Position numbers and translations under genes: made by a program. 64,000 bases of DNA from Muricea muricata (taxonomy: Eukaryota; Cnidaria; Anthozoa; Malacalcyonacea; Plexauridae): positions 42,915,854-42,979,853 of the forward strand of contig OY979716.1 in the NCBI GenBank assembly GCA_963855995.1, read 5' to 3'. A model generated the notes under the pieces. It made no database searches, had not been told where the DNA came from, and saw only the letters and a program-made list of their open reading frames with translations. The first letter of the stretch is position 1, and each line of letters opens with the position of its first letter. Shown one piece after another: positions 1 through 64,000 of this stretch.

Positions 1-19
1 TGATTACAAACGAGTTAGC

Positions 20-297
20 TACAATCCTGGCAAAAATTATTGTGGACAGCACGCATGGATCTCAAATTACACGCATCTTGTTATAACTTCGTCAAAAAAG
101 TTTCTTCTCTCCCCTCTTCCCCCTAATCAATGTTGGATATCACGAAAACTGGTTGTTGGCAATGTCAACAACAAATTAGATTCAACAACATCGAGGAGGG
201 GGGTGAGGGGGATTTATTAAAGTGAAGATCAGCGCCAGACAGATGTGACGCTGTCCTTAGAAAGCTTACTGTCCACATAATTTTTGCCAGGATTGTA
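20..297. mobile_element. Tc1/mariner-type MITE with TA target duplication
   Basis: Terminal inverted repeats of about 26 bp face each other at 22-47 and 271-295. The left begins CAATCCTGGCAAAAATTAT and the right is its reverse complement with one base missing. A TA dinucleotide lies at 20-21 and 296-297, as expected for Tc1/mariner insertion. The interior holds a C-rich stretch (105-125) and a matching G-rich stretch (194-210) and no ORF. A diverged relative with the same plan lies at 24541-24795. Non-autonomous. Confidence 0.8.
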
Positions 298-3131
298 GTA
301 ATAGTATTGACAGATAAGAAAGAACTCTAACGTTAACATAAAGCTTTAATTTATATTCATAACGGCTTCGTCCCTGTTCTGTCTGATTGTATGAGCTTAC
401 TATAGTTGGTTGAAATGGCACATTTTAACCTGACAATCCACACAGCGAGTGGCACACTTGCTAATAGTGGGTTATGTAACAATGAAATCCCACTACAATC
501 AGCAAAACAGAGCGAGCATTTACCTGCAAAGCTACGTCAAATTTCAAGTTTACCTGCAAAGCTACGTCAAATTCCAAATAAGTGAGGAAATTTGCCGTAA
601 AAGATGCAAAAGGAACAAGAAAGAGCGAGAGAAAAATAGAGGAATATCAAAAAGAGAAAGGCTCTGAAAATGGAAATGACAAACGAAGGATAAAGTTGTT
701 CGCGACAGATCAGCCATTTTACTACACTTGCCACATCACCCCGGGCGAATTGAAAGTCACATCTATAGTTGCAATTATTTACATCTAATTACTACAAATA
801 GTACAAATAGATTCCTCATTCGATAGGCTTTTTATTGAGCTTTTATTTGCCCCCAAAGTATGTAGGTTAATTCAAAATCAAAGCTTACGACGTTGAACAA
901 CACATAAATTGTTTTATAAACATGATGAACTCATTGGCCAATATCTCCTAATTTATTTGACAGGCTCCTTCCAAAAGAGAATAAAAATCTTCCTCATGCT
1001 GTGTGTTATAATTCTTACAAGTTTTGTTGTAATTCGAGGATTTGTTTATCTGTGGCGGTCGTTTACATAAGTCTCTTCGGATTTTCCCGTGCTCTCAAGC
1101 ATGTGTGCTAACCTTCGAGAGCCGATGATCTAGCAATTGCGTTGGAGTAAATTCACGGGGAAAAAATGTCGTATAGTAAACTTTGACCTGTAGAATCGAT
1201 TTCCGTTGTCGTTGGTTGTTTAGGTAACATGCTTTCTTCAAAATAAAGCATCGCACATCTCACTTCCGGTTTGGAATGTTTTGTTGTCGGATTACGTGGC
1301 TGCTTAGAATTATATTTTCCTTATAACTTTCTTGTTTTTCTCTGCATTGAGCTAAAACTTGGTGACTAAATAGTATTTTCAAAGGGCTATACAGTAGTGT
1401 AAAGATAAAAAATAGCCGAGAAGCAAAGGCGATATTACGAGTCGTAAAACTTGGAGACATATAAAATTTCGTGAACTAATTAATATATTCATACACAATT
1501 CTCACTTCCAGACAAGAATTTGCTTCAAATACCACAAAAATGTTTTCAAAATCCAAGTAAATATACACTAAGCAGACAAACTTAATGCTGCAGATCTAAT
1601 GGTGGTATTTTCATCGAAAAATCTCAACCTGAAGCAAAGATATTTTAATTTTTAATTTGGGGTCCCAAACGACCCTGACGCATGGAACCTGTCGCGAAAG
1701 AGTAATAAAAACAAGAAAATATGATAAAGAAGCTTGCCGTTCATGTATGCAAAGAGAGAAAGCATGCTGTTGTTTTTTGGCGGCTGTGGGACAAAGAGAA
1801 AATGTTACGCAGTGCGAGTAACATTTAAGTATAAACTATACTGAGAGTGACATGTTTCAATACGCGAGTGGATCAATAGACAATACTAGTACTCCACTAG
1901 TACTTTAGTGCATATCGTGAATTTTTTCCTCTGCGCTGTGTTGCTATTTATTAACTGTACTATTTTATTGAATGAAACACAGATGTTTCTTTTGTACTTG
2001 AGTGCTGTATATTTGAAAGTGCCATGATGTTTTAATACAATTGGATAAATAAATAGCACTCAGATGGTCATTTATTTTTTCTCTGCTGCATTGAAGAAAC
2101 ATTGGGAAAAACTTGAAAACACAGACCCCCAAATTAATGTTCTAGTGACAGACTTGCATGTACAGCAGGAAGAGTGGGAGCCAGGGTGCTTAAATAGAGG
2201 GCAGTGAAACGCGCTAAGATCGCGCTGATCGGATGTGTGATGCGGAAATAGACTGGTACGAGCGTGCTTTTCGGTAAAATTGTTCAAATTGTTGCTTTTA
2301 GGCAAAATTGTGGATTTGTAAATAATGGTATATTTGTGCTGTTATTTTTGGAAAATTTTAATTTTTCAGTAACCTTTATACACTGTACCAACAAAGAGCC
2401 TTTTTGTCTGGGATGGGTATGTTGCCTTGTTTGGGATGTGAACTTATATTATAAAGAAAATATTGTGAAGAATGGAGGGAATATTTCAAAGTAAGATTTG
2501 GCCATGTTATCAACTTGTCCCAGCCTTGGAATTCAGGTATGTTAAAGATCACTTTTAGCTAATTACATTTTTGAATTTTTATTAAAATTGGAAATGTACT
2601 CTAGAAGATATAGTAAGGGAAAATTGTATATTTTTATGCGTTACATCATCACCTTGTATGACTACAGTTGTGTTCCCTGAAAGTATACAAAAGGTGCAGT
2701 GTTGTTATGCAATGATACTTTGTTATTAAATAAAAAAATTGTGTCTGTTTTAAAGCATTTCGTTGAAGTAACTGTAAGCTGTAAGAAGAATTTATGGTAT
2801 AACTAGTTTGTTGACCTATGCCTTCGCTGAGTTATACCGAACGCAAGTGTCAGTAAAATGTCGTCTTAGCTTCGAGACCCTGTGGTCAAGAGACCACGAT
2901 AATTTTTGTTTAGGAATCAGTGTGAAAACAAAAATTAGTTGCATGTAAAATAGCACTGTTTTTTGTATTCTATCGAACGAGAAGTATATGTGTACAAAAT
3001 GGAAAGATTTTTAAAAAAATTTTTAACAAACGTCATGTATGTGAAAGGAGGAAACGGTCATTTTTTTCAGTTTGATTTTCCATTACTAAAAGTCCGTAGA
3101 AATATCAAGTATTTAGGCAAGAAATCATAGA
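298..3131. other. gene-free AT-rich stretch
   Basis: No ORF here has recognisable motifs or exon-like structure; short ORFs on both strands look like chance. A direct duplication of a 30-bp unit lies at about 519-578 (TACCTGCAAAGCTACGTCAA at 521 and again at 551). A small hairpin with GTGGTC/GACCAC arms lies near 2882-2897. Part of this stretch may be the 5' flank or terminal region of the P-type element that becomes recognisable near 3.1 kb; I could not find its terminal inverted repeat. Confidence 0.5.
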
Positions 3132-4635
3132 ATGGGTGATACTTGTAAGAAAAGAGCAGCTGAACAGCTACCTATCCTTCAAAGAAAACAAAAGTTTCGC
3201 AAATCGATGAACAAGCTACTAGTTCATCTGGACCAAACGTACCCAACAGAAACGAAAGATTGCAACCGTGTGCTGGCTTGGAGGATGCTTTGATCAATGC
3301 TGTTCCAACACCCGTTCAATATTGTAGAAAAATAACATTGCAACCTCAGGAACTGCTTCTTTACTCCTTAGTCAATGTTGCCTTACCCCCTGGCACTAAA
3401 CTGGGGATGTGTTCTGCAGAAAAATATGCTGGTATCTCACTTGTTATTTACAAGTTATATGGTGTGTATTTCCCCTGTGTCAACATAAAAATGTATTTCT
3501 ACAGATGAATTAACAATATTACGAAGGGCCTTGGAAAATTTAATGGAAAGCTTAGGTGGAAATTTTATTCTAATTACATTGAAAGATATATAATTGCGTA
3601 GTCAGGTTACTAAAACATTAAATTAATAAATACGACGCTCTCTGACTAATAATGAATTAAATCTTTTTGCTAGCCAGACTGCTTAGCTTTCAGAAACATT
3701 AGACACCTAAAACATAATGATTATCAAAATTATGTGCTTACATTCCATACTGCAGTGTGTTTGCAACTTTTGATGAAGGCCTTGACTCCCAAGCTCAATA
3801 CGGAAAACCATATTGTCCTGCCCTTGTCACACAGGATGGCTGGTTAAGGGCAGGACAATATGGTTTTCCGTATTGAGCTTAGGAGTCAAGGCCTTCATCA
3901 AAAGTTGGAAACACACTGCAGTATGGAATGTAAGCACATAATTTTGATAATCATTACGTTTTAGGTGTCTAATGTTTCTGAAAGCTAAGCAGTCTGGCTA
4001 GCAAAAAGATTTAATTCATTATTAGTCATATTTATTTATTTAATACATTGAAAGAGTTGTTGTGAAATACCAACAAGACCTACAGAATTTGCTACTTCAT
4101 TCAGATGTTAGTGACAACATGCAAAAACATGATGAGTTAAGACAAGCTCTGGGATCAGAATGTCTTTCCAGTTTAAAAGCATGTGAAAGAACCCAAACTT
4201 TTGCCTATTCAATCAATGTGATTACAGGTACAATTGAAAGTAGATTTCCCAAATGGAGAGTTGTCTCTGATGTTGATAAGTTGGAAATACACCTATTTCA
4301 TATGGATAAGAGTACAGTCACTGTTTTTTATGATGTAATTGTATTAGAAGATGGTAGTTATTTTCTAATGAAAGACACAGAACATTAGATTTGGGTGATG
4401 TGATTCCTCAAACTGTACAAAATAAGAATCAATTGTATATGCTCATGTATATGGTTCAGGGGTTTTGGCAGAAAAGTACAAAAATCTTCTGCCTGAGAAC
4501 AATGCTTCTCCAGTATTTAAAACAGTTGATGGTGAACCCGGGGCATTTGTACAGACACTACCTAGGAATTCATGTGTTGATGAGAAGTGTGTTAGATCTA
4601 CAAAATGTTCCTTATTAATTCAAGATGGTACAAGG
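3132..4635 (+). pseudogene. P-superfamily (THAP9-like) transposase, 5' part, interrupted
   Basis: This is the N-terminal part of a P-element-type transposase. The C-terminal part lies 7.1 kb downstream at 11748-14359. Visible pieces are a basic start (3132-3250), a segment read at 3260-3508, and a longer exon from about 4055 with the block WRVVSDVDKLEIHLFHMD. After an in-frame TAG (4388) and a frameshift near 4465 comes a cysteine block ending at codon 4633-4635. This upstream region (conserved block, then CxxC, then a basic YSRTLKSR-type block) is familiar from multicopy cnidarian P-like elements; that is recall, not a search. A near-perfect palindrome (3643-4028) sits in the gap between the exons. 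The reading frame continues exactly at 11748 once the Merlin insertion and one target duplication are removed. Not functional. Confidence 0.65.
3643..4028. repeat. near-perfect 183-bp-arm palindrome (snapback)
   Basis: The left arm (3643-3825) and right arm (3846-4028) are reverse complements over 183 bp with about three mismatches, separated by a 20-bp loop (3826-3845). Arm ends are TGACTAATAATGAATT and AATTCATTATTAGTCA. A transcript would fold into one long hairpin. It lies in what looks like an intron of the P-type transposase. It may be a snapback MITE; no target duplication could be fixed. Confidence 0.9.
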
Positions 4636-4684
4636 GGAGCGATTGTAGAATACCCGTCCATTTTTTTAAACCCAAAAATAACCC

Positions 4685-5835
4685 TGGCTACTGGCTGCGT
4701 GGTGAGTTCCCATGAGAACGAGGTATAACTATGGTGACGCAAACTAAAACTAAGATATATTATTTTTGTGGCTACTGGCTATGCGGTGAGTTCCCATGAC
4801 AACGAGGTATAACTATAATGACGTAATCCACTCTCCACCGCAGAGGCTTTATTGGTTTAAAATAGTTTTAGTAGGATAATAGGGAGTAATGGGGTAATGA
4901 GGGATAGCATCTAGCGATGGGGGTACGATCGAAGAATTCAGAGGAAGCCTCTGCCATATAATGTGCGTTTCTCATGGATAGCTTTTGTTTCTACGGGATG
5001 GATGAGTTTACGAAGTTTTCAGATGCACACTACCTTGCCAAAACGTTTAGCATTTTGAAATAGTCTATCAGACAAAAGGTGTTTTAAATCAGAGTCGCTC
5101 ACACTCATGCGCATGGGTTTCGTCATCATGAATAATGAATGAGCTTTTGTCTGGGCTCGCGCCAATCTCCCGGGGTAATTTGACGCCATTTTGAAAACGT
5201 TTTATTGCAGAGGCTTCTCAAATTACAATTATTTCCCTCCTCATTAACTCCTATTATCCTACTAAAACTATTTTAAACCAATAAAGCCTCTGCGGAGGAG
5301 AGTGGATGTAATCTTAAAGTAAGATATATTATTTTTGTGGCTACTGGCTATGCGGTCAGTTTTCTTAAGAACGAGGTATAACTATAATGACGTAATCTAA
5401 AAGTAAGATATTATTTTTGTGGCTACTGGCTACGCAGTGAGTTTTCTAAAGAACAAGGTATAACTATAATCACGTAATCTTAAAGTAAGATATATTATTT
5501 TTGTGGCTACTGGCTACGCGGTCAGTTTTCTTAAGAATGAGGTATAACTATAATGATGCAAACTAAAAGTAAGATATATTATTTTTGTGGCTACTGGCTA
5601 CGCGGTGAGTTCCCATGCGAACGAGGTATAGATATAATGATGTAATCTTAAAGTAAGATATATAAATTTTTGGGCCTACTGGCTATGCGGTGAGTTTTCT
5701 TATGAGGTATAAATATGACATAATCTTAAAGCAAGATATATAAATTTTTGGGGCTACTGGCTACTGGCTACGCGGTTAGTTTTCTAAAGAACGAAATATC
5801 GCTGTAATGATGTAATCTGAAAGTAAGATATATTA
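4685..5835. repeat. left subterminal tandem array of Merlin element (about 85-bp unit)
   Basis: About eight copies of a unit of roughly 83-85 bp start near 4685, 4769, 5338, 5420, 5504, 5588, 5671 and 5751. Each contains GGCTACTGGCTACGCGGTGA, then GAACGAGGTATAACTATAAT, then GTAATCTTAAAGTAAGATAT. The second copy is followed by a MITE insertion. Reverse-complement relatives of the GGCTACTGGCTACGC core form the right-end array at 11460-11712, so the two ends of the element carry the array in opposite orientation. Candidate transposase-binding or structural repeats (inference). Confidence 0.85.
4829..5304. mobile_element. MITE with about 64-bp inverted ends, inside the repeat array
   Basis: Left end CACTCTCCACCGCAGAGGCT (4829) and right end (to 5304) are inverted repeats over about 64 bp, including the shared TTTAAAATAGTTTTAGTAGG. 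Flanks GACGTAATC (4820-4828) and GATGTAATC (5305-5313) are a 9-bp target duplication with one mismatch, lying inside a repeat unit whose uninterrupted copies read through this point. An 8-9-bp duplication suggests hAT- or Mutator-type mobilisation. No ORF. Confidence 0.8.
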
Positions 5836-5987
5836 CTGAAATAACACCTGGAGGACAAAGTTCGAATTAATGTTTCAGGTGTATAGAAATGCTAACTATA
5901 AATATGTGATGGTAAAACATTGCAGTTGACTTACATATATAGTGCTTTGTGCAGCCTGTTGTTTATTCAAAATAGATGATTCAGGTA

Positions 5988-6172
5988 AAGGTACGTTTAC
6001 ACACAGAGATATATCGGATATGAAGTATGTTCTCACGAAGAATTTTGTTGGCGTGGTATCAGGCCTTAATGAAAACACGCGCTCACCCGCATTTTGTGGT
6101 ACTAATAGTCATTAACTATGGTAGAAAATTTAATGGCACCCTACAAATAGTGGCACGTAAACGTACGATATT
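5988..6172. repeat. possible small MITE
   Basis: Short inverted motifs (GGTACGTTTACAC near 5990 and CACGTAAACGTAC near 6155) enclose about 180 bp without coding potential. The inverted match is only 9-12 bp, so this may be chance. Confidence 0.3.
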
Positions 6173-6233
6173 TGTATGTATTTATAATCTTTTGTATCTG
6201 GAGATTAATTATTCAAAACTTTACAGTGCTTTA

Positions 6234-6479
6234 AGCCTGGCCCCTCACTAGCGACATAAGCATAAGCACAAGGTAAAATAAAAGACAAAACAAAGAAATC
6301 CACTGAAGCATGCAACATAAGGCATCGAGATAAGCATAAGGACAAGCATAAGACTACGAGCATAAGTTATGGCAGGACAAAAGCAAATTCAAAAGAAATC
6401 CTTTTCTCCTTTGTCATAGAGGAAAATTTATCCTTTGTCATTTTGCTTGTGCTTATATGTCGCTAGTGAAGACCAGGCT
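6234..6479. mobile_element. PIF/Harbinger-type MITE, TTA target duplication
   Basis: Inverted ends AGCCTGGCCCCTCACTAGCG (6234) and the reverse complement of the right end, AGCCTGGTCTTCACTAGCGA (from 6479), extend over about 35 bp into ACATAAGCATAAGC-type sequence. TTA flanks both sides (6231-6233 and 6480-6482), the PIF/Harbinger signature. The interior is rich in CATAAG repeats and has no ORF. It lies inside the Merlin element, downstream of the DUF3987 gene's 3' end. Confidence 0.8.
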
Positions 6480-6501
6480 TTAGTCATTACAAATATTATT
6501 G

Positions 6502-6684
6502 AAGGCCTGTTTACATGAGCCGGGCATACTTTGGTTAAAAATGCAGAAGTTTATAACAGTTTTGACAATCATTTAAGATTTTCTGTCGTTTAACTTCTTC
6601 TAAACCAAACATTATAAGTCTAGGAAACCGATCAGATCTAGGCGACCGACGATGATGGATTGTTGCGGCTTATGTAAGCAAACC
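6502..6684. mobile_element. small MITE
   Basis: Imperfect inverted ends: AGGCCTGTTTACATGAGCC at the left and, reverse-complemented, GGGTTTGCTTACATAAGCC at the right. The flanking heptamer TTATTGA occurs on both sides and may be the target duplication. No ORF. Confidence 0.55.
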
Positions 6685-6716
6685 CTTATTGATAAGGTAA
6701 ATTTTCTGGATTGTTC

Positions 6717-8935
6717 TTACGCGTTATATTGTTCTAGTGTAATCAGATTTTGTCTTAGTAATAAATCCTTGATATTTTTTGTGATAGATTTGTGATGTGG
6801 TAGATTATATTTGCTATTGTAATAATTTAATTGGCAAAGATTGACGGACGGCAATGTGGCAAACATATTCGGCTGACGCTTGACAAAAACTTTTGTTGGT
6901 TGAGTACTTCTTGCAACTCGGGCAGACAGGACTGAACCAAAATTTGGCTTCAGCTGTTCAAGGGCATCATGAAACTCATTCTTTGTCGACTCGCGGACAA
7001 AACGAGGCACACATTGTCGAAACACTCGAAAGCTAACAACTGGGCCAGGGAAAAGCAGGATGGCTGATTTCATGTCATCAGTAGTTGGTTGTGGCCTTGG
7101 TACTTCACACATTGTGAGTGATAGATTTGATGAACTGTAATGACAAAAATACCGTAGAAAATTGTTGAGAAATTATTGCAAGGCGAATACGCTATACAGA
7201 TACACAATGTTCTTAAATATCAATCAAGAAAGGTTTTCCGAGAGCTACATTAAGGACTTTGAAAGTCTACAAAACCCCTTTCCGCGACGTTCCAGCATAT
7301 GTATATTGTTATGACAACTGTTCTCACTAATCTACATAATTTGAAAACAACCCAAGAGCCAATATTGTTAACCCAACTACATGTAGCAACGTCCTCTATT
7401 TACTAAGCAATTTTTGTAAGGAATGATAATACCGTACAAGTCTATATACCACAAAGCTTGTATTACAAAACCCCTTTCCGCGACGTTGCAGCGTATGTAT
7501 TGCTATGACAACTGTTCTTGCTAATGTATACATAATTTGAAAACAACCATAGACAACTACATGTAGAACATCCTCTATTTACTAAGTAATTTTTGTAAGG
7601 AATGATAAAACCGTACAAGTCTATATACCACAAAGCTTGTAGTAAATAAATGCCTGAAATAAATATGCATAAAAATTTATTGAAATGTATTAAAATATCA
7701 AACTTACTTCACATAGCATGTGTTTCTGTGTTTCCAAATAGTTCACGCAGCTGATGGCGCGCTGTAAAGTTTGCAACAGAATAACTGTGGGAATTCCTAC
7801 GTCCGCATGCCCAGCAAGAACGTTTTTCATTCCAATTGTAAAAGCGTGGAGGGCTGCAGCTACTCTTGGGATTAAATCTAATTTCTTAGACTTAGGTGGT
7901 GGATAAAATCCCTCTTGAATCGCCTCATTCACTTTGCCAATGAACTCGTCCTTTTTTTATTTCAGTAGCTGTTTTGCTTCTTCGTCAAATGTATATGGCC
8001 TGTTGTGTTGTTGCTGGCAGTTGTTGATGTAATCGAAGACGTGGTCAATCCTGTCGTCAGGCTCTGTACTCAAGTAATCTCGAGCTCTTTCAACTTCAGA
8101 AGACGTTGGACAGAGGGCAAGGGGAGCAGTAAACAGGAAACGGTCGATCAAACCTTGACCACGATCCATTCTGGCGATAAGTTTTGTGGCGTTTGGCATC
8201 TGAGTGGAACCAAGTATAGAGAATGGAGAGTTCATTGGAATTTCTCGTGTTTCTTCTGTAGAGTAACTGTAAGTGGTTGGCTCCCCTGAAAATAGTTTAC
8301 AAAGTAACATGGCGTCGCCACTCGCATTCTAGTCATCACTTTTCAAGAGTTTGTTTATGACATCAAATATTTTAGGCGACACTAAAAACCCACTATTTTT
8401 TGTAGCAAGATGTTTCACCAAACCAGATGATGTTGTTCTGTCTAGCGTCGATTCTTTTTCCTCCAGCAATTGGTTCAAGACAACCATGCTGCAAGGCTGA
8501 AGACTTCCCAGTGCCAGGGTAGCCAACGAAGATTGTGTATAAGTTCAGTGGTTGCTCATGGGTAAGTGGTTGCTCATGGGTGCTTCCACAGTATATCCAT
8601 TTCTGGCGGACAAAAATGTTGAGGTGGCTAATAAGGCAGGCATTAAATCGCCAATTGAACTGTTTAGAGAGGTTGCTTTGCTGTTTAAGAATCTCACGAC
8701 ATCTTCCGGAAAGATATCCTGAAACTGAAACTGAACCGGAACATTCGAAACTCTCTTATCTAGTTGCGTCCAGGTTGTCTCGTGCTGTCTTGCGACCTTT
8801 AGAATAGGATTAGTGCTAGCCATGGATGAAAAGAAATTGAACTGTCGAAGGAAAGCAGCAAGGAGTGACTGAGGCTTGACAGTGGCATACGAATCCGTTT
8901 TGTCACTGATATCGCCAATGATCGAATATCTGCCA
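6717..8935 (-). pseudogene. DUF3987-type P-loop ATPase-like gene carried by the Merlin element
   Basis: The minus-strand coding run extends from about 8935 (the first in-window ATG is at 8823, but the same frame is open upstream to an AG at about 8935) to the stop at 6717. Near 8500 a different frame reads a Walker A motif, VGYPGTGKSS; an 18-bp duplication (the MSNHLP repeat, 8545-8580) has shifted the frame just before it. Then come the blocks SSGLVKHLATKNSGFLVSP, an in-frame TAG before the LLCKLFSGE block, and ARMDRGQGLIDRFLF, which resemble DUF3987 proteins of mobile regions. A TAA lies after QLLK (about 7957). A 5' splice site after HMLCE and an AG near 7105 bound an intron of about 600 bp. 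The last exon ends with FVKRQP and NLITLEQYNA. Overall about 550 codons with at least two stops and two frameshifts: recently decayed. The biochemical role in animals is unknown to me; P-loop NTPase or helicase/primase-like is inferred from the family. Confidence 0.7.
7269..7641. repeat. tandem duplication in the DUF3987 intron
   Basis: Two adjacent copies (7269-7464 and 7465-7641) share ACAAAACCCCTTTCCGCGAC at the start and CTATATACCACAAAGCTTGT at the end. The second copy lacks about 20 bp in the middle. They fall wholly in the intron of the minus-strand DUF3987 gene. Confidence 0.9.
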
Positions 8936-9835
8936 GCGAAAGTAACTAAGTGTCATGAGTGTCATATCAAATTGCTGGTGAAATTGTATCTATATTGTTA
9001 AAAGGTGGTGTGGCCAGTGTGGTTTAACAATTATCCCATGGTTATACCTTATTTTTTACGATGTTTTAAAATATCCTACAAACCGAAAATCTCTGTTAGT
9101 TCCAGCCATCCATTAGAACTATAATATTGTAATTTAGTAATCAGCAAACATCACTGAAAACGTACTTAAACTTCATTATGGATTTATAGTATAGCATAAA
9201 ATTGATACCAAAAACTGAAAAATCTGACAGTGATTATTAATTAGAAAAATTATGGTTATGAAAATCAGACAGTCAATTATTCAATAGAATTAAAACCCAC
9301 ATGCCGATGTAATATAAAAAGGTTTGATATTGTCCGATTTCGATTGACCGCCTAAAATCGCGCACAAAAGGGCACAGCACACGCAATGATTTGGTTAGTC
9401 GACAAAAATTGGGCGGCTAAAATTGTTTTGTGTGCCTAACCAAAACTAAACTTGTGTGTTTCGGTGTGGGAAAGATAGCATTTCGATCACACTTAGGTGA
9501 TTTTTTTGACGATACCAAAACAAGGATAACAACTTATTTCCAACATTATAATTGATGTTAAGAGCATTAAAATAAACACATAAATCCCTCGTGAAGGTAT
9601 AGTCACCTAAAATTTTAGTAAACTAAAAAATAATTTTATGTGCATGTGGGCGTAAGTTGGTGGATAGGGGGTGTGATATTACTAGAATGATGGAATTTCC
9701 GTTGCTTAATTATGAATAGTAATGTTTTTCATTGGACGGTGAAAAACACAGCGAAAACAATATGAAATATGAAGCTATTATAGACCTCTTTTAAAATGAT
9801 GTGGATTAAAAAAGCTTAGTGTATCGGGTGCTAGG
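8936..9835. other. divergent intergenic region inside the Merlin element
   Basis: This 0.9-kb stretch lies between the 5' ends of the minus-strand DUF3987 gene and the plus-strand Merlin transposase, so both would be transcribed away from it. It is AT-rich and has no ORF with recognisable motifs. An imperfect inverted repeat (GACCGCCTAAAATCGCGCAC near 9346; GGGCGGCTAAAATTGTTTTG near 9410) is visible. The promoters are presumably here, but no element can be named. Confidence 0.5.
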
Positions 9836-10843
9836 TTGGGAGAGGGTGTCCAGGTTTGCGTTAAATTCGGAAAGATTTTAAAAACGAATAGTTTTTCACA
9901 AACTGATTTGTCATGTTTTGAAAATAAAGACGCTGAAACACAGTGCGGCGTAGAAAAAAGCAGCTACGGCAGAAATAATAAATTAGATAAATGGACTTAC
10001 GACCGGTTAAAAGACGAGGTTTTATGTCGGAAGGACATAACCATAAATTGGTGCATGAAAGAGGAATTGATAGCACATGAAAGAGTTTGCAGACATTGCA
10101 GTGAGCAAATGAAACTAGTGGAATATACGGACAGATACAAGTGGGAATGTCGAAGACAGATTGGTGGAAAGAGGCACAAGGTTGAAATGTCAATAAGAAA
10201 AGGTAGTTGGTTCGAAAATAGCAACCTGTCATTAGAGGAAGTATTGAAGTTGACATATTGGTGGTGTCAAGATGTGAAGCAGGAGGAGATATGTCATGAG
10301 CTTAACATCGCTTTTCATACCGCGGTTGATTGGGGCAGTTTCTGCTGCGAAATGTGTGAAATAACACTTCTAGAACAAGACCAACAAATTGGTGGACCTG
10401 GCAAGATTGTCCAAATCGACGAAAGCAAATTCGGCAAAAGGAAATACCATCGAGGGCATCGTGTAGAAGGACAGTGGGTTTTTGGCAGGATTGAAGAAGA
10501 GTCTAGGCATAGTTTTATGGCAGCTGTAGACAAGAGAGATGAAGCGACATTGCTACCTCTGATACAAAAACACATCGCACCGGGGACAACGATAATTTTG
10601 GATTGCTGGAAAGCTTATTGTAATTTAGAGAAGCACGGCTACGAGAATCGCCTTGTCAATCATTCAAAAGAGTTGAGTGACGAGGGATTTCACACGAACA
10701 AAATCGAGGGACACTGGTGACAGGCGAAGTCAAAACTTCCAAGTTTTGGTGTGCAAAAGAGCATGTTTTTGTCGCACTTAGCAGAGTTTTTGTGGCAATA
10801 TGAAAATAAGGATAGAGATTTATTTTCGATATTTATGACTTAA
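9836..10843 (+). pseudogene. Merlin transposase (DDE, IS1016/ISXO2-like), premature stop
   Basis: Catalyses cut-and-paste of the surrounding element (family knowledge). From the start used at 9836 (TTG; the true start may be further upstream or in an upstream exon) the ORF runs 294 codons. A zinc-ribbon-like segment lies around residues 83-105 (VCRHCSEQMKLVEY and a later C). The catalytic triad is visible: D195 in VQIDESKFGKRKYHRG, D256 in ILDCWKAY and E291 in NKIEGHW. TGA at 10718-10720 replaces the Arg codon (CGA) expected after IEGHW. The frame stays open after it for 40 more codons, with the block AKSKLPSFGVQKSMFLSHL, to a TAA at 10841. The copy is therefore disabled by a single CGA to TGA change. 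Divergent from the DUF3987 gene. Confidence 0.9.
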
Positions 10844-11459
10844 CTTTATCTTACTTTATACGTAGCATATTTGGATATCTTCGTAAGACTTAGCTTATCT
10901 TTGTTATCTTAGTAGCACTTAGTAAATTATATAGCCTTATTCATAAATGTAATATATTATTCAGCTGATTGTGTTGTGTTATTGTATGTGGGTTGTCCTA
11001 TACTGATTTCGTGCATGTAAATTCTATCATGATAATTTAATGCCAACTCTCAAGGTAATATTATATGAATAGTAATGGCTGGGTTTGTAGAAATTGCTTG
11101 GAATGCGAAGTTTTTAATTGGATTTTTTTAAATTAAACTTTCTAACAGATGGGAATCTATTAACAAAACTATTTGGTTTAATTTATTAACCAGTAAGTGA
11201 AATAATAGCTTTAGCGATGTTGCGAACCGAACCTTCTCATTTGAGCATGTAAACATTGTTGCATTGTTGTAAATTTGTCACTGAAATAGTATGTCAACCT
11301 CCCAATGCCGTATCAGGGTCATGCAATGCCTTCTTTCACTCGAAAATGGTTGCTGATTTTTTCATCTACAACCCTTATAGTCTTAATAAATAGCTTGTAT
11401 TCATGATTTGAAAATCTTCACGACACAGAATATATAATTATAGCTTATTGATAATACAT
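10844..11459. other. 3' untranslated/flanking part of Merlin element
   Basis: AT-rich, no gene seen. It runs from the ancestral stop of the Merlin transposase to the right subterminal repeat array. Confidence 0.5.
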
Positions 11460-11712
11460 CAAACGCAGCTATCACGCGGGTCACTGCGTAGCCAGTAGCC
11501 ACTGAGAATATGGCTACGCAGTGATGGGTAGCTAATAGCTCATTGATAATACATCAAACGCGGCGATCACGCTGCTATCACGCGGGTCACTGCGTAGCCA
11601 GTAGCCACTGAGAATATGGCTACACAATGATAATACATCAAACGCAGCTATAACGCGCGTCACTGTGTAGCCAGTAGCCACTGAGAATATGGCTACACAG
11701 TGATGGGTAGCT
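11460..11712. repeat. right subterminal tandem array of Merlin element
   Basis: About three imperfect copies (starting near 11462, 11570 and 11640) contain CACTGCGTAGCCAGTAGCCA followed by CTGAGAATATGGCTACRCA, preceded by AATACATCAAACGC. Each copy also contains an internal inversion (TAGCCAGTAGCCA against TGGCTA). The core is the reverse complement of the left-end array core. Confidence 0.85.
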
Positions 11713-11747
11713 AGTGGATGGGTATTCTACAATTTAGCCGTACAATG

Positions 11748-14359
11748 TGCAAAGAGTGCCTGAAAACAGAACATTACTCGAGGACACTTAAATCCAGAAG
11801 CAACAAAAGTAATAAACAAAGTCACTCAAAACATACTCGATTCGATTACATGTTGAAAGAAAAGCTAAATGAGAATAGTAGAGAAATGGCTGCAAAAGTC
11901 CACTAAATGCAAGTTAAGTTGAAATGCCTTGAGCAGTATCAGCAACAAATGAGTACAGTGGGAAATAGTACAGATGGTGACATCAGATCTTTATTCAAGC
12001 AGTTATATTATGGGCTGAGCAAGAACATTGACAAGCAAGAGAACAACATGTGTTACTGGGAGGATTGTTTTCATTTACAGCATGATCTTAAAACACCAGA
12101 GATGCTAATTAAACATATAAGTACTTGTCATATACCAACTGTTTCAGATGAGAGTCTAATTGATAGGAAATACCGAAGCAAATGGCTTGGTTGCGACAAA
12201 ACATTTTCCAAAAAGAAACTTCTCAGATCCCATATCATTGAACATACTGGAAGTGAATGCAATACATTTTTCTTAACACTTTTACAAGACCAAGCCAAAG
12301 CATTGAATACGCCCTCAAGACAAATGAGATGGCACCCCTTGGTCTTGAAGTGGTGTCTTTGTATTTATTCCAAGTCCCACTCAATTTATGATGACATATG
12401 TTTTTCAGGGTTCTTAAACCTTCCAAGTGGCAGAAGTCTTTGTGACTGATTTTTGTTCATCAAAATCTGGATGGCAAGTTTCGGTGCTGGATGCTATGAG
12501 AGAAAGTTTTTAAAAAACAGGGTGTGTCGGAAAGCGGAAAATTTGGTAGTCTTTTTTCAATGAAGTAAAAATAAAGGAAGGGTTGGTGTTTGACCCATCA
12601 TCATGGGAGTTAATTGGTTTCATTGACCTTGATCTTGATAAAAGTGATGCTGCAAATGCCAACTTGACAACATCATCAGTTCATACAAGTCTGGCAACTC
12701 ATGTATTACAATTTTATTTTAAAAGTATTTTTAGCAGTTTTCAGTTTCCTTATTATTTCTTGACAAATGGAATCTCAGCTCAGGACTTGAACAGAATATT
12801 TTGGCAAGGTGTTGGCTTGCTTAATTCTTTCGACTTCAAAGTCTTTCTAACTTGTTGTAATGGAGCATCAGAAAACCGTGCATTTATGGAATTGAATGGA
12901 TGTAATGAAACAGCATGACCAACAACTCATTTACTAACTTTCCTTTAATCTTCATGTCTGACCCCCCCCCCTCACCTCATCAAGAAGCTTTGTAAACAAT
13001 ATTTACAAGAGTGGCTTCAAGGAAAACTCTTCCAGATACACTAGATGCTTGCATTTGAATTCAAGAAATATTCTGTGGGAACATATTTATTCAGTCTATT
13101 TGCGGGACAAACAAAGACATCTATTTTCAACCGACGTTAGGTCTTTCCATGTTCATTTGGACAGTTTGAGCAAAATGTGTGTCAAATTGGCAGTTCAAGT
13201 GTTTAATTCAAAAAGTCCAAAAGGACACGGAAAATTATGAGAATGATGTAACACAATCGACCCACAAATATATTTTAAATTGTGAAACATTATGGAATTG
13301 TTTTAACAGCACGGAACCATTGACATCTCTTGAAGACACAGGAATACAAGCACTGGAGGATGTACTGTTATTTTTCAGAAATTGGAGAAATGAATTGGCT
13401 TCCATCTTTAAAACAAAGTCAGAACAGTCATGCCATTTCATCAGTTGGCAAACAATGTTTGATTTACAGGTACAAGAGAGAGTGGATCGCCCCATTATCT
13501 CCAAATCAGTCTCTATATAGTCAAATTGCTGGAATGACCCAAATGGCAAAAGCTTACAGCAGTTGCTTACAGCTACATGTCCCATCTTCTCATTACTTAC
13601 AGGGTGATTCACAGTCACACATGTAGCATTGCTATATAAAGAGCAATGGAACTGTCTTGTCACATGTGTGCAAAGAGAATTATCCCAGAACTTCCATGTT
13701 GTAAATTTATCCCAATGCACCCTAATGTGTCTTTTAGTCTAGTATACTAACATTTCCTGCTATACTAACTTTCAATTTTTCTCTGCACTTTTTAGGTTAC
13801 AATCAATGGACTTAAACAACTTATTAAATTCATTGGTGATCTGAAATTCACATCCCTCCATGGAAGTCATCTCTACATCATTCCTAAGAGAATAAGTCAG
13901 GATGTGGTTGAATCATTTTTTTCAATCCAGCGGCAAGCATGTGGGGGTACTAGTAACATGACGGCATATACCTACGGATATAATGTCAATAGTATGATAA
14001 GTTATGCAGAAGCAAGATGCCTGTCAAGTAAGCAAACCAACATATATGAGGTTGATGAAATTGAACTTAGTCAAGCACAGCAGTGTGGTAATACTACCAG
14101 TCTTGCCAAGAGGAAAAATGTTAAGGGAATTTTTTTCCACCCATTTGTGGCCAGTTTACCTTTAGGAATTTTTTATCTTCTGAAAATTTTTTCACAGGGT
14201 TCAGGTCAGCAACTATGTGGTAAGCCTGTGTGGCAGCTGGTCAATTTGCAGGAAGGTTTGGTAGCACTTTTGAATGTATTTTTGATGATTGGCTCTCGAG
14301 TGGTTGTCAAACAAAATGGAAATGTGTTAATATCAGTGTCCATTTTGCTATACATTTAA
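11748..14359 (+). pseudogene. P-superfamily (THAP9-like) transposase, 3' part
   Basis: This continues, in frame, the ORF cut at 4635. In order: CKECLKTEHYSRTLKSRSN; a C2H2-like segment (CYWEDCFHLQ, 12045-12080, and CDKTFSKKKLLRSHIIEH, about 12190-12245); the hallmark MRWHPLVLKWCLCIYSKS (about 12325); the RNase H start FNEVKIKEGLVFD (about 12556); IGFIDLDLDKS; a block around LATHVLQFYFKS; CCNGASENRAF (about 12855); the insertion-domain block SRNILWEHIYSVYLRD (13060); and the C-terminal block VVESFFSIQRQACGG (about 13900). These match the order in P/THAP9 transposases. The two positions that are catalytic Asp in the family (LDEMKI and SDGAS) both read Asn here. Several stops and frameshifts break it up. 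Not functional. Confidence 0.85.
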
Positions 14360-14762
14360 GAATTTGCTGTACCTTCTTCAATATTCAATATTTTTTGCTC
14401 AAAAATGGTAGAAACATTAGTGATTCATTCAGTTGTGCATTCAGGAATAAAGGATACAACAGAATTGATTTCACCATTGGAAGGTAAAAATGTGTATTTA
14501 AGTATAAATCAATATTGCAGCATGTTAGATTTACAGTACACTATAAATATTTCACTGTATTTTTTCCCAGTTCTACTAAAGTCCTACCAAACCTTGCTGA
14601 AAGTCTCTGGGCTCAGTTCCCACCCCTTACCTGCCTTGCAGGCTAATTCAGTATGGTGATACTACAGGTATGGCCTGAAATGGCCAAGAGGAAAAATGTT
14701 ATTGGATTATTCCATCCACTTGTGGCCAGTTTTATTTAGCTTGTGAAGTTTTTCACGGGATT
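14087..14762 (+). repeat. diverged direct repeat near the P-element 3' end
   Basis: The segment from GGTAATACTACCAG (14087) to about 14200 recurs from GGTGATACTACAGG (14653) to about 14762. Both contain GCCAAGAGGAAAAATGTTA, TTGTGGCCAGTTT and a TTTTTCACRGG end. Probably the untranslated or terminal region of the P-type element; terminal inverted repeats were not located. Confidence 0.65.
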
Positions 14763-15228
14763 TAGAATTGTCATACTAAATTCTCATATGTCACCGACAT
14801 TGTTGTTTATCACAATTGTTGCTTATTACTCATGCGCAAAATCCCCTTTATGAATGTTCGTCTTGAATAATCACCAACAATGACAAGCCAATCATAATTT
14901 TCATAAACAATCAAAGTATATTTCTTAAGAAATATGCAATTAAAAATCGAGAGGAGTTACTGTCCCAAATCGGACCTAAATCACTCAAGTCAGAATATGC
15001 AACTACTGTACATAAAAATACTAGAGGTCGTCGACCATTTAAATATTGAATGTGCATCAGTGGCAGTGCTAGTCCAAACAACTTGGAAGGACTATTCCAA
15101 TTTACCATGTTTATGGACTGCAAAAATCAATTTCTAAGGACCACAGACATTATCCTATGTAAGCAACCAGATTTTAAGCAATAAATTATTTTTGTACATG
15201 TCAATGTTTATTGTGTTGATATTTACTT
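14763..15228. other. gene-free stretch
   Basis: No gene or repeat structure recognised. Confidence 0.4.
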
Positions 15229-16164
15229 TAACTCTCGTTTATGGCCTCAAGAAGTGATTTTATTTGTCTCTCTTTTTCCTTTCCTAAATAGGTCAGCTTC
15301 CCTATAGCCTTAAATTTTTGCAAGCTCTTTACCTTGAAGGTTGCTGAAAATTGTCTCTGATTCTTCTAGGGGTAGAGTTTTGAGGTGGCACAGAAATTTT
15401 TCTATGGTAGGAACAGTAAAATCATTCCTCAACATTGTAATTTCGGGGTTTTTCATAACGGGGAGTTTAGAAGATTTGGAAACAGATTTTGATCCTTTAA
15501 CTTGTTGTCTTAACGACACGCTGTTTTTGTTTGGTTTGAGGCCTTCTTTCTCACGAAAAATTTGTTGCTTAGATTTTAAAAAAAAGATAACAATCCTTTG
15601 TAAAACAACAACAGATGTTACTGCATCTGTCCCTGGCGTCAATAGTTCATTCCACTTATCACAGAGCTGTTTATTAACGGAAATTTGTTCCAGGTAATAT
15701 TTCAAAATGTTGCTCTTCTCCCTTTGAATATTGTGAGGGCTTAAAATACTTTCGACTACAATGTGCAGCAATGTAAAAGAAGGAAGTACGTTTGCATGGG
15801 CACAAAATCTGTACGACTCGTCGCACTGTAAAAACATCTTCCAATGATGAAATCACTGCCAATACATCTCTTCTATATCCCCATACAAAACTTGCGTATC
15901 TTCCTGTACTTTTTCTCTTGCTGCTAATTCCTCTTGGCCTGTACCAATAACGTCTCTTGCCCTTTTTATAGCTTATCCAGCATGATACAGTATGGTTTCA
16001 TGGTCGTCAGTTTCGTTGCTTATGGGTTTAATAGCCAAAAAAGCAGGTTGATTGACACAAGTAGTAGAATCGAAAGTAGATTCTACTAATCCAGTAAAAG
16101 AAGCTGCCTTTTCGGGGGAATTTTTAAATGGTATCGGAATTTTATCTTCTGTTTCACCCACCAT
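15229..16164 (-). pseudogene. unidentified decayed gene
   Basis: Reading the minus strand from ATG at 16164: a 63-codon start (MVGETEDKIPIPFKN), an in-frame TAG (15970), then the same frame with KRARDVIGTGQEELAA, another stop near 15855, then a 176-codon open run (15837-15310) with QCDESYRFCAHANVLPSF and NKQLCDKWNELLTPGTDAV. A frameshift then gives a C-terminus, IGKLTYLGKEKERQIKSLL, ending near 15230. The consistent frame across the stops suggests a real gene that decayed by point mutation. I do not recognise a domain. The cysteine/histidine content (QCDESYRFCAH) is low, and a transposon-borne origin is likely from context only. Confidence 0.45.
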
Positions 16165-16450
16165 ATTGAGTAAATGTTTATGTTGCTATGGTAACATCAC
16201 AGCATTAGTAGGCTTGTTACCAGTCTATTGCATCACACATAGTTTGGCGCGCCTATCTTCGTTTCACCGCCCTCTATATAAGTGCCCTGGTGGGAGCCCT
16301 TTCCAAATATTCCAATCATATATTCCTGTGTCATATAATATAGCCTTGGCCTTGCAGTGTAGATTGATAAGTATGTGATTGAAGATATAAGGGTAAACAA
16401 ATTTAAGTGTCACGAAACTGAAATTTTGCATTCATGTTGGGTTGTCTGAA

Positions 16451-16500
16451 AAACACTGACACTGACACGCTGACACTGACATGGAAAACGCTGACATGGA
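16451..16500. repeat. (CTGACA)n-like microsatellite
   Basis: Imperfect CACTGA/CTGACA repeats lie just outside the left inverted repeat of the 16.5-19.35-kb element. The rest of 16165-16450 shows nothing. Confidence 0.8.
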
Positions 16501-19354
16501 AAACAAATAGATAACATTTTGCCTTTGTCTGTTTAGTTATAGATACACGGTATGACGTTATGAGGTAAGAAAAAAAGTGGCCGCCGGGGCGAGTGGGTCA
16601 CCAATCTTCCTACCACACTACAGGGACCGCAGAGAGGGTGGAGCTGGGGAGGCTTCAGCCTCCTCACTTTTCATCGCAGATGAAGTTTTATACGCTGCTA
16701 CTGCGCAATGGTGTTAACAAATCAGCAAATTTATAGCTTATATAAATTTAAGTTAATGAGGCAACGTGTTGAAGGTAAGCTTTTATGTTAAAGGTGCGAA
16801 AAGATAGTTCCTTCCAAATACGTCAGTGAGATAATCCCGTCTTATCTTATCGAGTTATAGTAATAGCTGAAAGCCAAAACTTCGGTCTAGCTGCATGCCT
16901 TTCACATGAAATGCTCGTGTGATTGCATAGGCATGTAAAACCTCCTGTGGTGTGGACGGGAATTAACCAATGATAAGGCTTATTCCAGCACAGGGTATTT
17001 GCGCATATTATGCGGATCACATCATAGGACCACCATTCACAGTTAGCACTCGTGCAGTAAACTTGTTTAAGAAAATTTTTCATCGAAATGCCTCCTGTTC
17101 GTCGTAAAAACGTCAAAGGGATTTCTAACCGCAGTAATCGATCTCAATCAACGGCGGCCAATAGTGATGCGGAGAGTTTACGACGCCATTGTACTGGGAG
17201 AGGACTACCTAACCATCGACAAAAGAATGCTTTAATCTCTTGGCTGCAACAGCATGCAACCACTTTGTCTTCGAGGCCAATGGTAGATGCCACAGGGAAC
17301 GCAAATTTGCTGTCTACGTCGACGTGAAAACCCACAATCTTCATTATTTCCCGAGGACCACTTGGCGTAAATAAGATATGATCAATTGTTCTTCGTACCA
17401 AACCGAACGTCGCGTCTCAGTCTGTAGAAGAACGAACTTGTATAGTGTCTCCAACATCGTTTCAAGCATGCGTGTATACTTGCTGTTAACGTGGTTTCTT
17501 CCCTGCGCTCAGGCGAGTATGGTACAGCAGACATTACAACAACACCAACGTTGATCTGAAGAGGATTGTGGCACCTAGTGAGTGTCACACCAGATATTAC
17601 ATTTATCATGATGCGCGCTAGCTGTGTATGGTATCGTAAGTATTCCGGCATTCCAAAATTTGTATTGCATATTTCGTTTAAAATCTAATCAAAATGCACA
17701 CAGTGCATTTGTGGTAGGACAGGGGCATAAATAAGGCTTGCTAAGAGAGATTATTAATGTGTAATCTTACCTGATCTGAACAGCTGAATATATTTTGACG
17801 CGGTTTTAGACATGCGGTACAAATATGATTGCTTTCCTACATGAGATATCTTGAGAAATACTGAGCACAAGATCTGTATGTGACACATATCAAGAAATTC
17901 TATCCCGGTATTACGACCAGTGGAAAAAAAAAATCTGCTTTCACCATGGTTAATCTATTTCTTCAAACTGTACTTAAATTTCAATCTTTGCATTAAAAAA
18001 ATTAATATTAATTCTAGCGGCATTTGGCATCTTATTAGAGCTAAATTTTGATACAGTTTATTTGTTTCAAATTGGTTTCTGCTTGAGTCTCATAATCAAA
18101 CACTGTACTGACTTGTGAAACATAGCGGTTTGCACAGTGAGTTAAGCATAGCTAGCTGTCAGTCTGCGTTCGCCGCTCGGAATTGCAAAGTATAAGCTTC
18201 AATATATCGATTAAAACGCAGTCGATTTGTGAAATTAACGACAAAAGTTTCCAAAAATATTGAAAATGAAGACAAGGGCAAAACAATGTTTTTAATATGC
18301 CAAGTCATTTTTATTCTTGCCAAAAAACACAACTCACATGCAGTCATGTGAAGTTGTGAACGTGATTAAAACAGAATAAACAAATAAAAAAAATTATATA
18401 TACATATATATATATATGCTGAACTGCATGCTGAAATCATGTGGAACTGATTAAATAGCGATGAACAAATACTTCAAAATGGCTAGAATGGTCAGCTCTG
18501 TTTTCCGTATTACCAATGGTTTAATAATTTAATTGTACTATAGAAGCTTTGTGGGGAAGCTGCTGGTATTTGTCTGGCCCCATCCAGGTTTCCTGTACAC
18601 AAGGTTTTTCCCGGCCACCCTGATGATCCAGCCGTAATAAAACCAATGGTAATGCCTAAACAGCAAGTCTTACCATTTCCTGGCAAAAGCTGTCTTCCAT
18701 ATGACTACAGCTGTTCTGGGAGTTGGGTCCATTCGTCTATGCGGAATGCACATTAGTGCATTTGTGGGGATGAAGTCTCTAAAATGTCAACTTCAGCCCC
18801 ATAGACTCAATACGTCACATATATACAATATCTATCTGAGAACTGTCCATAGGGGCCTAGCGCCCCTTGGTCAGGTTAAGGACTGTTCATTGGAGTTTTT
18901 ATGCTCCCTGGACAGGTTGGGGCCTAAGGACTGTCCAAGTGTTGTTATCTTGGTCAGGTTTCGTCAGGGATTGGCCACCCCTGGCAAGGCTCTGTTACAG
19001 AGCATTTTCAGTTCAGAATCAGTGCAGCATAGGATGTGACATGAGTAGGGATGAAGCCACGCATTGTACAATTGGAGTCTTCTTACCCCAGAACCCCTTC
19101 TCCCACATAAACTTTGCATTTTTTAAGTGTTATTTTTTATTCAACAGCTTGGGTCATTAACTGCAAAGATACTAAAACTGCAGATGAATCCAAATTTCCC
19201 GGAGAACAAACTCCCTAAAAACCGTGGAAGGATTACGCATATTCTGAGTTTTACCTTAGCCTCCCCACTTCAAATTACGCTCCGCCTTGCACTATGACGT
19301 CTACTGAGCATCTATAACTGAAAAGACAACAGCAAAATGTTATCTATTTAGTTT
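16501..19354. mobile_element. element with about 60-bp inverted terminal repeats, SAP-like ORF inside
   Basis: The left end (16501-16560) and right end (19293-19354) are inverted repeats over about 60 bp: TAGATAACATTTTGCC and TATAGAT...TATGACGT match the reverse complement of the right end with about eight mismatches. The only ORF with a visible motif is at 17088-17327. The remainder (17330-19290, including a TA-rich microsatellite at 18397-18418 and a segment of GGCCT/AGGACTGTCC repeats at 18845-18980) shows no coding sequence. Class not established; inverted ends and a SAP-like N-terminus would also fit a DIRS/Ngaro- or Crypton-related element. Confidence 0.6.
17088..17327 (+). CDS. SAP-like short ORF
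   Basis: A 79-codon ORF with a basic start (MPPVRRKNVKGISNRSNRS) followed at residues about 30-57 by SLRRHCTGRGLPNHRQKNAL. This fits the SAP helix-extended-loop-helix pattern (hydrophobic L, basic, G-L-P, then K/A-L), a DNA-binding fold. The ORF starts about 590 bp inside the left inverted repeat. Similar MPP-basic-SAP starts occur in multicopy cnidarian ORFs (recall, not searched). The rest of the original protein is not visible downstream, so this is probably a fragment. Confidence 0.4.
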   Translation: MPPVRRKNVKGISNRSNRSQSTAANSDAESLRRHCTGRGLPNHRQKNALISWLQQHATTLSSRPMVDATGNANLLSTST

Positions 19355-20817
19355 ATATAATAAAACAGTTTAAAGTAAAAAAGTTTAGCAAAATAAGCTT
19401 TATTGAGCGGCCCTGTAGTGCAGCAAAAAGATTTTCGCACGTCATTTGACGTGATAGCAATCCACACAAAATAAGCATGCCTGCCTTCGGCTGCTGATAA
19501 TTTTGGAATAGCTGTTTATTGAAATGGTATCTCCCAATAGATCACGGTTCTAGACCGATGAAAATCTATATTGTGCTCTGATTAATACATGAAAAATTAT
19601 CGCACAATACTGTAATATTCTATATCTTTATTCTATTTTGATACTATATACCCTTGTTCTCAGACTCAGTATTAATCCTATATCTATATATCCTATAATC
19701 GTGTTTTCCAAACCCTTTCTAAAGTGTCTATATTCCTTATATGGTACTACTAATTCTACAATGTCATTTACTAGCTTAATAATGTCCAATTATCACAAAT
19801 ACCACTGTACCATCTATGAATATTGAAAACTATTACTTGACTGTTAATAATAGTAATATTGTTAACAAAGGTTATGGTAGCCTGAGTAGCAGGCGTTTTC
19901 CCGTTATACGAAACATCGAATTAGTGTTAATCTTATTCATTTTGATAACGAAGGCACTGAAATAGTGGACTTTAGTACATAGTATAAACACTAATTAGAG
20001 TTTAGAACAACATATAGACTCTACATTTGCTGCGCATGCTTGCATATTTGTTGATTTGGGCATTATGGGCGGTAGCGGTATGGCAAAAAACCCCCAATCG
20101 GTTCACACACATAGATTAGGTAAAGAGCAATTTGCATCCAAGCACTAATTAAGCGCAAACATTTTTACGGGTTTGTCCACGTCTGTAACGTAGAGACCCA
20201 CAGAATGAGACTGAAGGCGATTACAAAACGCGACACGATTTTTTTTTCCAAACCAAAAGCGCCAATGGAAAGAAATTTTGCAAGATTTACATGCCAAATG
20301 GTTTAAATTGCTAATATGTTTCCGAACGATTGAGTAAAGTGGAAAATTATAAAAGTTAAACGACAGTGAAAATTCGAAGTTCACCGCGCTCGGTCTGTGT
20401 AGGCCTCAATGTTTGCAGTTTGAAACGCGACATTTTCCGTTATAATTGTTACTGCTGGTTTCAAATGATCAAAACTAAGCTCGTTTACCTTGAAGAAACG
20501 ATTATTTATGAGTGTCATCAATTTTGTATAATTTGAAAACATATGCAAGCTTCTACTTGAAGAATTTTGTGTTTTATAATAAAATTGATCAACATGCATC
20601 AAAACATGGCATAATATGACAGTTGCAATTATTACAGACCATCAGATTTTGTATCTAAATAGCTTCCCCATGAAAATATCTGCGCATAGCGATTGGCGAA
20701 TTGCTGTAATTCATGCAAAATAAGTATTCGGAAAGTTGTTGTTTATTGTTCGTTGGTAGTATAAAGTTAAAAGTTTTTTCGAACAAAGCCTCCTCCATAT
20801 ATCACAGCTGTGTGAAT
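19355..20817. other. gene-free AT-rich stretch
   Basis: No ORF with motifs, no clear repeat. The short ORFs at 19638 (+) and 20145-20602 (-) look like chance. Confidence 0.4.
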
Positions 20818-22110
20818 ATGGCAGAGTTTAATTTTCCCATGAAAGCAGGCACAAGATTTAGATATTCCGCAATTTCTATGGAAAGATGTGTCGGATAAAC
20901 AAGAAGTTGGTGGCGGTTCTTTTGGTATTGTATACCATGGGAAATACAATGGCTGAGATATTGTTGTAAAGCGTCTTAGATCGAGAGAACAACAAAGCAA
21001 GAAAATCTTTCTGAAGGACGCGCGCATACTTAACAAGGTGAAAAACCACGATAAAATCGTCGAGTTTATTGCTTTTTGTAATGATCCTTACGCTATAATG
21101 CTTGAGTACCTTTGCTTTGATTTCGTCAAATTTCGAATGGATAAATAATGCAGCTCGCTTGGAAACCTTTTGCAATTCTTGGACAAACAGTGTGATTTCA
21201 CGTCCTTCGAGAAATAACCGCTTCAAATTTCCAATGATATCAGCGAAGGTCTGTCTTTCCTACACAGTAACGGTATCGCCCATCGTGATGTCAAGCCTGA
21301 GAATATTTTAGTTACAAACCAGCACTACGCAGGGATTGTAGACGACGCTGATCGGGTTAAAGAAATATTTCATGATGAACCCGTACGTGCAAAATTAGTG
21401 GATTTCGGAGAAAGCAAGGACGCTAACATTCAAACTCAAACACTTGTCGCATCGCACACCCACCGTGTTGATTGAGGCACACCAGTTTCTATTGCTACCG
21501 AATTTTATTTGCGGGATGGTTGCAAATGCTACTCTTGAGGAGTTAAAGCGGGCTGACATGTGAGCTTTTGGACTGCTCATGTACTGCCTATTGAATCCAG
21601 AAATTGATGCACCTTACCTAAATGATATTGTGTCAGCAGGATTACAACAATCCGTTGAAACTTTGAAGAAGCTTCTCGACAACAAACAACTGCCACAGGA
21701 CGGAAAGAAATACGAAATCCATCTAATACAAGAATGGTTGACTTTGAACAAAACGTTTAAAGCTTGCGCGCAGTTTGACCCAAAAATGTGACCAACTGCA
21801 TTGGAACTGAATGGTTTGCTGGCAAAAAATCCACCTGAAGCTAACCTCATCTTTGCAAACCTTAGTGTCAGTCAGTCAACCGCGTTAGAAATTTTGGAAG
21901 GAAACGCTGCGTTGTCCAAAAGTGGTCGAGAGGAATTAATTAATGCAATTTTATCAAAAAGCAAATCGTCAACGGGATATTGATTCAAACCAAGGACTTG
22001 ACTAATGATTCCTGTGTGTCGCTTGTTGAATGGATTAAAAGACTGGTACTTTCTGGAGTATCGACATCAAACCAACATAGCCTGGCATGGGTTACAAGAG
22101 CCCCGAGAGG
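20818..22110 (+). pseudogene. eukaryotic-type protein kinase pseudogene
   Basis: From ATG 20818 (MAEFNFPMKAGTRFRY) the plus strand reads, after a one-base frameshift near 20896, the glycine loop GGGSFGIVYHGKY (about 20908) and VVKRLRS (lysine of the VAxK site). HRDVKPENIL follows (21281; catalytic loop with D), then VDFGESKD (21401; DFG). A decayed activation-segment end, GTPVSIATEF, stands where GTxxYxAPE is expected (about 21478), and then DMxAFGLLMYCLLNP (about 21557). A C-terminal extension has VSQSTALEILEGNAALSKSG. At least six nonsense codons (20897, 20955, 21146, 21471, 21537, 21561) lie in the kinase frame. The run ends at a GTATGT donor near 22110. It is on the same strand as the MULE transposase at 26.3-30.6 kb with only a later foldback insertion between them. 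It is either an upstream module of that element or a separate decayed gene. Confidence 0.8.
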
Positions 22111-22257
22111 TATGTAAAAACCATATGAAAATAGTCGGTACGTAAAAAATTCATATTTGCAACTTGTATTTGCTTGGCTTTGTTTCAAGGGCCTTTGGCA
22201 ACGACTTGCTCATGGCCAAATTTTAAAAAATCTGTTTTTTATTCGGCATGTACTAAA

Positions 22258-22390
22258 ACCTGGAACAGCAATACGTAACACCGGAACACACACGAAACAG
22301 CCCGAAACACACACGGAACAGTCCAGAACAACACGGAACAGCCCGGAACATGCGCTGAATGGCCCAGAGCACACGTGGAACAGCACATTC
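22258..22390. repeat. GGAACACACAC-type tandem tract, left end of foldback
   Basis: Irregular 10-13-bp units of the type CCGGAACACACACGGAACAG. Equivalent tracts lie in the centre (25117-25222, same orientation) and at the right end (about 25972-26088, reverse complement). Confidence 0.85.
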
Positions 22391-22774
22391 TTGCTGTTTA
22401 TTATTTTATTCTTAACGGAGGTATTTATTTCACCAATAATTAAATTCCTTCCGAACTCTTAAATTATATAATAAATCAAGTGCAAAGCAGCCATAATATT
22501 GAATGGACGGAATTAAATTTGATGCTCACTAGAAACAACTGCCAAAACACGATGCTACAAGATTTTGCTTGTCTTTTAGTCCAGCGGATATTTAAAAAAA
22601 TCATGCAGTTTGCGAATAAACATGATTCACGTATCAGACCATGAACTTTTAGTTTACCCTATAATGTACCACAACAAAAAAACTATGTCTGCGTATCGAT
22701 CCTCACATGATTCTTTGCAAACCTACAATTTCAAAAGTCAACAATTCTACAGATGACTGCATGATATCATTTAA

Positions 22775-24522
22775 GGGGGTCCAATAGGAAAAATTTAGCA
22801 ATTTAGTAAAAAAAATTTTTTTGTCTAATAGGAAGTATTAAGCAGTTAAGAATAATGCTACTAAAGTTCGGGATCGATAACAAAACTTTTAATATGTTTT
22901 TATAGGCTTTTTGGTTGAATTTTAAGCTGACCGCGCGGTATATTCCTGGTAACTAGTTTCGTTTTCTGACACTAGAGACAAAATGGCGGTTTGTAAAACA
23001 AGCTTTTCGAAGCGTGAAGCTTGTAATCTGTTTACTGCCTAGATTTAACCAGAGTCAGTTGGGTGAGGACATCATAAAGTCCGAGGAGCCCCGATCTCTG
23101 TTGCACGAAGAAGTGTGTGATATAAACACTGTGTAAGACGTCGAGTATTTTACGAATTTTTACACGACTCGGTTGTGCTGAGAGGCTGATGTTAAATCTG
23201 TCCACAAGCATTATAAATTATATGAAAACTGGCTTCATATCCGTAAGTTTGAGGTGTTGAAGTAGCGCTCTAGTGTTTTGAAATGTTTGTATTGTACAAT
23301 GCTTGTGGACTTTCTTGTTTTCGGCCAGGGGCCATGGGTCATGCTAAAATTTTTCACAATTACCCATAATTTTTTATGGTCGTAGTATCTTTCGCTCTCT
23401 TTCAAAAGGCTTTAGATGAAGTATTGCAAAGCGTTCAAATCGAAAAATACAAGCAGAAAAAGTACGTTTTTTATTTTCCTTGTTTTGGTAGGGGGCTATG
23501 GGTCATGTCAAAATTTTTCACAATTACCCAGAATCCTTCATGGTTGTAGTATTCTTTTATCACATTCAAAAGGCTTAAACAAAGTAATGCACGAGTCCAA
23601 ATTGATATAAATTAGGAACGTGCATGAGAAAAGTGCCAGCTGGAAAAGTAAATTTTTAATTAGGATGTTGTACATTTAAAATTCATGAAAAACCCTGTTG
23701 AATGCAAAGATCGTGTAGTAAATATTGCTGGTTAGGCTGCAATAAATACTTTTTAGAGGATAAATGCAGAAACAAGCGAATATTATGTCGACAAAGTGAA
23801 AGAGCACAAAAACAGCAACATGAAAATAGCAACAAAGGCACTGCAACAAGCCTTGGAAGCATGCCGATAACTGAAAATATTACCAGATAATAGAAAATAA
23901 AAGGATACCTTTAAACCAGGATACTTTTAAGAGGCTTTTTGTTTAAATTTTGTGGCTTTAAAATTATAAATTCACAGATACTTTGGAACATAACTTTAAA
24001 GCTGTATTTCTCGAATTGTATAATCCGTTCAATAATTAATTTTTCATACACGATATCAATGGCAGATCTTAACCAATTGGACTGAAATTTTCAACCGTAC
24101 AACATGCTACATTAGGCAAGGTACTAAACCAAAAAAAACTGAAAAATGTTTCAGAAATATTCCTATATTTCCTCCTTGATACCACATTATTTTTTCAGAA
24201 ATTGGTATTTTCCAGGAAAAACTTCAAAAAACAGTGATGCTTGCCATTACTTAACATTTTTTAGGTTTGGCTCCTAAACATCGTTTATAGCCACAATGTG
24301 AAACAAAGATTAAAGATTTTTGACCATTCTCCAGGCCCTAATCGTGTTTCAAAATAGGTGCTTATTTTGCTACTAGAGGGTAATTATCATGGTAACCATG
24401 ACAACACACATGTGAACAAATGTATTTTTTTTATCACAGCTTTGTTACCTACCATAATATTAACTTGTTTCTATTTTAAAACACAATGCAAAAAAAAAAT
24501 CATTTAAAGGTATTGGACCCCC
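22775..24522. mobile_element. 1.75-kb TTAA-target element nested in the foldback arm
   Basis: Ends GGGGGTCCAATA (22775) and TATTGGACCCCC (to 24522), flanked by TTAA on both sides (22771-22774 and 24523-24526). TTAA duplication is characteristic of piggyBac and Kolobok; the G-rich ends fit Kolobok better than the usual CCCT of piggyBac, but I cannot decide. The right arm of the foldback shows the uninterrupted sequence, with a single TTTAAACG-type junction. The interior has two related segments around GGGGCTATGGGTCATG (about 23330 and 23490) and a 62-codon cysteine/basic ORF (23702-23890) with no recognisable domain. Non-autonomous. Confidence 0.85.
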
Positions 24523-24540
24523 TTAAACGTTTTCAAACTA

Positions 24541-24795
24541 CAGTCATTTTAAAAAGTGTTGGGACACTTGAGGAAATTTCTCACTTTTTACAAATAATTC
24601 ATTCCCCCACGCCCCCTTCTCAATGTTGTGACCCACCTAGCATAACATGTTATGCGTTGGGGTGTTGAGGTTGGGAAACCAACATTGATTGGGGAGGCAG
24701 GGAGGGGAAAATATGGATTTTATAGATATATCAATGGTGTACGTTGATATTTCATGAAAAATTGCTAGTGTCCCAAGTACTTTTGAAAATCATTG
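24541..24795. mobile_element. Tc1/mariner-type MITE nested in the foldback arm
   Basis: Inverted ends CAGTCATTTTAAAAAGT...GGGACA (24541-24566) and, reverse-complemented, CAATGATTTTCAAAAGT...GGGACA (24769-24795). TA lies at 24539-24540 and 24796-24797. The right foldback arm has the empty site (TTTCAAACTAAGTCACC). The interior C-rich then G-rich pattern resembles the MITE at 22-295. Confidence 0.85.
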
Positions 24796-26298
24796 TAAGT
24801 CACCTGGATAATATTTTATTTCCAGGCTTGCCAAAATGCCAATGGCTTGCAAGCTGCTTAGTTGCCAGAAAATTTTGGGCGGGCAATTTTGGTGCATAAA
24901 ATGCTGTCAGATCACTTAGTGCACGAGAAGTTCATTTTCCGGATCTGTGGTTCCGGTCTTACCCAGTGGGTTATTAGTGGTTACTTTGTTGTTTCCTTTC
25001 TGGTATCAAGTCTGGATCAAATGAGAAGCAAGTCCTTGCAAATTTTAAATTCTAAAGGTTTTATGTGGGAACTGATTGATGCATTTTGTTGGTAGTATGT
25101 AGCTAAAGATGGTATGTACCAAAACCCGGAACAGCAATACGGAACACGCACTGAACAGTCCGGAACACGCACGGAACAGGCCGGAACAACTCAGAACACA
25201 CACGGAACTTGTACGGAACGGTCTGGAGTAAGTAAAATATAAATATTCATCTTTAGCTACATACTACTTACAAAATGCTTCAATCAGTTTCCACATAAAA
25301 CATTTAGAAATTTAAAATTTGCAAGGACTTGCTTCTCGTTTGATCTGGACTTTATACCAGAATGGAAACAACAATGTAACCACTGAAAATAACCCATTGG
25401 GAAAGACCAGAACCACAAATCTGGAAGTGGAACATGTCGCACACTACGTGATCTGACAGCATTTTTATGTGCCAAAATTGGCCGCCCATAATTTTTTGGC
25501 AACTAAGCAGCTTGCAAGCCATTGGCTTTTCGGCTAGCATGGAGATAAAATGTTATCCAGGTGACTTAGTTTGAAAACGTTTGAACGATTTCATGCAGTT
25601 ATCTCTACAATTGTTGACTTTTGAAATTGTAGGTTTGCAAAGGATTATGTGGGGATCGATACGCCACCATGGTGTTTTTATTGTGGTACATACATTATAG
25701 AGTAAACTGAAAATTCATTGTCTGATTCGTAAATCGTGTTTATTAGCAAAATGCATCATTTTTTTACATATCCGCTGGACTAAAAGACAAGCACAATTTT
25801 TTAGCATTGTGTTTTGGCAGTTGTCCAGTGAGCATCATAGTTAACTCCATCCATTTAATATAATGGCTGCTTTGCACTTGATTTATTATATAATTTAAGA
25901 GTTCTGAAGCAATTTCATTATTGGTGAAATAAATACCTCCGTTAAGAATAAATAAACAGGAAGAATATGCTGTTCCACGTGTGTTCTGGGCTGTTCCGTA
26001 CGTGTTCTGGGCTTTTCCGCGCGTGTTCCGGGCTGTTCTGTGCTGTCCCGGACTGTTCCGTGTGTGTTCCGTATAGCTGTTCCGGGTTTTAGTACATGCC
26101 TTTTTATTCTTATATGTACCATTGTCAATACGCACGAGTTGCTATTAGGAACTGATTTTTTTACCTGGGAGATAAGGAGTGGGGTTAGATGTACTTCAAA
26201 TTTCAATGAATACTTGAAAACAGGGGAGCTTGTCTGCCCCCTTTTTTATTCTTGCTGGCTAATTCTATGACCCCCTCCTTGGCGTCAATTAATTTGCC

Positions 26299-29200
26299 AT
26301 GAAAGAAAGTCTTTTTAGTGCGATTTTTTTGTGTATATCTTTCCCATCATGGCAAAGTTTAACGCATATGTTCTTGAAATGTTCAGAATCTATAGGGCTG
26401 TTTTCAGAGATGAAAGAACCAGTCTTCAAACCTGAACATGAGAATGCCGTAAGCGTTAACGAAGTCAATGAAGTAGAAAGAGTGCCATGCATGATTGTGG
26501 GATCGCCTACACAATCAATTTCTGAATCTGAACTTCGAATAGTCGGTGAAGTTGTGGTACCTGAGCTAATCATTTCCGAACCTAAACAAGCGGGTGACAA
26601 ACTTTGCCAGCGTATAGTCGCGAAACCTGATCTGTTAGTAATTGAACCTGAAGAAGAGTTAATCAACGAACAAAAACGAACGACTCAGCCTACCCAAGTT
26701 TGTAACAGACATGGTGGAACTGACGCTGTTATTATCCTTGAAAGTACCAGTGAGTCAGAAGACGGAGGCATCTTAGAGATTCAGCCACAAATATCGAAGG
26801 TACTTTATGCTTTTATTCAATAACCTCTATATATTGTGTCTTGTTGTACCATGTAAACTTTTGATGCCGGAGAAGACTTCAGCACATTCCACTTTTGGTA
26901 TATTTTCAGAATTATACTTACCATAACAATTCACTATTGGTTTAGGAAAATAATGATAATGGTAAACCAACGGAGAACAAAACCTAAAGGTAAGAAATAT
27001 CAAAAATGTTGGGAGTTCATCACTTACATATTGATGTTAATTAAAGCTAATTATCTGACAGAAATATGTATTGTTTTGTGAGGTATAGAAATGCTGAAAG
27101 AGAATGTTTATCTGACGTAGAAGATGTGGAATATTATAACAACAATATTCACCTTCCTATTTTCTCAAGAGATCGTCATGTACTTAAACCCTTGGAGGTT
27201 ATGGAATTATTGGTTCGGAATAAAGACTTCTTCCCATCTAAAGTCTGCACAAGTCAACCATTACAAGTCGAACATCATTGTACATTTGTTGTAGACATGA
27301 ACTCTCTTGCAAGTGCTAAGGATATCAAGTGCGATGACATGGGGGTCTGGGTGAACAGAGGTTGTCATAAGTTTCCGTTTAAAGTCAAAAACGAAGACTC
27401 AGGTGTCTCTGTACTGATTTCATAAGTCAAAGATCGCGATTCTGTTTTTCTTAAATGCAAGTATTTTAAATTAAAGCATGATTCACATGATGACGTCAGA
27501 AAACGGATAGATATCATAATTCGTAAGTTTGACTTAATACGTACTTGTCTAGACAAAAAAGTAGAAACATTTTTGCTAACCAATCATATTAACAAATTCC
27601 TTTCGCTTTACGTCGCGCTCTAGTTAACCTTTAAATTTTAGTACCTCGTCCTTTATTCAAAAGCACCCGGTACGAGGCAAGCTCAAGAATACCTACACAT
27701 AATTATTTCAAACACAGAGCAACAAGCATTACTGAGTCTTCGTTTTCTGTAGTTCCCGACGAAGAAATCTACCGTTACTCCTTGGTACAATATTATTTTA
27801 AAGGAGGCAAGGAGCATCAGATCGAGCGCAACCGACACGGGAATTCGAAAAGGTCACAAACCGAATACATGCGTACGTGAGAGAGTACTAAAGACCTTCT
27901 CGAGAAAGCCTCACAAGGAAAGGCACCCCGAGAGGCAGTAAGTCATGTTGTTAGTAAAGATTTAGGCGGAATAAGTTCGTGCATCGGAGTTGGCCAGCTA
28001 CCAAGGAGTAGACAACAGTCTAGTGATTTAAAACGAAATTGAAACTACAGGGTAAATGAAGAGTCAAACAGTAAAAATATGTCAGGAAAGCGAAGAGTAG
28101 ATGATCCCTGGTATCTTCTTTTCAATGAAGTAAAAAAGCAGAGTAAGGACAGAAAGAGTGCATTTATACGCGACGTAAGAGTTGCGAATGAACCATTGTG
28201 CGTTTTAGCAACTGACAGACAATTAAACGACCTTAAAAGGTTCTGTTGCAATGAAACGGAATTTCGACCATTTTCTGTAGATCCTACATTCGATATAGAA
28301 CAGTTTAACGTCACGCCCATCTCCTATGAACACTTACTCTTGAAAACTAAACGAGATGACAAACATCCTACATTGATCGGCCCAGTTTTAATTCACGAAT
28401 GAAAAACTGAGGAAACTTATTCCACATTTGCCTCATCGCTCAGAACCATGGAACCAGACTTGTCTTCTGTAATGGCGTTTGGTATGGACGATCAAAGGCG
28501 CTAGCAAACACGTTCAACAATAACTTCCAGTATGCAACGCACCTTCTTTGCCAGGTACATTTAAAAAAAAACGTGGAAAGCAAGCTTGTCGGTCTTAGTA
28601 TTAAAGACGATTTGAAGAACAAGATAACTGCGGTGCGGATATCTTTGGAAAAGTAAGTGGTTATATTTTTCAAAGCGGGCTTTCTGATGCAAGTAATCTC
28701 AGTGATTTTGAAGAACAAATGAAACTGCTCAAGCAGAAATGGTCTGGAACTCACGAAAAAGGAGCTGAATTTTATGGCTGGTTTCTTAAAAACAAAGCAA
28801 AGGAATTTGTAGAGTGTTATTCGTCCAGTACGCGAAAGGGCCGAATTAGGATGTCCCCCAGAAAGATTTACCACCAACAGATCCGAACGTACAAATGGTG
28901 TGATCCAGGATTTTGTAAAGCAGAAGACTGGGGGTAAAGTTGACGAATATGTTTTTGCACAAACACTGAAAGAACTTATCGACATGCAAGAACAAGAAAT
29001 TGAACTTGCTGTAGTAGGTAAAGGGGAGTACCAACTTTGAAAGGCGTTCCAACACATTAGCGTTTCGCCGTCGCGTTGGGGCAGAATGACTGAGCTTCAA
29101 AGAAAATCAGCATTGAAGAAAGTTCACACAGTAACTGTGGAAGAAGGTTCCAATGAAATCTCTGCTATTTCACAATCTTTGCAGGAAAGCGAAAATCCAC

Positions 29201-30589
29201 TATTACAACGCTTTGCTGATTGTGGAGTGGACTCGATCGCACGTGATGTGTTGCTTCATATTCTGAATAAAGCCGCTGCTTTGGAAGGAAAATTAACTCG
29301 GCTTCCCGGTACTGAATTGGAAACTTTTGTTGTTCCCTCATCATCTAACATAAAGAAACCACATGTTGTGGTTTTCATGGCAAATGGCAAGTGCGAATGT
29401 CAGGATTCTTCCGGCTACAGTTCTTTATCCCTATGCGCACATGCAGTTGCTGTAAGCCTAAAGCTTCAGCGGCTGGAGACATGCTTGAAATGGCTCGTAA
29501 CAACGCATCGCAAAGCAGGAGGAGTTAGTTATAGCAGTGCGGTCACTTATAGTATGGCTAGAGGTCGAGGATGGAAGCCAAACCAATTTTATTTGATTTG
29601 AAAATGACCTAACCAGTGACGTCATACTGCATAATCACTTTTCAAAAAAGCTGAACACCTAAATACCCAGGTCTGGATGTTAAACATAGCCTACACACAT
29701 GTAAGTGTAGTTTTAGTTATTTTCCACTATTACATGCTACAAAATAAGCAATCTAACAGTCGCTCATTATGCAGTATGACGTCACTGGTTAGGTAATTTT
29801 CAAATCAAATAAAATTGAATATCTCGAAAAGTAAGGCAGTTACAAAAATTCTATCAAAGAAGTTATACAGTGATTTTAACTGATCTTTCTAATGCAATAA
29901 GAAAATTGTCGCAGAAAATTTCGTTTCATAAGCACTTTAAAAGAACAACCATGTATGTCAGCACCAACTTTAGGTCAATCCACCAGCCTGCCGATTCCGA
30001 TTAGCCAATCGATGCCAACCAATCAACACATGCCGATTAGCCAACCAATGCCAATTAACCAACCCACAGCCCAACAACTGTCCAATCCTGCAGGTTCATT
30101 TCCGCACCAACTAATGCCTATCAACTATCCCACGGCCCAACAACCGTCCAATCCTGTAGGTTTATTTTTACACCAACCAATGCCAATCAACCAACCCACA
30201 GTCCAACAACCCTCTATTCTTGTTAGTTCATTTTCGCGTTATTTGTCCCCAGCACCAGACACGTTTGTTTTAAATCTTTTAGGGCTTTGTCCCCACAAAC
30301 ATCTTCCTGCTTTGGCTGTTGAAACACACTAAAACCTGGAGGTCATATTGGTAACCCACCGTCAGACCTTGTTATTCTTTCTAATATGAAACGGCAATGG
30401 CGTCAGGAAGGCCAAATCCTTTGCAAATCTGGAAATCTGTATTTCCACTGCATTCCAACATGTGTGCAATTGTGGCAGCCTTATTTTCAACCATTACAAT
30501 GCTTCATCCCACGCCAGATCGTACCTTTTTTACGAGAAGAGCACTGGGTTTACATCAGAGAGAAACTTGAGAACCTTGCTATTCGGTGA
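26299..30589 (+). pseudogene. MULE (Mutator-like) transposase with SWIM zinc finger
   Basis: Multi-exon, decayed. An acidic N-terminal exon (after an AG near 26389; EMKEPVFKPEHENAVSVN) ends near 26800. A small exon lies at 26946-26986. Exon 27080-27520 carries a block with MGVWVNRGCHKFPFKV and, after a TAA (27423), VKDRDSVFLKCKYF. From 27750 follow IYRYSLVQYYFKGGKEHQIE and an N-terminal helix-rich region. The MULE catalytic core starts with DDKHPTLIGPVLIHE (28355-28400) and continues in other frames through AFGMDDQ (28470) and HLKKNVESKL (28557). RFTTNRSERTNGVIQDF is at about 28866. A SWIM finger (CECQD...LCAH, C-x-C...C-x-H) is at 29392-29450. A TTAA MITE interrupts it at 29582. After that come a P/Q-rich repeat (MPINQPTAQQ-like units, 29980-30215) and a C-terminal Cys block with GGHIGNPPSDLVILSN. 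Catalytic and SWIM architecture match animal MULEs. Many stops; not functional. Confidence 0.75.
29582..29936. mobile_element. TTAA MITE, 5'-truncated copy
   Basis: The right end AAGCACT abuts TTAA (29937-29940). An internal inverted pair (TTTTATTTGATTTGAAAATGACC at 29587 and its complement at about 29795) encloses 230 bp. It is homologous to the complete copy at 35010-35508 but lacks that copy's outer left arm. It truncates the MULE ORF, so the last codons before the stop at 29601 are MITE-derived. Confidence 0.75.
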
Positions 30590-30680
30590 AACATAAACCA
30601 GGATGTTACAAATTGTACCTATATATATGGGTTCAATGTGTTTATTCAAGTTTTGTTCAGGTGTTATGTTTTGTTAGGTG

Positions 30681-30970
30681 TATAAAACTGAGGGGAAAAT
30701 AACTCCAAAAATTTTCGTACGCTCAGCCAAAAATAAAGAATCCCAAATCTCGAGCAAAACTGTTGAAATATCAAAAAATCTATAAAAATTTGCACAAATC
30801 TTAAGAGAAATCTCAAAATAGCCCAAATAATGAAATTCACTAAATATCCCAAAGAATCCACAAAATTTTTCAATCCTACATCCTAAAATCCCTGAAAATT
30901 TACAAAAGAATCCCAACATTCCAATCGTACGCTCTAGTCTTTTAGAGTTATTTACCCCTCGATAAAAACT
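30681..30970. mobile_element. MITE with about 45-bp inverted ends
   Basis: TATAAAACTGAGGGGAAAAT (30681) against the reverse complement of the right end, AGTTTTTATCGAGGGGTAAA (from 30970), continuing into AATAACTC and CGTACG. The interior is low-complexity A/C-rich (CCCAAA, AAATCCC), which creates a long but meaningless minus-strand ORF (30674-31036). Confidence 0.65.
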
Positions 30971-31149
30971 GTTCTTGGGAATCACATTGAGAATTTGTTT
31001 TAATGCATTGTGAGGTTGTTTAACATGCATATACAAGTATATAACACATGTGTATATTGTATAAATTACATATTTTTTTTCTACGTTTAGTTTTGTTAAA
31101 GACCATGTAAAGTCCGTAAACTAAACCAAACAACAAGGGCAGATTTCGT

Positions 31150-31200
31150 TCTTAGCCAATCAGCGTGTTTGTTGATATTTTGGGCCTCGACCAATCAAAA
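31150..31200. promoter_or_regulatory. possible CCAAT boxes upstream of the RING-family gene
   Basis: Two CCAATCA motifs (31156 and 31191) occur about 0.5 kb upstream of the first recognisable exon at 31722. Weak evidence; CCAAT is short and the element is decayed. Confidence 0.2.
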
Positions 31201-31721
31201 TGCTTGAAATTCGAAATCATAAACAAAAAGAGTGGGGAAAAAATATCGTCTTTAAAGGCTTTCGTGAGCTTCAATTTTTACATTTTTCGTCTAAACCCAA
31301 AAGGATATAACAAAACAGAAATATGTCTTTAATTTTATCGTCAGACTTTTTTAAATTCGACCCAGAACCCGAAAATCAACGTTTGAATTTACACCATAAT
31401 CGCACTTTATTGCGTTGATATATAATAATTCATAATTAATAATTAATTAAAATTACACTGGTGATCTTCGCATTCCCCCCCCCCCTTGTCTTTACTTTTC
31501 AACTTGGGTTTAACACAGGAGTATTGTTAAGGCAGTGTACGCACAAAATGTAACAAGAAATTGCGCAAAGTTCATTTGAACGATGTATTTCTGCTGCCTG
31601 AATACTCAAATGAGATTTCTGCTTGGGGGATTTCCCCAAGATCGTATGTGTTTTGTGGGAAAATAGCAGGAAAAGTAGACTGTTTTTTACCACTCGATTT
31701 TCGAAAAGCTTGGAGTCTATA

Positions 31722-34700
31722 ATGCCAAAATTTAAAAGGGTTTGCAAGAATCCTCTTCATGAAACTTGGTCGAAAAATAATGAGAGTAAAGTTATTAATG
31801 TTCAGGCCCATGGTTTTCTTACAGTGGCAAGTGCTTTACAGCAATATGTCGAGGCAGAGTTAGGCAAAAAAATTCGCCATAAAATAAACCATCTTTGCTC
31901 GACATGTCTAAAAAAATGTTCTATGAATAAAAAAATTACTAAATACTTTGCAAAAGATAAACTTGATGATTTGAAAAATAGTTTGCAGGAGAGCCAGGTA
32001 TGAAAATTTAAGGTTTAGGTATTTCATTATATGTACGTTCAAACTTTAAGTCAAAAGTCACATATTTCATTTTTTGTTCTTCAACTTGCTTACAGTTCAA
32101 ATTTCCCAGGAAAATACACACCTAACCCTTACTTAAGCTTTGGGTTTCACATAGATACCTTTACTAACCTAATACTTAGGTTTTATCTGTGCACACTCTC
32201 TGTGACACCAAGTATCTGTAAATTCTTTTCATGATGCTGCATGACCACATTGAGTCATAGTCATCCCGCAACAGGTGGCTGACTTTCAGGGTTAAAAACA
32301 TTTTAAATGTTGAGAATCAGTTCTGTCTTCTAGCCCAAACACTAAATTAAAGATGCAATTCAAAGAAAAAATGGTTGCATCTGCAATATGACTGGTGGTC
32401 CAAGGGGGGGGGGGGGGGTCAGTAGACATACTGATCGTTAGTCATTGCCCTACCCCAAATAAACTCACAACTAATGCAACAATGAATGTAGTAAATGGAA
32501 TATATGATCCATTACTATATAGTTTATGAGCGCTGAGTGTTCAACTGAACACCACACCAGTCAACAATCTGACAAGAACTTTGAGCAAGAACAGCCAAAT
32601 AGCCAAAGTACTGGTAGTGATGTCACAGCAGCAGCAAATGAGTCTGAAACTATACACAATCAAGATACTATACATCATGAGGATTATAGTCAAGTTAGCA
32701 ATGCAACAACAATCACTTTAAGTTCACCCAGCCAAGACGCTAGCACAGGAAGCCAGGATTTGTATACCGGTACCTCTAAGTTACCCAGTGTTGCAGAGAA
32801 AGTGTCAAACGATGGACGGTATTTTCCTCTCTGCAGAGGATTATGCATCACTCCTTGCAAGAGCATCATTCTGTCCTAACTTCAGTGACGATCTTATTAA
32901 AATACGATTCTATGTTGCCAATCTGCCACAACCAGAAATGGATCCCACTGCTTTTGAAACACTATGCAAGGATGCTGGAGCTGAAAATCTCCACAGCTGC
33001 ATAAATGGTGCCATATGCTCAGATTGAATGTCCACTGGTCGCAAAAAACTTAGCAAATTGCAAACAATGGTTGTCATCTACATCATGATATATTCACAGT
33101 CCCAAAGATCTAATGCATTCCAAGTGGCATTGTCCAGAACTCTTCAGCAATTTGGTATAAGTGAACAAGGACTACAGTCACTAAGAAATCTTGGTATTGC
33201 AGCGCATCCACACACTGTAAAAGCCAAAGCAAAGTTGTCCTCAGCATCACACTTCAACTACTGTTGCTAGCTTTATTGAATCAGCAGTAGAAAATGAGCA
33301 GTTTCTCATATTCTGTATGGATGACTATCACAACATTCATACCATGCATCAACCAGAGTCTAAAAAACACACAAATGCCATACACGTGTCTACATTGCTC
33401 ATAAAGGTGTTTCCCAACATAAAAGCAGTGTGCCAGGATAAAGTAGAATCCCCTGTGGATATTTCTAGCATGGAAACCTTTCTTTCCAACAACCTGCACA
33501 AAATATCCAAGACATATTCAGAAAACATGCCTGACTGGGTAGTGGCAAAATATTTTAGTCCAGAATCTGAGCGTCAAAGGCTTGTGACGCACGACTATCA
33601 ACAAACTGAGCTAAAGGGGATGAGATGCATGGATAATACCAAACTTGTTGACAGCATTGAAATGCCACTCAAGTTGTGTGAAGATGTTCTAACTGCTATC
33701 TAGTGGTCTACAACTATACCTTGATAACTTCATTTTTCCATTTGTTGGTGACTGGTCGATGCAATTCTATATTCGAAGGTTGGTCTACTCCGATGCTCCA
33801 TCCTTGCGTGCAGCTCTCCAGAGTGTTGTTCCTATGATTGGTCCTCTGCATATTTCCCTAAATGCAAGAGAATGTGTACTGCTCATATTTCATGAAATAT
33901 TTGCTGATTTATATTCATTCTTATTTGGGGAAAAGGCAAAGCTAGCAAAGAAACGTAAAGCTTGGTGAATATCATTATTGCTAGAGGTTATCTATGGAGG
34001 ATGGACACTTATTAGAGACACAATTTTATCAGTCTTCGAGAAGTGCAAGAATATCGAATATCTCACCTTGGTCAATCTGCTTGACAATTATGTTCCTCTT
34101 GTGTTAAGCATTTATTCCATCGTATTTAAGTGCAACAGCTATGATCTTTATTGCCAGTCTGTGCTTCACTGTTGGATCATGTTCGTAGTTTTTCACAGAC
34201 ATCACTACAACAAAGCCTTACTTGTTATGTTGTCCTTGTTTAAGCACTGGAAAGATAATGCCCAGTCCATGTTTGAAATCTTGCATCAGTATCTTGTGGC
34301 CCTTGATGAGTATCCTGTGGAAAACTTTCACTCCATATTACGAGCAAGAACAAATGAAACTGACTCAGCAGATCAGATTGCACTTAAGGCAAAAGAAATT
34401 GATGCATGTAAACATGAACTATACTCTTTCAAGTCTGTCTTTGTGCCACCTAAAAGATTCAACTATGGTGCCAAGAAAGTCAATATCTTGAAAGCAAAGG
34501 CTGCAAAATTCATCACCAGCAAGTTTGAATGCATTAACAACCACCCTAACATGGCCGTCCAGCAACCTCGAGTTAAACGGCAAGCCGAATATATCACCAA
34601 GTGGACCCTCCCAAATTTGTTTGGAGAAAAGATTGTCAACAATCGAGTTTTTCCTCTTGGTTTCACAACTGTTCAGCAATCTCCAAATCCTGCAAAGTAA
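31722..34700 (+). pseudogene. multicopy transposon-like gene with 'DDYHNIHT' block, main part
   Basis: The first exon starts at ATG 31722 (MPKFKRVCKNPLHETWSKN; residues with HLCSTCLKKCSM) and ends at a GTATGA-like donor near 31998. After about 0.5 kb, with a poly-G run at 32404-32419, comes a Ser/Thr/Gln-rich region (32526-32790). Then: MDGIFLSAEDYASLLARA; KKLSKLQTMVVIYIMIYSQSQ (32 codons after a TGA at 33025); a frameshift near 33255; MDDYHNIHTMHQPESKKHTN (33317); a stop at 33700; MIGPLHISLNARE (33835); a TGA at 33966; and a final open run of 240 codons (33978-34700) with LVNLLDNYVPLVL and YPVENFHSILRARTNE. I recall this block order from multicopy genes of cnidarians and some fungi, but cannot name the family with certainty. 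Fragments are mostly collinear with few disruptions, so decay is fairly recent. The C-terminal RING exon follows at 37.1 kb. Confidence 0.6.
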
Positions 34701-35009
34701 ATTATGCAAAAGTATCAACCTTCTTTTTGTCAGAGTGTGTATGAGAGCAAGGAAAGGGGTGAAGGTTAGACAATTGATAAATAGTGTGATCAGTCTAGAA
34801 TATCAGAGCAATTTGTCCTATTAATGCTACATCAGTGTAAGTAAGTAATAATAATATTTAATCAGGAAACTTTTTCATATTACATGATTTTCAAAAAAGA
34901 CCTGCACCAATATAATTATTAGAGGCAACAATAAAATATACTAATTATATTATATAACTATGCAATACTGTTCTGTACTATAGGACAAAAAAAGTTTAAA
35001 ATTTATTAA

Positions 35010-35508
35010 AGTGTTTATGAAATGAAATTTTCTCCCACAATTTTCTTATTGCATTGGAAAGATCAATTAAAATCACTGTATAACTTCTTTGATAGAATTT
35101 TTGTAACTGCCTTACTTTTCGAGATATTCAATTTTATTTGATTTGAAATCAACACAACCAGTGACGTCATTGTGCATAATCACTTTTCAAAAAAGCTGCA
35201 TTAATTTAAAAAGTACTCAAGATTTAACACCTAAATACCCGGGTTTGGATGTTAAACATAGCCTACACACATGTAAGTGTAGTTTTAGTTATTTTTCACT
35301 ATTATATGCTACAAAATAAGCAATCTAACAGTCACTCATTATGCAGTATGACGTCGGTGGTTGTGTTATTTGCATATCCTATGAAGTTAAATATCTTGAC
35401 AAGGAACGGAGTTACAAAAATTCTTCCAAAGAAGTTATATTGTTATTTTATTTGATCTTCCCAATACAACCATCAAAATGTTGGACAAAATTTCGTTTCA
35501 TAAACACT
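35010..35508. mobile_element. TTAA MITE, complete copy with long inverted arms
   Basis: Ends AGTGTTTATGAAATGAAATTT (35010) and, reverse-complemented, AGTGTTTATGAAACGAAATTT (from 35508). TTAA lies on both sides (35006-35009 and 35509-35512). The arms stay complementary for roughly 230 bp each, so the element is nearly a hairpin. Second copy (truncated) at 29582-29936. It sits in the intron-like gap between the main part of the DDYHNIHT gene and its RING exon, directly against the 3' end of a LINE. Confidence 0.85.
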
Positions 35509-35513
35509 TTAAC

Positions 35514-36905
35514 CTAAATAGGTTGTAGAAAATTCAAAATTTTGTGTTTAAAAGCATCGATCCCCAAAGAATTTCGGATATCTTTACTTAATGTATTCCA
35601 GTCACTAATCACATGATAGCTCATTCTCTGTTTACCCCAGTTTCTTATAGTCTGGGGTAATCTTAACTTATCCCTATTTCTAGTATTATACCTGTGCATG
35701 TCACCATAAGTTAATAATTCCATGGAATGATTTGCATAACCATTTATGCATTTATAAATAAATATGCATCGGTGATAAAATCGTCTTCGTTCTAGTGTAA
35801 TCCAATTAAGCTTGGCCAGAGCTTCCGAAGCGGATGGATATAAAGGTTGATCTAAAATAATCTTAGCTGCCTTATTCTGAAAAACCTGAATATTATTCAT
35901 ATGTATTACGTTATTTTTATCACCCCATACCATATCTGCATAATCAAATAGTGGGAGGACTAAGCCGTTATAAAACAGAAGACGCGCTCTAATCGGTAAT
36001 AAATGGCGAATTCATCTTAGAAGGCCTAACCTTTGGTTGATTTTAGACGTTATGTAATCTACATGGTGAGCCCATGTAAGGTCACTAGATAAGAATCCTC
36101 CCAAATACTTGAAACTATTTGCACTAGTTATACTGAAATCAAAAATAGATACAGGTAACGATCTAATATCTCAAAGCTTACGATTGCTGCCTATAAGCAT
36201 AGATTGTGTTTTATCTAAGTTTAAAGTCAGCTTGTGTTCATTTAGCCATTTGGCTACTGTTAAAAGATCTTCATTTAGTTGCCTTTCAAGTTCTTGAAGG
36301 TTTGTGTTGTAACAATACAATACCGTATCATCAGCATAAAGTGACATTTCACAATGATTCACAGTAGCTGGTAAACTATCAATGTAAATAATAAATAATA
36401 GCGGACCCAATACACTTCCTTGGGGGATGCCAAGTGTCACAGGCAGTTCATCTGAGAGTTCATGGTCACATGATGTTTGCTGTTTCCTGTTACCGAGATA
36501 CGACCGAAACCACTGAAGGGTAGATGGACATATCCTGAGTATTGATAATTTGGTAAGCAATATGTCGTGGTCTACAGTGTCAAATGCCTTTGTTAAATCT
36601 AAAAAAACCGCCCCACAAAACCTCCCTTTTTCCATATTATGCTGGACTTCATCTGTAAAACTAGACAAGGCAGTAACCGTTGAACGTTTTGGTCTAAATC
36701 CAAACTGCTTATCAGAAAGTAGATTGTTTGAATTCAGATATTCATACAGTTGTGAACGCACTGCCTTTTCCAAAATTTTGCTAAGGGTACGCAGGATCGA
36801 AATTGGACAATAATTCAACGGATTGGTTCGATTCCCTGATTTAAACAGAGCTGACACCTTAGAACATTTCCATATTTCGGGGAATTTACCAGTGCCATTG
36901 CCACA
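35514..36905 (-). pseudogene. CR1/Jockey-type LINE reverse transcriptase, 5'-truncated
   Basis: Minus strand. The run 36857-36171 is open for 228 codons and carries RT motifs in order: KSGNRTNPLNYCPISIL, LSDKQFGFRPKRSTVTAL, AVFLDLTKAFDTVDHDIL (catalytic D), LGIPQGSVLGPLLFIIYID and the active site YADDTVLY (36325-36345). The region 35933-35514 holds the C-terminal domain (NKAAKIILDQPLY, DMHRYNTRNRDKLRLP), ending at ILNFLQPI. The link between the two (36170-35940) contains frameshifts. Upstream of 36905 the homology stops: the copy is 5'-truncated, as usual for target-primed LINEs. It lies antisense in the gap of the DDYHNIHT/RING gene. Confidence 0.9.
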
Positions 36906-37077
36906 GCTTTAAGGAGAGTATATATACATGAATACCCAAGATTTTTTGCAAAATATTAAAAGAAAAAAATTTAATAACACACCCAAAAAATCAAATAGGG
37001 GTTTGGAAAAGTTTTTGGAAAAATATTTATTTGGCAGTTCATGTTTACTTTATAAAACATTAGTAAATTAGATAGAA
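36906..37077. other. short gene-free spacer
   Basis: AT-rich spacer between the truncated LINE and the RING exon; a TATATATA stretch is at 36918. Nothing else seen. Confidence 0.4.
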
Positions 37078-37425
37078 ATGACTTTACTTGTAAGCCTTAC
37101 TGTTTTGTTCCACAGAAAATGCAACTTACTTGAGTGTAACAAGGAAAGTCCCTTGTGGAAGGTATTTCGTGGTTGTGGCCATTCCTTTCATATTGAATGC
37201 GTCTTGCCGGATATCAGCGTTTGCAAGATTTGTGAATCGACGTTAAAAGAAAAAACCGACAGCCTTGGCAAGGTGGCAAACGACGCTGTGTTCCATCACA
37301 ATCAAAGGGAAACTGTGTATGACGAGCGGCAAGAAAGTGATGAACAAAGCGAAACAGATGATGGTTCAGAGGACGACGATGCTGATGAGCTCGAGGTTCA
37401 ATCGGGGAGGAGGTCGATGAATTAG
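37078..37425 (+). pseudogene. RING-like C-terminal exon of the DDYHNIHT gene family
   Basis: After an AG near 37114 the ORF reads CNLLECNKESPLW, then FRGCGHSFHIECVLPD and SVCKICESTL. These give a C-C...C-H-x2-H-x2-C...C-x2-C ligand pattern of a RING-type zinc finger. A Lys-rich turn and a long acidic tail follow (QSETDDGSEDDDADELE), and the ORF stops at 37423. I associate this GCGHSFH...LPD...C.IC tail with the same multicopy family as 31722-34700. The LINE and TTAA MITE lie in the intron between them. If alone, it could be an E3-ligase-like fragment. Confidence 0.6.
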
Positions 37426-37427
37426 AA

Positions 37428-38285
37428 CAAACTACTAGAAATACATGCATGCAGCAACCCCTCGCCACTAACTAAGAGCATGCAACTGTATTTTCGGAAT
37501 TACGTGAAGTACTTGAACAGGTTGTTGTCATAGCAACACGACAATTGTTATCCTTTCTGTATATTTTTCCAAATGACAAAATATCAGTTTTTAATCCTTG
37601 TTTTATTGACAATTTTCTTAAATGGCACAACATTTGTCATCAGTATGTTATTACGCCTAATGTAAGTTTAAATTTGGTATATAATATACGACCTATTAAT
37701 TACATTAGTAATAAGAAGACAGTCAAAACATAAACTTATTCTGGAATTTAAACAGTTAATAGACTGGATGAGTACGGCTACGGCGGTCTTTATAAAGCAT
37801 TAAAGCACAAGTATAAATATGCATTATCAAGAAACTTGCCTTGTGCTTCACGCCATAGTCAATTCTTGGCGCTTCTCTGTATTTCAGTATTTTCCCCGAA
37901 TTAATCTCTCTTCAAGAGTCTTGTGGCAGTCGTTTGTCTTATTTCTCGCCTTTTTGGATGCCTTAAGTGTTTGCTACTCCGCCATATTCCTGAGATCAGA
38001 AATGACCACCCTTCGTTGGTTGTGGAAGTTGCCAAATCTTTTTGCAAAAATACGAAATATTGTAGTGCAATATAGTCCGCCATATTTTTGAGATCAGTGA
38101 TGACCACCCACTCCCACTCACTGCCACCCTTGAACCACGCGCCCGTGATATTTGATGAACTTCAGACTTCGCTATGCTTTCCTTTTCTCGGGTGTAAATA
38201 GCCGTGCGGAATTAGTACCCTCGCCCCGGGCTAATGCCCGGAATGGCGCTTTGCGCCGTTGGCTCGGGGATAAACAATTTGTTGC
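37428..38285. repeat. 3' flank of the RING gene, repeated inverted at 59820-60880
   Basis: The whole segment is alignable, in reverse orientation, with 59820-60880. Shared markers: ATACATGCATGCAGCAACCC (37440), GAGTACGGCTACGGCGG (37768), CTCCGCCATATTCCTGAGAT (37976) and the GC-rich end GCCCGGAATGGCGCTTTGCG (38236). It has no supported ORF; ORFs on either strand are not conserved between the copies. Likely the 3' untranslated or terminal part of the transposon family to which the RING gene belongs. Confidence 0.75.
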
Positions 38286-38477
38286 AAAGAATTCGAATGT
38301 GGCAACGACCTGACATCTTATAAAATCGGCGCTGAAGGTGAACGTTACATTTCGCTATTCATATCGTGTGCATATGCGTACTGTTCATAGACATAGTAGG
38401 TCTAGATTGCTGACTCATAGAATCGGAGGCGTGACCTGTATGATAAATCCAAGATGGCGCGGGAACCAAGCAAAAAA

Positions 38478-39959
38478 CTATAAGACTTTACAAGGAAATC
38501 AATGTTTTTCACGATTTAAAACGTCTCGTTGCTTGGAATCGCTTCGAATCAACATCTTTTGGAAACGACTAATTATTGCGGAAGTTTTGAGCACTATTTG
38601 TGTAATTTCTGCTGAATTCCTCATGAAAATCTCGCTCGTGAAATGTGTTGTGAATTGGTCATTTGGTCAGTTCGAGACATTTGTTGTCTAAAATATGTAT
38701 TTTTAACCGGCTTTGGCCTCTTGGGTGTTATTGTAACCTACAGCTATCCTAAATTAAACATTTACAAAACGATGGAGCAAGATCTTGGCGTACAAATAGA
38801 TTGTTCGCTTGATTTGTGTGGTGTGTGATACCTGATACGTTAGTAATATTTACTACATAGATACGACTTCAAGCCAACGTACTGTTTTCGAACTTCAAAG
38901 ACAGATAGGTTATTAAGTAAATATTGTCTGAATTATGTAATATGCATTACCAAAATATAATCGTAAACTGGTGCTACAGCTGCTAGTTTCGTTCGTGTGA
39001 ATCGTGTGTGAAATGTGGGTAGAATTAACTGAACAGTCCACAGTTTAATGACCGAATTTTTTTTTATTTGAATTTAAACTATATGTTTACTTTAACATTA
39101 ACATTATGGTGAACTTTGGCATACACTGTACATAGAATGCAACATGCACCTGCTTGCTAGCTTGTGCAACATTGGAGCAAAGTCTGCAATTAATAATTCA
39201 TGAAGAAATCTACACAAATCATCAGAAAATCTAGGCTAACCTGCCAACTGTGCTCAATATTGATAATGATAAATTGATGATGATAAATTTATTTACTGAG
39301 TCTGAGGGTCATCAACTAAACTGAACCCAGACCACCTGATTAGACTAGAAGTTTTCTACATTTCTGCACAGAATTCTCTCGTGAAAAGGATCTTTTATGC
39401 GCAACATAAAACTTTTCAGTCTGGGTAGTTTGCACACACTCAACACAAATTTAACCTAATTAAGCGTGAAAGACATTGTATGAAGTGAACACAAATACCA
39501 TTAGAGTAATTTTCAAATTGGCAACGTCAAAAAATGTATCATCTTGCTCCATAGATTCATCGACACTCTGTGACACAGCATTACAGTATACATGATTGTA
39601 AATGAAAATCACACACCACACAAATCAAGCGAATAATTGATTTGTACGTGAACGTCTAGTTCCATCGTTTTGTAAATGTTTGATTTAGGGTAGCTGTAGG
39701 TCGAAATAACACGCAAGAGGCCAAAGCCAGTCAAAAATACACATTTTGGACAACAAATGTCTCGCACTGACCAAGTGACCAATTCACAACACATTTCACG
39801 AGCGAGATTTTCACGAGGAATTCAACAGAAATTATACAAATTGTGCACAAAACTTCTGCAATAACTAGTTCTTGGGAAAAAATGTTGGTTCAAAGCGATT
39901 CCAAGCAACGAGATGTTTTAAATCGCGAAAAACATGGATTTCCCTGTAGAGTCTTATAG
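38478..39959. mobile_element. 1.48-kb element with about 350-bp inverted arms
   Basis: The left arm (38478-38832) and right arm (39603-39959) are inverted copies at roughly 85 percent identity. They start CTATAAGACTTTACAAGG and CTATAAGACTCTACAGGG. The two arms encode the same short ORF in opposite directions (MCCELV.WSVRDICC), which reflects the repeat, not a gene. The 0.77-kb centre is AT-rich without ORFs. No clear target duplication. Confidence 0.7.
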
Positions 39960-40467
39960 CATAGGTCACCCAACTAAGCTTGCACGCAGTGGCACGCCAC
40001 GCACGCACGCACGCATGCGACTGCCTATCTATCATATAATTATCCTAAGGTTGGCAACTTTATCAGAGATTTTCAATCAAATAAAAATACATACATTTAA
40101 AACTTCAATGAAAACTAAAAATATACTGACAACTACTGAAAACAAACTTAAAGGAGCAGTGTCACTGCGCGCGCATCCTGGTGAAACTTGAAAAAACAAG
40201 ATGGTGGACGATAATGAGCGATTGCATCGAAGTTTAAAATTTAAGTTCAGAAATGCAAAAATATGGCCATCAAGAAATCTAAAAATCCTAGGAAATCAGT
40301 GCCACAATGATATTCTCTTATATGGTTGAGGTTGTAATTTGATATGGTTTTTATATTGCAAAAAGGACTGGGCAGAAGTTTGTAATATATGGCATACCAT
40401 GCATATGGCAAATGGCTGTATTTATAGCGCAAGCTACCATTGTCAGCCCTGTTTCAAAGTCCAGATT
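39960..40467. other. gene-free stretch with ACGC microsatellite
   Basis: An (ACGC)n tract lies at about 39996-40016. Nothing else recognised; presumably includes the promoter of the gene starting at 40468. Confidence 0.4.
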
Positions 40468-43400
40468 ATGGCGGCCACTAATCCGCTTGGCGTACATGGT
40501 GGTAAACGCGATAATTCTGGCAGAAAAAAGAAGTACGTAGGTTTTTCTAGCTCGCAAAAAGGTTGGAATAGGCAAAACAAGAGAATATACTTGACGATAA
40601 AGATATTCGACGCATGGAAAGAGGCTAAAATAGATGCTGGGTATAGCCGATATAGTGACAGCGAATTTGCTGCTCATCTGCTATCGCTAGAATACCGAAG
40701 AAGGTAAAGCGAAACTCCGAAATAATTTCATTCAGATATTAGTCAGGATGACGCTATTTGGTTTAAAAATGTCTTTCTTTTTACTTCAAGGTCCGATATC
40801 AGTGCCAGTGCGTCGAGAAAAAGAAAGAGAAGCACGGTTGTTAGTCAATCAAATAAAGAGTGCAGCCAGCAACCTAAAACTTCATCTTCGTCAATTGTTT
40901 ATCACGGTAAAATAATTGCATTTCTTCAAATATCATAACATTTACACTTGGTTTTTGTTTATATAGTATAGACTGTATTTACTTACAACAAAGAAAAAAA
41001 TCACACGTGTTTCCTGAACAGATAAATGATGCCATAATGTCAATTGTCAAATGATCTTGTAGTAATATAACATTTGAAATATGAATTTATACTGTACATC
41101 CTCTTTTAGGCCCCATTGTGTCAACTCCACAAAAAAACGTAGAACTTCAAGATGATGAATATCAGCCAACAGAATCACCTATTCTGGGTGAGCAAGCCTA
41201 TCATGGCATATCAGGCAGTGGCTCTTTGCTTGAAGAAGTAAACATGTCGATGGTTGAAAGGTATTTTATTTAAAAGTCTGTGACGACTACTGAATTTTTA
41301 AATGTCTCTACAATAATTATATGATTTCATTTATTCTAGTGTTGATGCAAACAGACTGAACAGATCTATCCTTTACTGATGATGAAGAATCTAGTGAAGG
41401 TGAAAGTGATTCTGATGAAGATGCCAGGTACAACTTAACTTTTGGTTAAAAATTTGATTTTACAGTCATCTAAAAAGAAGCATCTGAAAAATTGTTCAGA
41501 AAAATCAGTTCATCTTCCAACTTTGAGGAATGGCTGAGAATATACCATCAATTTCTTACAGTTTTTACAACATTCAATTGTATTGAAATTAGCTTTAATG
41601 TAGGTGTTCAATAGAAATATATTGTCAAATATGGTTGGTTAATTTAAACAACAGGAAATTGTAAAAACTATGAGGAACAATTTCAATATGAAGTTAGAGA
41701 ATGTACTGGTAAACATTTTTTGGAAACATGTCAATTGGCATGACTGTAATTAAACATTGTTATTTTCTTTTTTCTGTAGTTTACACAATGTGACCATATC
41801 AGCCATACATGAACTTGGCGTTCAAAGGCAAAGGTAAAGTAGTACTTTCAATTAATGATACAATTTAGCCATCATGTATCTGATCGGTTTGTCCTTTTTA
41901 GTCTCACACAAGGTGATACAGCCAGTGACAATGAAGAGCATAGTGATGTTGTGGTCAACGAAACTGAAGATGATGGTGATGATAAAACTGGTGATGAAGT
42001 CATCATTGAAGAAGAAGATGAGAAAGTGTTTTGGGGTCTGAGAGCGCAAACCCATATTTTGGTCCTTTCCAAAAGTTCAGCCGAGAAAACGAACTGAGTG
42101 GGTACCAACAGGAGTTAAAAATGGTGCAAGGAAAGAAAATTATTTGCTTCCTGGATTTACTACTTGCAGTTTTTAAAGCCAGATGCCAAACACCTGGGTG
42201 CACTGTTGTGCCAACTGTTCATCATTACTTTGTGGGTGTTGCCATCATCATCAAGTCATCATGCTCAGCAGGACATACACATAAATTCTGTTCCTCTCAT
42301 GAAACCAATGAGGTGTATGCAAATAATTTACAAGTCATGACTTCCATAATGGTATCTGGAAATCAGTTTGCAAAGATTGAGCAGATGGCAAGATTTTTAC
42401 ATCTTCAATTTATATCAAAGTCAACCTATTATAGATTTCAAAGGTTGTATGTGGTTCCTGGAGTCAACGAGTGGTGGATGTGGATGAAACAAGAGCTTGT
42501 TACAGAGTTTTCTGGCCAAGATGTTGTGGTAGGTGGTGATGGCCAATGTGATTCACCAGGCTTCAATGCCAAGAATATCTGCTATTTCATGATGGAGGCT
42601 ACCTCAAATTATATTCTTGACATTGAAGTCTTGGATAAAAGACATGTTGGCCTCATCTCTACTAACATGGAAAAGGAAGCAGCTCAGCAAAGTCTTGATC
42701 GCCAGAAACAGGAGCTGAAAATTGTTGAATTTGTTACTGATGCTTCTACATCTGTAATTGCATTACTAGGTACAGTATCACTGTGATGTAAATATATTAG
42801 GTAGTTAGGGGACAGTGTGGGTACAAAACTGGAATATAGGAATTAGCACTAATCCTTGAAATGCCATGTTTAGAAAAAAGACATGAAGACATTATTCATA
42901 GTTTGGATGTGTGGCATAAGTCTAAAAGCATCAAGAAGTGCCTAGCAAAGGTGTGTAGTAATGATTGTCAAAATTTTAAAAGTTGGAAATTGACTAAACA
43001 AACCAACAGGCAACACCATGTAAAACAGATAAGGTCCTTTTAAATTAAATCAAGTATATTTCTTTCTGCAGTTAGGTAAACCAAAAGCAATGAGGAAAGT
43101 GAAGGACTGGTCTGCCCACATCGTCAAACATTTTCGGTATTGTTCAAGTTCTTGCCGGGAAGACAATCCCATTTCAGATGAGGAAGCACTCAAACTAAAG
43201 AAGGTTCAAATTTCTTTAGATATGCTTAATTATTTTGGTTAATGTTGTTATTAATATCGCTTTATTTCATAAATGTTTTAGGATAAATGGATTGGTTTGT
43301 TACACCACATATGTAATGAACATCAGTGGCTTGGTGGTCAATGTGATCATGGGGATGATTATGAGCATGATCAAAGTCTTCCGTGGTTTGACAGACGAGA

Positions 43401-44238
43401 TAAAGACTTCATGGAGCTGCAAAAAGTAATACTAAATCCGGAACTACTCAAAAGTTTTTAGTATTATACACGCTTCAGGTAATGAGCTACAGGCTATCTA
43501 GTTGTGATGTATTTCATAAAACTTATTGTACATGGTTATTATTAATAATTATTAACAAACTGTTGTATTTGAATACTTGCAGGCATACAGGTGGTATCGA
43601 GTGTGCTAACAGTCTTGGCCTGATGTACACTCCAAAGCACTCATCATTCAGGTAGAATAATTATGAAACATGAACATGTAATCATGTAAATGTAGTTCTT
43701 GCTGACACCGTTATGATTTCCCCCAATATTTTTGCCTCGACAAATATATTTTGCAACCCACCAAAAATATTTTGCACTGCTCAGGGTTTGAACTCCCCTG
43801 AAAAAGCAACCTAATGACTTCATCCCCAAACTATTGAGTAGCCCCCCTTCAAAATTTTTGGACCCCCAGGCAAATTCTGAAAACCCACCTTTGCAATATT
43901 TTAGTTATCGATCATATAAAGCCAGAAGGCAACTTACTGCTATTGACTGGAATTTTCATCTTGGTCTGGAACAAGCAACAACTAAGTCGGGGGAGAAGAT
44001 GGTAACTAGACAGTGGGATGTTAAATTAGTGAAAGCCGATAAAGGGTATGAGTACATCCCAGTGTTGATGTCAAAGATTTTGCGAAGAAGGGCCGAGAAT
44101 GGTGAAGGTGTAGCACGAATTATTGACTTGAATGCTAGTGACCCGGCCATTTTTTCACCAACTATTGCCCAGACACCAGCCCCACCAACAAAAAAGATTG
44201 CACAAAGAAGAAGCAGGTTCGCCAAAGAACAACAATAA
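40468..44238 (+). pseudogene. 'GDG..CDSPG' transposase-like gene, 11 exons, nearly intact
   Basis: Exons by GT/AG borders: 40468-40703, 40791-40906, 41110-41260, 41340-41427, 41780-41833, 41902-42769, 42874-42950, 43072-43203, 43282-43478, 43583-43651, 43905-44238. Exon 1: MAATNPLGVHGGKRDNSGRK and SDSEFAAHLLSLEYRRR. Exons 3-6 are acidic. Exon 6 is a long block with Cys/His pairs (CQTPGC, CSAGHTHKFC), then VVVGGDGQCDSPGFNAK, METSNY-like turn, LISTNMEKEAA and FVTDASTSV. Exon 7: SLDVWHKSKSIKKCL. Exon 9: LLHHICNEHQWLGGQCDHG. Exon 11: LTAIDWNFHLG. This Asp-rich order (GDG, TD, DVWH) suggests an RNase H-like transposase fold; the family is multicopy in cnidarians and fish, superfamily name uncertain. 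Defects: a frameshift in exon 4, one near 42030, and TAG at 43459-43461. A second diverged member lies at 57039-59720. Confidence 0.65.
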
Positions 44239-45479
44239 ATAACTGTATTTGAACATTACATATCAAGTGCACCTCAAGAAAACCTATATATACACATTCA
44301 CCCAGCTTACTGCACTGTATTTACAATTTGTACATATTCTAATTATAATTGACCAAAACAAAAAATATAGAACATTTGCCATGATGTATTATGGTTTGGA
44401 AACATCTTTTTTAATTTTAATTATTCAATATTAAAAAAAAATAGGGCCAGTTGTACAAAATGTGGATAATGTTATCTTCCTGATGGACATGGTGTCAAAA
44501 TTATAAAATAGATTAGGGTTTCAATAATTTCAAGTTGGACATATTTTTTGAAATATATTTTATAAGTAATGTAAAAAATTATATCCAGTGGATAGCATTA
44601 TCCACCTTCAATACAACTTACCCCAGATGTTCAAGTAATATTTGTTAGTATTGTGCTTGAAATGCAACATTTTCTGCTATCAAAATGTACATTTTCTGCT
44701 ATCGAAATCTACATATATATATTTAAACTTTTCATTGATAGTGACATGTGACCATGAATTTGGTTCTGTATATATGCTTTCTTGTGACTACATAATATTA
44801 CCAGGTAATAGCATAAATTATATTGTTTCTCGTACAACTTGATTTTTCAAAGACTTCAAATTTCACTCTGAAGGACTCTTGATCCTCTTGAAAAACATAA
44901 CTAATGCATATCTTTTCAGAAATAGACTGGAAGCTATACAGTAGTCTTATACTGTGAATTTATTGTAGATGTATTACCCAATACCTAATAAAAATCTAAA
45001 TTTGGCTTTCCCTTGACGCATATGCCTACTTTTGCAATGCAACCTGCTATGCTGAATATTATTGAAAACACTGGTATATTGACAAATTTACAGTACGGTG
45101 TCACTGACGTGTGAGCTGTGGCTAAATAACAAGCTATTTTAAATACCTGCAGATTAGTGGCGCTGCTTTCAGGTTCTGCAGTTGTCCCCAACAGAAACAT
45201 CAATATTATTTTCATTCACAGCTATAAATTGATTCTAATCAGTTTCATTTATTGTACCTACAAATGACAATGGCATGTTAAATTGCCTTTTATATCTTGA
45301 TCTACACCTATCAAACATATTTTGTTACAAATATTTATACTTATAAAAGTACCCAATGGCTAACCTGATTTAATCGATTCATCGCTGCTTGAATCTAACG
45401 AGGAAATATTCAGTCTCTGGTCAGGCCATAAAGTTGTAGTTGATCATGTTCTTGAAAAAGACATATGCCGCATTGAAGC
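44239..45479. other. gene-free stretch with one MITE
   Basis: Apart from the MITE at 44444-44624 no structure is recognised. The hAT gene begins at its right edge. Confidence 0.4.
44444..44624. mobile_element. MITE with GGGCCAGTTGT-type ends
   Basis: GGGCCAGTTGTACAAAATGTGGATAATG (44444) is inverted at the right end, whose reverse complement reads GGGGTAAGTTGTATTGAAGGTGGATAATGC (from 44624). The interior motif GTGGATAGCATTATCCAC is itself palindromic. No ORF. Confidence 0.7.
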
Positions 45480-48336
45480 ATGCCTTATGCACGCAAAAGA
45501 AGGCTTGAAAATGAGAAAAAGTTACAATCTGATGCGAGGAAATGTAAAAAGATAAATTCTTTTTTTGTTACCGTCGAAAAAAACGAGAACAAAGAAAAAA
45601 ACGAGATTAAGACTGATGATAATGACATCGAAAAAATTACTGAAGTAGATTACGTTTGTGACAACATCCATCCACCTGATCAAGATGACGATGAGGTAAA
45701 TGACAAAGATATAGAATCTGTTGATATTGATAAAGAATCTCGATCCAATACAGAAATACGTCAGACACTGGACAGCCTTAATTTCGAGGAAGACTTAAAG
45801 TCAGACTCAGATCAGCCTGTCGAGTCTGGCAACGAAGATTTTTCAGAAAGCTTTTACCGAGGATTTCGTCTTGATGCTAAGGCAATTGTACGAAAAGTCG
45901 GTAATGATGTCCTTTCTTTGTTTACTGAAAGAAGTCGGGCTGTAACTGCTAAAAAGAGCAGAAAACGATTGTTTATAAAATGTTGTATATGTTCTGAACA
46001 TGAAGAAGAAGCAAAACAGGTCGCTGCCAATCATAAAGTCTATATGGCTCACGGTGTTCGTTGTGACAGTAAAAAGAAATTAAAAGATGTTATTGATCAC
46101 CTCCATGGGGCTCCTCATAAAGCAGAAATGGAAAGAGCAAAGGTAATCGAGCAATGGAATAAAAAAGATTCAAATCAGCCATGGTTAAAAACTCGAAAAA
46201 CAAATGACCCTGCTGTTATAAATACTGTAGTGCACATGGCTGTAGATGTATATAATGATAGCAAGTTGCTAACTCCTTCAGCCTGGTCTTGGCCATCAAG
46301 AAGTCTTGCCAGTATACATGCTGATCAACAAGCAAAGAAAATATGTCAGCGTTCAAAGCAATGGAAATTTTTCTGAGTTCAAACCGACTGCTGTGGATCT
46401 GCACTATCGAGATCCAATTCACTATGCAGAATTATTAGCAATTCAAGGCAGTCTGGAGAAGAGAAGTTAAAAGCTGAACTGCAAAGCTGTTTGTGATTTT
46501 CAATGCAGATAGATGGCTCAATGGACACCAAGCAGCATGACAAAAAGTACATTTTTGTCCGATTTAACAAGCCTGAGTCTCCACTTGAAATACAAACTCG
46601 ATTTGTTACTGCATGAGAAAGTGAAAAACGTGGGGCTGAAGGCCTGTTTTGTGCTGCACAATCATCAATGGAAGAAGTTGGTCTTACAAAACACGAAGTT
46701 CAGTCCAAATTTGTTAGTGTCAGTTCTGATGGAGAGTCAGCAAACACTGACCATAATTCTGGTTTGTGGTCAAGAATGGAAGAGTATGTTGGGCACCCAA
46801 CATTAAATATCTGGTGTGCTTGTCATAGATCGGATCTGGCAATGGAAGATTTAATGCAGTCAGTCCAAGAGCTTAAATTATGGCACACAAATCTCATCAG
46901 TGTTGCAACATACTATCGAACGTCTGCCTTACGAACTAAGGAGTTAAGGGTTATAGATCCCAATGCCAAATCCTTTCCTGCACATCATGAAGTAAGGTTC
47001 GCACAACATCTTATCCAGTTATGCGAAGCAGTACTTGGAAATCTAAAGGCCTGTAGGATGCACTGAGAAAAAATTGAGAAAGCGCCAAAAGGTGAATATG
47101 AAAAGATTGAAAAATCAAAAGCAAAAGGCTTCCTAAATGTTTGGGAATATTCACGTGTGCAAGTGTGGTTGACAGCTCTAATGATTGATGCTTGTGCTGT
47201 ATTTCGTTATATTGAAAAGGAGACACAGAAGCCTCATATCATTGTCCCAGATATCTTAAGATACAAAGACATTGCCCTTGAGAAGTTAAATCTCTTAAAA
47301 GACAAACCATATCCAGGTAACACTATTAATAATACATTTCAGTCAAATACTATTTTGATTCTTCTGTAAACTATAGCGTAAAGATAGCTGTTAACAAAAC
47401 TCACGTAAAACGTCTTTTTCTAGGTGGCCATGAGGAAAGATCCCCAACATGTATGACACAACAATGTGAAGGGACCAGTCTGCGATTAGAATCGAAATTG
47501 TAGGTTCTGTTTTCAACTTTTTACAGGTAAAAAAATAGGGTGATTTTACATATCACGTTTGCGTCTGTTATAAGTTTACGTAAGATAATCGTTTATTATA
47601 AAATCAAGTTCCAATAATTATGACACAAAGTACATATGCTTTAATCCGTTTAATAAAAACCTCTAGCTTCCTAATTCCAGCTCAATGTTTCTGTAAGAAA
47701 CGTTGCATTAACATTAAGAAACATTGGAGTTCATGGCATGACTATGGTGTAATTACCGAGCAGTAAGTTTGCTGTCATTGAGTAATTTCTTTATCATGTT
47801 TACAGCAACGCTTAAACGAAGAACAAACTGATTTGGTAAAAAGCATTATAAATGTAACAACCTCGAAAACAGTAGCGGAATTCATCTCTGCCTCTCTGCC
47901 TTTACTTGAAACCTGTAATATTCCACAGAGTGAGACCAATGCTTTTATTGACTCAGTGTTAGAATACTTTAACGAAATGAAACCTGGTGAAAATATTCCT
48001 TTGAAGGATTATGGTGTGCGCCTGTACCACATGTTAAGAGGAAGCAAGGAGCCAGTCAGTGGCTTTCTTTCCAGCTTTTGTGTGATATGTCCACACAGCA
48101 TGACTGTTGAAAGATGCGTTTCAACCTACAATATGCTATATTCAAACCTCAGAACATCATCCTCAGAAGATAATCTTGTTAACAGGTTGCTGATATATTG
48201 GAACGGAGCTCCTACAGCCTGTTATGACCCTCGCCCTGCTGTTCAGAAATTCCTTTTAGTAAAGGATCGGAGAATGAAACTGCCCACAGTCAGTACATAC
48301 GTCGAAAGAGAATTTGTCAAGAAATTTTTCAACTGA
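45480..48336 (+). pseudogene. hAT-superfamily transposase (KIAA1586-like)
   Basis: The first ORF (45480-46373; 298 codons) has a basic start (MPYARKRRLENEKK), an acidic middle, and a Cys/His region (KCCICSEHEEEAKQ...VIDHLHGAPHKAEM) resembling the BED-derived N-terminus of this group. After a frameshift the RNase H part starts at QIDGSMDTKQHDKKYIF (about 46503). It continues with SVSSDGESANTDHNSGLW (46716), LNIWCACHRSDLAMEDL and HHEVRFAQHL. An intron is bounded by GTAACA (47316) and TTTCTAG (47423). The 167-codon last exon (47833-48336) ends with the dimerisation block CPHSMTVERCVSTYNMLYS and LRTSSSEDNLVNRLLIYW. At least three stops and two frameshifts. A candidate 3' end (CAGTGGGGGGGG on the minus strand at about 48490) was not matched by a left end. 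Confidence 0.8.
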
Positions 48337-50059
48337 TTTAAATATTACCATCATAGTTAAATGTATCGTAACTAAATGTAATTTTAGTTATCTTGTTGTA
48401 AAAGTTTACAATTTTGGACATTAAATTACATGTCGTCGTTAAATATTTTTAGTTATGACGGTCCCTTTTTCGAAATTGCCCCCCCCCACTGGAAAATTGT
48501 TAAAAGAGGCCCTGTTAGGCATCGCATGCACGAAGGATACTTCCATGTAATAAGTTATTAGAACAATAGAAAAGAAGCACAACTGTATGTTTTAGGAAAC
48601 CAAAACAACATAATTCCAATACAAAGCCTGCTGTTTTCCTTAATAATATATACCATATTAGTGTACTGGTAATTCCACTTCTATTCTTTAAACAAATATT
48701 TACACTTCCAATCAAGGTGATTACAAGGTACTTTAACCTTTAATAAAATTTAAAGGTCACATATACATTTGAATAAAGATTAGGGGATTTCACAAAAATT
48801 TAATTTGCCATTAAAGGTCTGTTAAAGTATGTGCGAACTTTAATCAACCTTTAATCTCAGATATATAGTTGATTAAAGGATCATTCGGCTTTTATCAACA
48901 TTTAAATTTTAGTGCAAAGGCACCAAAAGGGATGTAACGAATAAAGATATATTTACAAAAAAAGTATTAAATGCCAGTAAAGTACAAACACAAACATAAC
49001 TTTACTGCCTTTAGTCACAGCGTTATACGTTTAAACAAACATTTATCAGATTTAACTCGGTGTGTAAAGTACTGAAAAGGTATAGATTTCATCCTGTGTA
49101 CAAAGTGGTCTGTTATCATATCTAATCTACGAGGGCTAAACATCCTGTCGAGAAACGAAGAAAGTCTTTTCCTGCAGACATATATTGGTAATCTTGTCAC
49201 ACCTATACCAGTAACAAGCTCCTCCACCTATATTAAGTAAATAGCTATATAACACTCTTGTACATATTTGTACAGCACTTTACTGGTATAACTACCAGGA
49301 GAGACTACTCATTTGCTGCTGCTGCCAAAATCTGTTTGCATTAATTAGCTATATGTATACCTAGGTAATCATGCGATGCCAAGTACAATTTGGGATTAAT
49401 AGTGATGCTAGGATATTTTACCAAAATTGGAGGAGCCACCTGGGCAAGTCAAATTTAACAAAATTTTCAAACATGAGTACTATTAATCTCTAATTGTATG
49501 ATGAGCAAGACATGATTACTTGTTTATTATTAGCATGACAAAATTGCATCTACCAATGTCAACATCAATATTCTCTTGCCAAAGCCAAGTCCTGCCAGAC
49601 TTTCAACCAAAATTAGGTGCTAGTTTTGTTTGTATTGTTAAGCTAGATGCTCAGTTGCGAACGAGAAAACTTCAAAATGAATCAAACAACACGCAGACAA
49701 ATTTTATTTTTAGAGCTAACCATATTATATCATCCCAGTTAACGCCTTAGCAACTTTTTCATCGCCCACACACACACACACCAGATATTTACATACTGAT
49801 AATAATTTACATATTTACACAACAGTATATTCATTCAGAGCTTTTGCTTTAAGGTCCTAAGACAATTTAATTGGGCATCCAGTAATTGTGTCATGCTACT
49901 ATTAAATATATAAAATTATTAAAAGTTTGTTTGTTCACAGCAACCAGGTATATAAATCATGTTTTGCTTGCTGCTCTGGTTTAAATAAACAAATACAAAG
50001 CCCAGTGAAATTGTATTGGGTCAAGAACACAAGAACAACCTACTACAAGTACAAAAGAA
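48337..50059. other. gene-free stretch
   Basis: AT-rich. A CA microsatellite lies at 49769-49782. A run of TTAAAGG/CCTTTAA motifs lies at 48728-48910. Short ORFs (49015-49227 -, 49520-49750 +) have no motifs. The first exon(s) of the P2RX7_C gene may lie near its right end. Confidence 0.4.
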
Positions 50060-50246
50060 ATGCTAAGTGTTGAGCCAGAGGGGGAAGAGGCACCGTTATT
50101 AACTCCCAACCAGATGAGAGGGCTGGTGCGCTTGGAAGCAGAACTAGAAAAGAATACAAATTGTACAACGAACTTAGAAGAAAACGTGCGCACGATAGAG
50201 ATGCCAGAGAATTTAGAAGGAAATGTGCCTACAGCAAGAGCACTAG
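50060..50246 (+). pseudogene. P2RX7_C-type gene, N-terminal fragment left of the IS3EU insertion
   Basis: ATG 50060: an acidic/Leu-rich segment (MLSVEPEGEEAPLLTPNQMR...LEENVRTIEMPENLEG) ending in PTARA at the insertion point. The frame resumes at 54863 once the IS3EU element and one copy of the 6-bp target duplication are removed. No recognised domain in this part; the start is provisional because upstream exons may exist. Confidence 0.45.
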
Positions 50247-50502
50247 TATGGTGGCCCATCAGTATCACGACACTTTTGTTTTATAAATATTGTTTTTACA
50301 TTAAATGCTTTTCATTTGGAAGTTAATGTCAATGCAAATACTACGCATTTGTAATCTATTTCCAATTATGAATCTATTTCAAATTTCATTCCCATTCTGA
50401 GTTGATTTTAATTTTTTTATTTTTGACGTAATTATCGAACAAAAAAAAATTAAAATTCTGCGTGGCCCAGCGATGTCAACATAAAAAATACCCAGAGTTC
50501 CT
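50247..50502 (+). repeat. IS3EU left terminal inverted repeat
   Basis: About 255 bp, TATGGTGGCCCATCAG at the outer end and AAAAAATACCCAGAGTTCCT at the inner end. It pairs with 54607-54862. The alpha-kinase ATG lies about 100 bp inside the inner boundary. Confidence 0.9.
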
Positions 50503-50604
50503 AGCAATAAACACGCTGCGCAAACGTTTTAGGTTACGTATTATTAACTTGGAATTGTTTATGTGATATTTTACGTTTTGTTGACTTGAGTCGGTTGTCT
50601 GATC

Positions 50605-51918
50605 ATGAAAAGACGAAGAGACGCAAAAACCAAAACGACTTGGGAAGACTTTGAGCAAAGAGTGGGCCTTAAACGAACTGGGGGAGACAAGGATGGAAAA
50701 AGATCGACCAGAAATGCTCCGAGCGATATTCTTGTGCAACGCATGTCATCAACAGCTTCAGGAAGACTAAAAAAATATGAACCGCTTGATACAAGGGATT
50801 TTGTACCCTTTGGTGACTATCACGAACTTTCCATTGACAATATAAAGGATGCATGCGAGCAATTCTACAAAGCTCCACAAGGCTCATGTGATATTTTAGC
50901 ATCGGATAGAGGTCCATCCTGCACGAAGATTGAGCAAATTAAAGGCAAAAAAGTCTATTTCATACGATTTCTTCAGCCAATAGATTCTTCTCATGCCAGC
51001 GTTGGTGCCTGTACAAAGATTGGACACCAAGCGAAATCGGCCCCTGCGACATCTCCCAGCAAAGTTGCACAGTTACACGAGGAACATGTCAAAATTAAGA
51101 ACACTGTGTACCCAAAGTCGGTATCAATAAGTGATTTAATGAAAGCTGGTAAATTGGTTAAACCTCCAAAAACGGCTGTTTTACAGTTGGAGTTCTTTGA
51201 TGTTCAAAATTGTTGCTGGTCGATAAACAGCAGATCGATAACCTTGGAAATTGGGGATAAGGCATTCGCCAGCGGCAGGTTTCGCAATGCATTTCGTGCG
51301 AAATGCCACGATTCATCATCAAATCTAAAAGGCGAGTGGGTGGTCAAAAAGTATCAAGAAGCCTCCCTAAAAACTATCGAAGATACTTTGAAAATTAGTG
51401 TGGAGGCGCATACACGGAAACAAGTACAAATGCACTGCGTTGCTAGGAACATAACACAACGATTTTCAGCTAAAATTCCGGACGAATTTGGACAGACATT
51501 TTCATATGGGAAAGTCTTTTATTCCGTACTCGAAAATGTTCCCGTCACAATCGAAGCCTACATGCCTGGAGAATTCATTAAATATATTAACAACGATGGA
51601 GAATGTTTAGACTGCCCCCAAGACGACTTGGAAGAGCTGTTCCAGAAAGCGCAATGTCTTTCACACTTTAGTTACGAGTATAGTAACCAGGAACTTATGA
51701 TTTTAGATATTCAAGGTGCGGGGTATTCACTGTACAACCCAGAAATATCCACAACAAGGCTGGATGTTGGATCGAAGCAGTCCTCACAGTCAGACATGTA
51801 CGATGACACGTATTTCTGCGCAGGAAATTTACCCTCCCTTGGAATCAATGAATTCAAGAAACAACATCGGTGTAACAAGTTCTGTGAAATGATGGGTCTT
51901 GGTGCAATGAATGATTGA
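50605..51918 (+). CDS. intact alpha-kinase (atypical Ser/Thr kinase) carried by IS3EU
   Basis: A 437-codon uninterrupted, intronless ORF; ATG 50605 is the first in frame and lies just inside the left terminal repeat. Residues 1-190 are basic and low in motifs (MKRRRDAKTKTTWEDFEQRV). The alpha-kinase domain (about 205-435) shows ASGRFRNAFRAKC (phosphate-binding strand), WVVKKYQ (ATP lysine K248 or K249), VTIEAYMPGEFIKYINNDGE (the family's EPY..G.F.KYNNN.G block), FSYEYSNQELMILDIQGAGY (catalytic D368, Q370), NPEI (378-381), AGNLPSLGI (G407-N408-L409) and a zinc-type end, HRCNKFCEMMGLG. In eEF2K, MHCK and TRPM7 kinases this end helps hold a structural zinc. Most family members have DPxI where this protein has NPEI. 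Substrate unknown. It shares the element with, and points toward, the transposase gene. All other key residues are intact, so an active protein is plausible. Confidence 0.9.
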   Translation: MKRRRDAKTKTTWEDFEQRVGLKRTGGDKDGKRSTRNAPSDILVQRMSSTASGRLKKYEPLDTRDFVPFGDYHELSIDNIKDACEQFYKAPQGSCDILASDRGPSCTKIEQIKGKKVYFIRFLQPIDSSHASVGACTKIGHQAKSAPATSPSKVAQLHEEHVKIKNTVYPKSVSISDLMKAGKLVKPPKTAVLQLEFFDVQNCCWSINSRSITLEIGDKAFASGRFRNAFRAKCHDSSSNLKGEWVVKKYQEASLKTIEDTLKISVEAHTRKQVQMHCVARNITQRFSAKIPDEFGQTFSYGKVFYSVLENVPVTIEAYMPGEFIKYINNDGECLDCPQDDLEELFQKAQCLSHFSYEYSNQELMILDIQGAGYSLYNPEISTTRLDVGSKQSSQSDMYDDTYFCAGNLPSLGINEFKKQHRCNKFCEMMGLGAMND

Positions 51919-52876
51919 CCGAGCAAGTTGTGATTACAGCATTGTAAGAACATACACTATTCTCTCAAAGCATTGAACATTAATTTTTTGACATTTGTAA
52001 TTTCCAAAAATTCATCGTGTTAAAATTTTGTTATTCACAGTTTATACAAAGTAATACATATAGGCGATAAACTGGTAGATAACTTGTACTTCACATCAGT
52101 GTACTGTACGTCGTCTCAAGTAAATGTCGTCACTTTATGTCAAGTACTCAAGTACGCATGTTATAGCTAGTAAAAGTTGGAGTGCTTTCTGTAAAAGTGT
52201 ATGAGTGGTACCCAATATACTTTATAAGTGCTATGTCTCGGCTGTCACATGAAGGTACGTATATAAAAACTCGAACAAATTTTTAAATTTTCAATCAATC
52301 GATATTCGATTTGTTATGCTTTTCAATTTTTGGTCTGATGCAATCGTGAACAAATCCTCATCATTTGCGAAAAAAATACAAAATTTCAAAAATATCCTAC
52401 CTTAGAAAGCCGAATGATACATTGCATATTGTCTTGAATGTTTGCGCGTCTGTTAATTCTTTGAAGATCAATTACATTTGAATCGACTTGAAACGTACAA
52501 CTTGTGTTTTTCCGGCACAATTGCACTGAAATTACATTTAAACAGAACGTAATATCTCAAAATATCGACTGTAATTAAATCAATATCAATGCCTAGATGT
52601 TACAATTGATGCAAAAATACACACAAACATCCGAATCAAAGAAATTAATTATTATTATGTTAACAAAAATATATTATGGCCCTTTGTTGGTATTGTTCAT
52701 GATTATATATGCATGCGAATTATATATTAAAAGCTTATATATATATGGCTGAGTTCTGCTCGCAGTAGTTCCAAACTAAAAATACAGTATTTGTTTACAT
52801 TGTTATATCGACTTATTTCCGGTTTTTCCCGGCAAAGGTCAAGTGCTGTCATAAATGACTCACAATATCGTCGAGA
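51919..52876. other. shared 3' region between alpha-kinase and IS3EU transposase
   Basis: AT-rich 0.96 kb between the two convergent stop codons, with (TA)n tracts near 52735-52745. No ORF or repeat recognised. Confidence 0.5.
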
Positions 52877-54576
52877 TTACAATTTAAGACTTTCTTTTAA
52901 ATAAATGTACGATTCTGTTACTTTATATGGTTCCAGATCACCTGGGCATGGCAAAAGTCTCTCGCATTCATTCCTCACTCTCACGTTGTTGTCTTGCTCT
53001 AATGAATTGAGTAAACCAGAGACCTCAGCAGCTTCTCTTAAATGCTCTTCTTGGATCGAAATTCCACAATGTGCGCTCCCATATTGTTCTGGAAAGGAAA
53101 ACATATGGTTGGGCACGCCTGTTGGAAGCAGAAGATTCTTTTGTTCCCGAATACGATGTGTGTTCCAGTTGTTAACAAAAATGTTGCACTCTCTCTGAAT
53201 GACTGGTATGAAAACGTATGCCATCAGCTGTCTGTGGTCGGCATTATGAGGATCGTAGTATCTTCTTTGAAGTAAATAGGTCAAATGTTCTTTAAAATAT
53301 TGCTCAAACCGTTCGTGCAGGTCACGCCACCAGCGCTCGATTTTATTCGACGTGGAAGGACCATATATGATGGAATCCACAGCGTCCTCCATAATTCCCG
53401 CTTTGTCCACAAGGAAAGCATGCAGCGTGGACATTTTTCCAGTTTCGGTGCCCTTGTCTAGTCGTAGAAATCTAGGCATAACTCGGTGCTCGGTCAAATA
53501 TTCCAGGTACTTCTTACCGACAATCATAGGATCTGAATTGGAGCGGGACACAAATAAATATAATATTTTTCTGCTGAACGTATCAAGGCAGCCATAGATA
53601 CAAAGAGGAAATGTCCAGTTCTGATATCCGCATAATTTGTCGTGCCCATCTAATGAAGCAAGCCATAACGGCCCTTCAGATGAAAATGGAACTTTTGGTT
53701 TCTTAGTTTTTTTGTTAAGAGCTCTACTTTCCAGGCCTTCTGGATCCAACTCCTTAAGCACGTTATGCACTAAATGCCGTGGGACTTTAATATTGTGCTC
53801 ATTTCTCAGCTTTTGGTTTAATGCCCGATATCCTAAATAGTCCGGTCGCTTAGCGGCAAAAATTGGCAAGATCTGTACAAAGCGGACAAAGTCAGTATTT
53901 CTTTCCCCGCGACTCCTAAGTCAAATTGAAATGTTTTTGGGGGTGTAATGAAGATATTCACAAAATTTATCATCTCGGGGGGGAGTTCCGTTTTTGAAAT
54001 AACGGTTCGGGATGCTTGTTCATGTTTTACTCAATCATTGTATTTAATAATAAGGTGTTGGAATATTGTTCAAAGGCATGGACTTGATAACTGATAAATG
54101 GGCATATAAAATTTCCTGTTTGATGTTCTCACATTAAATATCATTGACTGGCAGAGAAACATTGCCAACCGTTAACGTACCACCTCACTGTGGTAACACC
54201 CCCCTAACTTGAAAATTTTGGGCACCCGTTCTTAAATTGATTAGGAGGCATAGTTAATCAATTGTAGAGGGGGTGCCCAAGTTTGTACTCGCCAGTACAG
54301 ATCGTTTGGTTAAGCGACCTCACTAAAACATCTACCAGGACAGATTAATTCTTTTGAAACGGCGTTGGTGACAGCATTTAATGGAGTTTCATAATTAATG
54401 TATTTTATATGAAAATATCTAAGTCGTCGACTTAGTGTTGCCATACTCCATGGGTAATCTGGATAGTCACGTTTAACGTAGTCTAATATTTCACTTTTCT
54501 TAATATTTTCGCGGACGTACTTTTCGAGATCATTCCTCAACTTTTCGCTAGCTTTCCAATCAGAATTGCACGCCAT
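52877..54576 (-). CDS. IS3EU transposase (rve/DDE integrase core), two exons
   Basis: The N-terminal exon (54576 to about 54335; ATG at 54576) reads MACNSDWKASEKLRNDLEKY and a helix-turn-helix-like SEILDYVKRDYPDYPWSMAT, SRRLRYF. The last exon (about 53875-52877) is open for 330 codons: an HTH-like LGYRALNQKLRNEHNIKVPR, then the integrase core with D74 (ASLDGHDKLCGYQNW), D138 (FLRLDKGTETGK) and E178 (GPSTSNKIERWWRDLHERF), i.e. D-D-35/40-E spacing. It ends YIYLKESLKL. A donor (CTG/GTAGAT, about 54338) and an acceptor (TTGTACAG, about 53875) would remove about 460 bp. The intron position is my inference; otherwise a frameshift lies there. Catalytic residues are all present. Confidence 0.8.
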
Positions 54577-54606
54577 AACGCTGCCGACTTCATGCGTGTC
54601 TCGCGA

Positions 54607-54862
54607 GGAGTTCTGGGTATTTTTTATGTTGACATCGCTGGGCCACGCAGAATTTTAATTTTTTTTTGTTCGATAATTACGTCAAAAATAAAAAAAATTA
54701 AAATCAACTCAGAATGGGAATGAAATTTGAAATAGATTCATAATAGGAAATAGATTACAAATGCGTAGTATTTGCATTGACATTAACTTCCAAATGAAAA
54801 GCATTTAATGTAAAAACGATATTTATAAAACAAAAATGTCGTGATACTGATGGGCCACCATA
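54607..54862 (-). repeat. IS3EU right terminal inverted repeat
   Basis: Reverse complement of 50247-50502. The transposase ATG (54576) lies about 30 bp inside its inner edge, so the repeat probably contains the transposase promoter and its partner the kinase promoter. Confidence 0.9.
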
Positions 54863-56869
54863 CACCAGCAGATGTAGACGAAAGTACACCTGATCAGTCT
54901 GTATGTCTACAAAGACAACGGCAGCCACTTTTGCATTTGGGATATTATGCACCTGGCAACTCTGCCACATAGCAAGATCCTAACGTGGCAATTATTCAAG
55001 CACAAAATCCTTGGGTACCCCACCATACAACACCCTACGGTGTCCTTACAGGTACAAGTCTGATGAACCAGTATCTCATGTTCCAACAACAAGAGATGAA
55101 CCACTGTGTTCCCACCACAAGTGATGAACCAGTACTTTATGTTCCAACCACAAGTGATGAACTCAATGCTGACGATACCAATGTGTTGACATTTCACCAA
55201 CATCACGTTTTGGATTTTAGGTAGTAGTATATGATGAACATTGAACATTCACACTAGAAATCAAAGAAACAAAAGAAGAAAGAAAACTTGCTGTTCTTTT
55301 CACATAAAAGTAAACTGTATTTAATGCATGTTTTAATGTAAGGTAACTTACATAATTAGGATCTAAAATAGTGTTCATGTTCAGAGTTAGCGAGCTGGCC
55401 TGATCAACCATCTCGGGTGTTTATAGCACATGAACACTAATAAGTTTACAAACAATAATGTGGTAAAGAATTAAAGAATGAGGCTCATAGTAATACATTG
55501 CGTGCTTAATGTTTATGTTGACATCGGATCGACATGTCATAGTGGCTCATCGTGCACTAAATTAACATCTTCTACATTCATTGGCAAATCTTTTTTTGGA
55601 AGTATAAAATATACTTTTGGTATGTCCTCATCAGACACTGATGAGGATTTAAATGTATCGCAATACAACGTTGAAGACGATCTTAATGCCTATGGACCAC
55701 CCACAAACTCGACGCAAGTAGCAGCTGATGCGATCTCTCTGCCAGCAACAAGCCAAACTAGAACACAAGTAAATAAATATTTCAATAGATTATACCTTTT
55801 TATTTTTATGTTCAGTTTTATATTCTGGATTTGTTTCGTACGTTTAGTTTTGTAATTGCAAAAATACATGCAGTAAACGCAGTGGAAGAAAAAAGCGAGG
55901 TTGTCCTTGCCGAGATAAGGGATTGAAATGCATTGATGGCTGTACCTGTGAAACAAAGAAGGCAGTGTGCAATAACAAACAAGGAACAGCAGCTGTCTTG
56001 TGTATTGGTAGAAATGCTTTCGAGCGTCATCAGATCGCGGTTGAGGAAGCAAAAGGGCAAATTACAGTCGGTGTTTTTATTTCAGGTTTCTTATTTCATT
56101 TTACATGTGGTTTGTGCAATTTTGTAATCTGTAGTAGATTTTTCAAGTCATTGTTTATTCATTTGTATCTACATGTATCATACAACCATGGTGCCCAAAA
56201 CAGTATTATATATTACAATTCTTACAAGTGTTTGGCATTTGGTTAAAAATGCTTATTCTCAAAAACACATAAATTTCCAGGCAATTTATAGACAATAAGC
56301 TAACTGTATTATGTATATTGTTCATAAATTAACCAGAAATATACAGTTATTGCAAAAAGCATTTTGTCATAAGAGGTTCTTGTTTCTAGGAATTTATAGG
56401 AGGTCTAACAGAAGAGCAAAAAGACAAATTACTCCTTGAGGTTTTGTCAAATGGAAAAGGTAGCCTTGACTATGTCAAGAGCCTTGTGGAATTTCGTGGT
56501 GATCCTCCAGATCTTCCTCAGACAAAGCCCCCATGGTGCACATGTGGAGTTTGCCAGCCAATGTCAACTGAGGAGGAAAATAGGTGTTGCAAAAAAATAC
56601 GATGTGTAACATCATTCGTGTCACTTCAGAATACTTGCACAGATAGTTTTTTTGTAATGGCTATTAGGGCCAGATGTGACATTAGAGCAGAGGAGCCAGA
56701 CTATAGTACAAATAGTTTTCGAAAGGCTGCCTACCGCTAGTACATTCTATAGCGGTACAAAAAGTTGGGAAGAGGAAATAGGAGAGTTCGCCCTTCATGT
56801 GTTGTTCTGGCAATAAGACACATATACCCTACCAATGATGGTATTTACATGGGGTTTAAGAGGGCATAG
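54863..56869 (+). pseudogene. gene with CRC-like Cys cluster and P2RX7_C zinc domain
   Basis: Continues the frame cut at 50246. 54863-55222: Pro/Gln-rich with a direct VPTTSDEPV/VPTTSDEL repeat and one TAG (54968). Exon about 55500-55770: acidic SSSDTDEDLNVSQYN, ending QTRTQ. Exon about 55853-56071: a cysteine cluster CNCKNTCSKR...GCPCRDKGLKC...GCTCETKK...VCNN, resembling tesmin/CXC (CRC) repeats. Last exon from 56391: EFIGGLTEEQKDKLLLEVL, then the P2RX7_C-type zinc domain: PPWCTCGVCQPMSTEEENRCC, ending LGRGNRRVRPSCVVLAIRH and GIYMGFKRA at 56867. That domain is known as the intracellular tail of the P2X7 receptor and, without a channel, in many multicopy genes of fish and cnidarians. No transmembrane channel part is present here. 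Two TAG codons (56738, 56750) interrupt the last block. Ends 170 bp from the convergent GDG gene. Confidence 0.7.
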
Positions 56870-57038
56870 TTTGCCACCATGTATGTATTTTTTAGAATTA
56901 AATTCATTTAACAAAAATGGAATTTAAGTGTGTTGTCATGAATATCACACTTGCATTTGTACCAAATAATCATTAACAATTTAAACTTAAATCTTGACTT
57001 GTATAGTATATCGAGGGTATATATAGGAGGATGACAAA

Positions 57039-59720
57039 TTATTCCATGTCGACATCATCAGTCGGTTCCTCAGGATCACAAATGGGACGGACAAACCTGG
57101 ACAGAGATTGTTGGACCAGTTCACTTGCCTTAGGAATAGGCTTGAGGGCTATCGAGGGAGCAATCTGCTTTGGACGGTCTTTTGGGATATCCACTTTCCG
57201 CAAAATACTGTCATCATCATCAACCTTTTCTTTCAGAATTCGTATTGCTAAAGTTGGCCAAAAATTGTACATCTTTGGCTCTTTAACTACAGTTACTCTC
57301 CAGTTCTGGGACCTTTTGCTATAAACCTTGCTGTATTTAGGTTTACCCTCAGCTGTAATTGCTGCTTTGCGATGGATGTGCGAATTGTGGTCGATAGCTG
57401 CCAGATAAGTTCGGCCAATGAAAGCATCATTTCTATAGCAAAATTAAATGTTAAAAATACTGTATTTTAGAAATTGTCTCATGGTAGTCGTTAGTGTTTC
57501 ATGCATTTAGTGTCGTTACTAGCAAATTTACAAATGCACTAACTGGAATCCCACTCTTTTTTGTGCATATATTAACAGCATGGAGTTGAAATTCTCCAGC
57601 TTGTTTGCATGCCTGTGTTTTATGGACATAAGTAGGCAATTATATAAATCACATTAAAAACACACATTTTCATCATTGTTAGGACCTACCTAAATGTGAC
57701 ATATCTGGGAATACGTTTAAGGAATTTCTGGTCAAGCACCACCTTTCGGACAGCTTCGAAGGCCTTTGAGTTCTTGTCCAAACATGTTTTCCCTCTTCCA
57801 TAAACACTAATGGCCCATTCTCACACTCCCCATCTACCCACTCATGCTCTCCAGCAATGTGGTGCGACACCCCAAACCAACTAGCCTAAAAATAAAAGAC
57901 TGCATTGAAAACATTATCATACACATAAAAATAAATATTGGTACCTACAAAAATGATACTTCAAGAAAAATAGCAGCCGAGATAAACTGTATACAATCAA
58001 TTTACAAATAAAAACTTCCTTCAGCTTTTCTTCGTCACCATTGCAGTTTTGGCACACAAACCAAAAGTGATTCCGGATGGCTTCTGTCCACTCACTGAAA
58101 ATTTCACAATGCTTCATTTTAGCTGCCTAAAATTTGTGTAATATGATACAAGAAAGTAATTAGGATATTTGCTCGCAGATATTAACACATTTAGTTTGAT
58201 GAATTAAAATGAAAGGGTAGCCGAAAAGAACAAAATATGACACAAAAATATGATTATATACTTTGGCAAGTTTCTTCGACAGCTTAATTGACTTTTGCCA
58301 GACATCCAGTGCATGAAAAATTTCACCAAATTTTTCTGGATGTTTCTGCAAAGAAAACCAACATAATTTCAGCATAATTCATGTAAATTATGAAAATTTA
58401 GCAAAAACCAGGCCTGACACTGGGACACATACAACACAAGCCTGGCCACTTTTGCAGAAGTTATTCATATCTTACATCAATATTTATATTTATTTACAGG
58501 GTGTGCGATACTTGATGTAAGATGTAAATAAGTATAAATGTTGATATAAGATATAAATATAAACAACCTCTGTGTCTGGCCAGATATGCTTTTAATGCAG
58601 GAAATAGAGGAATATCATGGGAAATGTAAACAGCATACACTAATGAAAAACCGGAAAAGTGCAGATTCAGAAGTTATTCATACATATGCAGAGTCACAGA
58701 CAACAGAAGGCTCGCTTTGTTGTTACTCTCAATCTCGGTCTTCATAATTCGTTAAAATACAGCATGAACCACCCTTGCCAAAAATACATGTTATACTTAA
58801 AATTTGAACCATTTATTACCTTTTATTTCACGAACCAATTTCATAACTGCTGCTGATGCATCTGTAACCACATCTGTAACAGAAATTAGAAGTTTGCCAA
58901 CCATCCTTTCTAAACTGGTCTTAAGACCAAAGACTTCCACATTTGTTGATATCCCTTTTCTCTGACGTTTGTTGACTACCTCCACATCCACTATCACATC
59001 TAAATGTTGTTCCATCAGTGCATACATACAGTATTTGGCACTGTGCCTCGGAGAATTATTCCGCCCATCACCACACAACACCACAGACTCTTTAGATAGG
59101 ATATCCCACACCTCTTCTTCTTCTGCTTCCAATATCGTGTCACCTCCGGGATTACAAAATGTGTTTGCATCTTATTATACATTGTTTTAGAAATAGAACC
59201 AAGTCCAAACAAGTCATTAAACAAAGACAACTTGTCAAAATTGTTGTCAGGAATGAAAATACCAGCTGCCATTAACAAGGAGTTGGTATAAACATCATAT
59301 CCATTTTTCTGACATAGAACATTAGATGATCTCCAACATCCAAGATGGCCTTCAGAGCACTCCCAGAAGACAGTTAAAACACCACCTAACATTTTGGAGT
59401 TTAGTACTTTGCTTGTTCCTGGACAGGATAAATGTGTGCAGCCACTGTTGAATGTTTTTAGCAACAATGAAACATCAACAATGACACGGTTTTTAAAAAA
59501 TGTTTATCGAACATGTCACTGTCGTTTCCAAACCTTTCGAGTACACTAAAGGCCTCTTTCATTTCTTGTGCCAACCTTTTATTTCTTTCGTCAAGTGCTT
59601 CTGGTATATAGGGCCATCATCTGCAAGAGGATCTTCAACATTGCTGATATCCATATCCCCTTCACCCTTCATCTTCACTGGCACTTAATGTTTCCTCAGG
59701 ATCATACTCGTCTGAGAATC
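57039..59720 (-). pseudogene. second 'GDG' family transposase-like gene, diverged
   Basis: Minus-strand, multi-exon, homologous in order to 40468-44238. First visible exon (from 59720) acidic (FSDEYDPEETLSASEDE), with a frameshift, then MDISNVEDPLADDGPIYQ. Next a block with Cys/His (NSGCTHLSCPGTSKVL, CSEGHLGCW), a frameshift near 59090, then VVLCGDGRNNSPRHSAKYC (CDSPG of the other copy reads NNSPR) and DVVTDASAAVMKLVREIK. Further exons: HALDVWQKSIKLSKKLAK (58310), AIRNHFWFVCQNCNGDEEKL (about 58050), GVSHHIAGEHEWVDGECENG (57830) and YLAAIDHNSHIHRKAA (57395), ending TDDVDME at 57039. Each block aligns with the first copy (for example GECENG with GQCDHG, AAIDHNSH with TAIDWNFH). Convergent with the P2RX7_C gene. 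Confidence 0.65.
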
Positions 59721-59819
59721 TACGAAAACAAACAAATATGATACATGTTTTTGGAAACTTTTTATCAAGAAAAAAAATTCCTAAAGGAAAAGAATGATAT
59801 ACCCAAACACCTATAATCG

Positions 59820-60880
59820 CCGAGCCAATGGCGCAAAGTGTTGTTCCGGGCGTAAGCCCGGGCGAGGGTTACTAATTTTCGTATTAGCAGAGTTCAAAGT
59901 CGTTGATCGGGATAGGTAGGTAGTAAAAGTGGTATGTCATGATGTCATCCTCGCTGATCTCGACAATATGGCGGACTATCATGAATGGTTAACACTGATT
60001 GGCCTGATTTAAAATTTATTGTTGATTGATTAATCACGAATTCAACTGACAGCAAATATCTAAATTTGCTTTTTGCTCTACAATATTTTGTATTTTTGCA
60101 AAAAGATTTGGCAACTTTCACAACCAACGAAGGGTGGTCATTTATGATCTCAAGAATATGGCGGAATATCAGGAGTAGCAAACACTTAAGGCATCTAAAA
60201 AGGCGAGAACTGAGACGAAAACAACTGTGACAAGACTCTTGAAGAGAGATTAATTCTGGAAAAATACAGAGAAGCGCCAAGAATTGACTATGGCGTGAAA
60301 CACAAGGCAAGTTTGTTGATAATGCATACTTATACTTGTGTTTTAATGCTTTATAATAAAGGCCGGCGTAGCCGTACTCCTCCAGTCTATTCACTGTTTA
60401 AATTCCAGAGTAAGTTTATGTTTTGTAAATGCAAGACTGTCTCCTTATTACAGTATTTCAAAATATTGACGGACTTTACATCTAAAAGAATATGAGCGAA
60501 GATACAAAATTGGCTTGAAACGGTTTTCTTTCAAACTCAAAGTTTATGTGGATAAAAATTTAGTTTCATAAATATTTCAAAACGTCTTATATACGTAATT
60601 AATAGGTTGTATTTTATACCAAATTAAAGCTTACATTAGGCATAATAACATACAGATGACAAATGTTGTGCCATATCAAAAAATTGTCAATAAAACAAGA
60701 ATTAAAAACTTAATATTTTGTCATTTTGAAAAAAATATACAGGAAAAATAACAATTGCTGTGTTTCTATGACAACCTATAGCAGTACTTCATGTAATTCC
60801 AAAAATACAGTTACATGCTCTTAGTGGCAAGGGGTTGCTGCATGCATGTATTTTTAGAATAATATTGCTTTAAGGCACAC
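59820..60880. repeat. inverted second copy of the 37428-38285 segment
   Basis: In reverse orientation it repeats the 3' flank of the RING gene from the GC-rich end (GAGCCAATGGCGCAAAGTG, 59822) to TTGCTGCATGCATGTATTT (60835). The homology stops at the point corresponding to the RING gene's stop codon, so this copy contains only the 3' flank. The 149-codon minus ORF (59945-60394) is not conserved in the other copy and is not taken as a gene. Confidence 0.75.
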
Positions 60881-61351
60881 AAATTATAAACAAATTAGCT
60901 TGACAAATTAATAACATTAATTGGTGCTGTAGCCTGTAATTGTAATAAGGTAGATTTTTTGGCCTTACCTTTCAAAAAAATTACCTTCTGTCTCATTATC
61001 GGTTGCACTTCTGGATAAACCGTTAAAAAACAATACATTCCGAATTTTAATCGTACATAATTTATTAATACATATAAATTGAATATTATGTAATTAAATT
61101 AAAATTTAGAAAAAAAGACAAATTAACATCCATTATTCAAAATTTTGCAGCTGTTCAGGGTGCTATGTTTATGATAGTACTGTAAGCCCAAATAACAAAG
61201 TATTTTGCAAACTAAGTTCAGACTGCTGGCTCGCATGGCGACCATATAAAAGCTTATTAACAGAATTTTCTAGTGAAAAACGTTTAGTTTAGTTGATCTG
61301 GGTTGCTTATGAGGAATAAAACGTCTGATCCCTGTTGAAGTAGCAGTTAAA
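60881..61351. other. gene-free AT-rich stretch
   Basis: Nothing recognised. Confidence 0.4.
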
Positions 61352-62055
61352 TTGTATAAAGCCTATATCCTACCACATTTGGAATACTGTGGTCGCCTTC
61401 TCTTGGGTATTGGAAAAGGTCTTAAAAGGAAACTAGAGTCTGGCAACTATTATGCCTTAAAAACCCTCTTTAATATGGGTAATACGGCAGACTATGATAC
61501 TGTTTTGAAAATGGCGTCAGTACGATCACTAGAACAAAGACGGTATGAACAGTCACTAATCATGTTTTTCAAATGCTCGCGTCGTCAAGGGCCAACATAC
61601 ATTTCAGACATTTTTAAAACACGGACTTCATCTTATAACCTTAGAAATACTGGTATGAATCTTGAACAGGCTCGGTATAATACTTAATATCTACACAACT
61701 CATACTCGTACATCATTTCACATATTTGGAATGAGTTACCTAATTATATAAAAAATTTGGAATCGTTATCTGAGTTTTGTAGTTTAATAACAAATATAGA
61801 TTTTACAGACAGAAATAATCTTGGCTGTTATTGTGCAAGAAGTATTCAATAATGATAAATTGTAATCATATATAGTAGTTATATATTGAATTAATTATTG
61901 TAACTAGATTTTTAAATGGTTTAGATGCTTGTATATATTGATGTAAATAGTCAAGCATTTTTAACATGAGCCTTTGGCTTGGGAGATTGAGTAATCACTC
62001 CTCATGTGACCGACTTTAAATAAATTGATTGATTGATTGATTGATTGATTGATAT
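61352..62055 (+). mobile_element. CR1/Jockey-type LINE 3' end with ATTG tail
   Basis: The ORF fragment 61352-61684 (MYKAYILPHLEYCGRLLLG, LEQRRYEQSLIMFFKCSR, TSSYNLRNTG) is the C-terminal domain downstream of the RT in CR1-like LINEs. After the stop the same frame goes on with HIWNELPNYIKNLES. A 3' UTR with GGGAGATTGAGTAATCACTC precedes a TTGA/ATTG tandem tail (about 62020-62052), the microsatellite end typical of such LINEs. 5'-truncated at about 61340; the opposite strand to the LINE at 35.5-36.9 kb and a different, diverged family member. Confidence 0.8.
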
Positions 62056-62305
62056 AAATAGCGGGAGATTAAAGATATTGACTTTTGGAACATTCCCTCA
62101 ATGTGAGGTAAGCATTAAATGTTAACGTTATTGTAAATGACTGGATAAATAGTACTAATTAGCTACTGGTATTTTAGAAAACCGTCGTCGACATTAAATA
62201 CAATTTTTTTACGAAGATAAGTGTCGTGTTTGTGTCGAGTTGCGTATGCCCTGTTGAGGGAAAGAATTGAAGTTATATAAGTTTTCTCACACGGAACAAA
62301 GTTAA
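62056..62305. other. leader/LTR-side region of the BEL/Pao element
   Basis: 250 bp between the LINE tail and the retrotransposon ORF. An LTR end, TATA box and primer-binding site could not be identified with confidence; the LTR may start close to 62056 or the copy may be 5'-truncated. Confidence 0.35.
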
Positions 62306-62410
62306 ACGGAGTCTGAGTCGAAGGTTATTGAACCCGATAATGTCGAACGACCAAGGCGAGTTATAGTGAGCAGAAGCAGTGATGAAGGTATTCGTCTCGA
62401 AAGGCTTCGA

Positions 62411-64000
62411 ATGTTAAGGACATCTCGATCTGCATATCGTGGTGCTATAAATCGAATAAAGGGACGTATGGAAGGATTAATGAGAGACCCGACGAATCGA
62501 GAGGCAATCGAACTTGAGAAAGCATTGCTACAGAGAACATTTATTAAATATTCAAAGTGCAGTGAAGATTTCATCGAAAATTTGTTGCTCGAAGAGGAGT
62601 TTGATCGTCTTGAAGTGGCTAATGAATATGATAATATAAGTAAGTTAATCGATGAACTTTCTGAAAGAATAAAAGGATGGATAGCAAGTAATGAAACAGA
62701 ATTGACTTTTCATCAAAATCCAGAAGCTTCTGTACAAAGCGGATTAACAACGTCTCACTTGAAAGAACACGAACGTTTGACAACGTCATTTGCATACCCG
62801 AACATGCATGGTTATGGTGATTTGAATAATGTCGATGAAGATAAGTATATTCAACCAAAGTCGCCGTCACGACAGTCTTCAACGAAAGACGCAGTGTCTG
62901 AAAGTTCGTGTGTTGGAAAAGTACAGATTAAAGAAGCTCACACATGTAAAGATGATCATCCTGCAAGTTCAGCAAAGAGCTTCACGTCTGTAAATTCTGC
63001 ACATTTTAAAAGAGCAAAGGCCGAATTAGAAAAGAAACGAAGTTTGGAGAGACACGAGATTGAACGACAGCAGCAAGTTCTTGAACAACAATTGGAACTG
63101 TTACGCATCAAGCAAGAAATAGATGCAAAGCAAGCTAAGCTGAGATGCAAAAAGAAACTTTTGATGATTGAAAGGGATCTAAAACAAGCCAAGTTAGAAG
63201 AGGAAGCTGAGAAATTATCAACAACTTCTGATAAACCCAAATCAAACAGTTGTCATGTAAATACACGCCGTAGTACCGACGAGTTTAAGGCTTCTGAATG
63301 GACCAAGACTTCTCATATCATGGACGAGGACGATCATTTACCGTTATATAGAGATATAAAGGTGAACACTGAATTACCTAGAAACGCAAAACAGAAGAAT
63401 TCAAGTGGCACAAATATGGGTCGAAACGAGGAAAATTATTGGAACCTCGACCAAACTGATAATCCATCAGAAGTTAGATATGCTACACATCGAAAACACC
63501 CAATGGATCAAGGCCATTCAGATGAGAAAGAGTCGTTGATTCTCTTCGCCGAAACGATTGGTACCTCAATTAGAAAGGGATTTGAGATGCCAAAACGTGA
63601 TTGTTTGATGTTTGATGGTAATCCTATGAACTATCCTAGATTCATCAAGAATTTCAAGACCAATATCGAAGAAAGAGAACAGAGTCCACGAGTTAGACTG
63701 GCCTATCTTATCCAGTTCTGTACAGGTGTTGCCAAGGAAGCGATCAGCAATTGTGTTATGTTGTCCGAAGACGGAGGATATTTAAAAGCAAGAGAAATAC
63801 TTCATAATTCATTCGGGCAAAATCATATCATATGTGCCTATATTAATAAAGTGACAAAGGGAGGTGCTATCAGAGACGGTGAACATGATAAGCTGCAACA
63901 ACTAGCAAGAGACATGGAGAACTGCAAGATCAATTTAACACAGTTGGGTTGTGAATTGGAGATTAATGCACAGAGTAATGTGGAGAAGATCGTTTCGTGG
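62411..64000 (+). CDS. BEL/Pao retrotransposon gag-like (DUF1759) ORF, open at window edge
   Basis: Open from the codon after TAA 62303-62305 to the last base with no stop; first ATG 62411 (530 codons in the window). It starts RMLRTSRSAYRGAINRIKGR with a helical N-terminus (ELEKALLQRTFIKYSKCSED, about residues 40-60). A strong coiled coil lies at about 197-280 (HFKRAKAELEKKRSLERHEI; QQQVLEQQLELLRIKQEI). Then comes the DUF1759 capsid-like region of BEL/Pao Gag: CLMFDGNPMNYPRFIKNFKT, RVRLAYLIQFCTGVAKEAIS, AREILHNSFGQNH. Zinc knuckle, protease, RT and integrase would lie beyond the window. Unbroken for 1.6 kb, so probably a young copy. Confidence 0.85.
   Translation, partial: MLRTSRSAYRGAINRIKGRMEGLMRDPTNREAIELEKALLQRTFIKYSKCSEDFIENLLLEEEFDRLEVANEYDNISKLIDELSERIKGWIASNETELTFHQNPEASVQSGLTTSHLKEHERLTTSFAYPNMHGYGDLNNVDEDKYIQPKSPSRQSSTKDAVSESSCVGKVQIKEAHTCKDDHPASSAKSFTSVNSAHFKRAKAELEKKRSLERHEIERQQQVLEQQLELLRIKQEIDAKQAKLRCKKKLLMIERDLKQAKLEEEAEKLSTTSDKPKSNSCHVNTRRSTDEFKASEWTKTSHIMDEDDHLPLYRDIKVNTELPRNAKQKNSSGTNMGRNEENYWNLDQTDNPSEVRYATHRKHPMDQGHSDEKESLILFAETIGTSIRKGFEMPKRDCLMFDGNPMNYPRFIKNFKTNIEEREQSPRVRLAYLIQFCTGVAKEAISNCVMLSEDGGYLKAREILHNSFGQNHIICAYINKVTKGGAIRDGEHDKLQQLARDMENCKINLTQLGCELEINAQSNVEKIVSW

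Follow-up and report, generated by a model that had tools for sequence, protein, structure and literature searches.

An IS3EU-type transposon of Muricea muricata with an alpha-kinase gene facing its transposase: probably a resident gene, in a copy that looks to be decaying

The window analysed here, a 64,000-nucleotide stretch of Muricea muricata DNA, harbours an IS3EU-type transposon of 4,616 bp (positions 50247-54862) in which an alpha-kinase gene on the plus strand and a DDE transposase gene on the minus strand converge. Cut-and-paste transposons do not usually encode a signalling enzyme. In our view it is rather likely that the element represents a two-gene IS3EU lineage, with the kinase as a resident gene that faces the transposase and as an element-encoded regulator, and that the copy described here is a decaying one.

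The element and its boundaries

The two ends of the element form terminal inverted repeats of ~260 bp, which align with 97.3% identity over 261 columns. The outermost bases, TATGG..CCATA, are in agreement with the TA..TA termini of IS3EU (TAYGG..CCRTA in rust families), and the hexamers flanking the element, identical at 5 of 6 positions with a single mismatch, represent the 6-bp target-site duplication typical of this group. The stretch is a real, well-bounded IS3EU-type element. The original prediction of its ends, of the CACTAG/CACCAG duplication, of nearly identical inverted ends (given as 255 bp, slightly less than the columns aligned here), of an uninterrupted 437-codon kinase frame on the plus strand and of a DDE transposase on the minus strand was borne out throughout by the end-to-end alignment, the ORF scan and the Pfam matches given below.

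When the flanks were rejoined with one copy of the target, a frame of 113 codons stayed open across the junction. Such a frame was also found in 26 of 2,000 Markov surrogates and in 667 of 2,000 controls in which the left flank was joined to random stretches of the window. In view of these controls, the open frame was dropped as proof of insertion.

The start codons of the kinase and the transposase lie 358 bp and 286 bp, respectively, in from the outer ends, and the opposite orientation of both genes is that of the TET+ IS3EU subgroup. The TET/JBP gene of that subgroup has no counterpart among ORFs of at least 60 aa, none of which was found by the ORF scan wholly inside 51919-52876.

Table 1. 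Features of the element and its flanks (positions in the window)
Feature	Position	Strand	Basis
Left target-site duplication, CACTAG	50241..50246	.	Flank sequence
Left terminal inverted repeat, TATGG start	50247..50505	+	End-to-end alignment
Alpha-kinase gene, 437 codons plus stop	50605..51918	+	ORF and Pfam match
Predicted beta-grasp (ubiquitin-like) domain, residues 41-122	50725..50970	+	AlphaFold2 model
Low-confidence linker, residues 129-163	50989..51093	+	pLDDT <50
Alpha-kinase domain, residues 222-427	51268..51885	+	
Codon 378, Asn in this copy	51736..51738	+	Comparison with relatives
Region between the convergent genes	51919..52876	.	ORF list
C-terminal part of the transposase (ORF of 330 aa) with the PF24764 integrase core; matches full-length relatives from ~53836	52877..53869	-	
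488-bp stretch splitting the transposase frame, probable nested insert	53838..54325	.	Alignment of relatives and inverted ends
N-terminal part of the transposase (ORF of 88 aa); match to relatives stops near 54322	54310..54576	-	
Right terminal inverted repeat, CCATA end on the plus strand	54603..54862	-	End-to-end alignment
Right target-site duplication, CACCAG	54863..54868	.	Flank sequence

The alpha-kinase gene

Among 200 surrogates generated from the element with a first-order Markov model, the longest stop-free run had 199 codons, far fewer than the kinase ORF. The product of this ORF matches the Pfam family Alpha_kinase over the whole 185-position profile (E-value 1.6e-30; 107 bits versus a curated cut-off of 21.3). 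The domain has the alpha-kinase fold and is similar to the cellular kinases TRPM7, eEF2K and MHCK-A. It also retains H354, H421, C423 and C427, which we take to be the His/His/Cys/Cys zinc site of TRPM7.

The active site is preserved in part. Among the 193 listed relatives, gaps set aside, K248 is shared by 189/191, D368 by 167/168 and Q370 by 165/168, and all but three of the 166 with a letter at position 378 carry Asp there (163 D, 2 N, 1 V). This copy keeps D368 and has Asn in place of the second Asp. The two positions are ten residues apart, the same spacing as that of D756 and D766 in MHCK-A, whose D756A and D766A variants are titled inactive in the PDB list. Judging from these comparisons, the kinase of this copy is likely to be impaired, with the reservation that Asn and Ala are different replacements.

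An AlphaFold2 model of residues 1-126 reached a mean pLDDT of 82, and the PDB matches listed for it were mostly ubiquitin-like, but weak. The N-terminal part of the kinase is thus weakly predicted to be a ubiquitin-like domain, an assignment which is new in the present analysis.

The transposase gene and its split frame

The longer of the two transposase ORFs matches the PF24764 integrase core (7.1e-24), as expected for the DDE transposase of an IS3EU element. Seven acidic residues are nearly invariant among 79 long relatives, and three of them, D74 (79/79), D138 (79/79) and E178 (78/79), all kept in the ORF of the element, are assigned here as the putative DDE triad.

A 488-bp stretch interrupts the transposase frame; it has inverted ends of 15 bp (complementary at 13 of 15 positions) and is bordered by AAA on both sides. 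The simplest reading is that this stretch is probably a small nested transposon. It may instead be a spliced intron, a reading opposed by the unbroken sequence at this site in all eight full-length relatives compared, although their records may be spliced models. Neither this split nor the Asn at residue 378 of the kinase had been noted in the original prediction.

The presence of an apparent nested insert, though in the transposase, would also accord with a chimeric origin of the element, that is, a separate kinase-bearing insertion inside an ordinary IS3EU element. A nested insertion boundary around 50605-51918, proposed earlier as the sign of such an origin, was looked for, and no bracketing pair of repeats of at least 20 nt was found, a length below which pairs would escape the search. 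Moreover, the same pair of genes in the same orientation has been published for fungi (PMC12730594), and a chimera appears very unlikely.

Relatives of both genes and their linkage

The sequence search revealed 155 relatives of the kinase at E<=1e-3, a profile built from diverged kinases gave 145 matches at the same threshold, and 327 relatives were found for the transposase. The best 120 of each search were listed, the two kinase lists together comprising 193 distinct relatives. Corals, other cnidarians and sea squirts are the organisms among the named kinase matches listed, with as many as 112 member sequences in one kinase cluster (P0292, among the matches listed). Many of the diverged relatives have in common not only the kinase domain but also the N-terminal region. 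In some source records from coral and sea squirt, relatives are labelled as host genes (TRPM6-like, eEF2K, myosin heavy chain kinase). The profile of diverged members, a means of reaching fungal kinases, gave no fungus among those listed matches that bear an organism name, which are a minority of the list. Neither the IMG/VR contigs (291 pattern stretches) nor the GTDB genomes (69 pattern stretches) yielded a confirmed relative, and viral and prokaryotic homes of the kinase were rejected on these grounds.

As a proxy for linkage, the longest contigs of the listed kinase and transposase relatives were searched for pairs of exactly equal size in bp. Above 10 kb, the first comparison yielded six exact matches versus 0.005 expected from shifted lengths, and the second comparison yielded one versus 0.0; the seven matched sizes are 17,739, 64,267, 85,488, 153,774 and 434,795 bp and those of two records in the megabase range. 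At sizes below 10 kb, matches occurred at 2,842 and 5,435 bp (first comparison) and at 2,188 bp (second), which is about chance level, the numbers expected over all sizes being 0.82 and 0.585, respectively. Equal size suggests a shared contig, not adjacency.

Co-inheritance of the two genes, as assessed by the Mantel test, is weak. Kinase and transposase identities correlate with r 0.47 (p 0.014) for the element plus eight pairs, with r 0.42 (p 0.024) for the element plus nine pairs and with r 0.50 (p 0.014) for the element plus the seven pairs above 10 kb. The same seven pairs taken without the present element give r 0.21 (p 0.28). Thus, co-occurrence of kinase and transposase is supported, and their congruent descent is not.

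These data bear on the possibility of a recent capture, in which the kinase would be a host-derived passenger of the present element alone, kept here by selection. The intact ORF and the resemblance of the domain to TRPM7, eEF2K and MHCK-A are what one would expect of such a passenger. Yet diverged relatives with a common N-terminal region and kinase domain are numerous, some kinase contigs equal in size those of related transposases, and fungi have the same gene pair (PMC12730594). Together with the seemingly unconstrained private changes of this copy described below, this makes a recent capture quite improbable. The earlier notion of a passenger holds insofar as a full-length alpha-kinase does lie between intact IS3EU ends, and fails insofar as, given the many diverged relatives and the size-matched transposase contigs, the gene does not appear to be specific to the present element. 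The kinase is probably a long-standing resident, best read as the second gene of the lineage.

Constraint on the family and decay of this copy

For the analysis of constraint, the kinase of the element was aligned with 52 relatives that are 35-95% identical to it; all 53 members match Alpha_kinase. The score of a column was the proportion of 48 members that carry its majority residue; the present element and P0001-P0004 were left out of the scoring, and the comparison was confined to residues 1-418 because the C-terminal end of P0001 differs. The 66 changes that separate P0001 from P0002 are concentrated in variable columns, with a mean majority share of 0.338 versus 0.566 for random changes (0 of 20,000 draws as low), as do the 78 changes between P0002 and P0004 (mean 0.341). 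In contrast, the 12 changes between the kinase of the element and P0001 have a mean of 0.566 versus 0.565 at random and show no bias towards variable columns. The nine changes private to this copy have a mean of 0.558, a value reached by nine changes resampled from the P0001-P0002 set in 0.022% of cases.

Since changes between families avoid conserved sites and the private changes do not, the kinase family is under constraint at the protein level, as judged from a small comparison of residues that is not a dN/dS estimate, while the kinase of this copy looks to be drifting. The original prediction that the kinase of this very copy is retained under selection is not supported, in view of the random spread of its private changes over conserved and variable sites and of the replaced active-site Asp. 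With its transposase frame split and an Asp of its kinase lost, the copy looks like a decaying member of its lineage.

The same observations weigh against domestication of this kinase copy as a host gene. An intact kinase ORF next to a split transposase frame would fit a gene that had passed into the service of the host, but its private changes ignore conservation, one of them striking the active-site Asp, and the inverted repeats and target-site duplication are still in place. Domestication seems highly improbable.

Four of the nine private changes (residues 210, 225, 228 and 378) are compatible with G to A following C, the CpG decay expected of methylated sequence, with the ancestral codons inferred from protein only. 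This pattern would suit a close rival of our preferred reading, according to which the kinase, by analogy with the TET genes of fungal transposons, helps the element to evade host silencing and does not regulate the transposase. In the fungal IS3EU families described with a kinase, a TET/JBP gene is present as well and has been ascribed an anti-silencing role (PMC12730594). On the other hand, the element taken as a whole shows no depletion of CpG (observed/expected 1.02), and the link between the kinase and silencing is at best indirect. We regard evasion of silencing as possible, though less likely than not.

Possible role of the kinase

Under the preferred reading of a resident second gene, the kinase most likely regulates transposition or host silencing, and phosphorylation of the transposase or of a host factor is our leading guess. 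As both genes start shortly inside nearly identical ends, they would probably be driven by the same terminal promoter. The N-terminal domain would probably recruit a partner, and the kinase might then phosphorylate the transposase or a host protein involved in repair or silencing, whereby transposition could be timed or protected. Regulation by captured genes has been proposed before: a talk of 2012 is reported to have dealt with complex transposons of fungi that descend from En/Spm and IS3EU, and with host-derived proteins in transposons that are thought to regulate transposition (PMC3520738).

Should the kinase be a core gene, phosphorylation would belong to the life cycle of the element, with a substrate that can be tested for, and the 'host' alpha-kinases of the coral and sea squirt records would become transposon genes. 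It may also explain an observation in fungi, where the alpha-kinase family is highly expanded in rusts (PMC4469406) and PF02816 is tabulated among the families with enrichment in wheat rusts (ratio 2.34, q 0.035; PMC5295586). Tentatively, one may go further and picture the combination of beta-grasp and alpha-kinase domains as an ancient core component of a class of two-gene transposons of animals and fungi, licensing transposition or disarming silencing, with the rust expansion and the coral and sea squirt 'host' kinases being largely its cargo; this broader proposal we hold to be conceivable rather than likely.

Comparison with known systems

The element shares TA..TA termini, a 6-bp target-site duplication (the usual length in that group) and an IS3-like DDE transposase with the IS3EU/GingerRoot superfamily (PMC10045372), in the description of which the word 'kinase' does not occur in the main text. 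Styx of Zymoseptoria likewise combines an IS3EU-related transposase with extra genes, but those given in the pertinent part of its description are GATA, CCHC and DUF3577, with no alpha-kinase among them (PMC10853768).

Unlike the kinase domains of TRPM7, MHCK-A and eEF2K (1ia9, 3lmh, 8gm4), the kinase studied here is borne by a transposon, has a predicted beta-grasp-like N-terminal domain and carries N378.

The closest description is that of the TET+ IS3EU of rust fungi and Tuber indicum. An IS3EU element with a kinase, of which the original prediction knew no description, is already in print for fungi in one passage (section 4.1 of PMC12730594), the single one found in the literature searched. 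According to it, every TET+ IS3EU family possesses an alpha-kinase gene in the orientation opposite to that of the transposase. These elements differ from the present one in the TET/JBP gene lying between the two others, a region in which the Muricea element has no complete ORF of at least 60 aa. They resemble it in the opposite orientation of the transposase gene and a gene described as an alpha-kinase and, as stated for the rust families, in 6-bp target-site duplications, terminal inverted repeats of >30 bp and TAYGG..CCRTA ends.

Internal structure and insertion site of the transposon

The transposase gene of the IS3EU-type element is split by a stretch of 488 bp, which is probably a nested insert and which contains a 26-bp hairpin (85% complementary). 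A palindrome-like AT-rich repeat with arms of approximately 22 bp is present in each of the inverted terminal repeats of the element, and these may represent a candidate regulatory or transposase-binding site. When the two flanks of the element were joined into an empty site, a frame of 113 codons was found to run uninterrupted across the junction; comparison with control joins revealed nothing unusual in such an open frame for the left flank. Three further ORFs of the window showed matches to mobile-element proteins, one of them below the threshold.

Features of the element, its empty site and other ORFs with mobile-element matches
Feature	Position	Strand	E-value
488-bp stretch	53838-54325		
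Hairpin	54218-54280		
Palindrome-like repeats	50405-50456; 54652-54704		
Empty site	50060-50246 + 54869 onward		
IS1595/ISXO2-like transposase domain	9836-10720	+	1.6e-13
Reverse transcriptase domain	36171-36857	-	4e-39
Mutator-like transposase match (sub-threshold)	42031-42786	+	0.0085

Relatives of the transposon-borne alpha-kinase

In public records, database relatives of the kinase are labelled as host genes, namely TRPM6-like (Paramuricea and Stylophora), eEF2K (Phallusia) and myosin heavy chain kinase D-like (Ciona). According to a candidate-effector study, 46 genes under diversifying selection include one rust alpha-kinase gene (PMC4150398), which, as a lead only, could be transposon cargo.
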